A stretch of DNA of 64,000 bases from contig NZ_MKKC01000068.1 of NCBI RefSeq assembly GCF_001942255.1, positions 1 through 64,000 on the forward strand, written 5' to 3'. The stretch is from Nocardiopsis sp. CNR-923 (GTDB lineage Bacteria > Actinomycetota > Actinomycetes > Streptosporangiales > Streptosporangiaceae). The notes beneath the pieces were generated by a model, which worked only from the letters and a program-made list of their open reading frames with translations, was not told the DNA's origin and ran no database searches. Positions 1 through 64,000 of this stretch are shown here, piece after piece (position 1 is the stretch's first letter; every line of letters begins with the position of its first letter). The position numbers and the translations under genes were made by a program.

Positions 1-84
1 TATAGACGATGGGGTTGATAGGCCGGGTGTGGAAGCCTTGTGAGGGGTGGAGCTGACCGGTACTAATAGGTCGAGGGCTTGTCC
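1..84 (+). rRNA. 23S ribosomal RNA, 3' end (partial)
   Basis: The first 84 bases carry the conserved end of large-subunit rRNA, including GCTGACCGGTACTAATAGG followed by a TCGAGGGCTTG stretch. The gene begins outside the window. The 3' boundary is approximate because the mature end cannot be seen from sequence alone. The 5S gene follows about 45 bases later, the usual order of a bacterial rRNA operon. Confidence 0.93.
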
Positions 85-128
85 GCTGCAGATTATTGGG
101 TGCTCGCGCATACTTGTTCACATCATGG

Positions 129-1037
<909 letters not shown>

Positions 1038-1494
1038 CCCCCCTCCCCGAAGACGGGGATGGCCGGATGGGATCCCCCGCCGAGCCTCACACCGGGATTC
1101 CCGGATCTGGCCGGGTGAACGCCTCTCGGGCGTGCGGATCCTCCGCCCTCCGGGTCGCCAGGCCCAACGGCCTCGCGCGCGGAGTGCGGGGACACGGGCT
1201 CCGCGCACACGGCGCCGATGCGGGTCCTCGGATCGGAGGCAGCACGCGCCGTGGCCGGGGCCGCTTTCCGGGCACGAGGACCTACGCATCCTCACGCAGT
1301 GACACGCCGCGGAACGTTAAGCCTTCGGTAAGAACTGCGGGCCTGGTCGGCCGACCGGCGGTCGCGCTGTTACGTCCCGGTATCGTGTGGGAGAGGGTTG
1401 AGCGAACGTGGCCTTATTCCCCGAGTCACCGCATCAGTCCTGATTCTTACCGAACCGATCCGGGGCACTGGCGCGTCAAAGACAGGGCGGCACC
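1038..1494. other. Intergenic region, no convincing gene
   Basis: Several open frames run through this 457-base stretch, but none has a ribosome-binding site or a recognisable product. A short hairpin (CCCCG AAGA CGGGG) follows the methyltransferase stop. An 11-bp inverted repeat, TTCGGTAAGAA at 1324-1334 and TTCTTACCGAA at 1444-1454, flanks the probable promoter region of the PBP gene; it could be an operator pair. I see no RNA gene here. Confidence 0.5.
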
Positions 1495-4408
1495 GTGCCG
1501 GACGTGATTTGCCATGGGGGCGGGGAACTGAGCGAGAGCACACACGGCGAGGGCGGGGCGGATGGACAGCGTCCTGAGACCGACACGCCGGAGACGAGAA
1601 CCTCTGCCGAAGAGCTGTCCAACGAGGCGACCTCGGAGAGCGGAGTACCCGCTGCCGGGGAGGACCAACCTTCCCCGGACGTAGCGGAACCCGAGTACGA
1701 GCCCGGAGTCTTCAAGACCAGCGGGTCCTTCCTGCGTGAGCGAGTCGCACAGACCCTCCAGGACCAGGGCTTCGGACCGTCCGGGCGCGACGCCGACTCC
1801 TCCCCCTCGGAGCGCTCCGAGGGGGAGGAGTCGGCGCCCTCCGAGACCGGGAGTGTCGCGGCCGACACGTCGGAGTCCGAGGAGACTGAGAGCACCGTCG
1901 CCGGCGCCGCCGGCGACCAGGTGCGTTCGGTGTCCCCGCCGTCCCCCGCGCAGGCTCCGAACGCCGACAACGACGCGTCGTCCTCGGGGGAACCCCCCTG
2001 CTCCGAGGAACCCCCGTCCTCCGAGGAGACCGCGTCCGAGGCCCAGCCCCCCACGCGCCCCTTCTCCCCGGTGGTGGAGGACGACTCGATGTGGCCGTCC
2101 CCCCAGCGGATGTCGACCATGGCGTTCCCGCCCCCGAGCGAGGCCGGCGGTCACGCGCCGAGCCAGGCCGGGTCCGGGGCCCCGGACCAGGGCCCTGCCC
2201 AGGCTGACGGTCGGGGCCCGACCGCCGAGGCGCGGCCGGCGCCGTCGTCACGAAGAACGGGCCCAAGGCGGCCGGGAAGGCAGGAAGAGCGGGAGGGCTC
2301 CGCTGTGGTGGCGGATCCTGCGGGTGTGCCTGGTGGTCGCCGGTGTCGCGGTCATCGCCGGGTGCGGCGTGTTCGCCTACTTCTACTCCACGGTCGAGGT
2401 CCCCGACGCGGCCCAGGCGGACGCGGTCGAGCAGGGCTCCACCTTCTATTTCGCCGACGGCGAGACGATGTTCGCCGAGCGCGGCACCCACCGGGAGATC
2501 ATCTCCTACGACGACATGACCGCCGGCGGTGACCACGTCGTCGAGGCCGTCATCTCTGCCGAGGACCGCGGCTTCTGGACGGAGCCGGGCGTCTCCGTGC
2601 GCGGCACCACGCGCGCGGTCTGGTCCACCATCACCGGTCAGCAGGTCCAGGGCGGTTCCACCGTCACACAGCAGATGGTCCGCAACTACTTCGAGGGTGT
2701 CTCCAACGACCGGACGATCTCCCGGAAGGTGCAGGAGATCATCATCGCCATCAAGATCGACCAGAGCCAGTCGAAGGAGTGGGTGATGGAGCAGTATCTC
2801 AACACCATCTACTTCGGCCGTCAGGCGTACGGGATCCAGGCGGCGGCGGAGGCCTACTACCACAAGGACGTGGACGAGCTCACTCCTGAGGAGGCGGCCT
2901 TCCTGGCCGCGGCCATCCAGCAGCCGACGCCCTTCGGCCAGGCGAACGTGGAGACCACGCCCGAGATGGAGCAGCGCTGGCAGTACGTCGTCGACGGCAT
3001 GGTCACGACCGGGGCGATCACCCAGTCCGACGCCGACGCGATGGAGTTCCCCGAGCCCGAGCCCGAGCGTCCGGGCGCCGGTGCCGATCTGAGCGGCTAC
3101 CGGGGCTACATGCTCCAGGAGGCCATGAACGAGCTCGACCGGCTCGGCTTCACCGAGGACATGATCAACCGGCAGGGCTACCGGATCGTCACCACCTTCG
3201 ACGAGGACAAGATGGAGGCCGCCTACCAGGCGGTCGAGGACACCGTGTCCCAGGACGACCTCCCCGAGGGCGTCAACATCGGTATCAGCACCGTCGACCC
3301 GGCGACCGGTGAGGTCGTCGCGTTCTACGGCGGGCACGACTACAACGCGAACCAATACGACAGCTCGTTCCTGGGCCGGGCCCAGGCCGGGTCGGCGTTC
3401 AAGCCGTACGTGCTGGCGACCGCGCTGGAGCAGGGCATCGGCCTGCACACGACCGTGGACGGTCGCGGTCCGCAGAACATCAACGGAAGCCGGATCCAGA
3501 ACCCGGGCGATGCGCCCGGCGGCATCATGTCGCTCCTCCAGGCGACAGAGGTCTCCAACAACCTCGGCTACATCGAACTCGCCCAGCGGGTGGGCTTCGA
3601 CGAGGTCCGCCAGACCGCCTACGACATGGGCTGGCCCGAGGGAAGCATCGGCGACGACCAGCTCGTGCCCGTCATGCCGCTGGGGGCGGCCAGCGTCCGT
3701 CCCATCGACCAGGCCAGCGGGTACGGGACGTTCGCCAACGGCGGTGTGCACGTCGAGGCGCACGTCGTCCGGGAGATCGTCAACACCGAGGGCGAGAACG
3801 AGCGACCGGAGCCGGAGAGCAGCCGGGCCCTGGCGGAGTCCACGGCCTCGGACGTCACCCACGCCCTTCAGCAGGTGGTCAGCAGCGGTACCGGTACGGC
3901 CGCCAACCTGTGGGGCCACCCCACGGCGGGCAAGACGGGCACCACCAACGACAGCGTCGCCGCCTGGTTCGTCGGGTACACGCCCCAACTGGCGACGTCG
4001 GTGGGCGTGTACAACGAGAGCAACCAGAGCTTCAGCATTCCCGGCCAGAACATCTCCGGCGGCGGCATGCCCGCCCAGCTCTGGAACCGGTACATGTCCG
4101 CGGTGATGGAGGACTACGAGCCGGGCAGCTTCCCGAGCCCGGATTTCGCCGGCAGCAGCGAGAACTGGGCGCCCGTGGTGCCTCCCGAGGAGCCCGACAC
4201 ACCGGTCGAGGACGCGCCGCCGGTCACGGAGGTGCCCGAGGCTCCGGAGTTCCCGGAGTTCCCGGTCGAACCCGTCGAGCCCAATCCGGAGATCCCGGTC
4301 GAACCCGTCGAGCCGGATCAGGAACAACCCGGTGAGCCGGGCGGCCCGGGCGGTCCGGGCGGCCCAGGCGGCACGGACGTGCCGCCCGGCCGCGGTGAGG
4401 GCGAATAG
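1495..4408 (+). CDS. Class A penicillin-binding protein (transglycosylase/transpeptidase), frame broken twice
   Basis: It polymerises and cross-links peptidoglycan at the outer face of the membrane. An acidic, Ser/Glu/Pro-rich cytoplasmic tail of about 270 residues precedes a membrane segment near 275-298. The GT51 domain shows AEDRGFW and QGGSTVTQQMV. The transpeptidase domain shows SAFK (nucleophile Ser), SNN and KTGTT in order. A Pro/Glu-rich tail ends the protein. Frame changes near 2245 and 2295 each look like one missing base: the middle frame reads VVTKNGPKAAGKAGR, a plausible basic linker before the membrane segment. The GTG at 1495 is the likely start, though its ribosome-binding site is weak. 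Confidence 0.9.
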
Positions 4409-4412
4409 ACGG

Positions 4413-4550
4413 GGCCCCGCACCGCCACGACGCCGTTGAACTGCTCCCTGGAAGTTGGACTGGAGATCCAGTTCCATCGACCAGGGAGCAGTCCCATGAG
4501 AGCGAACAGCTCGCTCAGCCAAGACCAACGCCACGACGCGGTGCGGGGCC
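4413..4550. terminator. Convergent terminator hairpin split by an insertion
   Basis: GGCCCCGCACCGC (4413-4425) and GCGGTGCGGGGCC (4538-4550) are perfect 13-bp complements but lie 112 bases apart. Removing one copy of the 11-bp direct repeat plus the sequence between leaves a compact hairpin with the six-base loop CACGAC between the convergent PBP and prenyltransferase-like genes. Compact GC-rich hairpins of the same kind occupy two other convergent junctions here (28261-28299 and 40245-40276), which supports this reading. Confidence 0.7.
4434..4539. mobile_element. Small structured insertion with 11-bp direct repeats
   Basis: CGCCACGACGC occurs at 4423-4433 and again at 4529-4539, flanking 95 bases that interrupt the loop of an otherwise perfect terminator. 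The inserted part contains a strong hairpin: CTGCTCCCTGG (4441-4451) with CCAGGGAGCAG (4481-4491), and inner arms TGGACTGGA and TCCAGTTCCA. A second small hairpin GAGCGA/TCGCTC lies at 4500-4516. From the ATG at 4496 an open frame runs rightward (MRANSSLSQDQRH), so it may be the 5' edge of a lost transposase gene. No transposase domain is present. A MITE, an IS remnant or a REP-like element are all possible. Confidence 0.55.
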
Positions 4551-4573
4551 TCGCCCGTGCCGCGGGTGCGCCC

Positions 4574-5614
4574 CTACACGCCGTCCCAGGTGTGCAGGAA
4601 GACGCGTGACCCGTCGGTCGTGCCGCTCAGGGCGTCCACCGCGAGGATCACCGCGGCCGACGTCCACGTGCTGCGCTCCACCGGCCAGCGCACGTCCTCG
4701 GCGAACTGGTAGCCGGTCCAGAAGGCGCCGTCCTCGGCGTCCCGCAGGTGCTGGACGTCGGCCAGGACACGTGTCCCGGCCTCGCGCTCGCCCATGGCCG
4801 CCAGGGCCAGGACCAGCTCGGCGGACTCCGCGGCGGTCACCCACGGCTGGTCGCTCACGCACCGCACGCCCAGGCCCGGGACGACGAACCGCTCCCACCG
4901 GTCCTGGAGGCGTTCCTTGGCGGCCACTCCGCGCACGGCGCCGCCGAGGATCGGGTAGAACCAGTCCATCGAGAACCGGCTCCGGTCCGCGAACAGGTCC
5001 TCGCGGTCGTTGATGAGCGTCTCCAGCCGGTCGGCGGCCGAGGTCCACGCCGGCCGCTCGCGGCCCAGCCGTGCGCCGAGGGCGGCGCCGCAGCGCAGGG
5101 CGTGGTGGACGCTCGAACACACCGTGAGCAGCGCGTGGTCGCCGGGGGAGCCGTCCTCCGACCGCGCCCACAGGATCTCCCCGTGTTCGCCGCGCAGGCC
5201 GAGCACGAAGTCCAGCCCGCTCTCCACCACCGGCCAGGTCCGTTCGGCGAACGCCGCGTCACCGGTGACCAGCAGGTGGTGCAGGAGCCCGACCGCCGGG
5301 TAGGCGGCGTGGTTGGCCTCGCGCAGGTCGGTGACGGGCGCGCCCTGGCGGAACTTGGCGGGCCAGCCTCCGTCCGCGTGGCGGCTCCGCGCCAGCCATA
5401 GGTAGGCGCGGCGGGCCGCCTCGGCGTGCGCGGGCACGGTGCGTCCGGTCACGGTCAGCGCCATGGCGCACTCGACGTGGTCCCACACGTCGGTGTGGCC
5501 GCCGGGGAACCAGGGGATCGCGCCGTCCGGCTCCTGCGCGCGCACCAGGTAGTCGGCGGAGCGCAGGACCTGGTCGGCGGTCAGGACCTCGGGCAGAGCG
5601 GGTGCGGCGCCCAT
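4574..5614 (-). CDS. Prenyltransferase/terpenoid-cyclase-fold protein (alpha/alpha toroid)
   Basis: The product has 346 residues built of repeated helical units, such as LRSADYLVRAQEPDGAIPWF near the N-terminus and later AYLWLARSRHADGGWP. The Q-x-x-DGAIPW and DGGWP patterns are those of squalene-cyclase/prenyltransferase repeats. I see no DxDD motif, so true cyclase activity is doubtful. Its ATG overlaps the TGA of the upstream methyltransferase (ATGA), so translation is probably coupled. It is the last gene of a glycosyltransferase-methyltransferase-toroid set, a combination often seen together in actinobacteria; the pathway is not known to me. Confidence 0.75.
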   Translation of the reverse strand: MGAAPALPEVLTADQVLRSADYLVRAQEPDGAIPWFPGGHTDVWDHVECAMALTVTGRTVPAHAEAARRAYLWLARSRHADGGWPAKFRQGAPVTDLREANHAAYPAVGLLHHLLVTGDAAFAERTWPVVESGLDFVLGLRGEHGEILWARSEDGSPGDHALLTVCSSVHHALRCGAALGARLGRERPAWTSAADRLETLINDREDLFADRSRFSMDWFYPILGGAVRGVAAKERLQDRWERFVVPGLGVRCVSDQPWVTAAESAELVLALAAMGEREAGTRVLADVQHLRDAEDGAFWTGYQFAEDVRWPVERSTWTSAAVILAVDALSGTTDGSRVFLHTWDGV

Positions 5615-6324
5615 CACGGCTTGCGCACGTACACGACGACGCTCTTGCCGATGACCGGGTTGAGCAGCCGCTCGGCGACACGGGTCACCTTCGGGGCCTG
5701 GAGCATGTCCCAGACCAGCAGGTCGTGGTAGGCCCTGGCCGCCGGGTGGTCGTCGTTGGAGGTGCCCACGGCGCATTTGATCCACCAGTAGGGCGAGTGC
5801 AGGGCGTGCGCGCGGTGGTGCGGGCCGATCTCGAATCCGGTGGCCTTGAGCTTGGCCTCCAGTTCGGCGCGCGTGTAGATGCGGATGTGGCCGCCCTCGT
5901 TGGTGTGGTACTCCTCCGAGAGCGCCCAGCACAGTCGCTCGGGCAGGAAGCTCGGCACGGTGACCGCGGCGATCCCGCCGGGTCGCAGCACCCGGAACAG
6001 CTCCTTCATCGCGGCCGTGTCGTGGGGGACGTGCTCGAAGATCTCGGCGGCCACCACCCGGTCGAAGCTGGCGTCGTCGAAGGGCATGTCGAGGGCGTCG
6101 CCCTTGACCGTCTCCGCCGTGGCCTCCTCGGGCGCCTCGCCCTCGGCGCGCATGGCGGCGAACATCGTCTCGACCTCGGCCAGGTCACTGACGTTCTGGT
6201 CGAAGGCGACGACGTCGGCGCCGCGCCGGTAGATCTCGAAGGCGTGGCGGCCTCCGCCGCAGCCCAGGTCGAGGACGCGCTGGCCCGGGCCGACGGGGAA
6301 CAGGTTGAAGTCGACGGTGATCAG
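5614..6324 (-). CDS. Class I SAM-dependent methyltransferase
   Basis: The product has about 236 residues. It contains motif I VLDLGCGGGRHAFE near residues 14-27, then GDALDMPFDDASFD and the FRVLRPGG motif of UbiE/Methyltransf_11 enzymes. A C-terminal part with HHRAHALHSPYWW and YVRKP is characteristic of this subgroup. No ATG, GTG or TTG gives the whole fold: the best start is CTG at 6324, preceded by AGGGAG at a good distance and only 10 bases after the glycosyltransferase stop. The next ATG (6165) would delete motif I. A rare CTG start or a base error are both possible. Confidence 0.85.
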   Translation of the reverse strand: MITVDFNLFPVGPGQRVLDLGCGGGRHAFEIYRRGADVVAFDQNVSDLAEVETMFAAMRAEGEAPEEATAETVKGDALDMPFDDASFDRVVAAEIFEHVPHDTAAMKELFRVLRPGGIAAVTVPSFLPERLCWALSEEYHTNEGGHIRIYTRAELEAKLKATGFEIGPHHRAHALHSPYWWIKCAVGTSNDDHPAARAYHDLLVWDMLQAPKVTRVAERLLNPVIGKSVVVYVRKP

Positions 6325-6334
6325 TGGAGGCTCC

Positions 6335-7675
6335 CTACAGGTGTGGTGCGCGGTCAGGCGCGGTTCGCGCGGGTCCCTGGCCAGAACCCCTGACGGTGTC
6401 GATGGTGGAGGCGTAGCGCTGGGCGGTGAGCTCGGCGACGGCCCGCCACGTGAACCGTTCCTGGACCCGGCGCCAGGCGGCGGCGCCCATGCGGGCGCGT
6501 TCGGCGTCGTCGTCCAGGAGGGCGGCGAGTTCGCTCGCCAGCGCCTCGGGGTCGCCCGGAGGGACGAGCCGTCCGGCGTCGCCGTCGGTGCCGACCACCT
6601 CGGGCAGGGCTCCGGCCCGGCTGGCGACCAGGGGGGTGGCGCAGGCCATGGCCTCGACGGCGGGCAGGGAGAAACCCTCGTAGAAGGAGGGCACGACGGC
6701 CACCTGGGCGCTGGCGACGAGTTCGGCGAGGGCGGTGTCGTCGATGCCGCTGACGAACTCGACGCGGTCGCGCAGGCTCAGTTCGTCGACGAGGCGGTCG
6801 GTGGGCCCTCCGGGCTTGGGCCTGCTGACGACGGTCAGCCGCACGTCGCGTTCGGTGGCGAGTTTGGCGGCGGCGCGCAGGAGGGTGGCCACGCCCTTGA
6901 GGGGGCTGTCGGCGCTGGCGGTGCACACGATGCGGCCGGGCACCCGTTCGGTGTCGGGGCGCGGGTGGAAGTAGCGGGTGTCCACGCCCAGTGGGGTGAC
7001 CTCCATGGCGGCCGGGTCGACGCCGAACTCGCGCGCGATGTCGTCGGCGGAGGAACGGGAGGGGACGAGGATCGGGTCGAGCCTGCGCGCCACCTTGGCC
7101 TGCATGGCGACGAACCCGTACCAGCGGCGCTTGGAGAGCTTCTGTAGGCCGCGCGCCTCGGCGAGTTCGATCCGTCGGTCGACGCTGATGGGGTGGTGGA
7201 TGGTGGTGACCAGCGGGAGTCCGGCGGCCTTGACGCCGAGCAGGCCCCACCCGAGGGTCTGGTTGTCGTGGACGACGTCGAAGTCGGCGAGGCGTCGGCG
7301 TAGCGCGCGGTTGGCTCGCAGGGAGAAGGTGAGCGGTTCGGGGAAGCCCGCGGTCCACATGGTGGCGACTTCGAGGACGTCGATCCAGTCGCGCCACTCG
7401 CGCACGGGCGGCGCGACGAACGGGTCGGCGTCGTTGTAGAGGTCGAGGGAGGGGAGCGGCTCCAGGGTGACGCCCCCGTCCAGGACGGGGTAGGGCTGGC
7501 CCGAGAACACGGTCACCTCGTGCCCGAGGGCGGCCAGCTCGCGGGACAGGTGGCGCACGTAGACGCCCTGGCCGCCGCAGTGCTCCTTGCTGCGGTAGGA
7601 CAGCAGCGCGACGCGGAGGGGGCGGTCGCCGGACGGGTGCGGGCCCGGTTCCCTGCTGGTGCCCGACTGGGTCAA
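6335..7675 (-). CDS. Family 4 glycosyltransferase
   Basis: The product has 446 residues with the GT-B fold. The N-domain starts LRVALLSYRSKEHCGGQGVY, with the nucleotide-sugar loop GGQG. The C-domain has ADSPLKGVATLL and the E-x7-E signature in FYEGFSLPAVEAM, followed by GRLVPPGDPEALA. A TTG at 7675 is chosen because GAGGTGG lies 4 bases upstream; the open frame continues further but without signals. It is the first gene of the coupled three-gene set. Transfer of a sugar to a lipid or small-molecule acceptor at the membrane is likely, but the acceptor is unknown. Confidence 0.9.
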   Translation of the reverse strand: MTQSGTSREPGPHPSGDRPLRVALLSYRSKEHCGGQGVYVRHLSRELAALGHEVTVFSGQPYPVLDGGVTLEPLPSLDLYNDADPFVAPPVREWRDWIDVLEVATMWTAGFPEPLTFSLRANRALRRRLADFDVVHDNQTLGWGLLGVKAAGLPLVTTIHHPISVDRRIELAEARGLQKLSKRRWYGFVAMQAKVARRLDPILVPSRSSADDIAREFGVDPAAMEVTPLGVDTRYFHPRPDTERVPGRIVCTASADSPLKGVATLLRAAAKLATERDVRLTVVSRPKPGGPTDRLVDELSLRDRVEFVSGIDDTALAELVASAQVAVVPSFYEGFSLPAVEAMACATPLVASRAGALPEVVGTDGDAGRLVPPGDPEALASELAALLDDDAERARMGAAAWRRVQERFTWRAVAELTAQRYASTIDTVRGSGQGPARTAPDRAPHL

Positions 7676-7839
7676 GAGTCCACCTCTTCGTTGGGTCGCG
7701 GGCCCGGTCGCCGCCGCGCCGCAGGACAGCCGCGGACGGTGGGCGTCCCGGTGGGGCGCGCGTTCGCCGGTGAACAGGCGCCCCATATGTTACTCGGGAG
7801 TTTTATGCGGGTCGGCGTCGGGCTGGTTGGTAAGGGATC

Positions 7840-8866
7840 CTATGCGTGGCTTGCCCGATCAGTGACGGCGACCCATCGGGGCCGGTCGTCCGGGCCGGTC
7901 CGGACGGCGCGGCCGCGTTCCTCCAGGGTGCGCAGGTGGGCTGCGGTCTCGGAGGCGGCCATGTGGCGGGCCAGGAGGCGCATGTCCGACCAGGGGCGCT
8001 TCCAGCGCAGGCGCGAGGTGAGCTCCCACAGGGTGGCGGGGCCCGCGTCGAGGAGACGGGCCATCGCGTCGAGGCGCTCCTCGTGGTGGGCGACGATGTG
8101 CGCGGTGCGTTCGGCCAGTCCGGTGAAGCGGTGCTCGTGTGAGGGAAGGCATAGCAGTCGGTCGGCGTCGGGGAGAGCGCCGACCGCCTTCTGCGAGGCG
8201 AGGAAGTCGCTGAGCGGGTCGCGGTGGGGGTGTGGAGGGGGAAGTGGCCTACGTGCGGAGTGATCCCCGGTAGGACGTGGTCGCCGGTGAAGAGGACGTC
8301 GCCGTCGGCCAGGCGTAGGCACAGGTGCCCGGGGGTGTGGCCGGGGGTCCACAGGACCCGCAGGTCGCGGCCGGGCAGGTCGACGGCGGCGCGTCCTCCA
8401 GGGCGAGGTCGGGGACGGCGGAGGGGGCGATGACGTGGGGGGCGGCGAGGAAGGCCTCGACGTCCTCGTCGGGGAATCCGGCGGCGCGGAACTGGGCGGC
8501 CACGGCGTCCGCTCGGTGGGGCGGGCTGGCGGAGGCGAGCTGTTCGGTGACGGCGATGTCGGCGGGGTGCATCGCGATCCAGGCGTCGGAGGTCGCTCGC
8601 AACCGTGCGGCGAGCCCGGAGTGGTCGGGGTGGAAGTGGGTGAGGACGGCGCCGCGGACGTCCTCGACGGTGTGCCCCGTCTGCTTGATGCCCTGGAGGA
8701 GGCCGTCCCAGGAGTCGTCGTGGTTCCAGCCGGTGTCGACGAGGACGGGCCCCTCGTCTCCCTCCACGAGGTAGACGAGGGTGGCGCCGAGGGGACTGTG
8801 GGGGATGGGGACCGGCAGGCTCCACACGCCGTTGCCGAGGTCCTCGACCGGGGGGACGTCGTTCAT
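7840..8866 (-). CDS. MBL-fold metallo-hydrolase, frame broken twice
   Basis: About 342 residues are spread over three frames. The zinc motif THFHPDHSG (H-x-H-x-D-H) is intact, followed by TPGHTPGH and FTGDHVLP, as in glyoxalase-II-like enzymes. A C-terminal helical part contains LPSHEHRFTGLAERT and a winged-helix-like tail. Missing bases are near 8390 and in the G run at 8226-8230. The ATG at 8866 follows GGAGAGG. It is divergent from a TetR gene, with two related palindromes between, so the regulator probably controls it. The substrate is unknown; fatty-acid or xenobiotic thioester hydrolysis would fit the regulator type. Confidence 0.85.
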
Positions 8867-8880
8867 GGTGGACCTCTCCG

Positions 8881-8906
8881 TAGAAACCGAATCTGGTTCG
8901 ATTCTA
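8881..8906. promoter_or_regulatory. Imperfect palindrome in the MBL-tetR divergent region
   Basis: Outer arms TAGAA and TTCTA and inner arms CGAA and TTCG lie around TCTGG, with one base of asymmetry. It begins 15 bases before the MBL ATG, so a bound protein would block that gene. It shares its outer arms with the palindrome at 8978-8993. Probable operator of the adjacent TetR protein; inferred. Confidence 0.5.
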
Positions 8907-8977
8907 TGGCGGACGGCGCGGGCCGGGGTGTGGGCGGGGTGCCCGAGGGGCGGGATGCGGGCGGCTCCGGTGACAAA

Positions 8978-8993
8978 GTAGAACAAATTCTAC
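8978..8993. promoter_or_regulatory. Palindrome GTAGAA-CAAA-TTCTAC, putative TetR operator
   Basis: This is a perfect 6-4-6 palindrome in the divergent region. Its TAGAAC...TTCTA core resembles the mycobacterial KstR operator core (TAGAAC-n-GTTCTA type), and the neighbouring regulator has a KstR-like DNA-binding region. Binding is inferred. Confidence 0.5.
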
Positions 8994-9214
8994 AAATCTG
9001 GTCGCATGATCCGAAAACCATCGCCATGTCCTCGTATTGCTACCGCCACGTCGGGCAATGAGGCGAGGATCATGGGTTCGAAGCGCTGCGCGAGCGGGAA
9101 ATCTTTGGATAACGTGTTCTCGTCTGGAGCCCGGGCGGGCTCCGGCTCGGACGAACGGCTCTCGGTGCCGTGGCGAGTGGGCCGCGCGCGGACCGATGAC
9201 GAATGGGAGACCCA

Positions 9215-9844
9215 GTGGCGGTGCAGGCGCCGAGCGGAACCTTGTCGCGAAGTCAGACCCAGCGCCGCAAGCGCATCGTACAGACCGCGGCGGCCCTGGC
9301 CGTGCGCGGGGGCGTGGACGCCATGCAGATGCGTTCGGTGGCCGAACGCGCCGGGGTCGCCCTCGGCACGCTCTACCGGTACTTCCCCTCCAAGATGGAC
9401 CTCGTCGTCGCGGTGGTCACCGAGGAACTCGACCTGCTGGAGGGCGGCATCGTCCGCCGTCCGCCCACCGCGGAGACCCCCGCGGGCCGTGCCGTCGACG
9501 TCCTGCTGCGCGCCACCCGGGGGCTGATGCGCGAGCCCGAACTGGCCGACGCGCTCGTGCGCTCGCTCATCATGGCCGAGGTCAAGGTCGAGCTCGACAC
9601 GCGCATCTCCGACCTGGTGTGGCGGGTGGCCACGGGCAACCCCGAGGGTGTCGCGCCCGGCGGGGCCGAGGACGACGACACCGGTTCGCCCGTGGACCGC
9701 GGTGAGGTCGGTTACGTCCTGGTCGGTTCCTTGACGAGCGTGTGGATCTTCGAACTGGTGGAGGTCCTCAAGGGCCGCCGGGACGTCGACGAGGTCGAGC
9801 GGCGCCTGCACACCGCCGCCGAGCACCTGCTCGCCTCCTTCTGA
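9215..9844 (+). CDS. TetR-family transcriptional regulator, KstR-like
   Basis: About 209 residues. The N-terminal helix-turn-helix reads QMRSVAERAGVALGTLYRYF, very similar to KstR-type repressors that respond to CoA thioesters of sterol or lipid breakdown. The C-domain is a helical ligand pocket. GTG at 9215 is preferred because GGGAGA ends 4 bases before it; an in-frame ATG lies at 9203. It is divergent from the MBL-fold hydrolase, and two TAGAA/TTCTA palindromes between them suggest control of both genes. The KstR resemblance comes from the recognition helix only, so the ligand is open. Confidence 0.85.
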   Translation: MAVQAPSGTLSRSQTQRRKRIVQTAAALAVRGGVDAMQMRSVAERAGVALGTLYRYFPSKMDLVVAVVTEELDLLEGGIVRRPPTAETPAGRAVDVLLRATRGLMREPELADALVRSLIMAEVKVELDTRISDLVWRVATGNPEGVAPGGAEDDDTGSPVDRGEVGYVLVGSLTSVWIFELVEVLKGRRDVDEVERRLHTAAEHLLASF

Positions 9845-9862
9845 GCCCCGGGAGCCCGGGGC
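9845..9862. terminator. Convergent hairpin after tetR
   Basis: GCCCCGGG (9845-9852) and CCCGGGGC (9855-9862) pair perfectly and start at the last base of the TetR stop codon. The gene at 9883 converges on it. There is no T tract, which is usual for GC-rich actinobacterial hairpins. Confidence 0.45.
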
Positions 9863-9882
9863 CTCCGCGGGTCCGGCACGGC

Positions 9883-10497
9883 TCAACCGTCGCCGAGGAG
9901 GAGCCCCAGCAGACCGTCGAGGAAACCGCCCCCGGCCCCCTCGCCCGCGGGATCGGCGGCCGCGTCCTCCTCCGCGCTCTGGGAGCCGTACGCCCCCTCC
10001 CCCTCCTGCGGTGAAGGGGTGCTCGGCCCGTCCGTGGGCGCGGCCGAGTGCGTCGCAGACGGAGGGGCGGCGTCCTGCCCGCTCTGCCCGCTCTGCCCGC
10101 CGTGCTCCTGCCCGGAATCCTGATGAGCGTGCTCGGAGGGCTTCGCCCCCTGGCCCGGGTGGTCTCCGGTGCGCGGTTCGTGCGGCTGGTCGCCGTCCTG
10201 CTCCGTCGGCTCGGCCGCCGGTCTGCCGTCCGAGGCGGTGGACGTCGTCTCCACGTCCTGACCCAGGGGGTTGCGTTCGGCCTCGCGCGTGTCGGGGCCG
10301 ATGATCGTGGACGGCGCGCCCAGGGCGCTGGCCCACCACCACAGGGCGACGGCGAGCACCACGGTGACCACCCCGGACACGGCGGGCAGCGACCAGCGCC
10401 GGGGGGAGGAACCGTCTGCGGCGTCCTCCGCGGTGGCGGAACGGGGACCGGGAAGCGGGGTCGTCGGTTCGGCGCGCACGGGGTGGTCGCGGGTCAT
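9883..10497 (-). CDS. Single-span membrane protein with disordered acidic/Gln-rich exterior
   Basis: The product has 204 residues: a short cytoplasmic N-terminus (about 35 residues), one membrane span near 36-57 (VSGVVTVVLAVALWWWASAL), a long low-complexity region rich in Ser, Gln, His, Pro and Glu, and a Gly/Leu C-terminus (GFLDGLLGLLLGDG). No family recognised. Its ATG overlaps the sigma-factor stop by one base (TGATG), so the two are translated as a pair. A role as membrane partner or anti-sigma-like protein is suggested only by this coupling. Confidence 0.75.
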   Translation of the reverse strand: MTRDHPVRAEPTTPLPGPRSATAEDAADGSSPRRWSLPAVSGVVTVVLAVALWWWASALGAPSTIIGPDTREAERNPLGQDVETTSTASDGRPAAEPTEQDGDQPHEPRTGDHPGQGAKPSEHAHQDSGQEHGGQSGQSGQDAAPPSATHSAAPTDGPSTPSPQEGEGAYGSQSAEEDAAADPAGEGAGGGFLDGLLGLLLGDG

Positions 10498-11335
10498 CAC
10501 CCGGTCCCTGGGCAGCGCGCGGGGCAGCCGTTCGACCGTCGGCGCGGGGGCTCCGGCGCGGGCTCCTCGGGGGCGCCGCCGAGGCGCGCGCGGTGCACCG
10601 GGTAGCCGTCGCTGGTCAGGGGGCGCGCCTTCGCGGCGATTCGCTCGCGCGCCTGGGCGTGGTCGGGGTCCACACAGGTGCGCACGACCTGGTCGCGCAG
10701 TCCGGGCGGCGGCCCCGGCGGGCGGAGCAGGGCCAGGGCGAAGGAGACCTCCTGGACGCGGGCGCGCCACGCCGCGGAGGGGGACTCGTGCGGGTCTGCG
10801 TCGCTCCGGTCCAGGTCTGCCAGGCCGTCGGCGGCGCGGCGGATCGCCGAGCGGGACAGTTCCGCGCACAGTTGGGTGTCCAGGCCGAGGATCCGGGCGA
10901 TCGCGGACACCGGCAGCGCGTGGCGCAGGTTGAGTTCGACCAGTTCGCGGTGGCTGGACGGGAGCCGGGAGAACATCCGTGCCGCGGGCTCCTCGGCGGG
11001 GACGGTCGCCAGTCGGGCGTAGGGGCAGGTGAGTGCGAGGCCGCGGCGCTGGCACGCCGAGCGGACCAGCGCGTAGAGCCAGGGGCCGCGGTCGCTGTCG
11101 TCGGCGAGTTCGGCGGACAGGACCACCCCGGCCACCAGCCGTCGTGCACGGCCTCGGCGACGCGGTCGGCGGCGTCCCGGCCGACGGTTCCCGTTGTCGG
11201 GTCGGCTGCACGGCGAGGGTCGGCCCCGCCGCCCAGCAGGGACCAGGCGTACCGGTACAGGGCCGGTGCGAAGGCGTCGTAGAGCCGCTCGACCGCCTCC
11301 GGGGTCGGTTCGTCGCGTTCTGTGCTTCTGGTCAC
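10497..11335 (-). CDS. RNA polymerase sigma factor-like protein (ECF type), frame broken once
   Basis: The N-terminal part, with VERLYDAFAPALYRYAWSLL, resembles sigma region 2. The later part, with SSHRELVELNLRHALPVSAI and LGLDTQLCAELSRSAIRRA, resembles the region 4 helix-turn-helix. A C-terminal extension of about 100 residues follows. One base is missing near 11144, between the two regions. The product would be about 280 residues, longer than a plain ECF factor. It is coupled to the membrane protein downstream. Region 2 is weakly conserved, so it may be a diverged or regulatory sigma-like protein. Confidence 0.75.
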
Positions 11336-11482
11336 GATTCTCCCCCCGCTCCATCCGTGACGGTAGCGGGGCCCGGCGCCGGCGCGGGCTTTTCGGTGAC
11401 GTTGGCCCCGAAGGTGAGGGTTCTGTTATCACGAACGCCGCCGACCCGACGCGCGGTCGGGCCGGCGCCGTGGTGCGGAGGG

Positions 11483-12480
11483 CTACTCGCCGCCTCGCGA
11501 CGGGGAGCCGATGGCGATCATCCGCTCGACCGAGCGGCGGGCGCGCGCGGAGGTGTCGGCGTCGACGGTGATCTCGGTCGTGCCGTGGCGCAGCGAGCCG
11601 AGCAGCTTGTCGGCGTCGATCATCTTCATGTAGTGGCACTCGGCGCGCGAGTTGACCGGCTCGAACCGGGTGGTCGCGTTGGCGTTGCGCAACTGGTGCA
11701 GCATCCCGGTCTCGGTGGCGATGAGCACCTTCTTGGCGGTGGTGTTCTCCGCGGCGGTGAGCATTCCGCCGGTCGAGAGCACCTTGACGCGGTCCTCGGG
11801 GACGGCGCCGCTGCCCACGAGGTAGAGGGCGGAGGTGGCGCAGCCGCACTCGGGGTGCACGTAGACCTCGGCGTCGGGTTCGGCGGCGACCCGCTCGCGC
11901 AGGGTGTGGCCGTCGATCCCGGCGTGCACGTGGCACTCGCCCATCCACACGTGGATGTCGTCCCGGCCGGTGACGCGCTTGACGTGGGCGCCGAGAAACT
12001 GGTCGGGGAGGAAGAGGATCTCCCGGTCCTCGGGGATGGACCGGATGCGTCCGCGGCGTTGGACGAGGTGCAGCAGATGTCGGTCTCGGCCTTGACCGCC
12101 GCGGTGGTGTTGACGTAGGCGACGACGACCGCGCCGGGGTGCTCGGCCTTCCAGGCGCGCACGTCCTCGGCGGTGACGGTGTCGGCGAGGGAGCACCCGG
12201 CGTTGGGATCGGGAAGCAGGATCGTCTTCTCCGGGGCGAGGATCTTCGCGGTCTCGGCCATGAAGTGCACGCCACAGAAGACAATGGTGCTGGCGTCGAC
12301 GCTCGCGGCCAGGCGGGAGAGGGCCAGGGAGTCGCCGGTGTGGTGGGCCACGTCCTGGATTTCCGGGCGCTGGTAGTTGTGCGCGAGGATGACGGCGTCG
12401 CGCTCGTTCGCCAGGCGGCGGACCTCGGCGGCCCACTCCTGCCTGGTCATGGTGTCCGCCGCGGCGGTGACCGGTGCCAT
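11483..12480 (-). CDS. nadA: Quinolinate synthase NadA, frame broken once
   Basis: It condenses iminoaspartate with dihydroxyacetone phosphate to quinolinate in NAD synthesis, using a [4Fe-4S] cluster. The protein shows [44 protein letters not shown] and ECHYMKM; the cysteines in CGVHFM, HPEC and ECHYM are the usual cluster ligands. About 332 residues, a normal length. One base is missing near 12050: adding one C to GACGC there restores [17 protein letters not shown]. No nadB or nadC follows within the window. It is divergent from an NrtR-like regulator. Confidence 0.95.
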
Positions 12481-12551
12481 GTCGTACTACTTCCTTGAGG
12501 CTGTGGGCACGCCGTACGGGCTTCGTGCCGGTGGTGGCCGGTGCTGGTCGA

Positions 12552-12580
12552 CAGGTTTTAGCCTGCCAGGCACAAACCTG
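12552..12580. promoter_or_regulatory. Long palindrome between nadA and nrtR, putative NrtR operator
   Basis: The left arm CAGGTTTTAGCCTG and the right arm CAGGCACAAACCTG surround a central C; 12 of 14 positions are complementary. It sits in the 136-base divergent region of nadA and the Nudix-like regulator gene. NrtR proteins bind palindromes in front of NAD genes, so this is very likely the operator for both genes. Confidence 0.75.
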
Positions 12581-12616
12581 GTTCAGCTTAACATGGCGTG
12601 GAACGGAAGGGACAGG

Positions 12617-13348
12617 GTGGACATCCCTCAAGTAAACGGACGGACCATGGCACATGGTGCGGATGGGGTCGAACCACTCGCTGCGCACGAGGCACTGGCC
12701 GTCGTCCTCCAGATTCGCGGCGGGGAGTTGTGCGTCCTCCTGTGGCGGCGGGCGCTGCCGCCCTGCGAGGGGGAGTGGTCACTGCCCGGCGGCAGACTGG
12801 GTTCTGGCGAGAGCCTGGGCGCCTCCATCCGGCGCCAGCTCGCGCAGAAGGTGGACGTGCGGGACCTGGCCCACCTCGAACAGCTGGAGACCCGCAGCGA
12901 TCCCGAGCGCCACCCCGACCGCCGCACGCTCGCCACCGCCTACCTGGGCCTGGTGCCCGCCCACATCGACCCCGTCGTGCCCGAGGACACCGGATGGCAC
13001 CCGTCCGCCGAGCTGCCGGCGATGGCCTTCGACCACGCCGCCATCGTCCGCTCCGGACGGCTGCGGCTGCGCGCCAAACTGGGCTACACCAACGTCGGCT
13101 TCGCCCTGGCGCCGCCTGAGTTCACGATGTCGGAGCTGTCCGGCTACTACCGCGCGGCCCTCGGCTACGACGTGGCCGCCACCAATCTGCGCCGGGTCCT
13201 GCTGCGTCGGGGTCAGATCCAGGAGACCGGCCGCTCCGTGCCCTCCGGCCGTTCCGGCGGGCGTCCCGCCGCGCAGTTCCGGTTCCGGGCCCGGGAGCTG
13301 GAGATCACCGACGCCTTCGCGGTGCTGCGGCCGCCCGAAGGCGGCTGA
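12617..13348 (+). CDS. nrtR: NrtR-type regulator of NAD synthesis (Nudix-like domain plus winged helix)
   Basis: The product has 243 residues. The N-terminal Nudix-like fold includes [17 protein letters not shown] and [16 protein letters not shown], but the Nudix box is degenerate: RE and EE of the catalytic pattern are replaced (SIRRQLAQK), so hydrolysis is unlikely and ligand sensing likely. The C-terminal half, with [18 protein letters not shown] and [10 protein letters not shown], is the winged-helix domain of NrtR. GTG at 12617 is chosen for the GGAAGG 6 bases upstream; an ATG at 12593 is in frame. Its position opposite nadA over a palindrome fits known NrtR regulation by ADP-ribose or NAD metabolites. 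Confidence 0.88.
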
Positions 13349-13407
13349 TGGCCGACTGTCCCGCGTCGGCCTGGCGCGCTCGGGCACGCCTTGTACACTC
13401 CCTCTTC

Positions 13408-14078
13408 GTGGCAATTCGTACTGTGGTGTTCGACGTCGGAGAGACGCTGGTCGACGAGACGCGGATCTTCGCGCGCTGGGCCGACCGCCTCGGAGTCCCG
13501 CACATGGCGTTCTTCGGCACCATCGGCGGCGTCATCGCCTCCGGCGGCACCCTCACCGACGCGTTCCGGCTCGTCGCGCCCGGGTTCGACCTGGCGAGGG
13601 AGAGCGCGCGCTGGCGGGTCGAGGACCCCACGGCGAACGCGAGCACTTCGCGGACGAGGATCTGTACCCCGACGTGCGCCCCGCCTTCGCCGCCCTGCGC
13701 GAGGCCGGGCTGTCCCTGGTGATCGCCGGGAACCAGCCCTCCGAGGCCGGACCGGCGTTGGCCGCCATGGACCTGGGCGTGGACGGCATCGGCATCTCCG
13801 ACGACTGGGGGGTGAGCAAGCCCGACGCCGCGTTCTTCGACCGCGTCCTCGCGCTCGCCGGCACCGCCCGTCCCGGGATCACCGCGGCCGAGGTCCTCTA
13901 CGTCGGGGACCGCGTCGACAACGACGTGCTGCCCGCCCGCGCGGCGGGAATGCGCGCCGCCCTGCTCCGCCGCGGCCCGTACGGCTACCGGCACGCCGCG
14001 GGCCCGGACGCGGGGCGGGCCGACACGGTCGTGGACGACCTCCACCAGCTCGCCTCCTGGATCGCAGCCCAGGACTGA
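13408..14078 (+). CDS. HAD-superfamily hydrolase, frame broken once
   Basis: About 223 residues. Motif I is VVFDVGETLVDE (a D-x-G-E-T variant of DxDxT), motif II is LVIAGNQ, motif III Lys lies in VSKPDAAFF and motif IV is YVGDRVDNDV. This is the usual order for HAD phosphatases. The second Asp of motif I is replaced by Gly, which is common in a subgroup but lowers certainty about phosphatase activity. One C is missing in the C run at 13626-13629, restoring VEDPHGEREHF. GTG at 13408 starts about 12 codons after the last non-conserved residues. Confidence 0.85.
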
Positions 14079-14236
14079 GGGAAGCATTCCCGTGCTCGGC
14101 GTCGGACATCTCACGTCGTACACCTGTCCGTCTTGGCTCGGTGTGTCACCCGTTTGATCTACCTTCGCGTGGGTAACGTGCCATTTTGCGCACGCCTCCC
14201 ACCACCGTCCGCCCCCGAATGGAGGCAGCCCGGCCG

Positions 14237-15352
14237 ATGATCACGTTCGAGGGCGTCAGCAAGCACTACCCGGATGGCACGGTCGCCGTCGCGGACCTGG
14301 ACCTGACCGTCGAGGCCGGGGCGACGACCGTCTTCGTCGGGCCGTCGGGCAGCGGCAAGACCACATCGCTGCGGATGATCAACCGGATGGTCGAACCGAC
14401 CGGCGGCACCGTCCGCGTCGACGGAAGGGACGTCCGCGACCAGGACCCCGCCGTGCTGCGCCGGTCGATCGGCTACGTCATCCAGCAGGCGGGCCTCTTC
14501 CCGCACCGCACCGTCCTGGACAACATCGCCACCGTGCCCCTCCTCCTGGGCTGGCGCAGGTCCAGGGCGCGGGCGCGCGCCGCCGAGCTGATGGAGCTCG
14601 TCGGCCTCGAACCGTCCCAGGCACGGCGTTACCCGCACCAGCTCTCCGGCGGACAGCAGCAACGCGTGGGGGTGGCCCGAGCCCTGGCCGCCGACCCGCC
14701 CGTCCTGCTCATGGACGAGCCGTTCAGCGCCGTCGACCCCGTCGTCCGGGCCACCCTCCAGGACGAGCTGCTACGCCTGCAACAGGAGCTGCACAAGACC
14801 GTCGTGTTCGTCACGCACGACATCGACGAGGCCGTCCGGCTCGGCGATCGCATCGCCGTCTTTCGGCCCGGCGGCGTGCTCGCGCAGTACGACGCGCCCG
14901 AACGCCTGCTCGCCGATCCCGTGGACGCGTTCGTGGAGTCCTTCATCGGCTACGACCGGGGTGTGCGCCGACTGTCCTTCTTCCCCGCCCGCGCGCTGTC
15001 CCCGCGCGAGGACGCCGTGTTCGACGACCAGACCCGGGCCGGGGACGCGCGCGAGATCGCCGCTGGCTACGGCATCCCGTGGGTGCTGGTGGTGAGCGCC
15101 GAACGCCTGCCCCTGGGCTGGGTGGACGCCGGCCAGCTCGCCCGGGTGCCCTCGGGGATCCCGCTCGGCGGGCTCGATCTGACCCCCTACGGACACACCT
15201 TCAACGTCGGCGCCGACTCGCTGCGCGCCGCCCTGGACGCCGCGGTGCTCTCCCCGGCTGGGCGGGCCGTGGGCGTGGACGACGACGGGTGCGTGGTCGG
15301 CGTGGTCTCCCAGGACGACCTCGGCGCCGCGCTCTGGTCGGTGGCCGAGTGA
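14237..15352 (+). CDS. Osmoprotectant/betaine ABC transporter ATP-binding protein
   Basis: The product has 371 residues. Walker A is GPSGSGKTT, the Q-loop VIQQAGLFPHRTV, the signature LSGGQQQRVG, Walker B VLLMDEPFSA, and the switch His is in FVTHDIDEA. A C-terminal CBS-like pair of segments (ending VGVVSQDDLGAAL) is typical of ProV/OpuCA ATPases and senses ionic strength in relatives. The ATG at 14237 is followed directly by the domain start; GGAGG lies 11 bases upstream. The stop overlaps the permease GTG (GTGA). First gene of a four-gene importer. Confidence 0.92.
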   Translation: MITFEGVSKHYPDGTVAVADLDLTVEAGATTVFVGPSGSGKTTSLRMINRMVEPTGGTVRVDGRDVRDQDPAVLRRSIGYVIQQAGLFPHRTVLDNIATVPLLLGWRRSRARARAAELMELVGLEPSQARRYPHQLSGGQQQRVGVARALAADPPVLLMDEPFSAVDPVVRATLQDELLRLQQELHKTVVFVTHDIDEAVRLGDRIAVFRPGGVLAQYDAPERLLADPVDAFVESFIGYDRGVRRLSFFPARALSPREDAVFDDQTRAGDAREIAAGYGIPWVLVVSAERLPLGWVDAGQLARVPSGIPLGGLDLTPYGHTFNVGADSLRAALDAAVLSPAGRAVGVDDDGCVVGVVSQDDLGAALWSVAE

Positions 15353-16109
15353 GCGCGGCCGAGGCGGCGCACGCGTCGGTCGCGGCCTGGGACTGGGTCA
15401 CGCGCGTCGCGGAGTGGGGGGTGGACGACTGGAGCCACCCGGGCGACCCCGACCGCGGCATCCGGCCGCGCCTGGTCCAGCACATGCGGCTGTCCTACCT
15501 GTCGATCGGCATCGGGCTGGCGCTGGCCCTGCCGCTGGGCCTGGCGTGCGCGCGGTGGAGACGCCTGTACCCGGCGGTGCTGACGGGCGTGAACGTGCTC
15601 TACGCCGTGCCCTCGATCGCGCTGTTCTTCCTCATGCTCCCCTACACCGGGTTCAGCGACTGGACGGCGGTCATCCCGCTCGCGCTGTACACGCTGGTCA
15701 TCCTGTTGCCCAATGTCGTCGACGGGCTGCGACAGGTACCCGACCACGTGCGCCAGGCGGCCGTGGCGATGGGGTTCGGTCCGCTGCGCCGCCTGGTGTT
15801 CGTCGAGACCCCGGTCGCCGTCCCGGTGATCATCGCCGGACTGCGCGTGGCCTCGGTGGCCACCATCAGCATGGTCAGCGTCGCCTCCCTCGTCGGGCTC
15901 GGCGGTCTGGGGCAGCTGATCCTCACCGACGGGTTCCGGCGCCAGTTCGACGCGCCCATCGTCATCGGCATCCTGCTGACGGTCGCGCTCGCTCTGGTCA
16001 CCGACGCCCTGCTGGTCCTGGCGCAGCGCCGGCTCACCCCGTGGCGCGCGGGGACCGCACGCGCACCCGGCGTGTGCGGGCGGTCGCCGCGGCTGCGGAG
16101 AAGGGGTAG
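15349..16109 (+). CDS. Osmoprotectant ABC transporter permease 1, frame broken near its end
   Basis: About 253 residues with MetI-type membrane segments. Landmarks are LSYLSIGIGLALALPLGLA, VNVLYAVPSIALFFLML and the EAA-like loop RQAAVAMGFGPLRRLVFVETP that contacts the ATPase. Near 16060 one base seems missing; without it the frame would run on through the next permease gene, and with it the protein ends AVAAAAEKG at a TAG 2 bases before that gene's ATG. GTG overlaps the ATPase stop, so translation is coupled. Confidence 0.88.
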
Positions 16110-16111
16110 AC

Positions 16112-16792
16112 ATGGGCATCCTCACCGACCTCTACCTGTGGTTCGCCGACCCCGCCCAATGGTCCGGGGCGGCCGGAATCCCGGCGCGGCTGGGCGAGCA
16201 CGTGTACTACTCGGTGCTCGCGCTGGTGCTGTCCAGTCTCGTGGCGGTGCCGCTGGGCCTGCTCACCGGACACACCGGCGTGGGCGGGTTCGCCACCACC
16301 AGCCTGGCCAACTTCGCCCGCGCCCTGCCCACCATCGGCGTGCTCTTCCTCGTCGTGCTGTTCGCGGGGATCGGACTGGTCCCGGTGGTCTGCGCCCTGG
16401 TGGCGCTGGCGGTGCCGCCGATCCTGGTCAACACCCACGAGGGCGTGCGCGGAGTCGAGCCGCGTCTGAAGGACGCCGCCCTGGGGATGGGCATGCGCGG
16501 CCGGGAGGTGCTGCTGGGCCTCGAACTCCCGGTGGCCGCCCCGCTCATCCTCATCGGCATGCGCACCGCCGCCGTGCAGGTGGTGGCGACCGCGACCATC
16601 GCCGCCTACGTCGGCGTGGGGGGCCTGGGCCGCTACATCGTGGACGGACAGGCCCGCCAGGACCTGACGATGATGCTGGGCGGTTCCGTGCTCGTGGTGG
16701 CCCTGGCCGTTGCCACCACCCTCCTGTTCGCCGGGTTGCGCGGGCTGCTCGTCGCACCCGGATTACGCGCCGAGACGGCGTCGGCGCGCTAG
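16112..16792 (+). CDS. Osmoprotectant ABC transporter permease 2
   Basis: The product has 226 residues with five or six membrane segments. The EAA-like loop is LKDAALGMGMRGREVLLGLE, followed by VVATATIAAYVGVGGLGRYI, close to OpuCD/YehW proteins. It begins 2 bases after the first permease, so the pair forms the membrane channel of one importer. Confidence 0.92.
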   Translation: MGILTDLYLWFADPAQWSGAAGIPARLGEHVYYSVLALVLSSLVAVPLGLLTGHTGVGGFATTSLANFARALPTIGVLFLVVLFAGIGLVPVVCALVALAVPPILVNTHEGVRGVEPRLKDAALGMGMRGREVLLGLELPVAAPLILIGMRTAAVQVVATATIAAYVGVGGLGRYIVDGQARQDLTMMLGGSVLVVALAVATTLLFAGLRGLLVAPGLRAETASAR

Positions 16793-17039
16793 GGCGTGTG
16801 CCGTGGATGCTGCCCGTCGCGAGCGGCGTATCCAGTGCGGCTGTCGCAAGGCCGAAGAAGGAGTGCCCCTACTGTGCCCTGCTCCGCAAGCTCCGCAGTG
16901 TCGCACAGCGGGGGCCCGCCCGGGTTGGCTGTCGACTGATGAGAACGTAGCGAGAGTTGTGCTCGGGCGCCGCGCAGCAGGGTATGTGTCCGCGGCACAC
17001 GTCCTAAGGCGCGCACACCATGAGAGAGAAGGTTGGGAC

Positions 17040-17942
17040 ATGCGGAACAGAATCGCCCTCGTCGGGCTCCCGCTGGTGTTGCTGCTGAGCGCGTGCGGCG
17101 CGAGCGACCCCTACGAGGAGGGCGGCTCCGGCGGGGAGGGCGACGGCGGAGCCGTCGTGGTCGGGTCGGCCGACTTCCCGGAGAGCCAGCTGCTGGCGGA
17201 GATCTACGGACGGGCCATGGAGGCCGCCGGGGTCGAGGTCGGGTACCAGCTGGGCATCGGCAGCCGTGAGGTGTACTACTCGCAGATCGAGTCCGGCAAC
17301 CTGGCGGTCTTCCCCGAGTACAACGGCGCCATCCTCGCCTACCTCGACGAGGACGCCCCCAGCGGACCGAGCGAGGAGACCAACGCGCTGTTGGAGGAGG
17401 CGCTGCCCGAGGAGCTGGAGATCCTGGACTCCTCGGCCGCCGAGAACAAGGACTCGGTGACCGTCACCCGGGAGACCGCCGACGAGTTCGGCCTGACCAG
17501 CCTGGCCGACCTGACGGAGGCGTCCGGGGAGATGGTGCTCGGCGGGCCGCCCGAGTTCGAGACGCGCCAGCAGGGCGTGGTCGGGCTCGCCGAGACGTAC
17601 GGCGTGGAGTTCGCCTCCTTCCGGTCCGTGGACGTGGCTCTGCTGACCCAGGCGCTGCTGGACGGGGACGTGCAGGCCGCGAACCTGTTCACCACCGACC
17701 CGCAGATCGCCGCGAACGGGTTCGTCGTCCTGGAGGACCCGGAGAACCTGTTCGGCGCACAGAACGTCACGCCCCTGGTCAACTCCGACCAGGTCGGCCC
17801 CCAGGCGCGCGAGGCACTCGACGCGGTGTCCGCGGCGCTGACCACCGAGTCGCTCACCGCGCTCAACGAACGGGTGATCATCGACAACGAGAACGCGGCG
17901 GACGTCGCCCAGGAGTGGCTGGCCGAGGAGGGTTTGGCCTAG
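17040..17942 (+). CDS. Osmoprotectant-binding lipoprotein of the ABC importer (OpuAC family)
   Basis: The product has 300 residues. The signal peptide ends in the lipobox LLLSAC, so the mature protein is lipid-anchored outside the membrane. The binding domain starts VVVGSADFPESQLLAEIYG, then GSREVYYSQIESG and FPEYNGAILAYL, the pattern of OpuCC/YehZ proteins that bind quaternary amines. GAGAAGG precedes the ATG. It lies 247 bases after permease 2, so it may have its own promoter, giving excess binding protein. Confidence 0.92.
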   Translation: MRNRIALVGLPLVLLLSACGASDPYEEGGSGGEGDGGAVVVGSADFPESQLLAEIYGRAMEAAGVEVGYQLGIGSREVYYSQIESGNLAVFPEYNGAILAYLDEDAPSGPSEETNALLEEALPEELEILDSSAAENKDSVTVTRETADEFGLTSLADLTEASGEMVLGGPPEFETRQQGVVGLAETYGVEFASFRSVDVALLTQALLDGDVQAANLFTTDPQIAANGFVVLEDPENLFGAQNVTPLVNSDQVGPQAREALDAVSAALTTESLTALNERVIIDNENAADVAQEWLAEEGLA

Positions 17943-18238
17943 CAGTGCTCGCATTGGGCCTCCGCTTCGGCCCGTGTTCGGGCGCCCCGAAGAGCGGACC
18001 GGCGGGCGCCCCCGGCTCCGTCCACGGCGAGGGCCTGTAGCCCACCGGAACGCGTGACGGCCGCGCACGGACTCCCTCCGAGCGCGGCCGATCCCGTTCC
18101 GCACCATGATCGGCATGCCCACGCCGACCGTGCCGCCGCTGAGGGGGCTGTTCGTCGCCAGCCCCAGGCGCTGCCCGGCGACGGCGGGCGTGGTCGTGAA
18201 CCCGGCCGTCTCCTCGGTGGCGCAGTTCGCCGACGACG
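17943..18238. other. Intergenic region with coding-like composition but no identifiable gene
   Basis: Between the convergent importer and flavin-reductase genes, bases 18106-18238 show near-complete G/C at every third position in one phase. That is true for both the plus frame from the ATG at 18106 and the antisense frame, so the strand cannot be decided. Neither translation resembles a family I know. It may be a gene fragment or a small gene broken by a missing base. Confidence 0.35.
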
Positions 18239-18721
18239 TCAGGTCAGCGAGTGGTAGCGGCCCGACCAGCGGGCCAGCGCCGGACCCCGCCCCGCGACCT
18301 GCGGCAGGTCGACGACGTCGGCGAAGAAGACCACGTGGTCGCCGACCGGGACCCGGAGACGGACCGAGCACTCCAGCGCGGCCAGCGCCTGGTCCAGCAC
18401 CAGCGCGCGGGTGCGTCGACCCCGGTGGTGGGCCTGCCCGGAGACCAGCAGGCGCGCGCTGGGGCGTCCCTCGGCGGAGAACCGCCCCGCCAGGGCGCGC
18501 TGGCCCGCGCCCAGCACGCTCACCGCGAACTCGCCCACCTCCTCGATCACCTCGGCCATGTACCCGTCCGCGCGCACGCTCACCGACACGATCGGCGGGT
18601 CGGCGGACACGGACCCGAAGGCGCTGACCGTCGCGCCGACGTCGTCACGGCCGTCGGCGACGGTCACCACGGTCACGCCGGTCGGCAGCAGGGCCATCGC
18701 GTCCAGGAAGGGACCGGTCAA
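18239..18721 (-). CDS. Flavin reductase family protein (FMN-binding split barrel)
   Basis: The product has 160 residues. The start FLDAMALLPTGVTVVTV and the segments GATVSAFGSVSADPPIVSV, FAVSVLGAGQ and HVVFFADVVD are those of NADH:FMN oxidoreductases that supply reduced flavin to monooxygenases. The TTG start at 18721 overlaps the sppA stop (TTGA), so translation is coupled. No two-component monooxygenase lies next to it. Confidence 0.88.
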   Translation of the reverse strand: MTGPFLDAMALLPTGVTVVTVADGRDDVGATVSAFGSVSADPPIVSVSVRADGYMAEVIEEVGEFAVSVLGAGQRALAGRFSAEGRPSARLLVSGQAHHRGRRTRALVLDQALAALECSVRLRVPVGDHVVFFADVVDLPQVAGRGPALARWSGRYHSLT

Positions 18722-20443
18722 CGGATGTCCCAACCGTCGACCATCGACAGCGGACCCGTCACGGGCAGCCCCATCGCCAGGGCGGCGTCCGTCAGCGCTC
18801 CCCACGGGCTCAGCGTGCTCTGGGGCTGCGCGGAGGCCAGGTCCTCGCTGGACTCGTGCGGGCGGAACCGGTCCAGGGGGTGTGTGCGCGGGAAGGCGCG
18901 CAGGGGAAGCGGACCGGCGTCCGCCTTCTCCCGGGCCAGGCGCACGGCGGTCGCCAACCCGCCCAGTTCGTCCACGAGTCCGCGCTCGTGCGCGTCGCGC
19001 CCGGTCCACACACGGCCCCGGGCCACCTCGTGCACCTGCTCGCGGGTCATGCCGCGGGCCTGGGCGACCTTGCCGACGAAGTGTCGTAGATCTCGTCCAG
19101 CAGGGCGTTGATCCGCTCCCACTCGGACTCGGTGAACGGGCGCGTGGTGTCGAACATACCCGCGTGATCGCCGCTGCTCACGGCGTCCGTGGTCACCCCG
19201 AACCGCTCCATGAGGGCGCCGAACACCGGCTTGCCGGTGATCACGCCGATCGACCCGGTGATCGTGCCGGGCTGGGCGACGACCGCGTCCGCGCCCAGCG
19301 TCACGTAGTAGCCGCCCGACCCGGCGATGTCGCCCATGGCGGCGATCACGGGGATGCCCGCCTCGCTGGTGAGCTGGCTCTCGCGGCGGATGGCGTCGGA
19401 GGCCGTCGGGGAGCCGCCCCGGCTGTCCACCCGGAAGACCACGGCCTTGACCCGCGGGTCTCGTCGGGCGGCGCGGAAGGCGGCGGTGACGGTGTCGGAG
19501 CCCATGACCGAGCCGCCGCCCAGCGGCGAGCGACGCGACCTGCCCAGGGCGATCGCGCCGTGGCCGGTGATCAGCGCGATGTGGCCGGGGCCGTCGCCGA
19601 GGGCGGGCTTGGGCATGGGCGTGTGCTTGCGGTGGTAGCGGGCCACGTACTGCAGTTCGGGGTCCTGGCCCCTGGGGTGCTCGGCGCGTACCCGCTCCGT
19701 GAGCTCCTCGTACACCTCGTCGCGGTAGGACAGGGCGTCGACCAGTCCGGCGTCCAGAGCCTCCCGTGGCATGAGCGGTCCGCGTGAGACGAACGCGCGG
19801 ACCTCGTCCTCGGTCAGGCCGCGCGCCTCGGCGACGGCTCGGTGATCTGGTCGCTGAGCGAGGTGACGATGCGGTCGGCGGCCTCGCGGTGCGCCTCGGT
19901 GAACCCGGTCTCGGTGACTCCGTTGAGGGCGTTCTTGTACTCGTGGCGCTTGCCTACCTCGTAGGTGACGTCGAGCTTGTCGATGGCGCCCTTGACGAAG
20001 GTGCTGCGCATGATCAGGCCGGTCAGCCCCAGGACGCCGGTCGGGGACATCACCACGCGGGAGAAGGCGCACGCCAGGTAGTAGGGAAGGTTTCCGGAGC
20101 CCGTCTCGCCGAAGGAGTCGGCCCAGGCGACCGCGGTCTTGCCCGAGGCGCGAAAGTCGGCGACCGCCTCGCGCAGCTCCTGGGTCCTGGCGAAGCCGAG
20201 CGGGCGGCCGTCGATGCGCACGACCAGTGCGGCCACCTTCGGGTCGCGCGCGCCGCGCCGGATGCCCTCGACGACGTCGAGGAAGTGCTGCCGACGGCGG
20301 TTCATGATCTGGCTGATCGGGTCTCCGGGGGCCTCGTCGGCGACCCCCTCGGTCAGGTCCAGTTCCAGCACCAGCGGGCCGTGCGGGCCCGGCCGGAGGC
20401 GGGAGAGGGACAAGGGCTCCGTGATCTTCGCGAGGTCCACCAT
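18718..20443 (-). CDS. sppA: Signal peptide peptidase SppA (long form), frame broken twice
   Basis: About 575 residues over three frames, the size of the duplicated 67 kDa form. It degrades signal peptides left in the membrane. The catalytic Lys lies in HEYKNALNG in the first half. The nucleophile Ser lies in DIAGSGGYYVTLGADA in the second half, followed by TITGSIGVITGK. Missing bases are near 19837 (restoring ITEAVAEARGL) and 19080 (restoring IYDTFVGKVAQ). No clear N-terminal membrane anchor is visible in the first 30 residues, unlike the E. coli enzyme. Confidence 0.9.
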
Positions 20444-20602
20444 GGAACCACCCTAATGGCCGGGGCTCGGGGCGGCCCCGTGTCCAGGTGAGGGGGTGGG
20501 GCGCCGGCGCGGTGATCGGGGACCGCCAGGGCGGGTGCGCCGAAGATGCCCTAGGGTCGTGGTTGTTCTGAGCACGGGACGCGGGGTTGAGAGGGACGAG
20601 GC

Positions 20603-21301
20603 ATGGCGGGCACGAACGACGGGGTCGGTCGACGACGGCGGACGCCCGCAGCGCGCACGGGTGCGGGAGTCGCAGCGGCCGCCGCGGCGCTGACGGTGCT
20701 GGCCGCCTGTTCCGGGGGCGACGGCGACGGCGGCGACGGCGGGCCGCGGATGGCGCTCGGCGACAGCGGGCTCATGGAGGGCGTCGCGCCCCCGGGCCCC
20801 GAGGGGTTCACCCCGGTGGAGGTCGCGGGCATCGCGGTCAACGCCCCCGACGGGTGGGAGGTCCAGAACGAGGGCGACTCGCTGTGCATGAGCCCGCCCG
20901 GCCAGGCCGCGTGCGCCTACGGCTCGGTCCAGCTCGTCGCCCGGGCTGCGGCGAACCAGCCCCAGGGCTGGCCCCTGGAGGGCGAGGCCTATCGGGAGGA
21001 CGAGGGCTGGGCGGCCGCCCCCGACAGTTGCCGCAGCCTCAACACGGCCGCCTCGGGCGACATCGGCGTGGAGGACTCCGACCTCCGCGAGTCCGGTTTC
21101 TTCGAGGACCACGCGGACGGCCTGACGTCCCACCAGGCGCTGTGGGACGTCACCTGCGTCAACGACGAGACCTTCCAGGTGCGCATGTGGTTCCTGCCGA
21201 TCAGTGACGTGCTGCTGTACGTCTGGTCGGTGGACGCCCAGTACGAGGAGGTCTACACCCAGATCGCCGCTTCGATGGACACCTCCGGCTACCGGAACTG
21301 A
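20603..21301 (+). CDS. Putative secreted lipoprotein of unknown function
   Basis: The product has 232 residues: a basic N-terminus (GRRRRTP), a hydrophobic core and the lipobox LAAC near residue 35, then a Gly/Asp linker. The mature part has four cysteines (in SLCMSPP, AACAYGS, DSCRSLN and VTCVND) that may form two disulfides. It starts 160 bases from the divergent sppA. I do not recognise the domain; the NAPDGWEVQ segment resembles cell-surface lipoproteins of actinobacteria. Confidence 0.8.
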   Translation: MAGTNDGVGRRRRTPAARTGAGVAAAAAALTVLAACSGGDGDGGDGGPRMALGDSGLMEGVAPPGPEGFTPVEVAGIAVNAPDGWEVQNEGDSLCMSPPGQAACAYGSVQLVARAAANQPQGWPLEGEAYREDEGWAAAPDSCRSLNTAASGDIGVEDSDLRESGFFEDHADGLTSHQALWDVTCVNDETFQVRMWFLPISDVLLYVWSVDAQYEEVYTQIAASMDTSGYRN

Positions 21302-21430
21302 ACCGGGGCGCCGCCGCGTCCGTCCGGGGCCGTTCACCCGATGGGTGCCCGTCAGCCCTCCGGAGGCCATAGGGTCGTAGTCGTCAGGTGACGACAGTTC
21401 GGCTACGGCGCGAATCGGGGTGCAGCACTG

Positions 21431-22752
21431 GTGACCACCAATGGAGCGGCGGGACGTGTGGTTCAGTACACGCTCGACAACGGATTGCGGCTGGTGACCG
21501 CACCGGCGTCCACCGGGAGGGTCGCCGCTGTGAACCTCTGGTACGGGGTCGGGTCCCGCCACGAGGTGCCCGGCCGCACCGGGTTCGCGCACCTGTTCGA
21601 GCACCTGATGTTCCAGGGCAGCGGGAACGTCGTCAAGGGTGAGCACTTCGAGGTCGTCGAGCGGCTCGGCGGCGACATCAACGCCTCCACCTCCACCGAC
21701 CGCACGAACTACTACGAGACGGTGCCCGAGCACGCGCTCGACCTCATCCTCTGGCTGGAGGCCGACCGCCTGTCCACGCTGCGCGACGGAATGACCCAGG
21801 AGGTCCTGGACAACCAGCGCGACGTCGTCAAGAACGAGCGCCGCCAGCGCTACGACAACCAGCCCTACGGCACGGCCCTGGAACGCATCCTGCGACTGGG
21901 CTACCCCGAGGGCCACCCGTACCACCACCCGACCATCGGCTCCATGGCCGACCTCGACGCCGCCGACCTGGACTACGTCAAGTCCTTCCACAAGGCGCAC
22001 TACGGCCCGGACAACTGCGTCCTCACCGTGGTCAGCGACCTGGACCCCGAGGACGTCCTGGCGCGCGTCGAGCGCTTCTTCGGACCCGTTCCCGCCCGCG
22101 ACGCCCTGCCCGAGGCGCCCGACGCCTCCCTGCCCGAGCCATTGGGCGGCCCGGTCCGCGACTCCGTCACCGAGACCGTGCCCGCCGCGGCGTGTTCGCC
22201 GGGTACCGCGTCGCACCCTACGGTTCGCGGGACTTCGACGTCATGCACCTGGCCTCGGCCGTGCTCGGCCAGGGGCAGGGCAGCCGCCTGTACCGCGCGC
22301 TCGTGGTCGACCGCCCCATCGCCGCCGACGACGGCGGGGCCGCTGCCGACATCCTGCCGTTCCGCTACACCGACAGCCTGATGCTGGTGAACATGCTCGC
22401 CCGCGAGGGCGTCAGCGGCGACGAGCTGGAGACCGCCATGCGCGAGGAGATCGCCAAGCTCGCCGCCGGCGTCACCGAGGAGGAGCTCGACCGCGCCCGG
22501 GCCGTCCTGGAGCGCGACCACCTCCAGACGCTCGCCAGCCCGGCGGGTCTGGCCGACGCCATCGGCAGCGCCACGCAGCTGCTGGGGGACCCCGAACTCG
22601 TCTTCACCTGGCCCGAGCGCTGGGCCGACATCACCGCGGAGGAGGTGCGGTCGGCGGTCGAGCGCCTGCTCGTCGACGACAACCTGCTCGTGGTCCGTTT
22701 CGACCCCGAGACCGCACAGGCGTCCTCGGAGCCCGAGCCCGCCGCCTCCTAG
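21431..22752 (+). CDS. M16-family zinc peptidase, catalytic subunit, frame broken once
   Basis: About 440 residues. The inverted zinc motif HLFEH (in FAHLFEHLMFQG) sits near residue 60, and the distal Glu is expected in the conserved VVKNERRQR region. The second half, YRVAPYGSRDFDVMHLASAV, is the R/Y-type domain. One base is missing near 22188 (restoring VPAARVFAGYRVA). GTG at 21431 is the start. It is followed after 43 bases by a non-catalytic homologue; such pairs act as a heterodimer, with the second subunit supplying the Arg/Tyr pair. Confidence 0.9.
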
Positions 22753-22795
22753 TCACAGGCACTGTCACCGCAAGTCGCAGAAAGAGCCGTAGAGC

Positions 22796-24142
22796 ATGCC
22801 GCAGACACGCCCGGACCTCGGTTCCCCAGCGTCCTACTCGTTTCCCGTGCCCCAGCGGGTCACCGTCGGGGGCGGCACGGTCGTCGCCGTCGACCTGCCC
22901 GGTCAGAACCTGGCCTCCCTTCGCCTCGTGCACCCCCACGGCGGTGCGGCCGAGCCGCTCGACGCGATGGGCGTCAGCGTGCTCACCAGCGAGGTCCTGG
23001 AGGACGGCCCCGACGGAAACAGCTCCCTCGCCCCGGCCCTGGAGCGGCACGGCGCCGAGTGGGTCTCCCGGGTCACCTGGGACGGTTTCATCACCGGCCT
23101 CGACGTCCCGGTGAGCCGACTGGGCGACGCGGTCCGCCTGTTCGCCGACGCCGTGCGCCGCCCCGCCCTGACCGCCGACGACGTCGTCCGCCGCCGCGAC
23201 CAGCTTCTGGAGCGGTTCTGGCTGGAGGCGGCCTCCGCGTCCACGCTCGCCATGCGCTGCCTGGGAGGGCAGCTGTTCACCGGCCGCTACGCCACGCCGC
23301 TGTCGGGCGGCCCGGTCCGGTTGGCCGACGTCACCCCGGAGATGGTCGCGCGCCACCACAACGACTTCGTCGCCTCGGCGGCCGGGACGCTCGTGGTCGT
23401 CGGCGACCTGCGCGGGGTCGACCTGGAGGCGCTGGGCAAGACCGTTTTCGCAGACGTGGCCGCGACGCCGGAGCCGGAGTTGGCCGAGCCCGCGCCGCCG
23501 CCGGGGGAGCTGCCCCGCCTGCTCATCGTGGACCGGCCCGGCTCGGTGCAGTCCGCCCTGGTCATCGCGCACCGCGCTCCGTCGCGTTCCCAGGTGGACC
23601 TGCCGCGCGCCGAGGGCGTCAGCGAGGTCCTCGGCGGGATGTTCACCTCCCGCCTCAACATGGAGCTGCGCGAGCGGCTCGGCTACACCTACGGCGCCGG
23701 TTCGCGGTTCGACCTGCGCCGCGACAGCGGGGTCTTCTTCGCCTCCACGCAGGTCGAGGCGGACACCACCGCGCACTCGATCACCTCGGCACTGGAGCAG
23801 ATCACAAGGCTGCGGGAGTCGGGGGTGACCGAGGACGAACTGGCGTCGGTCCGCGAGTCCAACATCGTGGGCCTGCCGGTCACCTACTCGACCGCGCGGG
23901 CGATCGCGGGCGCGCTGGTGGACATCGTCGTGCACGACCTGCCCGACGACCACGTCGACCGCAATCGCGCCGGATACGAGCGGCTCACCCGGGCCGACCT
24001 CGACTCGGCCGCCGTCGAGTACCTTCGCCCGGAGGAGGCGGTCGTGATCGTCGTCGGCGACGCCGAGCGGCTGCGTCGGCCCCTCGCCGACATCGGTGTG
24101 GGCCCGGTCGAGGTACGCTCACCCGAGTCCCTCTGGTCCTGA
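22796..24142 (+). CDS. M16-family peptidase homologue, non-catalytic subunit
   Basis: The product has 448 residues with the two-domain M16 fold. The HxxEH zinc motif is absent (the position reads MGVSVLTSEVLEDG). The C-terminal LRERLGYTYGAGSRFD supplies the Arg/Tyr pair used by the partner subunit. The frame is complete. It is co-directional with and close to the catalytic subunit, so the two probably form one enzyme. Confidence 0.9.
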   Translation: MPQTRPDLGSPASYSFPVPQRVTVGGGTVVAVDLPGQNLASLRLVHPHGGAAEPLDAMGVSVLTSEVLEDGPDGNSSLAPALERHGAEWVSRVTWDGFITGLDVPVSRLGDAVRLFADAVRRPALTADDVVRRRDQLLERFWLEAASASTLAMRCLGGQLFTGRYATPLSGGPVRLADVTPEMVARHHNDFVASAAGTLVVVGDLRGVDLEALGKTVFADVAATPEPELAEPAPPPGELPRLLIVDRPGSVQSALVIAHRAPSRSQVDLPRAEGVSEVLGGMFTSRLNMELRERLGYTYGAGSRFDLRRDSGVFFASTQVEADTTAHSITSALEQITRLRESGVTEDELASVRESNIVGLPVTYSTARAIAGALVDIVVHDLPDDHVDRNRAGYERLTRADLDSAAVEYLRPEEAVVIVVGDAERLRRPLADIGVGPVEVRSPESLWS

Positions 24143-24488
24143 ACGTCGTACCGGGCGCGGCGCCCCGCCGCGCCCGGACCCGACCTCGTCCCAGGTCCCG
24201 GGCAAGGAACGGTCAAGGAGACGTAGGTCACCGCATGTGTGGCCGAGCATCGGACATAACGAAAACGAACCTATGTATCAGTGTTCCGGCGTCGACCTGC
24301 GTCGACCCGGGGCGCGACTGATATAACGAGTGATCCGTGCACCTACGTGGTGACAGCGACCGCAATGCTCCGCAGGAGGCCGCCATGACCGGTGAATGGA
24401 CCCGTGGATAACCTTGTCCTCCCTAGACAACCCCCACACCCAGCGGCCCGAGGCATCGCCCGGCGCGGCGACCCCGGAGGGTGCCAAC
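24143..24488. other. Intergenic and leader region before the protein kinase gene
   Basis: About 346 bases. ACGTAGGT near 24220 and ACCTACGT near 24352 form an 8-bp inverted repeat, and GTCGAC occurs twice around CTGC. The open frame from the ATG at 24396 continues into the kinase but adds 31 residues with no conserved feature, and the better ribosome-binding site is at 24475. A promoter probably lies here; I cannot place it firmly. Confidence 0.4.
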
Positions 24489-25663
24489 ATGGCCGACGTC
24501 GAGCCTGAGGGTCGGCTGCTCAAGGGTCGCTACCAGTTGACCTCCGAGATCGCTCGGGGCGGAGTGGGCACCGTGTGGCGCGCCACCGACCTCGTCATCG
24601 ACCGCGAGGTGGCCGTCAAGGAGTTGCGCCTGCCCGCCGACCTCAGCCGGGCCGAGCGCGAGTCCCTCCTGCAGCGGACCACCCGCGAGGCCCGTGTCGC
24701 CGGGCGTCTGACCCACCCCAGCCTGGTCACCGTCCTGGACGTCGTGGACGAGGACGACCGGCCGTGGATCGTCATGGAGCTGGTGGAGGCCTCCACCCTG
24801 GAGGCGATCATCCAGATGGGCGGCCCGTTGCCCTACCAGCGGGTGGCCGAGATCGGGCTCCAGCTGATCGACGCCCTGAAGGTGGCGCACGCCGAGGGGA
24901 TCGTGCACCGCGACGTCAAGCCCGAGAACGTGATGATCAGCGAGTCCGGCCGCGTGGTCCTGACCGACTTCGGCCTGGCCGCGTGGAACGGCGAGTCGGC
25001 GCTCAGCGCGTCCGGGCGCATCATCGGTTCGCCCGCCTACATCCCGCCGGAACGGGCCAAGGCGGGGCCGGTGGGTCCGGAGTCGGACCTGTGGTCCCTG
25101 GGCGCGACCCTGTACGCGGCAGTCGAGGGCCACCCGCCCTACGACCGCAAGGCTACATCAAGATTCTGCGCCAGGAGCAGCTGGACGAGCCCGCCGCCGC
25201 GGCCAACGCCGGTCCGCTGGCGCCGGTGCTGGCCGGGCTGTTGAAGGTCGAGCCGAGTGAGCGGCTCACCGCGGAGAACGCCACGAAGATGCTGAGGATC
25301 GCGGCGCTGGCCCCGTGGGCTCCGGAGACGAGCCCCGAACGCGGCGCGGACGGTCCGGCCACGCCCGCCGAACCCCGCCCCGCGGAGGCAGAGCACGGCC
25401 ACCACGGGTCGGCGCGCGAGCAGGCGCGGGAGCACTTCCGGGCGGGCGCGCACGTGCTGGCCGAGTCGATCAACGAACGGCTGCGCCACAGTCCCGAGGC
25501 GATGAACACGATCATGACGTCGATCCGCGAGTCGACGGACACGCTGGGACTGACGAGTTCGGGCAAGCACGCCGAGCGCGGCCGGCTGCCGGTGGTGGCC
25601 GCCGTGGTGCTGGGGATCGCCGTGCTGCTGGCCATCGTGCTGTGGGCGCTGCTGGGCCGCTGA
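24489..25663 (+). CDS. Membrane-bound Ser/Thr protein kinase (Hanks type), frame broken once
   Basis: About 391 residues. The kinase domain starts YQLTSEIARGGVGTVWRA, with VAVKEL (catalytic Lys), HRDVKPENVM and DFGLAAW, then GSPAYIPPER and DLWSLG. A variable region follows, and a membrane segment (VVAAVVLGIAVLLAIVLWAL) sits at the very end with no extracellular sensor domain. The missing base is near 25152, inside the kinase domain. ATG at 24489 follows GGAGG. Targets are not evident; the neighbours are M16 peptidases and a tRNA. Confidence 0.9.
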
Positions 25664-25732
25664 ACCGGTCGCGCACGCGCACGGACCCGCGGACGTGGAC
25701 GCGCCCGCCCGCGGGGCCGTCCGCGAACCGAG

Positions 25733-25807
25733 TAGGGCCGGCGGGATTCGAACCCGCACTGTACAGCACCTAAAGCTGCCGTCTCCTGCCGGTTGGACTA
25801 CGGCCCC
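25733..25807 (-). tRNA. tRNA with UAG anticodon (Leu codon CUA) but a short variable arm
   Basis: It folds as a full cloverleaf: acceptor GGGGCCG with CGGCCCT, D-arm GTC/GAC, anticodon stem GCAGC/GCTGT with loop TTTAGGT, T-arm GCGGG-TTCGAAT-CCCGC and discriminator A73. Positions 34-36 are UAG, which would read the leucine codon CUA. Bacterial tRNA-Leu is a class II tRNA with a long variable arm, but here the variable region is only ACAGT. CCA is not encoded. The D-loop with GGCAG and A73 are Leu-like. The isotype is therefore uncertain. Confidence 0.85.
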
Positions 25808-25903
25808 GTCTGGACAACTGTACCGGTGGTGGACAGCGGTCCCGCTCCGTAGGCGGGCGACGGCGCCGGGCCGCACGGGCCGGGCGCCGGGGGAACGGGG
25901 ACG

Positions 25904-26386
25904 TCAGACGCCGAGTTCGCGCTTGATCCGGTCGACGTGGCCGGTGGCCTTCACGTTGTAGAAGGCCTTGGCGACCCTGCCGTCGGCGCCGACGACGATC
26001 GTGGAGCGGATCACGCCCTGAACGAGGCGGCCGTAGTTCTTCTTCTCCCCGAAGGCGCCGTAGGCGCGCAGAGTGTCCTTCTCGGGGTCGCCGAGCAGGG
26101 GGAAGGTGAGGCCCTCCTTGTCCCGGAACTGCGCGAGCCTGTCCGCGGTGTCCGGGGAGATGCCGAGCACGGTGAACCCGGCGGAGTCGAAGTCGCGCAG
26201 GTTGTCGCGGAAGTCACAGGACTCCGTGGTGCAGCCGGGCGTCATCGCGGCGGGATAGAAGTAGAGGACGGCGCTCTTGCCGGTGGAGGCCAGCACCTCG
26301 CTGAGCGTGACGGGTTTGCCGTCGGCGTCGGGGAGGGTGAAGTCGGGGGCCTGGTCGCCGGGCTCCAGACGGATCGGGTCGCTCAC
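25904..26386 (-). CDS. bcp: Thioredoxin-dependent peroxiredoxin, PrxQ/BCP type
   Basis: The product has 160 residues. It reduces hydroperoxides in the cytoplasm. The peroxidatic Cys is in MTPGCTTESCDFRD, with the resolving Cys five residues later, the atypical two-Cys PrxQ layout. VLYFYPAAMTPG and VLGISPDT complete the fold. GTG at 26386 gives the family's usual N-terminus (SDPIRLEPGDQAPDF). It is followed about 100 bases later by the tRNA on the same strand. Confidence 0.95.
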   Translation of the reverse strand: MSDPIRLEPGDQAPDFTLPDADGKPVTLSEVLASTGKSAVLYFYPAAMTPGCTTESCDFRDNLRDFDSAGFTVLGISPDTADRLAQFRDKEGLTFPLLGDPEKDTLRAYGAFGEKKNYGRLVQGVIRSTIVVGADGRVAKAFYNVKATGHVDRIKRELGV

Positions 26387-26716
26387 GTGGTGTTCCAATC
26401 TGTGGCTGGCGGAGCGGTCGGCCCCGCTGTCCTTGGCCCTCACACTACGCCCCGAGCCCGGGGTGCGGGCCGCCGCTTCGGAGGTCAGGGGCGCTGGCGA
26501 GGGCGTTCTTCGGTTGCGATTGCGGTTCGGTTCCTCCGCGACGGCGGAGATCCGTGGTGCTATCGCCTATCGTTGACCGCACTCGTGGTTGTGGTCCGAT
26601 CCGTCGATGATCCGGACCTTGACCCGCACTCGGGCGACACGCCCTCGTCCGGTAGGCGGCCTCGGAGCCCCGGGACCGGAACAGACCCGCTTCGCGTTTG
26701 GGAGTCATTGCCGACG
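26387..26716. other. Divergent intergenic region between bcp and the CDP-alcohol transferase
   Basis: About 330 bases without a convincing gene. GGTCCG and CGGACC form a 6-bp inverted repeat with a 14-base gap near 26597-26622. It should hold the promoters of both divergent genes; TTGACC near 26573 is a possible -35 for the plus-strand gene, but no good -10 follows. Confidence 0.35.
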
Positions 26717-27837
26717 ATGCCTGGATTCACACTCGACGAGGTCAGGACTCGGACCCTCAAGCAGCGCGACTCCTGGTGGACGGTCTACTTCGTGGACCCG
26801 ATGGCCGTGCGGCTCGTGCGCCTGGTCGCGAACCGGACCTCGATCACACCCAACCAGTTGACGGTGGCCGCGCTCTTCCTGGGGCTGGGCGCCGCGGTCT
26901 GCTTCGCGCTGGGCTACCGGGAGGCCCTCGTCCTGGGCGCCCTGTTCTACTTCCTGTGCTTCCTGGTCGACTGCATGGACGGCAAACTCGCCAGGCTCAC
27001 GGACACCGAGTCCCTGTTCGGTTCGTGGATGGACTACGTCTCGGACCGGTTCCGGGTGTTGGTCTGCGCGGTCGCCTGATGGGCGGGCAGTACGTGGTCG
27101 CCACGGAGGAGAACCCCGACTCAGCGCCGGTGGTGTTCGTGTGGCTGGCCCTGGCCGTGGTGTTCATCGACATGCTGCGGTACCTCAACGCGCTCCAGGT
27201 GCACAAGCTGCGCCGTGAGATGCGCTCGCACCTGGCGGCGGCCCTGGAGCGGGCGCGGGCCACCCTGTCGATGCTGGAGCCGGAGGCCGGCGACGCGTCC
27301 GGGGTCGGCGGGGAGCGTGGCGGCGCGATGAGCGACGGTGGCGAACAGGCGGTGCTGCGGCACGGGATCGACGTGCTGGAACAGATCCTTCACATTCAGA
27401 ACGAGCGGGAGACGCGCAATCAGCGCACGGCGGGCAAGCAGCCGGACCTGACCCTGCCCAAGGTGGACCTGCACCAGGAGTTCCGGGCGCGTTTTCCCTG
27501 GTACACGCGGTTCTGGGGGGCGCTCAACGAGCGTCGGACGCGTACCCATCTGTTCAGCGGCATCGAGTTCCAGATCGCGGTGTTCGTGGTCGCGCCGCTG
27601 GTCGTCGCGGTGACCGGGGCGCCCGCCGCCATCGGCTGGATCGCCGCCTTGGCGGGCGTTTTGCTGCTCGCGTTCGAGATCGCCATCATCTATAAACTGT
27701 GGTTGTCCACGCGGGACTTCTTCCGCGTGGTCGACGGAATCGATGGCGCGCTGAGATTCTCCGGTCCGTCCGACGGCGCGGAGGATGGGAGCCGGGACAC
27801 CGGCTCGGACACGGACTCTCATTCGACCCTGCGCTGA
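26717..27837 (+). CDS. CDP-alcohol phosphatidyltransferase family protein, frame broken once
   Basis: About 373 residues. The family signature DG-x2-AR-x8-G-x3-D-x3-D is complete (DGKLARLTDTESLFGSWMD followed by YVSD). Membrane segments lie before and after it, at TVAALFLGLGAAVCFAL and in the C-terminal half. A charged, partly helical insert (LVHKL to QNERET area) separates them. The missing base near 27075 is in a C run and restores VCAVALMGGQYV. The head group is unknown; it could transfer inositol phosphate, glycerol phosphate or another alcohol. Followed 16 bases later by the DUF3618 gene. Confidence 0.88.
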
Positions 27838-27853
27838 TGGAGGAAGGCACCCA

Positions 27854-28249
27854 ATGACGGGACGCGACACCGAGCCGCGCCAGACCCCGGCCGACGTCGA
27901 GGCCGAGATCGACCGCGAACAACGGCGGTTGGCGCAGACCCTGGACGAGCTGGCCGTGCGGGCCCGCCCGCGCAACATCGCGCGGCGGCAGATCACCCGG
28001 GTCCGTGAGCGCGGCGCCAGGATCGCGGACGAGGCCAGGGCGCTGGTGGTCGGCGGCGGCGCGGTGCGTGTGGAGAGCCACGCGGTCGAGCCGGAGGAGG
28101 GGAGCATCCTGCTCCGGGGCGACGAGGAGGTCGTGACGACCTACCAGTCGCGGCGGCCGCTGCCCCCCGAGGCACTGATCCTGATCGCGGGTGTGGGCAC
28201 GGCCATCGCCGTGGGCGTCGTGGCCTGGGCGGTGCGCCGGAGGAGGTAG
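27854..28249 (+). CDS. DUF3618 domain-containing membrane protein
   Basis: The product has 131 residues. The N-terminal EAEIDREQRRLAQTLDELA and RARPRNIARR are the DUF3618 motif, a short helical pattern in small actinobacterial membrane proteins. One membrane span lies at the C-terminus (ALILIAGVGTAIAVGVVAWA), ending in RRRR. AGGAAGG lies 7 bases before the ATG. It probably shares a transcript with the phosphatidyltransferase. Function is unknown; topology suggests a cytoplasmic domain with a C-terminal anchor. Confidence 0.85.
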   Translation: MTGRDTEPRQTPADVEAEIDREQRRLAQTLDELAVRARPRNIARRQITRVRERGARIADEARALVVGGGAVRVESHAVEPEEGSILLRGDEEVVTTYQSRRPLPPEALILIAGVGTAIAVGVVAWAVRRRR

Positions 28250-28260
28250 CGAGGACGTGA

Positions 28261-28299
28261 ACGTGGGGCCCGGGCGGCATTCCCGCCCGGGCCCCACGT
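28261..28299. terminator. Perfect convergent terminator hairpin
   Basis: Arms ACGTGGGGCCCGGGCGG (28261-28277) and CCGCCCGGGCCCCACGT (28283-28299) pair over 17 bp with a CATTC loop. It lies between the convergent DUF3618 and deaminase genes and can stop transcription from either side. Confidence 0.85.
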
Positions 28300-28326
28300 C
28301 TGTCCGGGGTGCGCGCCTCGGCGAGG

Positions 28327-29558
28327 TCAGAGGAACGTGCGTCCCTCGCCGCGGTAGGTGGGGGCGCTGCCGAGGTACTCGCCCGTGTCGCCGTCGACGA
28401 GGTGCAGCGTGCCGAAGCGTTCGCACATCTCGCCCGCCTTGGCGTGGCGCATCCACACGCGGTCGCCGACCTCCAGGCGCGCGCGGCCTCGCCCACCAGA
28501 GGGGTCTGCACCTCCCCCGCGCCCTCGTTCGCGGTGTAGGCCAGCCCCTCGGGCAGATGGGGCACCGGCGCACGGAGGGCGTCGACCGGACCCGAGGCGG
28601 GGTAGCCGCCGCCCAGGACGGTGGCCACGTCGGGGGCGGGGCGGCGGACGACGGGGAGCGCGAACAGGGCGGCCGGGCGGCCGTCGAAGGAGCGGAAGTG
28701 GTCGAACAGGTGCGGGTGGTAGAAGCCCGATCCGGCGGCCAGTTCGGTGACGGCGCGTTCCCGGCCGGTGGTGTGCAGGCTGCCGGTCCCGCCGCCGTTG
28801 ACGAAGCGCACGTCGGCCACCTCCCGCACCGCGCGGACCACGGCCGCCCGCCGCCGGGCGAGTTCGACCGCCGAGCGCCGTTGGACGCCCCGCAGCACCC
28901 GGCCCAGGAGGGGCTTGCCGGGAGGGGCGTCCCCGACCCCGGCGATCTGGCCCTCGTAGGCCATGACGCCGTCCAGATGGAGTTCGGGGCGGCGGACGAC
29001 CGCGCGGGCGAGCGCGGCGGCCTGGGCGGGCGTGCGCACGGGTGAGCGGTAGGCGCCCACGCGCAGGCGGGGGCCGAGCGGTTGCCAGCTGGTGTCGATG
29101 TCCAGGCACACGCGGATCGGGGGCGCGTCGGACGCGCGGGCGGCGGAGGCCTCGGCGACGGCGGCCGTGATGAGGTCCAGGTGCGCAGTGGAGTCCACCA
29201 TGAGGGTGATGCGGTGGGCGGCGTCCGGGGTGCGCGCGAGCCGGACGAGGGCCTCGCGGTCGGCGGTGGGGTAGGCGACGAGGATGTCGTCGCTCAGGGG
29301 GCCCCGTTCCCCGTCCGCGGCCAGCCAGAGAGCCTCGGGCAGGGTGAAGGCCATGATGCCCGCGTAGCCCGGCAGGTCCAGGGCGGCGCGCATGAGTCGC
29401 CGGCAGCGGAGGGACTTGCTGACCACGCGGACGGGGCGGCCGTGGGCGCGACTGGTCAGGGCGGTCGCGTTGGCGCGGAACGCGGCCAGGTCGACGACGG
29501 CGAAGGGGGCGTGGAGCGCGCGTGTGGCGGCCTCGTACTTCTCGCGCTGGTTCGTCAT
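28327..29558 (-). CDS. PLP-dependent amino acid deaminase/aldolase (alanine racemase N-domain fold), frame broken once
   Basis: About 410 residues. The N-terminal TIM-barrel part has APFAVVDLAAFRANATAL and the Schiff-base Lys in VVSKSLRCR, as in D-threonine aldolase and D-serine dehydratase relatives. Later GVMAYEGQIAG and VNGGGTGSLHTT bind the cofactor phosphate. The C-terminal domain ends with VGDRVWMRHAKAGEMCERF, where His and Cys bind the metal in this family. One base is missing near 28483. The exact substrate (a D-amino acid or beta-hydroxy amino acid) is not shown. Confidence 0.85.
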
Positions 29559-29721
29559 GCGTCGAGGATGCCAGAACATGAATAGATTTCATATTCCCTT
29601 GGCCGAACCTGGACCGGTGTGGGTCGCCGACGCGGTCGAGTCCCGACGCGGTTGGACAGGTGCCGATATCCTGGAGCATCCTGGCTGTTCAGCCGGTCCG
29701 ATCCCTGGAATGGTTCTTTCG

Positions 29722-30612
29722 ATGAGTGAGCGCGAGTACGTCCTGACCCTTGCGTGTCCCGACAGTCGGGGCATCGTCGCGGCGGTGGCCAATCTGTTGT
29801 CCGACCACGGTTGCAACATCACCGAGAGTCAGCAGTACGGCGACCACTACACGGGACGCTTCTTCCTGCGGATGCAGTTCCTCGCGGAGCGCGGTTCCGA
29901 CGGCGCCGTGGTCGGCGAGGACGTCCTGCGGGGCGCGTTCGCCGCCCTGTCCGGCGACTTCGGCAAGGGGCCGGGCGACCAGGTCGTGGAGTGGACGCTC
30001 CAGGCCCGCGACATCCGCCCCAGGATGATCGTCATGGTCTCCAAGTTCGGGCACTGCCTCAACGACCTGCTGTACCGGCAGCGCAGCGGACTGCTGGACG
30101 TCGACATCGCGGCCGTGGTGTCCAACCATCCCGACCTGGAGTTCCTCGCCGAGTCCTACGGCGTGGACTTCCACCACCTGCCGGTGACCGCGGCGACCAA
30201 GGGGCGTCAGGAGGCGCGGCTGCTGGAGTTGGTCGAGTCCTGCGACGTCGACCTGATCGTCCTGGCCCGGTACATGCAGGTGCTCACCGAGCGGCTGTGC
30301 GCGAAGATGTCCGGCCGGATCATCAACATCCACCACTCCTTCCTGCCGAGCTTCAAGGGTGCCCGCCCCTACCACCAGGCGCACCAACGCGGCGTGAAGC
30401 TGATCGGCGCGACCGCCCACTACGTGACGGCGGACCTCGACGAGGGGCCCATCATCGAGCAGGAGGTCTCCCGGGTCGACCACACCCACAGCCCCGAGCA
30501 GCTCACCGCGATCGGTCGGGACCTGGAGTCCGTGGCGTTGGCGCGCGCGGTCAACTGGCACGCGCAGCGCCGTGTGCTGTTGAACGGGGACAAGACCGTC
30601 GTCTTCGACTGA
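29722..30612 (+). CDS. purU: Formyltetrahydrofolate deformylase
   Basis: The product has 296 residues. It hydrolyses 10-formyltetrahydrofolate to formate and tetrahydrofolate, balancing one-carbon pools. The N-terminal ACT domain starts YVLTLACPDSRGIVAAVA. The C-terminal formyltransferase fold shows INIHHSFLPSFKGA (Asn and His) and the Asp in TADLDEGPII, which set the active site. It lies some 5 kb from the glycine cleavage genes, in the same one-carbon network. ATG at 29722 is chosen; an ATG four codons upstream is possible. Confidence 0.95.
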   Translation: MSEREYVLTLACPDSRGIVAAVANLLSDHGCNITESQQYGDHYTGRFFLRMQFLAERGSDGAVVGEDVLRGAFAALSGDFGKGPGDQVVEWTLQARDIRPRMIVMVSKFGHCLNDLLYRQRSGLLDVDIAAVVSNHPDLEFLAESYGVDFHHLPVTAATKGRQEARLLELVESCDVDLIVLARYMQVLTERLCAKMSGRIINIHHSFLPSFKGARPYHQAHQRGVKLIGATAHYVTADLDEGPIIEQEVSRVDHTHSPEQLTAIGRDLESVALARAVNWHAQRRVLLNGDKTVVFD

Positions 30613-30660
30613 CCCGGCCGGGCGGCCCGGGAGCGGGGGCCGCGGCCGTGACAAACGTCG

Positions 30661-30689
30661 GGGGCGCCTGGGGCGCCCCTTGCGTTTTC
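30661..30689 (+). terminator. Intrinsic terminator after purU
   Basis: GGGGCGCC (30661-30668) and GGCGCCCC (30672-30679) form an 8-bp stem with a three-base loop, followed by TTGCGTTTT. It lies 48 bases after the stop codon. Confidence 0.75.
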
Positions 30690-30921
30690 CCTGAGCAGGG
30701 GGATTCCCGACGCGGATTTGGGGCAGGGATGGTGATGTCGTTGCTCCCGTGCTTCGCGAAACCTTACTGAGAGCATCTTGTCGACTACGTAGAGTGCGTA
30801 TATGGTGTGTTGGGGTCGATTCCCGTCGGTTCACGGTCGGACACCTTGACCGGGTTTCGGTCTGACTGGTACCGCCGGGCGAGGGCGACCACGGGACGCG
30901 TACACGGCGTAGGGGGGACCG
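30690..30921 (+). promoter_or_regulatory. Promoter region of the Asp23 operon
   Basis: The 232 bases after the purU terminator hold no gene. TTGTCG near 30779 and TATGGT 17 bases later make a plausible -35/-10 pair, with CTACGTAG between them. A GGGGGGA ribosome-binding site precedes the operon's GTG. The promoter assignment is a pattern match only. Confidence 0.35.
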
Positions 30922-31412
30922 GTGTCGGAGACCAGGAGCGAGGCGAGGGTACCGGGAGCCCGCGACGCGGCCACCGCGGAGCGCCCGGCGGTCGGCGCGG
31001 GGCGCACGCACATCGCGGACGGCGTGGTCGCCAAGATCGCCGGCATGGCGGCCCGCGAGATCGGCGGCGTCCACGCCATGGGCGGCGGGGCGGCGCGCGC
31101 GGTGGGCGCTGTGCGCGACGCTGTCATTCGGGGAGGCGACAGCGGCTCGGTGACGCGGGGCGTGGCGGTCGAGGTGGGTGAGCGCCAGGCCGCCGTCGAC
31201 ATCGACCTCGTGGTCGAGTACGGGGTGGCCATCCAGGACCTGGCTGCGGCGGTGCGCCGCAACGTGACGGCGGCGGTGGAACGGATGACCGGGCTGGAGG
31301 TCACCGAGATCAACATCAGGGTCGACGACATCCATCTGCCCGACGACGGCGATGGGGCGGGAGCCCAGCCGACCCGCGCGGCGTCGGCGCAGACGCGCCC
31401 AGGGTCCAGTAG
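30922..31412 (+). CDS. Asp23/Gls24 family envelope stress response protein, frame broken at its end
   Basis: About 163 residues. The conserved part has HIADGVVAKIAGMAAREIGGV and RGVAVEVGERQAAVDIDLVVEYG, then VNIRVDDI-like INIRVDDIHLP, all standard for Asp23 proteins that coat the inner face of the membrane. One G is missing in the run near 31354; the restored frame stops at the TAG at 31410, just before the next gene's GTG. First gene of a six-gene operon that ends with AmaP. Confidence 0.88.
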
Positions 31413-31414
31413 CG

Positions 31415-31732
31415 GTGACCGGTGCGGACGACCCCGGGCAGCTCGCGGCGGTCCTCGCCGCAAAGGCGGCGCGCCACCCGGACGTGGCCTGGCTGTCGTC
31501 GGGGGCGTTCAGGACGATCAGCACCCCGGTTCGGGGAGGGACCGTGGTCGGCGTCGCGGTTCGGTCGACGGCGGTCGAGGTCGGACTCGTGACGCGGTTC
31601 GGGAGGTCGATCCCGGACATCGTCGCGGAGGTGCGTGACGTACTGGCCCCGCTCGCCGGTGGCCGCGTCGTCCACGTGTTCGTGGAGGACGTGGTCGCGG
31701 GTCTGGGCGGGGGCGCGCCGAAGGACGGCTGA
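31415..31732 (+). CDS. Small Asp23-operon protein of unknown function
   Basis: The product has 105 residues. It contains the segments AWLSSGAFRTISTPVRGG and VVGVAVRSTAVEVGLVTRFG, then IVAEVRDVLAPLAGG, a shortened version of the Asp23 beta-alpha layout. GTG at 31415 lies just after the Asp23 TAG; AGGG is 10 bases upstream. Probably a diverged Asp23-like partner; no separate family name is known to me. Confidence 0.78.
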   Translation: MTGADDPGQLAAVLAAKAARHPDVAWLSSGAFRTISTPVRGGTVVGVAVRSTAVEVGLVTRFGRSIPDIVAEVRDVLAPLAGGRVVHVFVEDVVAGLGGGAPKDG

Positions 31733-31778
31733 GGCCGTCGCGGGCGTGGGAGGCGGTTGGACACGAGAGGGGGCGGCT

Positions 31779-31951
31779 ATGTGGCCGATCGTGGGGTTGG
31801 CGTTCGGGACGGTGCTGGGTCTGGCCGGGGCGTTCGGCGGGTTCGTGGCCTTCCTGCTCGTGCTGGGGCTGGGGATCGCCGGATACGTCGCGGGGCGGGC
31901 GGTCGAGGGTGAGATCGACTCGCGCAGGTGTTCACACGGCGCTCGGTGTAG
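31779..31951 (+). CDS. Small two-span membrane protein (DUF2273-like), frame broken at its end
   Basis: About 57 residues. Two short hydrophobic stretches with many Gly (GLAFGTVLGLAGAFGGFVAF and LLVLGLGIAGYVAG) form a hairpin in the membrane, as in the DUF2273 proteins of Asp23 operons. One base is missing near 31918; the restored end reads EIDLAQVFTRRSV and stops at 31949. The next gene starts 10 bases later. Confidence 0.78.
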
Positions 31952-31960
31952 GGGGGCGCT

Positions 31961-32332
31961 GTGGAGCGGTCGCTGAGCACGGAGGCGGCGGCGCCACCGC
32001 CGCGGAGTGGCGGGGCGCCGGTGACGGGCCTCGGGCACGCGGTGGCGCGCGACCCCGGCGGCCGGACGGACATCCCGCCGCGGGTGGTCGAGCGGGTGGC
32101 GGTCCAGGCGCTCCGCGAGGTGCCCGAGGCGGGCCCCGCGCGGTCGCGCGTGGTCAGGGCGTGGATGAGCGGCGACAACGTGCGGTTGCGGCTGAGGATC
32201 ACGGTCCGCTACCGCAGGTCGGTCACCGGGGTGGCCGACCGGGTGCGTTCGCACGTCAGGGAACGGGTCGAGTGGGCCACGGGAGGACGGGTCCACCACG
32301 TCGACATCGAGATCGCGGAGTTGGTGCGCTGA
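31961..32332 (+). CDS. Second Asp23-like protein
   Basis: The product has 123 residues. It starts at GTG after AGGGGGGC. IPPRVVERVAVQALREVP and VRLRLRITVRYRRSVTG match the layout of Asp23 proteins (helix, then paired strands), followed by VRSHVRERVEWATGG and VHHVDIEIAEL. Sequence is far from the first copy. It lies one base before the next gene. Confidence 0.8.
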   Translation: MERSLSTEAAAPPPRSGGAPVTGLGHAVARDPGGRTDIPPRVVERVAVQALREVPEAGPARSRVVRAWMSGDNVRLRLRITVRYRRSVTGVADRVRSHVRERVEWATGGRVHHVDIEIAELVR

Positions 32333-32333
32333 C

Positions 32334-32939
32334 ATGACCACCGTGGAAGAGGTCCTGGGCCGACCCGACCAGGGGATCGACCGACGGGCGAAACGCGTGG
32401 CGGTCCACACGTTCCGCCCCCGCAGGTCCTGGCCCGCGGTGGCCACGGGAACGGTGATCCTCGCGCTGGCCGTGGTGTCGGCGGCCGAGGTCATCTCGGC
32501 GCTGGCGGGCAGTCCCCTGCGGATGATCCCGTTCGGGGCGGCGAGCGACTACGCGGCGACCACGACGTGGTCCGAGCCGTCGGTGCAGATCGCCTCGGCG
32601 GTGCTCGCCGCGATCGGGCTGGCCCTGATCGTCGTGGCGCTGGCGCCGGGGAACGGTCGGTGGACGGCGCTGCGCACCGACGACCCGGCGCTGGTGGTCG
32701 GGCTGACCCGGCCGGCCCTGCGTCGGACGGTGTCCTCCGCGGCGCGGGAGGTCAGCGGGGTCGACTCGGTGCACGTGGCGGTGCGCGGACAGCGGATCCG
32801 GGTCCACGTGCGTACGGCCGTGCAGGACTGGGAGGGTCTGCCGGCCGAGGTGACCGCCGCCGTGGAACGGAGACTGGAGGAGCTGGCCCCGCTGCGGAGC
32901 ATGCGGATCGTCACGCACGTGCGCTACGCGGAGGACTGA
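32334..32939 (+). CDS. DUF6286-type membrane protein of the Asp23 operon
   Basis: The product has 201 residues with two membrane spans (WPAVATGTVILALAVVSAA and IASAVLAAIGLALIVVAL) around a short loop. A C-terminal cytoplasmic domain, with RPALRRTVSSAAREVSGV and VHVRTAVQDWEGL, resembles an Asp23-like fold and may bind the soluble Asp23 proteins. Start ATG lies one base after the previous stop. Confidence 0.82.
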   Translation: MTTVEEVLGRPDQGIDRRAKRVAVHTFRPRRSWPAVATGTVILALAVVSAAEVISALAGSPLRMIPFGAASDYAATTTWSEPSVQIASAVLAAIGLALIVVALAPGNGRWTALRTDDPALVVGLTRPALRRTVSSAAREVSGVDSVHVAVRGQRIRVHVRTAVQDWEGLPAEVTAAVERRLEELAPLRSMRIVTHVRYAED

Positions 32940-32940
32940 C

Positions 32941-33530
32941 ATGGGACGGGACATGAACCGACGGTCGGCCAGGGGCAACAGGATCGGACTGGTCGTGGTG
33001 GGCGCGGCCCTGCTGGCCGTGGGACTGGCGTCGCTGGCCGCGGGCAGGGGCGTCCTCGGTCATGACCTGGCGGGTGAGGCGATCGCCAGCGCCCAGGTCA
33101 GGGACGTGCTCGACCAGCGGTGGGTGCCCTACGCGACCGTCGCGGCGGCTTCCTGGCGGGGTTCCTCGCCCTGCGGTGGCTGCTGGTGCAGGGGACGAAC
33201 GACACCGTCGGCAGGCTGGTGCTCGAACACGGCCCCGAGGGACGCGTGGAGATGAGCGAGAGCGTGGCGCGGGGCGCCCTCGAACAGGAGGTCGCCGATT
33301 ACCCGGGGGTGCGGCGGGCGCGGGCGCGGCTGACGGAGTCGGGCGAGGCGCCGCACCTGCGGCTGGCGCTCCTGCTGGAGGAGGACGCGGACGTGACCCG
33401 GGTGTGGGAGCGGGTGCGCTCGGAGGCGGTGGCCAACCTGGGGGAGGCCCTCGACCTGGAGCGGATTCCGACCGTGATCCGCATGTCGGTGGCGGCCCCG
33501 GCCCGGACGCCGCGCCGCAGCCTGGCGTGA
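32941..33530 (+). CDS. amaP: Alkaline-shock membrane anchor protein AmaP, frame broken once
   Basis: About 196 residues. Two membrane spans occur: IGLVVVGAALLAVGLASLAA near residues 15-34, and FLAGFLALRWLLVQ near 72-85. A C-terminal domain with VARGALEQEVADYPGV and LRLALLLEEDADV follows, as in AmaP proteins that hold Asp23 at the membrane. One base is missing near 33147, just before the second span. Last gene of the operon. Confidence 0.82.
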
Positions 33531-33666
33531 GGGGGCGGACACCCACGACGTACCGGATCGGCGCGTTCGTGGCTCGTGGGGGGACGGTTGGGCGGCCGGT
33601 GCGTCATGGGCCCTTCTGCCGGAATTCTGTACCGACTTCGAGGCAGATTCGGACTGGCATGGGGAT

Positions 33667-33948
33667 ATGACGACGCTGCCCCTCACCGAAGCCCGCAACC
33701 GCTTGTCCGAGCTGGTCGACGAGATCGTCCGTACCCACGAGTGAGTGACGATCACCAGACACGGGGATGCGGCGGCCGTCATCATCTCCACCGATGACCT
33801 GGGAGCCGTCGAGGAGACACTGGAGGTGCTCTCCAACTCCGACCTGATGCGTCAGGTCGCCGAATCGCGGGCCGCGGTCGAGGCCGGGGACGTGCTGGAC
33901 TCCGACGAGTTCGCCGCGCTGATGGCCAAACGGCAGCGTGATGCATGA
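33667..33948 (+). pseudogene. Phd/YefM-type (RelB-like) antitoxin interrupted by an in-frame TGA
   Basis: From ATG 33667 the frame reads LTEARNRLSELVDEIVRTHE, then TGA (33742), then VTITRHGDAAAVIISTDDL in the same frame to 33948. Family members read ERVTITRHG here, so one change from CGA (Arg) to TGA explains the stop. A GTG follows the stop directly (TGAGTG), so ribosomes could restart and make a 67-residue C-terminal part. The N-terminal DNA-binding piece would be made separately. Its end overlaps the toxin ATG (ATGA). Confidence 0.82.
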
Positions 33949-34235
33949 GTGCGGAGGAAGCGGAGGCCCACCGTCTGATCCTCTCCGGTCCGGCGGCACG
34001 GGCGGTCGCCAAGCGGCTTCCCGAGAAAGTGGCGACGGCGGTGTACGAGTTCGTCACGACGTCGCTCGTGGCCAACCCCCACCGGCTCGGCAAGAGGTTG
34101 CTCCTTCCACCCTGTGAGGGCGTGTGGTCAGCGAGGCGGGGAGCGTACCGGGCCCTGTACGAGATCGATGAGTCGGACCGCACCGTGACGGTCCTGGCGG
34201 TGGAGCACCGAGCGGACGCGTACCGGTCGCGCTGA
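33945..34235 (+). CDS. RelE/ParE-family toxin
   Basis: The product has 96 residues. The layout is typical: LILSGPAARAVAKRLPEKVA, then NPHRLGKRL, GVWSARRGAYRALYEID and TVTVLAVEHRADAYR. In RelE toxins the C-terminal basic and aromatic residues cut mRNA on the ribosome. The frame is intact and its ATG overlaps the antitoxin stop by four bases (ATGA), the usual coupled order. Confidence 0.88.
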   Translation: MSAEEAEAHRLILSGPAARAVAKRLPEKVATAVYEFVTTSLVANPHRLGKRLLLPPCEGVWSARRGAYRALYEIDESDRTVTVLAVEHRADAYRSR

Positions 34236-34258
34236 GACGGGAAGGCACGAGACACGAC

Positions 34259-34444
34259 ATGGAGCAGCAGCGCAGCGTGATCGACGCGGTGGAGCGAGTG
34301 ATGCGTGTCTCGTGGCGGCTCAGCGCGCGGCTGACTGGGGAAGCGGACCCGGATCGGTGGCGGCGGCTCGTCGAGGAACGTCTCGACTCTCCCGAGACTC
34401 CGATGAGTCAGGTGTTGGCCGAAACCTTGGAGCGGAACGGGTAG
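34259..34444 (+). CDS. Small protein of unknown function after the toxin gene
   Basis: The product has 61 residues: a mostly helical, charged sequence (VIDAVERVMRVSWRLSARL, then DPDRWRRLVEERLD). It lies 23 bases after the toxin stop with GGGAAGG upstream, so it may be on the toxin-antitoxin transcript. No family recognised. Confidence 0.55.
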   Translation: MEQQRSVIDAVERVMRVSWRLSARLTGEADPDRWRRLVEERLDSPETPMSQVLAETLERNG

Positions 34445-34465
34445 GCGCTGGCCCGCTGGAGACTC

Positions 34466-35877
34466 TCAGCACTCGATGACGTTGACGGCCAGCCCGCCGC
34501 GCGAGGTCTCCTTGTACTTGTCGTGCATGTCCCGGCCGGTGTCCCTCATGGTTTTGATCACCTTGTCCAGCGAGACGAAGTGGCTCCCGTCGCCGCGCAG
34601 GGCGATCCGCGCCGCGCTGATCGCCTTGACCGACGCCAGCGCGTTGCGCTCGATGCACGGCACCTGCACCAGCCCGCCGATCGGGTCACAGGTCAGCCCC
34701 AGGTTGTGCTCCATCGCGATCTCCGCGGCGTTCTCCACCTGGGCGGGGGTCCCCCCGAGCACCTCGGCCAACCCCGCGGCGGCCATCGACGACGCCGATC
34801 CCACCTCGCCCTGGCACCCGACCTCGGCCCCCGAGATCGACGCGTTCTGCTTGAACAGGATGCCGATCGCCGCCGCGGTGAGCATGAACCGCACGACGCC
34901 GTCGTCACCGGCCCCCGGGCTGAAGTGCAGGTAGTAGTGGAGCACCGCGGGCACGATCCCCGCCGCTCCGTTGGTCGGCGCGGTCACGACCCGGCCTCCG
35001 GCGGCGTTCTCCTCGTTGACCGCCAGGGCGTACAGCGTGATCCAGTCGCTGCCCCGCATCGGGTCGGAGTCCACCGAGGTCGGCGCGAGCAGCCCGGAGG
35101 CGTCGCACACCCCGCCCAGCTGCCGGTAGAGGCGGTGCGCCCGCCGGGGCACCCTGAGACCGCCGGGCAGACTTCCCTCGGTGAGCACGCCGCGGCGCAC
35201 GCACTGGCGCATCGCGGTCCAGATGGCCAGCAGCTCGGAACGGATCTGCTCGGTGGTACGGCCGAACGCCCGCTCGTTGGCGAGCATCACCGCGCTGATC
35301 GACTTCCCCGTCTGCTCGCAGATCCGCAGGAGCTCCTCCGCGCTGGCGAAGGGGTGCGGCAACGGGGTGTCGTCCTGGGTGATCCGGTCGGCGCCGGCCG
35401 CCTTCTCGTCGACGACGAACCCGCCGCCCACCGAGTAGTACACCTTGGACGCGATCTCGGCGCGACGGAGTCCAACGCCACGAACCGCATCCCGTTCGGG
35501 TGGTCGGGCAGGCTCTCCTTACGGCGAAAGTCCACGTCCACCGCCGGGTCGAAGCTGACGGTCGGACCATCGGCGCCGCCCAGGGAGACGGTGCGCCCGG
35601 AGCGCACGCACTCGACGAGTTCGGGAACCGCGTCCACGTCCACGTTCTCGGGCGTGTGTCCCATCAGCCCCAGGATGACGGCGGTGTCACTGCCGTGCCC
35701 CTTGCCGGTGAGCGCGAGGGAGCCGTAGAGCTCCGCCCGCACGTGCGCGGCGTCGGACAGCCGGCCGCGCGAACGCAGACCCTCGACGAAGGTCAGCGCG
35801 GCCCTCATCGGGCCGACCGTGTGCGAGCTCGACGGTCCGATCCCGATCGTGAACAGGTCGAAGACACTGATGGCCAT
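34466..35877 (-). CDS. sdaA: L-serine ammonia-lyase (iron-sulfur type), frame broken once
   Basis: About 470 residues. It converts L-serine to pyruvate and ammonia. The beta domain starts [20 protein letters not shown]. The alpha domain has [36 protein letters not shown], and [16 protein letters not shown], whose Cys residues hold the [4Fe-4S] cluster that activates water. One base is missing near 35464. It is the last gene of the glycine riboswitch transcript, downstream of glyA. Confidence 0.95.
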
Positions 35878-35951
35878 GGCTGTCCTCCTCGATGAGCACA
35901 GGTGTGGCGAGTGGGCCGCGCGGGGCGCGCGTGGCACCCCGCGCGGTGGTA

Positions 35952-37222
35952 TTACAGGTTGGGGTACAGCGGGTGCTTGTCCGCCAGCGCCCGCACCCGG
36001 CCGCGCAGCGCCTGGGCGTCGAATTCCGGCTTGAGCGCCTCGGCGACGACGTCGGCGACCTCGGCGAAGTCCTCGTCACCGAAGCCGCGCGTGGCCAGCG
36101 CCGGGGTGCCGATCCGCAGCCCCGACGTCACCATCGGCGGACGCGGGTCGTTGGGCACCGCGTTGCGGTTGACCGTGATCCCGATCTCGTGCAGCCGGTC
36201 CTCGGCCTCCTGCCCGTTGATCGCCGAGTCCACCAGGTCGACCAGGACCAGGTGCACGTCCGTGCCCCCGGTCAGCACCTTGACGCCGACCTCGGCCATG
36301 TCCTGCCGGGTCAGGCGCTCGGCCAGTAGCCTGCGCCCGAGACGGTGCGACGCTGCCGCTCGGCGAACTCCTCGCCCGCGGCGACCTTGAGCGCGACGGC
36401 CTTGGCGGCGATCACGTGCTCCAGCGGCCCGCCCTGCATGCCCGGGAACACCGCGGAGTTGATCTTCTTGCCGAACTCCTTCCTGGCCAGGATCAGCCCG
36501 CCGCGCGGGCCGCCGAGGGTCTTGTGCGTGGTGGTGGTGACCACGTCCGCGTGCGGCACCGGGTTGGGGTGCTCGCCCGCGGCGACCAGGCCCGCGAAGT
36601 GGGCCATGTCGACCATGAGCAGCGCCCCCACCTCGTCGGCGATCTGGCGGAACCGCGCGAAGTCCAGCTGGCGCGGGTAGGCCGACCAGCCCGCCACGAT
36701 CATCTTGGGCTGGTGCTCCTTGGCCAGCGCCGCGACCTCGTCGTAGTCGACGGTGCCGTCCTCGTCGCGCACGTGGTAGGCCACGGCGTTGAGGATCTTG
36801 CCCGAGTAGTTGATCCGCATACCGTGCGTCAGGTGCCCGCCGTGCGCCAGGTCCAGGCCCAGGATTGTGTCACCGGGCTTGAGCAGCGCGAAGTACACGG
36901 CGGTGTTGGCCTGGGCGCCCGAGTGCGGCTGCACGTTGGCGTGCTCGGCCCCGAACAGCTCCTTGGCGCGGTCGATGGCCAGCTGCTCGACGACGTCGAC
37001 GTGCTCGCAGCCGCCGTAGTAGCGTCGGCCGGGGTAGCCCTCCGCGTACTTGTTGGTCAGGACGGTGCCCTGGGCCTCCAGGACCGCCTGCGGAGCGAAG
37101 TTCTCCGAGGCGATCATCTCCAGGGTGTCGCGCTGGCGACCCAGCTCGGCGTCGACCGCGGCCGCCACCTCCGGGTCGAGTTCGCTGAGGCTCTGGTTGA
37201 GCAGGGTCTTGTCGGTCGCCAT
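35952..37222 (-). CDS. glyA: Serine hydroxymethyltransferase, frame broken once
   Basis: About 423 residues. It exchanges glycine and serine using 5,10-methylenetetrahydrofolate. The PLP lysine is in [25 protein letters not shown] and [17 protein letters not shown] are also conserved. One base is missing near 36333 (restoring [16 protein letters not shown]). It lies 6 bases after gcvH, so it receives methylene-THF from the glycine cleavage system and makes serine for SdaA. Confidence 0.96.
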
Positions 37223-37228
37223 CGGGGG

Positions 37229-37606
37229 CTACTCCTCTTCCTTGGTCAGAGCCTTGTACTCCTCGGCGGAGAGCAGGTCGGAGGGCTCCTCGGAGACCCG
37301 GGCCCGGAACAGCCACGCGCCGTAGGGGTCGGAGCTGACCGACTCCGGCTCGTCATCCAGCGCTTCGTTGATCTCGACGACCTCACCGCTCACCGGCGAG
37401 TAGATGTCGCTGACGGCCTTGGTGGACTCCACCTCGCCGCATTCCTGCCCCGCGACCACCTCGGTGCCGACCGCGGGAGGCTCGACGAACACGATGTCGC
37501 CCAGCGACTCGACGGCGTACGCGGTGATCCCGACGGTCGCGACGCCGTCCTCGATCCGGACCCACTCGTGTTTTTCGGTGTAACCCAGCTCCGTGGGAAC
37601 GCTCAC
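37229..37606 (-). CDS. gcvH: Glycine cleavage system H protein
   Basis: The product has 125 residues. The lipoyl-carrying Lys is in VESTKAVSDIYSPVSG. YTEKHEWVRIEDG and GITAYAVESLGDIVFVE are standard GcvH sequence. It shuttles the aminomethyl group between P, T and L proteins; gcvP is not in the window. It follows gcvT on the same strand. Confidence 0.97.
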   Translation of the reverse strand: MSVPTELGYTEKHEWVRIEDGVATVGITAYAVESLGDIVFVEPPAVGTEVVAGQECGEVESTKAVSDIYSPVSGEVVEINEALDDEPESVSSDPYGAWLFRARVSEEPSDLLSAEEYKALTKEEE

Positions 37607-37730
37607 TTCGACTCTCCTTGGAGATATTCGTGCATCCTGCCGTGCGCCGTCACGCGCCCCGGCCCGACCTACGTCTGGTCACGCCCCGACCGTGCCGGTC
37701 CCCGGATCGGGGATCCCGCCGTGGGGGCGC

Positions 37731-37756
37731 GCGGGCCCCGGGGTGCGGGGCCCCGC
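37731..37756 (-). terminator. GC hairpin just after gcvT
   Basis: GCGGGCCCC and GGGGCCCCGC can pair with one bulged base, just 3 bases past the gcvT stop. It has no T tract. It may weaken transcription into gcvH or protect the gcvT end; partial read-through is required if the genes form one transcript. Confidence 0.35.
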
Positions 37757-37758
37757 TG

Positions 37759-38874
37759 TCACGGCTGCCGCTGGTAGAACGGCAGCTCGACCACGTCGAC
37801 GTCCTCGCCGCGCCCGCGCACGTCCACGGTGAACGCGCCGGTCGCGGTGTCGAGGTCGCCGTCCACGTAGGCCATGGCGATGGGGCGGCCCAGGGTGGGC
37901 GAGGGCGCGCCGCTGGTGAGGGTGCCGACGACGGCGCCGTCGCGCAGAACCTTCTGGCCCTTGCGCAGCGGGCGGCGACCGTGGCCGACGAGGCCGATGA
38001 GGCGGCGTTCGCGCGCGGTGCGCGCGGCCTCCTCCAGGGCGGCGCGGCCGACGAAGTCACCCGGCTTGTCGAGCTTGACCACGCGGCCGAGCCCGGCGTC
38101 GAAGGGGGTGAGGTCGCTGGTGAGCTCCTGCCCGTACAGCGGCATCCCGGCCTCCATGCGCAGGGTGTCGCGTGCGGAGAGCCCGGCGGGGACCAGGCCG
38201 TGCCCGGCGCCCGCCTCCATGAGGGCCCTCCACACGTGCGGGGCGCGCTCGGCGGGGCGGACGAAGATCTCGAAGCCGTCCTCGCCGGTGTAGCCGGTGC
38301 GGGCGAGCAGCACGGGCTCCCCGGCCACCGTGTGCTCGTAGCCGGCGTAGTAGCGGATCCCGTCGAGGTCGGCGTCGGTCAGCGGCGCCAGGATCTCCAC
38401 CGCGCGCGGGCCCTGGAGGGCGATGAGCGCGTACTCGGCGGACTCGTCGGTAACCTCGACGTCGAAGTCCCGTGCCCGTTCGGTGAGGGCGGCGGCGACC
38501 ACGGACACGTTGGCCGCGTTGGCCACGACGAGGTACTCCTCCTCGCCGAGCCGGTAGACGATGAGGTCGTCCAGGACACCGCCGTCGACGGCGGTGATCA
38601 TGGTGTAGCGGGCGCGGCCGACTCCCACCTTGGACAGGTGACCGACCAGGGCGTGGTCGAGGGCCTCGGCGGCCTGCGGTCCGGACAGGCGGATCTCACC
38701 CATGTGGGAGAGGTCGAAGAGCCCGGCGGCCTCGCGGACCGCCGTGTGCTCGGCGGTCTCACTGCCGTAGCGCAGGGGCATGAGCCACCCGGCGAAGTCG
38801 ACCAGTGTGGCCCCGGACTGTTCGTGGATCTCGCGCAGCGCTGTCGCGCGTGGCGCGGACGCGGGCTCTGGCAT
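37759..38874 (-). CDS. gcvT: Aminomethyltransferase (glycine cleavage T protein)
   Basis: The product has 371 residues. It passes the methylene group from lipoyl-GcvH to tetrahydrofolate. It has LVDFAGWLMPLRYGS near the start, LSHMGEIRLSG, the AGWxx-type core and TGYTGEDGFEIFVRP, all typical. ATG at 38874 is preferred because GGGAG lies upstream; an in-frame ATG at 38919 is inside the riboswitch-proximal leader. Preceded by a tandem glycine riboswitch. Confidence 0.95.
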   Translation of the reverse strand: MPEPASAPRATALREIHEQSGATLVDFAGWLMPLRYGSETAEHTAVREAAGLFDLSHMGEIRLSGPQAAEALDHALVGHLSKVGVGRARYTMITAVDGGVLDDLIVYRLGEEEYLVVANAANVSVVAAALTERARDFDVEVTDESAEYALIALQGPRAVEILAPLTDADLDGIRYYAGYEHTVAGEPVLLARTGYTGEDGFEIFVRPAERAPHVWRALMEAGAGHGLVPAGLSARDTLRMEAGMPLYGQELTSDLTPFDAGLGRVVKLDKPGDFVGRAALEEAARTARERRLIGLVGHGRRPLRKGQKVLRDGAVVGTLTSGAPSPTLGRPIAMAYVDGDLDTATGAFTVDVRGRGEDVDVVELPFYQRQP

Positions 38875-38936
38875 GGGCACTCCCGAGAGGATGGGCGTCT
38901 TCGTGCGTGGCGTTGCCATCCTCCCCCTCTGTCATC

Positions 38937-39110
38937 TGTGCCTGAGAGCTTCACCGCGCGCTCGGCGTGGTTTGCACCTTCGGCGAGGGACGGCGGTCCC
39001 TGCTTTCCAGAGTGGTCTCGCCCGTACGGTCCAGCGTGCCTGAGAGGTTGTCATCGGGGAGGGATTGCTCCTTCGGCGGCCCGCATTGGCTACGCGGGCT
39101 CTCTCCCGTA
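38937..39110 (-). promoter_or_regulatory. Tandem glycine riboswitch
   Basis: Read on the minus strand, two aptamers follow each other. The first has GGGAGAG, CGCCGAAGGAGCAA and CTCTCAGGCA; the second has GGGCGAGACCACTCTGGAAA, CGCCGAAGGTGCAA and AGCTCTCAGGCA. These are the conserved elements of the cooperative glycine riboswitch. It sits about 60 bases before gcvT and should turn on the glycine cleavage genes when glycine is plentiful. Confidence 0.95.
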
Positions 39111-39129
39111 CGGGGTCAGCAACACGATC

Positions 39130-39159
39130 AGACTAGCAGCGGCGACTGCCGACACCCAA
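39130..39159 (-). promoter_or_regulatory. Putative promoter of the gcvT transcript
   Basis: On the minus strand TTGGGT (39159-39154) and TAGTCT (39135-39130) are 18 bases apart. The predicted start would lie just before the first riboswitch aptamer. This is a pattern match in a fitting place. Confidence 0.5.
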
Positions 39160-39265
39160 GGGCGGTCGAGGTCCCATCCGGCACGCCTGTGGAAAACGCC
39201 GTACGGGCGGTGACGAAGCGTTAGCGTGGACGCGATGGTCGGGGCGACGTGCGAAGGGGGCACGA

Positions 39266-40198
39266 GTGGTCACCGGTGGCAGGCGAAGGAAGCGGTCTGC
39301 GGCGCCGGGCCGCGGGACGACGCCGTGGGCCATGGCGGCCGTGGCGCTGGTCGTGCTCGTCGGGGTCGCGTGCACGGGCACCGCGCCGGAGACGGCCGAC
39401 CACGTCCGGGGCGACGCGCGCCTCGTCGACCGGGTCGGCGGTGACGTCCCGGCGGAGGAACGCGAGGACCTGGAGGCGGTCTTCGAGGAGGCGGGCGTGG
39501 AGGGCACCTTCGTCCTCTTCGACACCGGTGAGCGCACGGCGACCGTCGTAGCGCCGGAGGAGGCCCGTCGGCGCACGGTTCCCGCGTCCACGTTCAAGCT
39601 GGTCAACTCGGTGATCGCGCTCCAGACGGGCGCGGTCTCCGATGTCGACGAGGTGGTGCCCCACGGCGGTGGATCCCGGCCCGTCCCGGAGCGGGAGCGG
39701 GACATGAGCATGCGCGAGGCGCTGCCCGCGTCCAACGTGGCGGTGTACCGGGAGATCGCACGCCGGGTCGGCCACGGCCGGATGGCCGCGTGGGTGGACC
39801 GGTTCGACTACGGCAACCGCGCGATCGGCGGTGAGGAGAGGGTGGACCGGTTCTGGCTGGAGGGGCCGCTGGAGGTCTCTCCGATGGAGCAGACCGCGTT
39901 CCTGGCGAGCCTCGCCCGCGCGGAGCTGCCGGTGGAGGACCGCCATCTGGCAGCCGTGCGCGAGATCGCGCTGGTCGACCGGATCGGGGACCACGCCCTG
40001 TTCGCCAAGACCGGGTGGGGCGGGACCGTGGAATCGTCGCCGGGCTGGTGGGTCGGTTGGGTCGAGCACGGGGAGGACGTGTACACCTTCGCCCTGCGGG
40101 TGCACATCGAGGAGGAGTCGCAACTGGAGCTGCGGGAACGGCTCGGGCGGGAACTGCTGGTCGAGTTGGGTGTGCTGCCGCCGGAGGCCGCCCGCTGA
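39266..40198 (+). CDS. Class D beta-lactamase (lipoprotein)
   Basis: The product has 310 residues. All class D motifs are present in order: STFK (PASTFKLVNS), S-x-V (ASNVAVYRE), YGN (FDYGNRAIGG) and KTG (AKTGWGGT), plus WWVGW near the C-terminus. The STFK Lys would be carboxylated. The N-terminus has a basic stretch, a hydrophobic core and a lipobox-like VGVACTG, so the enzyme is probably lipid-anchored outside the membrane. GTG at 39266 follows GAAGGGGG. It is divergent from the riboswitch promoter. Whether it hydrolyses antibiotics or is a housekeeping homologue is not decided by sequence. Confidence 0.92.
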   Translation: MVTGGRRRKRSAAPGRGTTPWAMAAVALVVLVGVACTGTAPETADHVRGDARLVDRVGGDVPAEEREDLEAVFEEAGVEGTFVLFDTGERTATVVAPEEARRRTVPASTFKLVNSVIALQTGAVSDVDEVVPHGGGSRPVPERERDMSMREALPASNVAVYREIARRVGHGRMAAWVDRFDYGNRAIGGEERVDRFWLEGPLEVSPMEQTAFLASLARAELPVEDRHLAAVREIALVDRIGDHALFAKTGWGGTVESSPGWWVGWVEHGEDVYTFALRVHIEEESQLELRERLGRELLVELGVLPPEAAR

Positions 40199-40244
40199 TC
40201 CTGGCGGCGGGCGACCTCCGTCGCGGGTCCCCTTTGGAGCGGAC

Positions 40245-40276
40245 GCGGGGCCCGGCGGCGCGCCGCCGGGCCCCGC
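40245..40276. terminator. 32-bp perfect palindrome between convergent genes
   Basis: GCGGGGCCCGGCGGCG (40245-40260) is followed by its exact complement CGCCGCCGGGCCCCGC (40261-40276). It lies between the convergent beta-lactamase and DAHP synthase genes and should terminate both. Confidence 0.8.
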
Positions 40277-40294
40277 TCGACCGGCCGCCCGGTC

Positions 40295-41553
<1,259 letters not shown>

Positions 41554-43271
41554 TCAGTCCTTCAGCCCCGGCAGGTCCTCTTCCCAGAACTCGCCCGGGT
41601 TGCGCTCGCCATCGGTGACCGTGCCGCGTTCGGCCTCGGCCCGACGCAGTTGTACACGCCGGATCTTACCCGAGACGGTCTTGGGAAGCTCGGTGAACTC
41701 CAGGCGGCGCACCCTCTTGTAGGGCGAGAGGCGTTCGCGGGCGTAGGCGAGGACGGCACGGGCGGTGTCCGCGTCCGGAGGCACCCCCTCGGCCAGGGCG
41801 ACGAAGGCCTTGGCGACCGACAGCCGCAGTGGATCGGGAGAGGGGACCACCGCTGCCTCGGCGACGAATTCGTGCTCGACGAGCACGCTTTCGAGCTCGA
41901 ACGGTGAGATCCGGTAATCGGACGCTTGAACACGTCGTCGATCCGGCCGATGTAGGTGATGTGGTCGCGTGCGTCCCTGGTGGCGATGTCGCCGGTGTGG
42001 TATAGGCCGCGCCGGGTCACCTCGCGGGTCAGGTCCGTTCCGTCGGCGTACCCCGTCATCACCCCCACCGGGTCCCCGGACAGGTCGACGCAGATCTCCC
42101 CGCTGTCGGAGGGCTCGTCCGTGGTCGGGTCGGCGAGCACGATGTCGTACCCGGGCAGCGGGCGGCCCATCGATCCTGGCACGACGGTCTGGCCGGGCGC
42201 GTTGCCGACGAGCATGGTGGTCTCGGTCTGGCCGAAGCCGTCACGGACGGTGATCCCCCAGGCCTCGCGCACCCGGTCCACCACCTCCGGGTTGAGCGGC
42301 TCGCCCGCGGCCACCGCCTCGCGCAGCGGCACGTGCCAGGACCGCAGGTCGGTCTGGATGAGCATCCGCCAGACCGTGGGCGGCGCGCACATGGTGGTCA
42401 CCCCGCAGCGCACGACCTGGTCCAGCAGGCGTTCGGCGTCGAACCTGGTCTGGTTGACCACCAGTACGGTCGCCTCCGCGTTCCACGGGGCGAACACGCT
42501 GCTGTAGGCGTGCTTGCCCCATCCGGGGGAGGAGATGTTCAGGTGGATGTCGGCCGGCCGGACGCCCAGCCAGTACATGGTCGACAGGTGGCCGACCGGG
42601 TAGGAGCGCTGGGAGTGGGAGACCAGCTTGGGCCGGGAGGTCGTGCCGGAGGTGAAGTAGAGCAGGAGCGGGTCGTCGGCGGCGGGCACGTGCGGGGGCG
42701 CGAAGTCCAGGGCCGAGTGCTCGGAGTCGGGGTAGCTGAGCCAGCCGTCCATGTACCCGACGCAGATCCGCGTCCAGTGGCCGCGCAGGCTCGCGAACTT
42801 CGCCGTCTCGGCGGGGGCGCTCACCACGTGCGCGATCTCGCCCCGGTCCAGCCGGTCGACCAGGTCGCTCTCGTTCAGCACGGGCGAGGTCGGGCAGACC
42901 ACGGCGCCGAGCTTGATCGCCGCGAGGGTGGTCTCCCACAGCTCGACCTGGTTGCCGAGCATGAGCATGATCCGGTCGCCGGCGTGCACCCCCTGGCCGA
43001 TCAGCCAGTTGGCCACCTGGTTCGAGCGCTCGGACAGATGACGGTAGGTGTACTTCGCCTCGCTTCCGTCCTCCTCCACGATCCACAGCGCCGTCCGGTC
43101 GGGGACGGATTCCGCCAACGCGTCGAAGTGGTCCAACGCCCAGTTGAACCGTTCGGACCGGGGCCAGGTGAACTCCCGGTGCGCTCTCGGCTGGTCCTCA
43201 CGGAGTCGGAGCAGCAGGTCGCGCGCGGCATGGAACTCCGCCGCGCCCTCCGCGGCCCTCTGTTTCGACAT
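41554..43271 (-). CDS. AMP-dependent acyl-CoA synthetase, frame broken once
   Basis: About 572 residues. Adenylation motifs: [16 protein letters not shown] (phosphate loop), [18 protein letters not shown] and the C-terminal catalytic Lys in [24 protein letters not shown] and the long N-terminal part place it with acetyl/medium-chain acyl-CoA synthetases (ACSM-like). One base is missing near 41922 (restoring [14 protein letters not shown]). ATG at 43271. It activates a carboxylic acid to its CoA thioester; chain length cannot be read from sequence. Confidence 0.92.
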
Positions 43272-43413
43272 CCTCGGCGACCTCCGGGTCGGGGACGGCG
43301 GCCGGGCCGGACCGTCCGCGTGCTTGGCCCGCGCGGGGCGGTGGATACGCGTGTGCGCAGCGAGTCCTACCCGGGATGCGCGCGGGCGATGCCTCCGGTC
43401 CGGGAGCCCTACT

Positions 43414-44301
43414 ATGGGGCGCATGGAGGAACTGCGCGGACATCACGGAACCTGGCGAATCGACGAAGAGACGGTACGGATCAGGTTCGACTCGGGGCGC
43501 AAGGTTCCCACCTTGCTCAGGCACGTGAGTGAGTGCGCGGTCCCGCTGGTGGCGGTGCGTGAGGTCGAGTTCGGGCGCGGTGACCGCAAGCGCGGGTGGC
43601 GGATGCGGCTGTGGCTGGTCGACGGTGCGGACCCGTACGCGGGGCTGGGTGCGCCCGGACGGGGTGCGACGACCCCGCTGGAGCTCACCGGCCCGTATGA
43701 CGGGGAGCTCGTCGCCGAGTACGTCGCGGACAAGATCACCTCCGCGGTCGGCTTGGCCCGGGAGATCGCCGGCGGGGCCGTCGACCCGCGCGAGGTGGCG
43801 CGGTCGCTGGTGGCGCGGCCTCCCTTCCAGGCCCGCACCGCCGAGGGCACGGCCACCTTCGACGGCACCCGTGTCCGGCTCCAGTGGGACGGCCTGATGG
43901 CCAGTTCGGCCAAGGAGAAGGAGAAGGCGAGGGAGTTCCGCCTCGCCGAGATCGCCGAGGCCCGGTGGTTCCCGCCGGTCGACCTGACCGAGGGCCTGCT
44001 GCGCATCGAACTGCGCGGCGTGAGCGAGGCCACCGACGTCGCACACGACTTCTTCACCCTCGCCTCCCACGGGACCAAGGGCAGCGAGGAGACCCTGCTC
44101 ATGGCGGCGACGATCAACGCCCACCGCGTTCCGGCCGAGCCGGAGGCCGCGCCGCCCGGCCCGCTGCCGGCCCCGCTGGCCGAGCAGGGCGCCGAGGCGG
44201 TTCTGGCCACCATTCGTGAGTTGGGCAGGCTCCATGCGGAGGGACTGCTCACCGATGAGGAGTTCGACGCGAAGAAGGCCGAACTCCTCGGACGCCTGTG
44301 A
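43414..44301 (+). CDS. DUF4429 domain protein with C-terminal SHOCT domain
   Basis: The product has 295 residues. Two related bacterial PH-like units occur: LRGHHGTWRIDEETVRIRF and, later, AEGTATFDGTRVRLQWDG, the DUF4429 layout. The last 35 residues (LATIRELGRLHAEGLLTDEE then FDAKKAELLGRL) are a SHOCT oligomerisation motif. CGGGAG lies 7 bases before the ATG at 43414. Role unknown; probably a cytoplasmic scaffold or lipid-associated protein. Confidence 0.9.
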   Translation: MGRMEELRGHHGTWRIDEETVRIRFDSGRKVPTLLRHVSECAVPLVAVREVEFGRGDRKRGWRMRLWLVDGADPYAGLGAPGRGATTPLELTGPYDGELVAEYVADKITSAVGLAREIAGGAVDPREVARSLVARPPFQARTAEGTATFDGTRVRLQWDGLMASSAKEKEKAREFRLAEIAEARWFPPVDLTEGLLRIELRGVSEATDVAHDFFTLASHGTKGSEETLLMAATINAHRVPAEPEAAPPGPLPAPLAEQGAEAVLATIRELGRLHAEGLLTDEEFDAKKAELLGRL

Positions 44302-44345
44302 CCGGGACGGCCGCCCCGCGCCCCGCGTCCGCTCCCGCCGGGTGA

Positions 44346-45338
<993 letters not shown>

Positions 45339-45490
45339 CGACCGTCCGGGGGCCGCAGGGCCCGGCGGGTCGCGGTGGGCGGGACCCTGGAGACGACGGG
45401 AAGGGCGACCCGGCCCGGACGGGTCCCCGATCCCACGATGCGGCGCACTAGAGTCGAGGCACCCGAGATCCGCGCGACGAAGGGACAGAC

Positions 45491-45682
45491 ATGCGAGTCG
45501 AGGTCGACTTCGACCAGTGCGAGAGCAACGCCCTGTGCATGGGGGCGGCCCCCGAGGTCTTCGAGGTCCGCGACGACGACTTCCTCTACGTCCTGACCGA
45601 GGAACCGTCCGCCGAGCTGCACGAGAAGGTGCGTGAGGCCGCGCGCCTGTGCCCCAAGCAGGCCATCACCCTGAAGGCGTAG
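45491..45682 (+). CDS. Ferredoxin of the 3Fe-4S (P450-partner) type
   Basis: The product has 63 residues with cysteines at 10, 16 and 54 (CESNALCMG and LCPKQAI), the C-x5-C...C-P pattern of actinobacterial ferredoxins that feed electrons to cytochrome P450 enzymes. Its 3' end overlaps the convergent reductase gene by 17 bases. No P450 gene is in the window. Confidence 0.92.
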   Translation: MRVEVDFDQCESNALCMGAAPEVFEVRDDDFLYVLTEEPSAELHEKVREAARLCPKQAITLKA

Positions 45683-46931
45683 CTCCCGCTGCGGTCAGCG
45701 CCTCGTCCCATGTCGTGGGCTCGTCCAGCAGACCCCGGTAACGCATGGTCCGCGGCGTTGACCGCAACCCCAGCACCCCGGTGAGGAGCCCGCCGCGGCC
45801 CAGGAAGGCCACGAACTTGCGGTCCTCCGCAGACCCGTGCACGAACGCGACCTTATCGGCGGGTGCGGCCTGTCCCAGCAGCTGGATCTTCATCTTGTAT
45901 TGGTCCGACCAGAAATAGGGCACCGGGGTGAAGGGGGTGCGCCCCGAGCCCGCGAGGAGGTTGCGGGCCGCCGCCTCCCCCTGCTGACTGGCGTTCGTCC
46001 AGTGCTCCAGCCGGATCCGGCCGCCGTAGCGCGGGTGCGGCCAGTTCGCCAGGTCGCCGACGGCGTACACGTCGGGCACGGACGTCGCCGAGAACGCGTC
46101 GCAGGCGACCGCGCCGTCGGGGAGCAGTTCCACGCCCGACCCGTGCAGCCACTCGGTGTTCAGGTGCACACCCAGCCCCGCCACCACGAGGGACGCCTCG
46201 ACCGCGGATCCGTCGGCCAGCCGGACGCGCTCCACGCGGTCGGCGCCCTCGAATCCGGTCACGCCCACCCCGAGACGCACGTCGACGCCGTTCTCCCGGT
46301 GCAGTTCGGTCAGGATCCGTCCGATCCTCGGGTCGATCACCCGCGTCAGCGGCGTGGTCGCCGCCTCCACCAGCGTCACCTCCATGCCCACGGCACGGGC
46401 GCTGGCCGCAACCTCGGCGCCCACGAAGCCCGCTCCGACGACCACGAGGCGGCCGCCGGAGTCGAAGGCGGCGCGCACGGCCTCGGCGTCGTCCAGGGTG
46501 CGCAGCACGTGCACGCCCGCGAGGGTCGTGTCGGGCCGTCGCGCCCGGGCGCCGGTCGCGATGACGAGGCCGTCGTAGCGCACGGTCTCCGAGCCCTCGG
46601 GTCCCGTCACGTCGACCTCGCGCGCCCGTGTGTGGAGCCGGACGGCGCGGGTGTTCGGGCGAAAGTCCAGGTCCAGGGCGTCCAGCGCGGCGTCGTCGCG
46701 CAGCCGCAGGGCGCGGTGTCCCACGAGCCAGCCAGGAGCGCCGTTGGACGGGTCCATCCCTGCCCCGGTGAGGACCTCCTTGGACAGCGGGGGCCGCGAG
46801 TACGGGCGGTACGGTTCCTCGCCGACCAGCGTGATCCGACCGTCGAACCCCTGCTCGCGCAGGGACTCCGCGGCGTGCAGCCCCGCCATTCCGGCGCCGG
46901 CGATGACGATGTCGCTGAGGGTGTCCGGCAC
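45666..46931 (-). CDS. FAD-dependent ferredoxin reductase
   Basis: The product has 421 residues. The FAD site is VIAGAGMAGLHAAESL, the NAD(P)H site LVVVGAGFVGAEVAAS, and the second FAD contact VYAVGDLANWPH. The C-terminal domain, with AAPADKVAFVHGSAEDRKF, is typical of rhodocoxin/putidaredoxin reductase-like enzymes. It converges on the ferredoxin gene; the two probably form one electron chain to an oxygenase encoded elsewhere. Confidence 0.93.
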   Translation of the reverse strand: MPDTLSDIVIAGAGMAGLHAAESLREQGFDGRITLVGEEPYRPYSRPPLSKEVLTGAGMDPSNGAPGWLVGHRALRLRDDAALDALDLDFRPNTRAVRLHTRAREVDVTGPEGSETVRYDGLVIATGARARRPDTTLAGVHVLRTLDDAEAVRAAFDSGGRLVVVGAGFVGAEVAASARAVGMEVTLVEAATTPLTRVIDPRIGRILTELHRENGVDVRLGVGVTGFEGADRVERVRLADGSAVEASLVVAGLGVHLNTEWLHGSGVELLPDGAVACDAFSATSVPDVYAVGDLANWPHPRYGGRIRLEHWTNASQQGEAAARNLLAGSGRTPFTPVPYFWSDQYKMKIQLLGQAAPADKVAFVHGSAEDRKFVAFLGRGGLLTGVLGLRSTPRTMRYRGLLDEPTTWDEALTAAGATPSG

Positions 46932-46986
46932 TGTGGTGCCTTTCCGGTGTCGGGTCAGGTCGTGTTCGCCGGGGTCAGGGCCCGGA

Positions 46987-47967
46987 CTACAGCGCGCGGA
47001 CCTCCCCGACGGGCGCGCCTCCGCCGTGGACGTCGACGCGCAGGAGGTCGTGCACGGGGGAGACGTCCACGCCGATGGCGCGCAGGGCGTCGAGTGCGAC
47101 CAGGGTACGCGCCCGCTCCTCGGCGTCGCCGTCGCTGATCTTGACCGCGACGGTCTCGCCGGTGGGCGCGCCGATGAGGTGCACCCCGTCCGCGCCGATC
47201 TTGGCCACCATCCCCGGGACGCGGGTCATGAGCACGGTGTCGATCCGGTCGGCGCCCGACACGTATTCCGGGTGGGCGCTCATCGCGTCGGTGACGGCGC
47301 GCTCGGGGCTGCCCTCGGGGGCGGCGCGCATGCGCCGCAGGCCCCGGGCGAGCCCGACCAGGGAGACGGCCAACTGGGGCGCCCCGCAGCCGTCGACGGC
47401 GGTGTGCGAGACGCGTTCGCCGGTCAGTTCCTCGACGGTCTCTCGGACCAGGACCTGGAGGGGGTGCTCGGGGTCGAGGTAGTCGTCGGTGCTCCAACCC
47501 CGCTGGACGCAGGCGGAGAGCATGCCCGCGTGCTTGCCTGAGCAGTTCATGAGGAGGCGTTCGGGTTCGCGGCCCGCGCGCAGGAAGTCGCGGCGCGCCG
47601 CCCGCCCGCCGGGGATGTCCTCCGGGCACCGCAGGGCGTCGGGGGTGAGCCCTGCCTTGGTGAGGATGCGCTCGGCCTCGGCGGCGTGCATGTCCTCGCC
47701 GCCGTGGCTGCCCGCGGCGATGGCGAGGGAGCTGCCCTCCAGCGGGGCGCCCGCGCGCAGCATGGCCAGGGCCTGGAAGGGCTTGGCGGCCGAACGGGGG
47801 AACATGGGCTGGTGGACGGGGCCGCGCGCGAGGGCGATCCGCCCGGTCGGGGTCAGGGCGACCACCGCGCCGTAGTGGACGCTCTCCCGCATTCCGGAAC
47901 GGGTGACCTCCGCGAGGGGCACGTATTCCGGGTACGGGCTCAGCGTCGGCCGCGGGGTGTGGGGCAT
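46987..47967 (-). CDS. L-asparaginase II family protein (Rhizobium type)
   Basis: The product has 326 residues. Conserved motifs: RSAAKPFQALAML (catalytic Ser-x-x-Lys), AIAAGSHGGEDMHAAE, MNCSGKHAGML (Ser-x-Lys) and TAVDGCGAPQLAVS with a Cys involved in metal or active-site packing. This is the PF06089 group, unrelated to the E. coli enzymes. It hydrolyses asparagine to aspartate. A GTGTCC palindrome lies 40 bases upstream. Confidence 0.92.
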   Translation of the reverse strand: MPHTPRPTLSPYPEYVPLAEVTRSGMRESVHYGAVVALTPTGRIALARGPVHQPMFPRSAAKPFQALAMLRAGAPLEGSSLAIAAGSHGGEDMHAAEAERILTKAGLTPDALRCPEDIPGGRAARRDFLRAGREPERLLMNCSGKHAGMLSACVQRGWSTDDYLDPEHPLQVLVRETVEELTGERVSHTAVDGCGAPQLAVSLVGLARGLRRMRAAPEGSPERAVTDAMSAHPEYVSGADRIDTVLMTRVPGMVAKIGADGVHLIGAPTGETVAVKISDGDAEERARTLVALDALRAIGVDVSPVHDLLRVDVHGGGAPVGEVRAL

Positions 47968-48006
47968 GCGGGATCTCCTCGCCGTTGAGGTGCGGGTGCG
48001 CGGGGA

Positions 48007-48028
48007 GTGTCCATGTTTCTGTGGACAC
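48007..48028. promoter_or_regulatory. Palindrome GTGTCCA-n8-TGGACAC upstream of asparaginase
   Basis: Arms at 48007-48013 and 48022-48028 are perfect complements, with TGTTTCTG between them. It lies 40 to 61 bases before the asparaginase start. An unrelated-looking palindrome with the same half-site core (GTGTCC/GGACAC) occurs at 50336-50351. Probable operator; the regulator is unknown. The rest of the 269-base gap up to the exonuclease shows no gene. Confidence 0.5.
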
Positions 48029-48236
48029 GAATAAGAACGTTACATAATGCACCTTTCTTCCGGTGTTGGGGTGGGATCAACCACTCGTGCCCCGCTCACG
48101 CTCGTGCCGGGACGGCGCCGTGCGGGCACGGTCACGCGCACGGCGGTTCGCTGTCGCGCACGGGGAGTAAGGTCGGTTCGAGTACGACCGGGCCGGACAC
48201 CGGCGAACCGGCGGTGACGAGTGAGTGGAGCAGGCG

Positions 48237-49151
48237 ATGGGAACGCTGCGGTGGGGCTCGCTGACCCGCAGGCGGGTCGGCCCGCGGGCGGCGGACCTGG
48301 AGTACGCGGTGCTCGACACGGAGACGACCGGGCTGGATCCGCGCACGGGCGCCCGCGTCGTCGAGGTCGCCGTGGTGCGGCTGCGCGGTGACGGCACGGT
48401 GGTCGAGGAGTTCAACACACTGGTGGACCCGCGCGCCGAGGTCGACGGGCGCGAGTTCCACGGCATCGGCGACAGCGACACCGTCGGCGCGCCCACCTCC
48501 GCCCAGCTGGTGCCCAAGCTGACCGAACTCGTCTCCGGGGCGGTCGTGGTCAGCCACAACCTGGACTTCGAGCAGCGCTTCCTGGCCTCCGAGCTGGTCC
48601 CCGCGGGCCTGCCCCCGGGGCAGTCCGGCCTGTGCACGCTGCGCGCCCTGCGCTCCCAGCTCGACCTGCGCCGCTACTCGCTCGCCCGCGCCTCCCACGC
48701 GCTCAGCGGGGATTGGCCCACCGGGCAGCACACCGCGCTCGGCGACGCCCGGGCCTGCGCCAAGATCCTCGCCGAGCTGCTGACCAACGCCCCCGGCGAG
48801 CTGCGTTACGACGGCCCCGAGCCGAGGATCCTTCCGGCCCCCGGTGCTCGGGGCGAGGCCGCCCGCGTGCGGTGGAAACCGCGCACGGGAGGCGGCCCCG
48901 GCGGCCTCGGCCCGCTCCGCCCCTGGCCGTCGTGCTGGCGGAAGGCCGAGCTGGACCCCGTCCTGTGCGGCGGCGCGTTCGACGAACGATCGCGTGCCGA
49001 GGCGGAACTGGCCGCCCGCCGCGACACCCGACTGCGCGCGCGGATGGCCGCGGTCGCCGCGGTGACGGGCGCGGCGGCCGCCGCGGCCGTCGGCGGTCTG
49101 CTGGTGCGCATGGCGGGAGACTCCGGCGGGCTCAGAGGCCGGAGAGCGTGA
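48237..49151 (+). CDS. DEDDh 3'-5' exonuclease (DnaQ/RNase T-like)
   Basis: The product has 304 residues. Exo I is VLDTETTGLDP (Asp, Glu), Exo II is SHNLDFEQRF (Asp) and Exo III is HTALGDARACAK (His, Asp). A C-terminal region of about 120 residues ends in a hydrophobic Ala-rich segment (AVTGAAAAAAVGGLLVRMAG) that may be a membrane anchor, odd for an exonuclease. ATG at 48237 follows GGAG; GTG at 48225 is possible. Not next to a polymerase gene, so the substrate is open. Confidence 0.9.
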   Translation: MGTLRWGSLTRRRVGPRAADLEYAVLDTETTGLDPRTGARVVEVAVVRLRGDGTVVEEFNTLVDPRAEVDGREFHGIGDSDTVGAPTSAQLVPKLTELVSGAVVVSHNLDFEQRFLASELVPAGLPPGQSGLCTLRALRSQLDLRRYSLARASHALSGDWPTGQHTALGDARACAKILAELLTNAPGELRYDGPEPRILPAPGARGEAARVRWKPRTGGGPGGLGPLRPWPSCWRKAELDPVLCGGAFDERSRAEAELAARRDTRLRARMAAVAAVTGAAAAAAVGGLLVRMAGDSGGLRGRRA

Positions 49152-49437
49152 GGAAGAAGGCCACGATCAGCGCGCTTCCGCCGACCGCCGTGCACAGGGC
49201 GCGCCCCTGCTCGGTGAGTCGCGCGGAGGCCAGTTCGACGCGTGCGCGCGTGCCGACGGCACCGGCGGCCGGTCTCGGGCGTGCGGTTGTGCCGCCGCGC
49301 GCGGCGACGGCCCGGGAGCGGGCCGCGGAGCCCCGGCGCCGGGCGGGGAGGCGGCCCGCCGGAACGTAGCGGGGCACCTTGTTGAACAGGGCGAGCGACA
49401 CCAGCGCGGCGCCGAACAGAATCAGGGCGAGGGACAC
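49132..49437 (-). CDS. Small membrane protein, unknown function
   Basis: About 101 residues with an N-terminal span (SLALILFGAALVSLALF) and a C-terminal span (ALCTAVGGSALIVAFFLTL) joined by a basic Arg/Ala-rich loop. GTG at 49437 is inferred from the start of the first span; no strong ribosome-binding site is seen. It overlaps the convergent exonuclease stop by 20 bases. No family recognised. Confidence 0.6.
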   Translation of the reverse strand: MSLALILFGAALVSLALFNKVPRYVPAGRLPARRRGSAARSRAVAARGGTTARPRPAAGAVGTRARVELASARLTEQGRALCTAVGGSALIVAFFLTLSGL

Positions 49438-49588
49438 GTCGGGGAGGGCCTCACGACTCGTCGGGTGGTCGGCTGCCCGGGAGGGGCGGGCAGCCCGATT
49501 CTCACCGAGGCCGGCCACACACCGCGACTTCGACCGCCGCGGACAGGCCCACCGCGCAGATTACGGGCCCGCCCTTATCGCAGCACGT

Positions 49589-50247
49589 TCAGGCGCTGGC
49601 ACCGTGGGTCACGGTCCGGGTGGGTTTCGGCAGGATGGTGTCCACGGTTTCGGGGGCCACGCCCAGAGCGCGCAGGACGAACCGCGTCACCAGCGCGTGG
49701 GTCTCGTCGAGGTCGATCTCCCCGCTCACGAGCGGGATGCGCTGGGAGCCCACCACGGACAGGGTCAGCCGGGCGGTCGCCTCGGCGGGCAGCGGGTCGA
49801 ACTCACCCGCGACCGTACCCTCCTCCAGGATCTCGGTGAGCAGGCGTTGCATGGGCGCGACGTGCGCCGCGAGCGCTGGTAGGCGTCGGGGCCGAGGCTG
49901 GCCCCGAGCTCGGCGGCGGGTGGGTGCGGATGGGCGACGATGCCTTCGAGCTGGAGACGGACGAACGCGGAGACCCTGCGCGCGGCGGACACCCCCGAGG
50001 GGAGCTCGCGCCTGTACCGGTCGACGAACGCCCCGCTGACCTCCTCGGTGAAGGCCAGGAGCAGCGTCGCCTTGTCGGGGAAGTAGTTGTACAGGGCCGT
50101 GCGCGTGATGCCCGCGGCGTTGGCCACGTGGGTCATGGAGACGCGGTCGATTCCCTGTGACCGGATCAGCTCGTCGACGGCCGCCATGATGCGCTCCCGG
50201 GTGCGGGCACGGTGCGCGGCGATGGTCGGTGCCGTGATCTTGGGCAT
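49589..50247 (-). CDS. TetR-family regulator, frame broken once
   Basis: About 219 residues. The DNA-binding domain is RIMAAVDELIRSQGIDRVSM then VANAAGITRTALYNYFPDKA. The ligand domain follows, with VVGSQRIPLVSGEIDLDET. One base is missing near 49877 (restoring YQ-LAAHVAPMQRLL). It lies 112 bases after heme oxygenase on the same strand, so it may control the two-gene set through the repeats at 51079-51135. Confidence 0.88.
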
Positions 50248-50335
50248 CCTCCTATGGTGTCACGCCGATCGACCGGGTGGCACGGGGCGGCGACTCCGGG
50301 TCACCGTTCTGGGGCACGGGGTGACCGGCGCGGTG

Positions 50336-50351
50336 GTGTCCGCGCGGACAC
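50336..50351. other. Palindrome GTGTCCGCGCGGACAC between heme oxygenase and tetR
   Basis: This is a perfect 16-bp palindrome 9 bases past the heme oxygenase stop. It can form a short hairpin after that gene or be a binding site. CCAGGTC/GACCTGG overlapping the stop codon forms a second hairpin beside it. Terminator and operator readings are both open. Confidence 0.45.
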
Positions 50352-50359
50352 GCCCCAGG

Positions 50360-51046
50360 TCAGTCGACCTGGGCGCGGGGTGTGTGGCGGCGTCCGAGGT
50401 CGGCCAGGACCTCGGTGTTGAGCTGGTAGGCCAGACGGGTCTCACTGACGAGGCGGTCGGCGGCGGCCGGGGTCAGTTCGAGGGAGTCGAGCCGCGCGCG
50501 GTACTCGGAGCGGAACCGCGGCAGGCTCCCGAGCCCGTCGAAGACGTAGAAGGACAGACCCTCGTGGGTGAGGCCGTAGGTCCTGGCGGCCACCCGGCGG
50601 ATGAACTGGCCACCGGACACGTCGCCCATGTAACGCGTGTAGTGGTGGGCGACGAACCCCTCGGGGTGGTCGGCCATCCGCTCGATGCGCGCCGTGTAGG
50701 CGCGGGTGGCGGGACTGGGGGAGACGCGGTCCCGGAAGTCCGGTCCCAGCAAGTGTTCCAGGTCGCGGACGAGCGCGGGCACGCGCAGGAGTTCGGGCTG
50801 GTGGAAGCGGCCCGCCACGGGATCGTCGGCCAGGGCCCGGCCCAGGTCCTCCAGGGCGACGTAGGCGAAGTAGTGCTGGGCCACCATCGCGGTGTAGCCG
50901 TCGAGGGGGAGGACGCCCTCCATGAGCGTCCGGGTGAAGCCGTGGTGCTCCGCCGCCTCGTGATCGCCCCACGTTGCCGCCCTGAGCCGTTCGGAGAACG
51001 GGACCTCGCCGTGTCGGGACGTGGGGGCCTGGGTCGTCGCGTTCAT
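50360..51046 (-). CDS. Biliverdin-producing heme oxygenase
   Basis: The product has 228 residues. It opens heme to biliverdin, CO and iron. The proximal His lies in RAATWGDHEAAEHHGF, and the distal helix has GDVSGGQFIRRV with the flexible Gly residues. HYTRYMGD precedes it. The family's usual length is matched. A strong -35 and two TGACA-n3-TGTCA repeats lie upstream, and a TetR gene lies downstream. Confidence 0.95.
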   Translation of the reverse strand: MNATTQAPTSRHGEVPFSERLRAATWGDHEAAEHHGFTRTLMEGVLPLDGYTAMVAQHYFAYVALEDLGRALADDPVAGRFHQPELLRVPALVRDLEHLLGPDFRDRVSPSPATRAYTARIERMADHPEGFVAHHYTRYMGDVSGGQFIRRVAARTYGLTHEGLSFYVFDGLGSLPRFRSEYRARLDSLELTPAAADRLVSETRLAYQLNTEVLADLGRRHTPRAQVD

Positions 51047-51078
51047 CCGAGCCGTCCGCCTTCCGCTTCGGGTATTTC

Positions 51079-51093
51079 ATGACATGATGTCAT
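51079..51093. promoter_or_regulatory. Operator-like palindrome ATGACATGATGTCAT over the heme oxygenase -10 region
   Basis: A 15-bp palindrome around one central base. On the minus strand the consensus -35 TTGACA sits at 51114-51109; a 17-base spacer puts the -10 hexamer inside this palindrome. A bound repressor would block polymerase. Confidence 0.6.
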
Positions 51094-51108
51094 CAACACG
51101 GGACCCGG

Positions 51109-51135
51109 TGTCAAGATTTATATGACATATTGTCG
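51109..51135 (-). promoter_or_regulatory. Heme oxygenase promoter -35 and second operator-like repeat
   Basis: TTGACA (51114-51109 on the minus strand) matches the -35 consensus exactly. Just upstream of it, TGACA-TAT-TGTCG (51123-51135) repeats the 5-3-5 pattern of the palindrome at 51079-51093 with one mismatch. Two sites about 43 bases apart centre to centre suggest cooperative binding by the nearby TetR protein. Confidence 0.55.
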
Positions 51136-51462
51136 CAAAAATATCTGACACACCGGGGATGCGAGCCGAACATCACATCTCGCACGTGTCCGTGCATGCG
51201 CGACTGCGCGTGCGGAAAGCGGACGCAGCCGCACTGCACGTGCACCACCGAGCGGTCGCCGCGGCTCCCACGTGCGACGGAGGGACACCCGCCGCGGTGC
51301 CCGACGTTGCATGTGTCTCGTCCCGCGCGCTGGTCAACAGGTCGCCATGGCGTTTATCGTTTGGGTGTCGTGTGGGTCCGAACCGCCGGGAAGACCCGAG
51401 TGTCCAACCTCCGGGCACGCGGCGCGGCAGTGCCCCACGGACCAGCAGACCAAAGGCGATGA
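51136..51462. other. Divergent intergenic region, no gene seen
   Basis: About 327 bases between the heme oxygenase promoter and the PP2C gene. Short open frames have no start signals. It must contain the promoter of the signalling genes; TTTATCGTTTGGG near 51353 is the least GC-rich part and a possible promoter area, but no clear hexamers are seen. Confidence 0.35.
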
Positions 51463-52767
51463 GTGGATACCAGGAGAACAGGGCACGATCCCGTGACGGT
51501 GATCGGCGACGAGACGGCCTGGGCCGTCACCACACACGGCGCCGCCGCGCATGACGGCGCCGTCCTCGGTGACGACGCCGCCCCGCCCCACCGCGTGGAC
51601 GCGGCCGTCGAATCGGTCGACGTCCTGCTTGTCGAAGACGACCCGGGCGACGCCCTCCTCGCCGAGGAACTGCTCGCCGACACCCCACTGACGACGCGCA
51701 TCACGTGGGTGCCCACGCTCGCGGACGCGCGCGCTGCCCTGAAGGGCTTCCGCGGCTGCGTCCTCCTCGACCTCAACCTCCCCGACGCGCAGGGCCTGGA
51801 CCTGCTGCGCGAGGTGCTCCAGAGCGCGCCCTCGGCCGCCGTCGTCGTCCTCACCGGCCTCGACGACGAACACGAGGGCGTGGCCGCGGTCGCCGCCGGC
51901 GCCCAGGACTACCTCGTCAAGGGCCAGGTCGACGGCTCTCTCCTCGGCCGGAGCCTGCGCTACTCGCTGGAGCGCCGCCGCGCCGACGACAACGCGCGCC
52001 AACTGCACGAGGCGCGGATGCGCGCCCGCGAGAACACTCGCCTCGAACGCGGCCTCCTGCCCCAGGTCCTCCTCCAGAGCTCACCGCTGAGCCACCGCGC
52101 CTACTACCGTCCCGGCCGCAAGCGCGCCGTGGTCGGCGGCGACTTCTACGACGCCGTGGAGAAGAACGGCACCACGCACGTCATCATCGGCGACGTCAGC
52201 GGCCACGGCCCCGACGAGGCCGCGCTCGGGGTGAGCCTGCGCATCGCCTGGCGGACCCTCGTCATGGCCGGGGTCGCCGAGGACCGCGTGCTGCCCAACC
52301 TTGAGGAGATACTGGTCAGCGAGCGGGCCCAGGAGGAGATGTACGCCACACTGTGCATGGCCAGCCTGGACACCGGCACCGACCGCGTGCGCGTCCGCCT
52401 CCTCGGCCACCCGCCGCCCCTGGTCATCCAGGACGGATCGGTCGTGGAGGCCCAGGCGTCCCCGCAGCCGCCGCTGGGCGTGTTCCCCGTCGAGGCCGCC
52501 GACGTGGACGAGGTCGTCCTGCCGGTGGGCGCGAGCATGCTCTTCTACACCGACGGTCTCGTCGACGCCTACGACGGTCGCCCGCCCGCGCGGTTGGAGG
52601 TGGCTGGTCTGCGCCGCATGGTCAGCGGCGTCCTGGACCAGGGCGTCTCCCTGAGGCGCCTGCCCGAACACGTGGTGGACGAGGCCGAGCGCAGCAACGG
52701 CGGCCCGCTCCAGGACGACGTGGCGATGCTGCTCATCGCGCACGGCGTGAACGGGGACGGCGCGTGA
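51463..52767 (+). CDS. Response regulator with C-terminal PP2C (RsbU/SpoIIE) phosphatase domain
   Basis: The product has 434 residues. The receiver domain (about 50-165) has [20 protein letters not shown], the phospho-Asp in VLLDLNLPDAQG and the Lys in DYLVKGQVD. The PP2C part has VVGGDFYDAV, VIIGDVSGHGPDEAAL and the metal Asp in FYTDGLVDAYDG, ending with NGGPLQDDVAMLL. It probably dephosphorylates an anti-sigma antagonist when its receiver is phosphorylated. GTG at 51463 follows AAAGG; GTG at 51493 is an alternative. Its stop overlaps the kinase GTG (GTGA). Confidence 0.92.
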   Translation: MDTRRTGHDPVTVIGDETAWAVTTHGAAAHDGAVLGDDAAPPHRVDAAVESVDVLLVEDDPGDALLAEELLADTPLTTRITWVPTLADARAALKGFRGCVLLDLNLPDAQGLDLLREVLQSAPSAAVVVLTGLDDEHEGVAAVAAGAQDYLVKGQVDGSLLGRSLRYSLERRRADDNARQLHEARMRARENTRLERGLLPQVLLQSSPLSHRAYYRPGRKRAVVGGDFYDAVEKNGTTHVIIGDVSGHGPDEAALGVSLRIAWRTLVMAGVAEDRVLPNLEEILVSERAQEEMYATLCMASLDTGTDRVRVRLLGHPPPLVIQDGSVVEAQASPQPPLGVFPVEAADVDEVVLPVGASMLFYTDGLVDAYDGRPPARLEVAGLRRMVSGVLDQGVSLRRLPEHVVDEAERSNGGPLQDDVAMLLIAHGVNGDGA

Positions 52768-54659
52768 ACCGTGCGGAGGAGTCGGTCACGCGGCCCGAGG
52801 AGACCGAACCCCGCCGGACGGCGGGAACTCCGGTCGCGGGGGACCTGTTCGCGGACGGAGTGCCGCGCGGGCTGATCGGCCCGCGGGCGCCCTGGAGTCT
52901 GCGCCGCCGCGTCACCAGTCTGCTGACCGTCGTCGCCGTCGTGCTCGTGACCGCGGTGTCGGTGATCACCCTGGCCGCGCTGAACGCGCGCGACTCGCTC
53001 ACGTTGCAGGTGGACTCCCTCACTCCGGCGGTGAACGCCGTCGACCAGACGCGCGCCGCCTACCTCAGCCAGGACCACGCTCTGCGCGGATACATCCTCA
53101 CGCACGACCGCGAGTTCCTGGAGCCCTACGTCGAGGGCAACGTGACCCTGCTGGACAACCGCGCCGATCTCGAACGGCTGGCCGCGAACAACCCCGAGGT
53201 CGCCTCCAACGTCGAGGACCTGCTGATCGCCGGGCAGGTGTGGACGGACGAGTTCGCCGAGCCCGTCCTGGAGCAGGTGAGCAACGGAGAGAGCCCCTCT
53301 CAGGAGGACCTCCAGCGCGGGCGCGTGCTCTTCCTGGAACTCAACCGGGTCAGCGACGCCACCAACCAGCAGCTCCAGAGCGAGATCGAGCAGGCCCGCA
53401 CGGGGCTCACCCTGGCGACGCAGCAGGTCGTCGCACTGCTCGTCCTGGTCGGCCTGGTCGTGGTGTTCCTGTCGGTGTTCCTGTGGGTCATGCTCCAGCA
53501 GTGGGTCCTGCGCCCCCTGGAGGAGCTGGCAGGGCACATGCGCCAGGTGTCGGAGGGTTACTACGCCCACCGCATCACGCTCCAGGGCCCGCCGGAGATC
53601 GTGCGGCTGGGCCAGGACGTGGACGCCATGCGCGAGCGGATCGTGCACGACCTGGACGAGGTGGCCAACGCGCGTCGCGCGCTCCAGGAGCAGTCCACCC
53701 TGTTGGAGCACCAGACCGAGGAGCTGCGCCGCTCCAATCTGGAACTGGAGCAGTTCGCCTACGTCGCCTCCCACGACCTGCAGGAGCCGCTGCGCAAGGT
53801 GGCGAGCTTCTGCCAGCTGCTGCAACGCCGCTACCACGGGCAGCTGGACGAGCGCGCCGACTCCTACATCGACTTCGCGGTCGAGGGCGCCAAGCGTATG
53901 CAGACCCTGATCAACGACCTCCTCGCCTTCTCCCGGGTCGGCCGGACCAAGGACTTCGCCTCCGTGGACCTGGACGTGGCGCTCGGCGACGCGCTGAGCA
54001 GCCTGTCGACCCGTCTGGAGGAGGCCGGCGCCGAGGTCACGAACGACCCCATGCCCACCGTCCAGGGCGACCGCACCCTGCTCACCCAGGTGTTCTTCAA
54101 CCTGGTCGGCAACGCCGTGAAGTTCCGTGCCGAGGAGGACCCGCGGGTCCACATCGGCGTCGAACGCCGCGGTGACGAGTGGGTGTTCCGCTGCACGGAC
54201 AACGGGATCGGGATCGAACCGCAGTACGCCGAGCGCATCTTCGTGATCTTCCAGCGGTTGCATACTCGCGACAAGTACACGGGAACGGGCATCGGCCTGG
54301 CGATGTGCAAGAAGATCGTGGAGTTCCACGGCGGCCGGATCTGGCTGGACACCGACGACGGTCCGCGGGACGCGGTCCGGGCCGGAACGCGCATATGCTG
54401 GTCATTGCCCGCGGACCCCGAAGAGGACGTGACGGCCGACACGGAAACCGTGGAGGGCGTCGGCGACGATATCGGGGACGAGGGGGCGGAGGACTCCGCG
54501 GACGCGGACACGAGGCCGGAGACCGCGGAGCGGTCGACGGACACCGACGCTCCCGGAGGGGACGGCACCGAGCCGGACGAACGGCTCGACACGGTGCCCT
54601 CCTCCCGGTCCGTCACCGATGGCGGTACGGTTCCCCCCGGTGACGGGGCGGGGCCCTGA
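52764..54659 (+). CDS. CHASE3-HAMP sensor histidine kinase
   Basis: The product has 631 residues. Membrane spans lie near 52-73 and 220-243, with a CHASE3 domain between them (TRAAYLSQDHALRGYILT). HAMP and a coiled coil follow. The phospho-acceptor His is in FAYVASHDLQEPLRKVASF near residue 336; the N box is FFNLVGNAVKF, and G boxes are CTDNGIGIEP and GTGIGLAMCKKIVEFHGG. A disordered acidic tail of about 70 residues ends it. It is coupled to the PP2C regulator and followed by a single-domain regulator, so the three form a phosphorelay. Confidence 0.95.
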   Translation: MNRAEESVTRPEETEPRRTAGTPVAGDLFADGVPRGLIGPRAPWSLRRRVTSLLTVVAVVLVTAVSVITLAALNARDSLTLQVDSLTPAVNAVDQTRAAYLSQDHALRGYILTHDREFLEPYVEGNVTLLDNRADLERLAANNPEVASNVEDLLIAGQVWTDEFAEPVLEQVSNGESPSQEDLQRGRVLFLELNRVSDATNQQLQSEIEQARTGLTLATQQVVALLVLVGLVVVFLSVFLWVMLQQWVLRPLEELAGHMRQVSEGYYAHRITLQGPPEIVRLGQDVDAMRERIVHDLDEVANARRALQEQSTLLEHQTEELRRSNLELEQFAYVASHDLQEPLRKVASFCQLLQRRYHGQLDERADSYIDFAVEGAKRMQTLINDLLAFSRVGRTKDFASVDLDVALGDALSSLSTRLEEAGAEVTNDPMPTVQGDRTLLTQVFFNLVGNAVKFRAEEDPRVHIGVERRGDEWVFRCTDNGIGIEPQYAERIFVIFQRLHTRDKYTGTGIGLAMCKKIVEFHGGRIWLDTDDGPRDAVRAGTRICWSLPADPEEDVTADTETVEGVGDDIGDEGAEDSADADTRPETAERSTDTDAPGGDGTEPDERLDTVPSSRSVTDGGTVPPGDGAGP

Positions 54660-54677
54660 CACCAGGGGTCTGGAAGC

Positions 54678-55124
54678 TTGAGCGAGGTCATGTTGGTGCA
54701 TCCCATCGAGGTGCTGCTGGTCGAGGACGATCCCGGGGACGTCCTCATGACCAAGGAGGCGTTCGAGGAACACAAGCTGGGCAACCGCCTGCACGTGGTT
54801 TCGGACGGTGTGGAGGCCCTGCGGTTCCTGCGCCGCGAGGGCGAGTACACCGAGGCCCCCCGCCCGCACCTGATCCTGCTCGACCTCAACCTGCCCCGCA
54901 AGGACGGTCGGGAGGTCCTGGAGGAGGTCAAGGCGGACGACGAGCTCGCCCACATCCCGATCGTGGTGCTGACGACCTCCGAGGCCGAGGAGGACGTGCT
55001 GCGCAGCTACCGCCTGCACGCCAACGCCTACGTGCCCAAACCGGTGGACTTCGAGCAGTTCATCAAGGTGGTCCGTCAGATCGACGACTTCTTCGTCACC
55101 GTGGTGCGCCTGCCCAAGGGATGA
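54678..55124 (+). CDS. Single-domain response regulator (Rcp1-like)
   Basis: The product has 148 residues. It is a receiver domain only: [18 protein letters not shown], phospho-Asp in [13 protein letters not shown], Thr in [11 protein letters not shown] and Lys in YVPKPVDF. No output domain. TTG at 54678 follows AGGGG; ATG at 54690 is possible. It is the likely partner of the kinase just upstream, and may act as a phosphate sink or protein-binding output. Confidence 0.93.
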
Positions 55125-55211
55125 CCGGCGCGCCCCGGCACGTGCACCGGTTCGGTCCCTCCCGGCAGGTGGAGCGCGTGAGCTGCGCGGTTATTGGTTA
55201 CCGTAGGGGGC

Positions 55212-55739
55212 ATGAGCTTGCCGGAACCGCGTGACCCCGCCGGGCCGTACCGCGTCAGCCTCGTGTGCCTGGGCAACATCTGCCGCTCACCCATGGCCGA
55301 GAAGGTCCTGACCGCCGACCTGGAACGGGCGGGGTTGGGCGACCTCGTGTCGGTGGACAGCCTCGGCACGGGCGACTGGCACGTCGGCGGGGGCATGGAC
55401 CCGCGCGCCGCCTCCACCCTGCGCGTCCACGGGTACCTCACCGACCACACCGCCAGGCAGTTCGAGGACTCCCTGCTCGCCGAGCGGGACCTGGTCCTGG
55501 CCCTGGACCGCGACAACCTCGCCGACCTGCGCGCCGTGGTGGACGTGCGCGGCGCGGAGTTCGGCTTCGCCGCGGACCGCCTGCGCCTGTTCCGGTCGTT
55601 CGCGCCCGGGGCGGGTCCCCACCCCGAGGTCCCGGATCCCTACTACGGCGGGGACGACGGCTTCACGGCCGTCCTCAACATGGTGGAGGCCGCGGCCAAG
55701 GGGCTGACCGGCGAACTCGTCGTGCGGCTGCGTGGGTAG
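55212..55739 (+). CDS. Low-molecular-weight protein tyrosine phosphatase
   Basis: The product has 175 residues. The active-site loop is CLGNICRSPMAE (Cys-x5-Arg-Ser) near the N-terminus and the general-acid Asp is in VPDPYYGGDDGF. SLGTGDWHVGGGMDPRA is typical. It removes phosphate from Tyr residues in the cytoplasm or from secreted targets. GTAGGGGG precedes the ATG. Confidence 0.94.
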   Translation: MSLPEPRDPAGPYRVSLVCLGNICRSPMAEKVLTADLERAGLGDLVSVDSLGTGDWHVGGGMDPRAASTLRVHGYLTDHTARQFEDSLLAERDLVLALDRDNLADLRAVVDVRGAEFGFAADRLRLFRSFAPGAGPHPEVPDPYYGGDDGFTAVLNMVEAAAKGLTGELVVRLRG

Positions 55740-55834
55740 CGCCGGTGGACGGAGACCCGATCGTGTGCCCCGTCGGCGGTGACGACGGCGACGGGACCCG
55801 CGGGGGCCGCCGCCGGGACCCCGTCACCGGAACC

Positions 55835-56688
55835 ATGGCCGAGCGCCTGACGGCGCTGCTCGGCGAGGGCGTCCGCCGCGCCGCCCGGGCCGGGACCAGC
55901 CACGACTGGGAGATCTCCTACGCCGAACTGGCCGACGGCACCCGACTCTTCGTCAAGTCGCTGCCCCGGGGCGCTCCGGCGAGCGGGGTGCTCACCGCCG
56001 AGGCGCGCGGGCTCGACTGGCTCGGCCGCGGCCTGGGGTCCCCCGCGATCGACGTCGTGGCCTGGGACGAGCGCATCCTGGTCCTGCCGTGGGTGGGGGA
56101 GCGCGAACCGTCGCCGCCCGCCGCCGAACGGCTGGGCCGGCAGCTGGCGGGGATGCACCTGAGCGGCGCCGACCACTTCGGCGCGGACTGGCCCGGCTAC
56201 ATCGGTCCGCTGCCCTTGGACCACACTCCCTCGCGGGACTGGGCGCGCTTCTACGCCGAACAGCGGCTCCGCCCCTACCTGCGCCGGGCCGTCGACCAGG
56301 GCGCGCTCACCCCCTCCGACTGCCGGACCGTCGAGCGGGTGGTCGACGCCGTGCCCGACCTGGCGGGGGCGGCCGAACCCCCGGCCCGCGTCCACGGCGA
56401 CCTGTGGAACGGCAACGTGATCTGGCGGGACCGGGACGCCGTGCTGGTGGACCCGGCCGCGCACGGCGGGCAGCGCGAGGCGGACCTGGCGATGCTCGCG
56501 CTGTTCGGCCTGCCGTTCCTGGACCGCGTGCGGGACGCCTACAACGAGGTGGCGCCGCTGGCGGACGGATGGCGGTCGCGGGTGGCCTGCACCAGTTGCA
56601 TCCACTGCTCGTGCACGTGTGCCTGTTCGGGGCCGCGTACCGGACGACGACGCTGGAGGCCGCGCGCACCGCACTTCGGGGCGGGTGA
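55835..56688 (+). CDS. Fructosamine kinase family protein, frame broken once
   Basis: About 285 residues. It phosphorylates sugar amines on damaged proteins or free amines. The ATP site has LFVKSLPRGA, and the catalytic loop has RVHGDLWNGNVIW then AVLVDPAAHGGQREADLAM, the family signature. One base is missing near 56589 (restoring VALHQLHPLLVHVCLFG). ATG at 55835 matches the usual N-terminus; an in-frame GTG at 55745 is directly after the phosphatase gene. Confidence 0.87.
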
Positions 56689-56757
56689 GCGGGAAGGCCA
56701 GCCCGGGCTGCGGGGCGGCGGGGTCGTCCGGTGGTTCGGGGGCCATAGATTGGGCGC

Positions 56758-57858
56758 ATGTCTGACGTGTCCCACCACCACGAGCCGGGCACTCACGCCG
56801 CACCGGAGCTGCACGTCGCGTTGGTCGGCTACGGGAAGGGCGGCGAGGTCTTCCACGCCCCGATCATCGACGCGGTGCCGGGCCTGCGGCTGTCCGCCGT
56901 GGTCACGAGCGACCCCCGGCGTCGGGCGGCGGCCGAGGCACGCTACCCCGGCGTCACCGTCTACCCGACGCCGACCGACCTGTGGGCCGACGCCGACCGG
57001 TACGAGATCGCGGTGGTGGCCACCCCCAACCGCACCCACGCGCCGCTCGCGCGGGCAGCCCTGGAGGCGGGGCTGTCAGTGGTCGTGGACAAGCCGTTCG
57101 CGCTCACCGGGGACGAGGCGCGGGAACTCACCGAGACGGCGGCGCGGTTGGGGCGGGTGCTCACCGTGTACCAGAACCGACGCTGGGACGCGGACTTCCT
57201 GACGCTGTGGAAGCTGGTCGAGGAGGGCGCGCTGGGGCGGGTGCACCGGTTCGAGTCGCGGTTCGAGCGCTGGCGTCCCGAGGCCAAGGGGACCTGGCGC
57301 GACAGCGGTTCGGCGGCCGACGGTGCGGGCGTCCTGTACGACCTGGGGCCGCACCTGATCGACCAGGCGGTGAACCTGTTCGGACCGGTGGCCTCCGTCT
57401 ACGCCGAGGTGGACGCGCTGCGCCCCGGGGTACGGGCGGACGACGACGTCTTCCTCGCCCTGACGCACGAGCGGGGGACGCGGTCGCACCTGTGGATGAG
57501 CGCGCTCTCGGCCCAGAACGGGCCGCGGTTCCGGGTGCTGGGGGACACGGCGGCGTACACCAGCCGCGGTCTGGACGGTCAGGAGGACCGGCTGGGCGCG
57601 GGGGAGCGGCCGGACGCGCGGGACTGGGGCGTGGTGCCGGAGGCGGCGTGGGGGACGCTCGGCGCGGACGGCGACCTCCGTCGGGTGCCCAGCGCGCGTG
57701 GAGCCTACCCGCAGTTCTACGCGGCGGTGCGGGACGCGGTCGGCGAGGGCGAACCGCCGCCGGTCGATCCGCACGAGGTGATCCACGGGCTGGAGGTCAT
57801 CGAGGCCGCCCGGCGCAGCGCCGCGACGGGCACGGTGGTTCCGCTGCGTCAGGGGTGA
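56758..57858 (+). CDS. Gfo/Idh/MocA family oxidoreductase
   Basis: The product has 366 residues. The Rossmann domain starts VALVGYGKGGEVFHAPII and later AVVATPNRTHAPLARAAL and VVDKPFALTGDEAREL, where the Lys of DKPF is catalytic. DLGPHLIDQAVNLFG carries the second-domain His/Asp. It oxidises or reduces a sugar or related ring with NAD(P). Next to it lies a fructosamine kinase homologue, so a sugar substrate is likely. Confidence 0.93.
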   Translation: MSDVSHHHEPGTHAAPELHVALVGYGKGGEVFHAPIIDAVPGLRLSAVVTSDPRRRAAAEARYPGVTVYPTPTDLWADADRYEIAVVATPNRTHAPLARAALEAGLSVVVDKPFALTGDEARELTETAARLGRVLTVYQNRRWDADFLTLWKLVEEGALGRVHRFESRFERWRPEAKGTWRDSGSAADGAGVLYDLGPHLIDQAVNLFGPVASVYAEVDALRPGVRADDDVFLALTHERGTRSHLWMSALSAQNGPRFRVLGDTAAYTSRGLDGQEDRLGAGERPDARDWGVVPEAAWGTLGADGDLRRVPSARGAYPQFYAAVRDAVGEGEPPPVDPHEVIHGLEVIEAARRSAATGTVVPLRQG

Positions 57859-57865
57859 ACCGGCC

Positions 57866-58500
57866 TCAGGCGTCCGTGGCCGCGGGGGACCCGGCGGCGC
57901 GGCCGGGGGACGGGGAGGCGGCCAGGGCCGTGCGGGTGAAGTCGACGAGGAACGCGCGCAGGCGCTCCTGCTCGGCGTCCGTGACCGCGTCGGGACCCAG
58001 GACGAGGCGGGCGATCTGCGGGGTGATCTGGGGCCAGACCGCCAGGCCGATCAGGGTGAGGAGCAGCTGCCGGGAGTCGAACGCTCGGCGGTCTCACCGA
58101 GGGCGTCGGAGAGGGAGGCGACCTTGGCGTCGTAGAGTTCGGCGCGCTCCTCCTCGGCGGGCAGACGGGCGTTGCCGTAGTGCAGGGACTCCCACAGCAG
58201 CAGCCGCAGCAGGTCGGGGTGCTCACGGTGGTAGTCGAAGCAGCGGGCGACGTAGGCCGCCGGGTCGCGGTCGTCGGTGACGGTGACGGCCTGGGAGAGT
58301 TCGTCGAGCGCCTGGACGACGACGTAGCGGAAGAGCTGTTCCTTGTCGCCGAAGTGGGCGTAGATGCGTTGCTTGTTGACCCCGGCGCGCTCGGCGATCC
58401 GGTCCACGCGCGCCCCGGCGACGCCGTGCTCGGCGAACTCGTGCCTGGCGGACCTGAGGAGCAGGGCACGGGTGTTCTCGGTGCGGGTGGTGTTGCGCAT
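57866..58500 (-). CDS. TetR-family regulator, frame broken once
   Basis: About 211 residues. The helix-turn-helix is ARVDRIAERAGVNKQRIYAH. The ligand domain has CFDYHREHPDLLRLLLWESL. One base is missing near 58083; the restored end reads FDSRQLLLTLIGLAVWPQIT and VDFTRTALAASPSPG, stopping at 57866. The gene is divergent from the four-carbon acid sugar kinase, with a CCAACCGGTTGG palindrome just upstream. Confidence 0.85.
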
Positions 58501-58514
58501 GGTGACAGATTAGG

Positions 58515-58526
58515 CCAACCGGTTGG
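58515..58526. promoter_or_regulatory. Palindrome CCAACCGGTTGG, putative TetR operator
   Basis: A perfect 12-bp palindrome 15 to 26 bases before the TetR start codon and about 115 bases before the sugar kinase start. Autoregulation by the TetR protein is the simplest reading. Confidence 0.5.
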
Positions 58527-58640
58527 TTGCCGGAATCGGGACCGGCGCGGACGGGACGTTCCAGGCAGGGCCCGCGCACGGGCCTTTGGCTCTATGTTGG
58601 AGGGAGGTTGCCCCAGCGTTTCGTCCGAAGGAGCAGTGCC

Positions 58641-60002
58641 GTGGCCCAGGTCCTCGTGGTGGCGGACGACCTCACCGGAGCCAACGCCACCGGTGCCCGG
58701 TTCGCGCGCACCGGCATGCGCGTTGCCACGGTGACCCCCGAGCACGTGAGCCGGGTACAGGCCGACTACGACGTCGTCGTGGCCAACCTGGACAGCCGCC
58801 ACGTGCCCCCCGAGCAGGCGGCCGACCTGGTCACCGACGTGGTCGAGGCGGTCTGGCCGGTGGGTTTGGTGGTCAAGCGGACCGACAGCACCCTGAGGGG
58901 AAACGTCGGCGCGGAACTGGAGGCCGCCTACGACGCCGTGCGCGAGCGGGTGCCGTCCGGGACCCGCGTCAGGGTCCTGTTCACTCCGGCCTTCCCCGGC
59001 TCCGGCCGGATCACGGAGGACGGCGTGCAGCTGCTCAACGGGCAGCCGCTGGAGCGTACCGACCTGGCGCTCGATCCCCTGAACCCGATGACCACCAGTG
59101 TCGTGAGCGACATCCTCGCCGCGCAGACCGACCTGCCGGTGCGGCATGTGCCCGTCCGGCAGATCACCCAGAAGATGCTCACCGCGGAGCTGCTCGCGGG
59201 CGACGAACCCGTGGTGGTGTGCGACGCGAGTTCGGAACAGCACCTGAACGACATCGCGGAGGCGGCGGCCGAGGCGCACCACGAGGCGGGGGTCGTGTGG
59301 GTGTCGGTCGACCCTGGGCCGACCGGGGCGCTGCTCGCCTACGCGCTGCGTCTGCGCGGCCAGGCCGGCTCGCGCGGTGCGCTGCTCGGGGTCACGGGCA
59401 GTACGACCGACCTGACGCGCCGCCAGTTGGCGACGGTGGCGCGGACGGGGGCGGTGCGGTTCGTCGATCTCGACGCGGTGGCGCTCAGTGATCCGGACGG
59501 CGACCACGCGGACAAGGTCGCCGAGGACCTGACCGAGCAGTTGACGTCGACGGGCTTCCCGGAGCTGTGCGTGCTGCGCGTGGTGACCACCGCCGAGCAC
59601 GTGCGGGAGCTGCCGGTCCAGGCCAGGGCGGAGCTGCCCGGACGGATCGCCCGCCTGGTGGCGGACGTGATCAACGACATCGCGGACACGGCGGGGCCTC
59701 AGGCTCTGCCGAGCGGGTTGTACCTGACCGGGGGAGACCTCACCGCGAGCCTCCTGGACGAACTGGACGTGCACGCGGTGGACGTCGGCGGCGAGGTCGT
59801 GCCGCTGGCCGTGCACGGGCACCTGAGCGGCGGGCCGCTGGACGGCACGCCGGTGGTGGCCAAGGGGGGTCTGGTCGGCGACGACATCACGCTGGTCGAG
59901 TGCCTGGCGAAGCTGCGCAGGGCCGTGCAGACGCGGCTGCACCAGGTGCACTCGGAGGTGTCGGAGCACGTCGTGCCGACCCTGACCAGGGGCCCCGCCT
60001 GA
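58641..60002 (+). CDS. Four-carbon acid sugar kinase family protein (DUF1537)
   Basis: The product has 453 residues. The N-terminal half starts VLVVADDLTGANATGARFAR, then LVVKRTDSTLRGNVGAELEA, the sugar-acid site of this family. The C-terminal nucleotide domain has SGLYLTGGDLTASLL and the late VVAKGGLVGDDITLVE. Members phosphorylate erythronate, threonate or denatonate-like acids. GTG at 58641 follows AAGGAG. No aldolase or isomerase partner is adjacent, so the substrate is open. Confidence 0.92.
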   Translation: MAQVLVVADDLTGANATGARFARTGMRVATVTPEHVSRVQADYDVVVANLDSRHVPPEQAADLVTDVVEAVWPVGLVVKRTDSTLRGNVGAELEAAYDAVRERVPSGTRVRVLFTPAFPGSGRITEDGVQLLNGQPLERTDLALDPLNPMTTSVVSDILAAQTDLPVRHVPVRQITQKMLTAELLAGDEPVVVCDASSEQHLNDIAEAAAEAHHEAGVVWVSVDPGPTGALLAYALRLRGQAGSRGALLGVTGSTTDLTRRQLATVARTGAVRFVDLDAVALSDPDGDHADKVAEDLTEQLTSTGFPELCVLRVVTTAEHVRELPVQARAELPGRIARLVADVINDIADTAGPQALPSGLYLTGGDLTASLLDELDVHAVDVGGEVVPLAVHGHLSGGPLDGTPVVAKGGLVGDDITLVECLAKLRRAVQTRLHQVHSEVSEHVVPTLTRGPA

Positions 60003-60078
60003 GACCGTCGCGCACGCGCCGGGGAGGTTACGAGGACTTGCTCGCCTTCCTCACGAAGTAGCGGGTGCGGCGGGCGGC

Positions 60079-60107
60079 GCCGGGAGGCACCCCGGGTTCC
60101 TCCCGCG
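60079..60107. terminator. Convergent GC hairpin
   Basis: CGGGAGG (60081-60087) and CCTCCCG (60099-60105) pair with an 11-base loop between the convergent sugar kinase and hydrolase genes. The stem is short and there is no T tract. Confidence 0.45.
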
Positions 60108-60113
60108 CCCGGC

Positions 60114-61013
60114 TCACGTGTGCTCCGGGGACGCCTCCAGGTGGTCGGCGGCCAGCTTCTCCAGCAGCTCGGCCAACACCCCGGGCGCCTCCAGCGGTCC
60201 CATGTGCCCGATTCCCGGCACCTCCCGCACCTCCTCGCACCGCGCGAGCAACGACCCGATGTGGTGCGCGTGCCACGGCGGCGTGAACCTGTCCTCGGCG
60301 CCGGCGACGACCACGGTCGGGGCGGTGATCCGGCGTGCCGCGTCCTCCAGTTCCAGGGACGCCAGGACCGCTCCCCAGCGACCGCGCGCCACGGGCTCGC
60401 ACGCGTGCACCATGCGCGTCGTGAGCCGCCTGGCGCGCGGGTCCGACGACCTGCCCAGGACCAGACGCCTCAGGGCGGCGGCGGAGACGGGGTTGGCCGG
60501 GCCCATCGGCAGGGTGGCGCGCAGGAACACCTGCCCGCCGAGGCGCCCGAGCACGCCGGGCAGAGGGAAGGCCGTCGACCTTGCCACCAGCTGCGTGCAT
60601 CCGGTGTTGGTGAGCAGCACGGCGGCGGCGCGGTCGGCGAACGCCCGGCGCGGACCGGCCGCCATCACGGTCATCCCTCCGATGCTGTGACCGGCGACGA
60701 CCGCGCGTCGGCCGCCGGGGACGGTCGCCTCCAGGACGGCGCACAGGTCGTCGGCGAGCTTGTCCGTGCCGTATCCGGCCCTCGTGATCGGGGTCTGGCT
60801 GCGGCCGTGGCCGCGTTGGTCGTACAGGACCACGCGCAGGCTCGGGTCGAGCGCCCGGACGACCGGACCCCAGGAGGCCAGGGACGTGGCCCAGCAGTGG
60901 GCGAGGACCACGGTGGGACCGTCCTCGGGGCCGCGCACCTCGACGTGGAGCCGGGTGCGGTCGGCGGAACGCACGGTGATTTCCCGGGCCGCGCCCAGGT
61001 GTCGGATCGCCAT
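60114..61013 (-). CDS. Alpha/beta hydrolase
   Basis: The product has 299 residues. The nucleophile elbow is VAGHSIGGMTVMA, the Asp is in VVVAGAEDRFTPPW and the His in VPGIGHMGPLEAP. LYDQRGHGRSQTP is typical of lipase/haloperoxidase-like hydrolases. It lies downstream of a DUF4873 gene and a Baeyer-Villiger-type monooxygenase; hydrolysis of the ester or lactone such an enzyme makes would be a logical step, inferred from position. Confidence 0.9.
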   Translation of the reverse strand: MAIRHLGAAREITVRSADRTRLHVEVRGPEDGPTVVLAHCWATSLASWGPVVRALDPSLRVVLYDQRGHGRSQTPITRAGYGTDKLADDLCAVLEATVPGGRRAVVAGHSIGGMTVMAAGPRRAFADRAAAVLLTNTGCTQLVARSTAFPLPGVLGRLGGQVFLRATLPMGPANPVSAAALRRLVLGRSSDPRARRLTTRMVHACEPVARGRWGAVLASLELEDAARRITAPTVVVAGAEDRFTPPWHAHHIGSLLARCEEVREVPGIGHMGPLEAPGVLAELLEKLAADHLEASPEHT

Positions 61014-61040
61014 CGGGGGGCCTCTCGATTGGGGGAACGC

Positions 61041-61360
61041 TCAGTCGTCGTTGGTGACGTGGGGGACCGCGAAGGGCGGGGCGCCCGCTCCGCTGACCGG
61101 ATGCCCTCCCCAGAGGTCGGGCTCGTCCAGGTGGCCGGAGCCTCGTGGCCTTCGGGGGTGCGGATGCGGACGGCGCGCACGCCGCTGGCGAAGGCCGCGC
61201 TCAGGGAGGGGTGGGCCGAGAGCCGCCCCTTCCACCGGTAGTCGCCGGTCAAAGGTGAGAAGTGCCCCGCGAAGTGGGCGTCGACCTCGACCTCCCCGTC
61301 GGGCAGGGCGACGGTCACCGCCCCCCGGTACCCCTCCTCGCCGTCGTCGAACCCGCTCAC
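61041..61360 (-). CDS. DUF4873 domain protein, frame broken once
   Basis: About 107 residues. Landmarks are EEGYRGAVTVALPDGEVEV, FAGHFSPLTGDYRWKGRL and AVRIRTPEGHEAPATL, then DEPDLWGGHPVSGAGAPPF, matching the small DUF4873 proteins often found next to flavin monooxygenases. One base is missing near 61130. GTG overlaps the monooxygenase stop (GTGA), so translation is coupled. Function unknown. Confidence 0.82.
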
Positions 61361-62856
61361 CGCGCCGCCCCCGTGCGGTTGAGGCGCAGGTCGTAGTTGT
61401 GCGGGTCGAACCAGCGGGTCCGCAGCGCGTAACTCCAGGTGAACGAGGGCCACAGCGTGGTGTTGCGCCCCTCCTCGTTCAGGTACCAACTGTCGCACCC
61501 ACCGGACACCCACACGGTGCCCTCCATGGACGCGGCGACCCTTCGGTTGTAGGCGCGCTGGGCCTCGGGTCTGACGCCGAGACGGTCGACCCGGTTGCGG
61601 CACGCGTACCTGAGCGCCTGCATCGTGTACCGGATCTGCGCCTCGATCATGAACACCTGCGAGCTGTGCCCGAGCCCGGTGTTGGGTCCCGCGAGCACGA
61701 AGGCGTTGGGGTACCCGGCGACCGTCGTGCCACGGAAGGCCTGTGCCGTGGAACCCCAGTGCTGGGCCAGGGACACCCCGTCGGCGTCGAGGATCCGCTG
61801 GGCGATCGGCGGGTCGGTCACGTGGAAGCCGGTGCCGAGGATGACCGTGTCGACTTCGTGCTCGGTCTCGTGCCCCGAGGCGTCGCGGGTGACGACCGCG
61901 TGCGGGCGGATCTCGACGATGCCGTCGGTGACGACGTCGACGTTGGGCTGCGCGAGCGCCGGATAGTAGTCGTTGGACATGAGGATGCGCTTGCAGCCCG
62001 CGCGGAAGTCGGGGGTGAGCTTGGCGCGCAGCCGGGGGTCCTTGACGCCGCGGTGGATGTTGGCCCGGCCGAGCCGCTCGACGACGGACAGCAGTCGTGG
62101 GTTCTTGGCGAAGCCGAACACGTAGTTCTCCCGCCCCCAGTAGATGCTCGTGCGGGCGATCCGCTGGGTGAGGGGAAGGTTGCGGAACAGCCAGCTCTCC
62201 AGCCTGGTGATGTCGCGGTCGTGGCGGAGGATCACCCAGGGCGCGGTGCGCTGGAACAGGCTGAGCGTTGCGACCTTCGGCTGGATCCGGGGGACGAACT
62301 GGATCGCCGACGCCCCGGTGCCGATCACAGCCACCCGGCGGCCCGTCAGGTCGTGACCGTGGTCCCAGTCGGCCGAGTGGAACATCGTCCCCTCGAAGGT
62401 GTCCAGCCCCTTGATGTCCGGGAAGGAGGGGTCGGCGAGCGGCCCCGCGCCGCTGACCAGGAACTGGGCGGTGACCGTGCCGCCGGTGGTCTCGATCCGC
62501 CACCGGTCGCGCCGGGGCTCCCACCGCGCGGCGGTCACGTCGTGGCGGTGGCGGACGTGGCGGTCGACGCCGTACTCTCCCGCGACGCGCCTGAGATACT
62601 CCCAGATCTCGGACTGGGAGGAGAACGAGCGGCTCCAGCCGGGGTTGGGCGCGAACGAGAAGGAGTACAGGTGCGAGGGGACGTCGCAGGCGGCGCCGGG
62701 ATAGGAGTTGTCCCGCCAGGTGCCGCCCACGTCGTCGGCGCGTTCCAGGACCACGAAGTCCTCCAGGCCGGCCTGGAGGAGCCGAACCGCCATGCCGATC
62801 CCGGCGAAACCGGTCCCGATGACGGCGACCCTGAAGTGCGGTGGTTCTTCGGTCAA
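61357..62856 (-). CDS. Flavin-containing monooxygenase, Baeyer-Villiger type
   Basis: The product has 499 residues. The FAD site is VAVIGTGFAGIGMAVRLL, the NADPH site VAVIGTGASAIQFVPRI, and the Baeyer-Villiger fingerprint F-x-G-x3-H-x3-W is complete in FEGTMFHSADWD. It inserts oxygen beside a carbonyl carbon to make an ester or lactone. TVILGTGFHVTD and YPNAFVLAGPNTGLGHSS are also conserved. Coupled to DUF4873 and followed by a hydrolase. Confidence 0.93.
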   Translation of the reverse strand: MTEEPPHFRVAVIGTGFAGIGMAVRLLQAGLEDFVVLERADDVGGTWRDNSYPGAACDVPSHLYSFSFAPNPGWSRSFSSQSEIWEYLRRVAGEYGVDRHVRHRHDVTAARWEPRRDRWRIETTGGTVTAQFLVSGAGPLADPSFPDIKGLDTFEGTMFHSADWDHGHDLTGRRVAVIGTGASAIQFVPRIQPKVATLSLFQRTAPWVILRHDRDITRLESWLFRNLPLTQRIARTSIYWGRENYVFGFAKNPRLLSVVERLGRANIHRGVKDPRLRAKLTPDFRAGCKRILMSNDYYPALAQPNVDVVTDGIVEIRPHAVVTRDASGHETEHEVDTVILGTGFHVTDPPIAQRILDADGVSLAQHWGSTAQAFRGTTVAGYPNAFVLAGPNTGLGHSSQVFMIEAQIRYTMQALRYACRNRVDRLGVRPEAQRAYNRRVAASMEGTVWVSGGCDSWYLNEEGRNTTLWPSFTWSYALRTRWFDPHNYDLRLNRTGAAR

Positions 62857-63009
62857 GATGGGGTCCCTTCGTGCGAACCGGACCGGCCCCGTGGGGTCGG
62901 GGGAGTAGGGCCCCGGGGGCGCGGCGCGTTCGCCCCCGGGGGGTGGGAGCCGTCGTCGGAGGGGCGCTGCGCGTTCCGCCCGCCGATGACGGCGTTCACG
63001 GGCTCGGCG

Positions 63010-63923
63010 TCAGCGGCCGAGCAGTCCGGCCTTCCTCCAGAAGCGCCGACCCGGGCCGGAGACGGCGCCGGCGGTGGTCAGGGTCGCCACGACCTTGCGG
63101 GCCGCCCAGGTCTTGGTGTCGATCCAGTGCGGGTTGGCGCTGGCGACCCGGCGGGCCTCGCCGGGGTCCAGCCCGACCCGCTCGTAGACCTTCGGGTTGA
63201 TCAGCCTGGTGGTCGAGTAGTAGGTGACCAGGCCCAGGAGGAGGCGGCTGTAGGCCTTGTTCAGGGCCCCGCGCCCCGCCCAGTCCCGCGCGAACTCCTC
63301 ACGCGCGTAGCGCATGTGCCGCGCCTCCTCCACCACGTGGATGCGGGAGACCGAGCGCACCAGGGGCAGGATCCGCTCGTCCGCCATCGCCTCGCGCTGG
63401 ATCTGGTCGAGGACCTCCTCGACGAACAGGGCCCCCGCGAAGATCAGCGGTCCGTGCGCGATCGCCTTGAACACCCGTCCGAGGTGGTAGGCGACCGGGT
63501 CGAGTCGGTGCGCCCGCCATCCGAGCTTGCCGACCATCCTGGCGAACATGACCGTGTGGCGACACTCGTCGGCGATCTCGGTGTAGGCGTACTGGACGTG
63601 GTTGGTCGTGGGGTCGTTGCGGTAGGCGTGCCGCACCAGCATCTGCATGAGGATGGTCTCGAACCAGATGCCGACGGTGGCGACGGAGGCGACCTCCAGG
63701 CGGCTCAGTTCCCTGCGCTTCTCCTCGCTGAGCCGGTCCCACAGGTGGGTGCCGTAGAGGGAGATGCGCTCGGGGCGCAGGGCCCACATGCCGGGGTCCA
63801 CCGGGGCGTCCCAGTCGATCTCGACGAGCGGGTCGAAGGAGCCTTGGCCGAACCGCGCAGCAGGCGCCCGGCGATGTCCTCACGGTCGGTGAGTCGGGGT
63901 TCGGCGGTGGTCCGAACGTTCAT
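63010..63923 (-). CDS. AurF-like diiron oxygenase, frame broken once
   Basis: About 304 residues. Iron ligands are seen in ETILMQMLVRHAYR, YTEIADECRHTVMFARMVG and IHVVEEARHMRYA (E-x-x-H pairs), the pattern of the p-aminobenzoate N-oxygenase (AurF, PF11583) group. One base is missing near 63842 (restoring AKGSFDPLVEIDWD). ATG at 63923 follows GGAGGGA. Substrate unknown; the neighbouring monooxygenase suggests a shared oxidation pathway. Confidence 0.88.
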
Positions 63924-64000
63924 CTCGTCCCTCCTCGGGAAACGTGCGGCCGGGGGTCGGCGCCGACGTGACGGGCATGGAGCCCCTGGGCGATCTCCGC
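63920..64000 (-). CDS. C-terminal end of a further gene (partial)
   Basis: From the window edge a minus-strand frame stays open for 26 codons (AEIAQGLHARHVGADPRPHV and on) with G/C at most third positions, and its TGA overlaps the diiron oxygenase ATG (ATGA). That overlap suggests a real, translationally coupled upstream gene. Too short to assign a family. Confidence 0.4.
   Translation of the reverse strand, partial: AEIAQGLHARHVGADPRPHVSRGGTR

Follow-up and report, generated by a model that had tools for sequence, protein, structure and literature searches.

Several insertion sequences (ISs) use hairpins as targets. IS1397, ISKpn1, and ISPsy8 are IS3-family elements that insert into REP palindromes; ISPsy8 produces a 3-bp repeat and is located on the axis of symmetry of what is probably a hairpin (PMC1525189). 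IS1272 and TnSha1, of the IS1182 family, also insert into hairpins, and five of seven sites were confirmed as terminators by RNA-seq (PMC4923244). Rho-independent terminators are the homing sites of group IIC (bacterial class C) introns (PMC3522654).

The insert described here lies between two genes in the window (the whole 64,000-nt stretch of Nocardiopsis sp. CNR-923 DNA that was analysed) and is almost certainly a dead left-end relic of an IS3-family IS that prefers terminator-like hairpins. This reading draws on the identity of the left end, the transposase family, ends, and 3-bp duplications of the parent IS, the hairpin flanks of many copies, and the uninterrupted hairpin in relatives. 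IS1397, ISKpn1, and ISPsy8 share with the Nocardiopsis IS an IS3-family transposase and a palindromic target (ISPsy8 also the 3-bp repeat), but their targets are one repeated REP sequence, whereas the actinomycete targets of the Nocardiopsis IS are terminator-like hairpins that differ from one another, many of them having a GGCCCC core. IS1272 and TnSha1 are alike in inserting into hairpins, but they have a transposase of another family and insert bluntly, with part of the stem deleted and no target duplication, whereas most two-ended copies of the Nocardiopsis IS carry 3-bp duplications (12/15). Group IIC introns are a different kind of element altogether, a retroelement that inserts downstream of the hairpin. 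Hairpin targeting by ISs is already known (IS1397, ISPsy8, IS1272); the Nocardiopsis IS is a variant of it, in which an IS3-type 3-bp duplication goes together with terminator-like targets. In titles and the openings of abstracts, among the matches listed, no IS3-family element targeting terminators was named (subscription papers and ISfinder were outside the scope), and a literature search pairing Nocardiopsis with the IS3 family found nothing.

The Insert and Its Host Hairpin

The features of the site are as follows.

1736..4408, + strand: penicillin-binding protein (PBP) gene (transglycosylase and transpeptidase), an ORF with an uncertain start codon
4410..4425, no strand: left arm of the terminator-like hairpin (inverted-repeat search), with a compact hairpin likewise present there in 38 of the 40 genomes of the genus
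4423..4433, + strand: left copy of CGCCACGACGC, target sequence (direct-repeat search), which with the next 3 bases reaches the insertion point
4437..4534, + strand: relic, nt 1–98 of a 1431-bp IS3-family IS, 95.9% identical to the copy at locus L003
4440..4492, no strand: IS left-end palindrome (arms 4440–4459 and 4473–4492), which includes the left inverted repeat as well as a Shine-Dalgarno-like motif, AGGGAG (4483–4488)
4496..4534, + strand: first 13 codons of IS orfA (ATG at 4496); in L003, the OrfA start lies at IS nt 60
4529..4539, + strand: right copy of CGCCACGACGC, of which 4529–4534 (CGCCAC) is IS-native and 4535–4539 is target sequence
4538..4553, no strand: right arm of the terminator-like hairpin (inverted-repeat search)
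4577..5614, − strand: convergent gene, an ORF with a squalene-hopene-cyclase-like match below curated cut-offs

The PBP gene matches Pfam Transgly (6.6e-53) and Transpeptidase (1.4e-29), both over 2003–4405, and its stop codon ends 1 base ahead of the hairpin. The genes flanking the hairpin are convergent, as the original prediction had it and as the ORFs and domain matches bear out. The hairpin arms that it placed 112 bases apart are present as 16-nt arms with 94% complementarity. The 156-base stretch has a predicted fold 8.3 sd below dinucleotide shuffles (z −8.3), in which the outer arms pair around the insert. A terminator role of the hairpin is suggested by the structure and its position, and in this model of the fold the site may still act as a terminator, since the arms can pair around the insert.

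The insert is a left-end IS relic, a dead copy and not a working element. Positions 4437–4534 align with nt 1–98 of the L003 IS copy over all 98 bp (95.9% identity). The unit starts at 4437 (TGAACTG...), where 4434 had been given before, and its IS-derived part ends near 4534, within the right repeat copy. The inner hairpin was correctly foreseen (4440–4459/4473–4492), and the open frame noted as reaching out to the right is real, but it is the start of IS orfA (ATG 4496) continuing into flanking DNA. Because the relic has no transposase and only one end, it is not expected to move by itself.

Further copies in the same genome are not supported: the left end occurs there once, and a second search row is a self-match of the palindrome. 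Outside the window, at G000:C63:77791-77859 (L143), lies a right-end-like fragment with an OrfB tail, from an IS3 element that is related at about 80% identity; it is the only other trace of the IS family seen in this genome by the searches made. Distant blastn of the 156 bases against plasmid and phage sequences gave no match. In Rfam the window stretch had a single match, to an animal microRNA family (E 0.44, far below the gathering score), which is taken as chance.

The Parent IS

A full-length IS with these ends, which the original prediction had suggested looking for in the same genome, was found in relatives: the congeneric genomes G007 and G015 carry six copies each. The ends are TGAACTGCTCCC and GGGGACCAGTTCA, 1431 bp apart, and give the terminal repeats TG...CA (TGAACTGCTCCC... 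/ ...GGGGACCAGTTCA) that, with a 3–4 bp duplication, characterize the IS3 family. OrfB of the L003 copy matches the NCBIfam IS3 family NF033516 (7.2e-97; score 324.9 against a cut-off of 160) and contains rve, rve_2, rve_3, and HTH_21 domains, including the integrase-like rve/DDE core of the IS3 type. OrfA (160 aa) has a helix-turn-helix domain, HTH_Tnp_1; OrfB lies in another, overlapping frame, and joining of the two by frameshift is only putative. The six G015 copies are identical over 1431 bp, and in both genomes the IS, with several full copies each, looks recently active.

Left-end matches at E ≤ 0.001 occur in 23 of 100 relatives and 19 of 40 genus genomes, and at family level in 26 of 298 genomes and 7 of 68 genera (own genome counted in each case). 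In L010 and L130, which belong to different genera, homology to the IS stops at nt 643, and in L010 it resumes at nt 1106; the two may share a common internally deleted form. Another IS copy (L048; G007:C1, near 1169689) is broken at IS nt 202 by an element with an IS3-like transposase.

Target Preference

Fifteen two-ended copies were examined: six of seven in G007, six in G015, one in G036, and two in G031, one of which is internally deleted (972 bp). Left ends (L005, L008/L042, L027, L035/L064) and right ends (L111, L114, L120, L122) at contig ends were excluded. Also set aside, before the counts of 15 two-ended and 26 left-end-only copies, were copies with interruptions (L048, L029/L141), elements that carry a transposase but are partial or diverged (L013, L023, L130), duplicates of a single place (e.g., L033, L066, L067, L038, L043), 59/60-bp palindromes (L015, L031, L059), and two-ended internal deletions (L056, L061, L138).

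The target duplication is 3 bp in 12 of the 15 two-ended copies and 4 bp in a thirteenth. An inverted repeat scoring at least 9 lies within 30 bases in 8/15, compared with 1.4% of 4000 random window positions, a lenient control, and with 18% of 3800 positions located 1–100 behind the PBP gene in the 38 genomes with an empty site (one-sided binomial against the latter, 0.002). The contrast falls from 53% vs. 1.4% to 53% vs. 18%; because the stricter control gives 18%, part of it reflects a preference for gene ends, yet an excess remains. All eight target hairpins contain GGCCC, and seven contain GGCCCC. No score-9 inverted repeat lies within 30 bases of the other seven copies, two of which (L004 and L030) also have no duplication of 3 bp or longer; these copies count against the preference. 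The IS tends to insert in, or a few bases from, the loop of GC-rich terminator-like hairpins, in agreement with the preference for hairpin loops suggested from the window alone.

More distant IS3-family elements with similar ends occur in Arthrobacter, Pseudarthrobacter, Corynebacterium, and a Nocardiaceae bin, and similar left ends in Kribbella; OrfA and OrfB homologues are present in L150, L157, and L172. The full 1431 bp (100%) could be aligned, at 68.8%, with the Arthrobacter plasmid p232. In Pseudarthrobacter (L172), the copy lies within a 20-bp inverted repeat and shows a 3-bp duplication. The Nocardiaceae and Corynebacterium elements show no duplication and score only 7, a value reached by 15% of random positions at these flank lengths. 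At the four Kribbella loci the sequence ends 127 to 458 bases after the match start, with no transposase seen there, and two of them (L151, L177) look by eye to be adjacent to a hairpin, not inside it.

Empty and Filled Orthologous Sites

The stretch behind the PBP gene was read in all 40 genus genomes, with an automatic search for hairpins scoring at least 8 with a loop of up to 14. This search was positive in 39/40; the hairpin in G037 is part of an insert, which leaves an uninterrupted hairpin in 38/40 and only the window and G037 as filled sites. Empty sites, the evidence from relatives that the original prediction had called for, are the rule in the genus. Their hairpins score 10 or more in 36 of 38 cases, against 2.5% of 1000 random 135-base stretches (9.9% of which reach 8 or more). 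Deletion of the insert and one repeat had been predicted to restore a compact hairpin, and it yields a 16-bp stem (one G-U pair) with a 6-base loop at −38.6 kcal/mol; 300 random joins gave −17.6 kcal/mol (sd 4.6, best −32.2).

In G037 the site is filled by a palindromic derivative of 59 bp, oriented as in the window and almost identically placed. G026, whose protein tail is similar to that of G037, has an empty site. The two fillings are presumed to be independent events. In G037 (L015, 1484–1556), GGACCAGTTCA and 3 bases stand ahead of the 59-bp palindrome, so that a tip resembling the right end is followed, after 3 bases, by a start resembling the left end; the layout is like, suggestively at most, that of the right end abutting the left end in an IS circle. 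The same 59 bp is also present in G030 (L031).

The Repeat and Its Junction

The two copies of CGCCACGACGC (4423–4433 and 4529–4539) are spaced by 106. The 11-bp direct repeat reported around the insert is thus present, and a shared word of 11 or more occurred in 0 of 3000 random pairs of same-size window stretches. The right copy joins IS-derived CGCCAC to target-derived GACGC: at the repeat point the IS sequence of the G015 copies is CCAACGCCAC, and CGCCAC lies within the IS sequence CCAACGCCACCAAGCG. The left copy with its next 3 bases (13/14 alike) runs exactly to the insertion point.

The repeat is not a target duplication of this IS, because CGCCAC in the right copy is IS sequence and a repeat of this sort, longer than 7, is absent from all 24 of the other left-end-only copies compared (L045, with 65 bases after its start, was left out). 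Its interpretation as a mark of insertion fails on the same count and on the 3-bp duplication of the family; the expectation of many copies flanked by 11-bp repeats was right about the copies, left ends being common in relatives, but not about the repeats. With 0/24 the window junction is an individual case. The same junction pattern had 0 matches in genome contigs of other species, and, as a point against the proposed origin, no strain with a full-length IS at the site of the window was found in these contigs.

The repeat is best read as the probable scar of a template switch or microhomology event, as suggested by this one junction. An IS copy would once have inserted into the hairpin's right arm, following ...CGCCACGACGC(G/C)GT, and its first 98 nt alone would remain. 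Copying or repair may have left the IS at CGCCAC and resumed at the matching CGCCAC of the target, an event that would produce the 11-bp repeat and an intact right arm; alternatively, IS-bearing and empty alleles may have recombined at CGCCAC. The junction pattern, CGCCAC followed by target and a left copy that extends up to the insertion point, would be expected from either event.

Left-End and Right-End Relics

The 26 left-end-only copies comprise 24 in the genus and 2 in other genera, and one of them (L045) stops at a contig end. Flanking inverted repeats score at least 9 in 7/26 (1.8% of random positions), at least 8 in 11/26 (4.9%), and at least 7 in 12/26 (14.6%), which leaves 14/26 with no clear right arm. 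A right arm begins 0–5 bases past the relic in L009, L047, L062, and L063, and 3 bases past it in the window. The three two-ended internal deletions (L056, L061, L138) all lie in hairpins. Right-end-only copies in the genus number five (L137, L139, L143, L144, L145), three of which (L139, L143, L145) are weak and include a palindrome at IS 1346–1383.

The genus has 24 left-end-only relics against 5 right-end-only relics (two-sided binomial 0.0005), a ratio that is biased upward, and partly a detection effect, because the left end is better conserved than the right between two IS types (39 bases at 90%) and so is easier to detect. When the second, more diverged IS served as the query for both ends, further right-end-like pieces came to light (L144, L145; G001 and G005), together with left-end pieces (L146–L148; G009, G011, and G036) that are outside the 26. 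The left excess could stem from abortive one-ended integration, selection on the palindrome, or better detectability of left ends.

Two side observations concern these relics. L065 (G020:C28, 72817 and 77200) holds a pair of left ends, separated by 4.4 kb, that have a 60-base left flank in common (L028, L008), one being truncated and the other running off the contig; the pair is either a duplication or an assembly effect. L019, L045, and L046 are relics seemingly behind the same gene in three species, with the same words before the stop codon by eye, and would be an old, inherited relic.

A full-length copy might simply have inserted and then lost IS nt 99 to the right end, with some flank, by deletion; in the repeat, 5 target bases would have matched by chance, extended by 6 IS bases. 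This course of events is a serious possibility, if somewhat short of probable: full copies with duplications exist, as do the three two-ended internal deletions, and the 14/26 left-end-only copies scoring below 7 are what deletions would leave. It leaves the 11-bp repeat to chance (0/3000), however, and random deletion does not predict the 24 to 5 left bias unless right ends are harder to detect; the four relics (L009, L047, L062, L063) that keep a right arm within 5 bases also speak against it.

More tentatively, and with considerable doubt, abortive one-ended integration of the IS3 lineage may give rise to copies in terminators that are anchored on the left and truncated on the right. The left end would be joined to the target and copied inward until copying stalled at the strong left palindrome, followed by a microhomology jump back.

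The Left-End Palindrome

Across 27 distinct left ends, 93.9% of the cells of the 19 pairs are kept. Cells changed on both sides number 24, compared with 8.2 in shuffles that ignore relatedness. Neither the pairs with double-sided change (5 vs. 3.2, reached by 33/500 shuffles) nor the further pair types (12 vs. 11.2, reached by 185/500) are striking. The palindrome is present in full-length IS copies, and its right arm contains AGGGAG, 7 bases ahead of the orfA ATG. Because the right arm holds this putative ribosome site, read-through transcripts would be predicted to hide it. IS10, IS50, and IS200 are controlled by hiding the ribosome site in read-through transcripts. Control of this kind is also known for ISPpu9.

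Retention of the palindrome by co-option, for example as a stronger terminator, would allow left ends to persist where right ends do not. The left-end excess, the palindrome kept by the relics in the alignment, and the relics seemingly behind one gene in three species fit this proposal, but we consider it unlikely: the IS end itself keeps the palindrome, conservation before relic formation can explain the pairing, and several relics are cut inside it (L047, L060, L062).

The original prediction of a MITE or IS remnant holds for the IS remnant, with 98 bp at 95.9% identity to the IS left end; a two-ended MITE with 11-bp target duplications is rejected as extremely improbable, for although direct repeats flank the insert, no right end lies within 1624 bases (score 11, against 12 for the best of 100 random stretches), no 3-bp duplication, the family's length, bounds the unit, 0/24 other left-end-only copies have such a repeat, and half of the repeat's right copy comes from the IS. 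There is likewise very little to be said for the whole 138 bases as a conserved host structured RNA or long terminator, in spite of the very stable fold (z −8.3) and paired palindrome columns that vary together: the stretch is not one conserved unit but absent at 38/40 orthologous sites, which contradicts this reading, the palindrome belongs to the IS end and occurs in full-length copies, and the single Rfam match is far under its gathering score.

Implications for the IS3 Lineage

The dead left-end relic in the window belongs to an IS3 lineage of Nocardiopsis that has relatives in other actinomycetes and for which intergenic terminator-like hairpins are a frequent landing site. Hairpin targeting, known from REP sequences for the IS3 family and from staphylococcal hairpins for the IS1182 family, is extended by this lineage, and G007 and G015, with several full copies, would offer a direct experimental system. 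If abortive integration were true, the relics would form a class of their own among insertion products instead of being full copies in decay, comparable to the 5′-truncated copies of LINE retrotransposons, which are insertion products, and the repeat in the window would be where the jump shows most clearly. The left-end-only excess, if upheld by an unbiased count, would bear on how copy-out-paste-in elements finish or fail integration.
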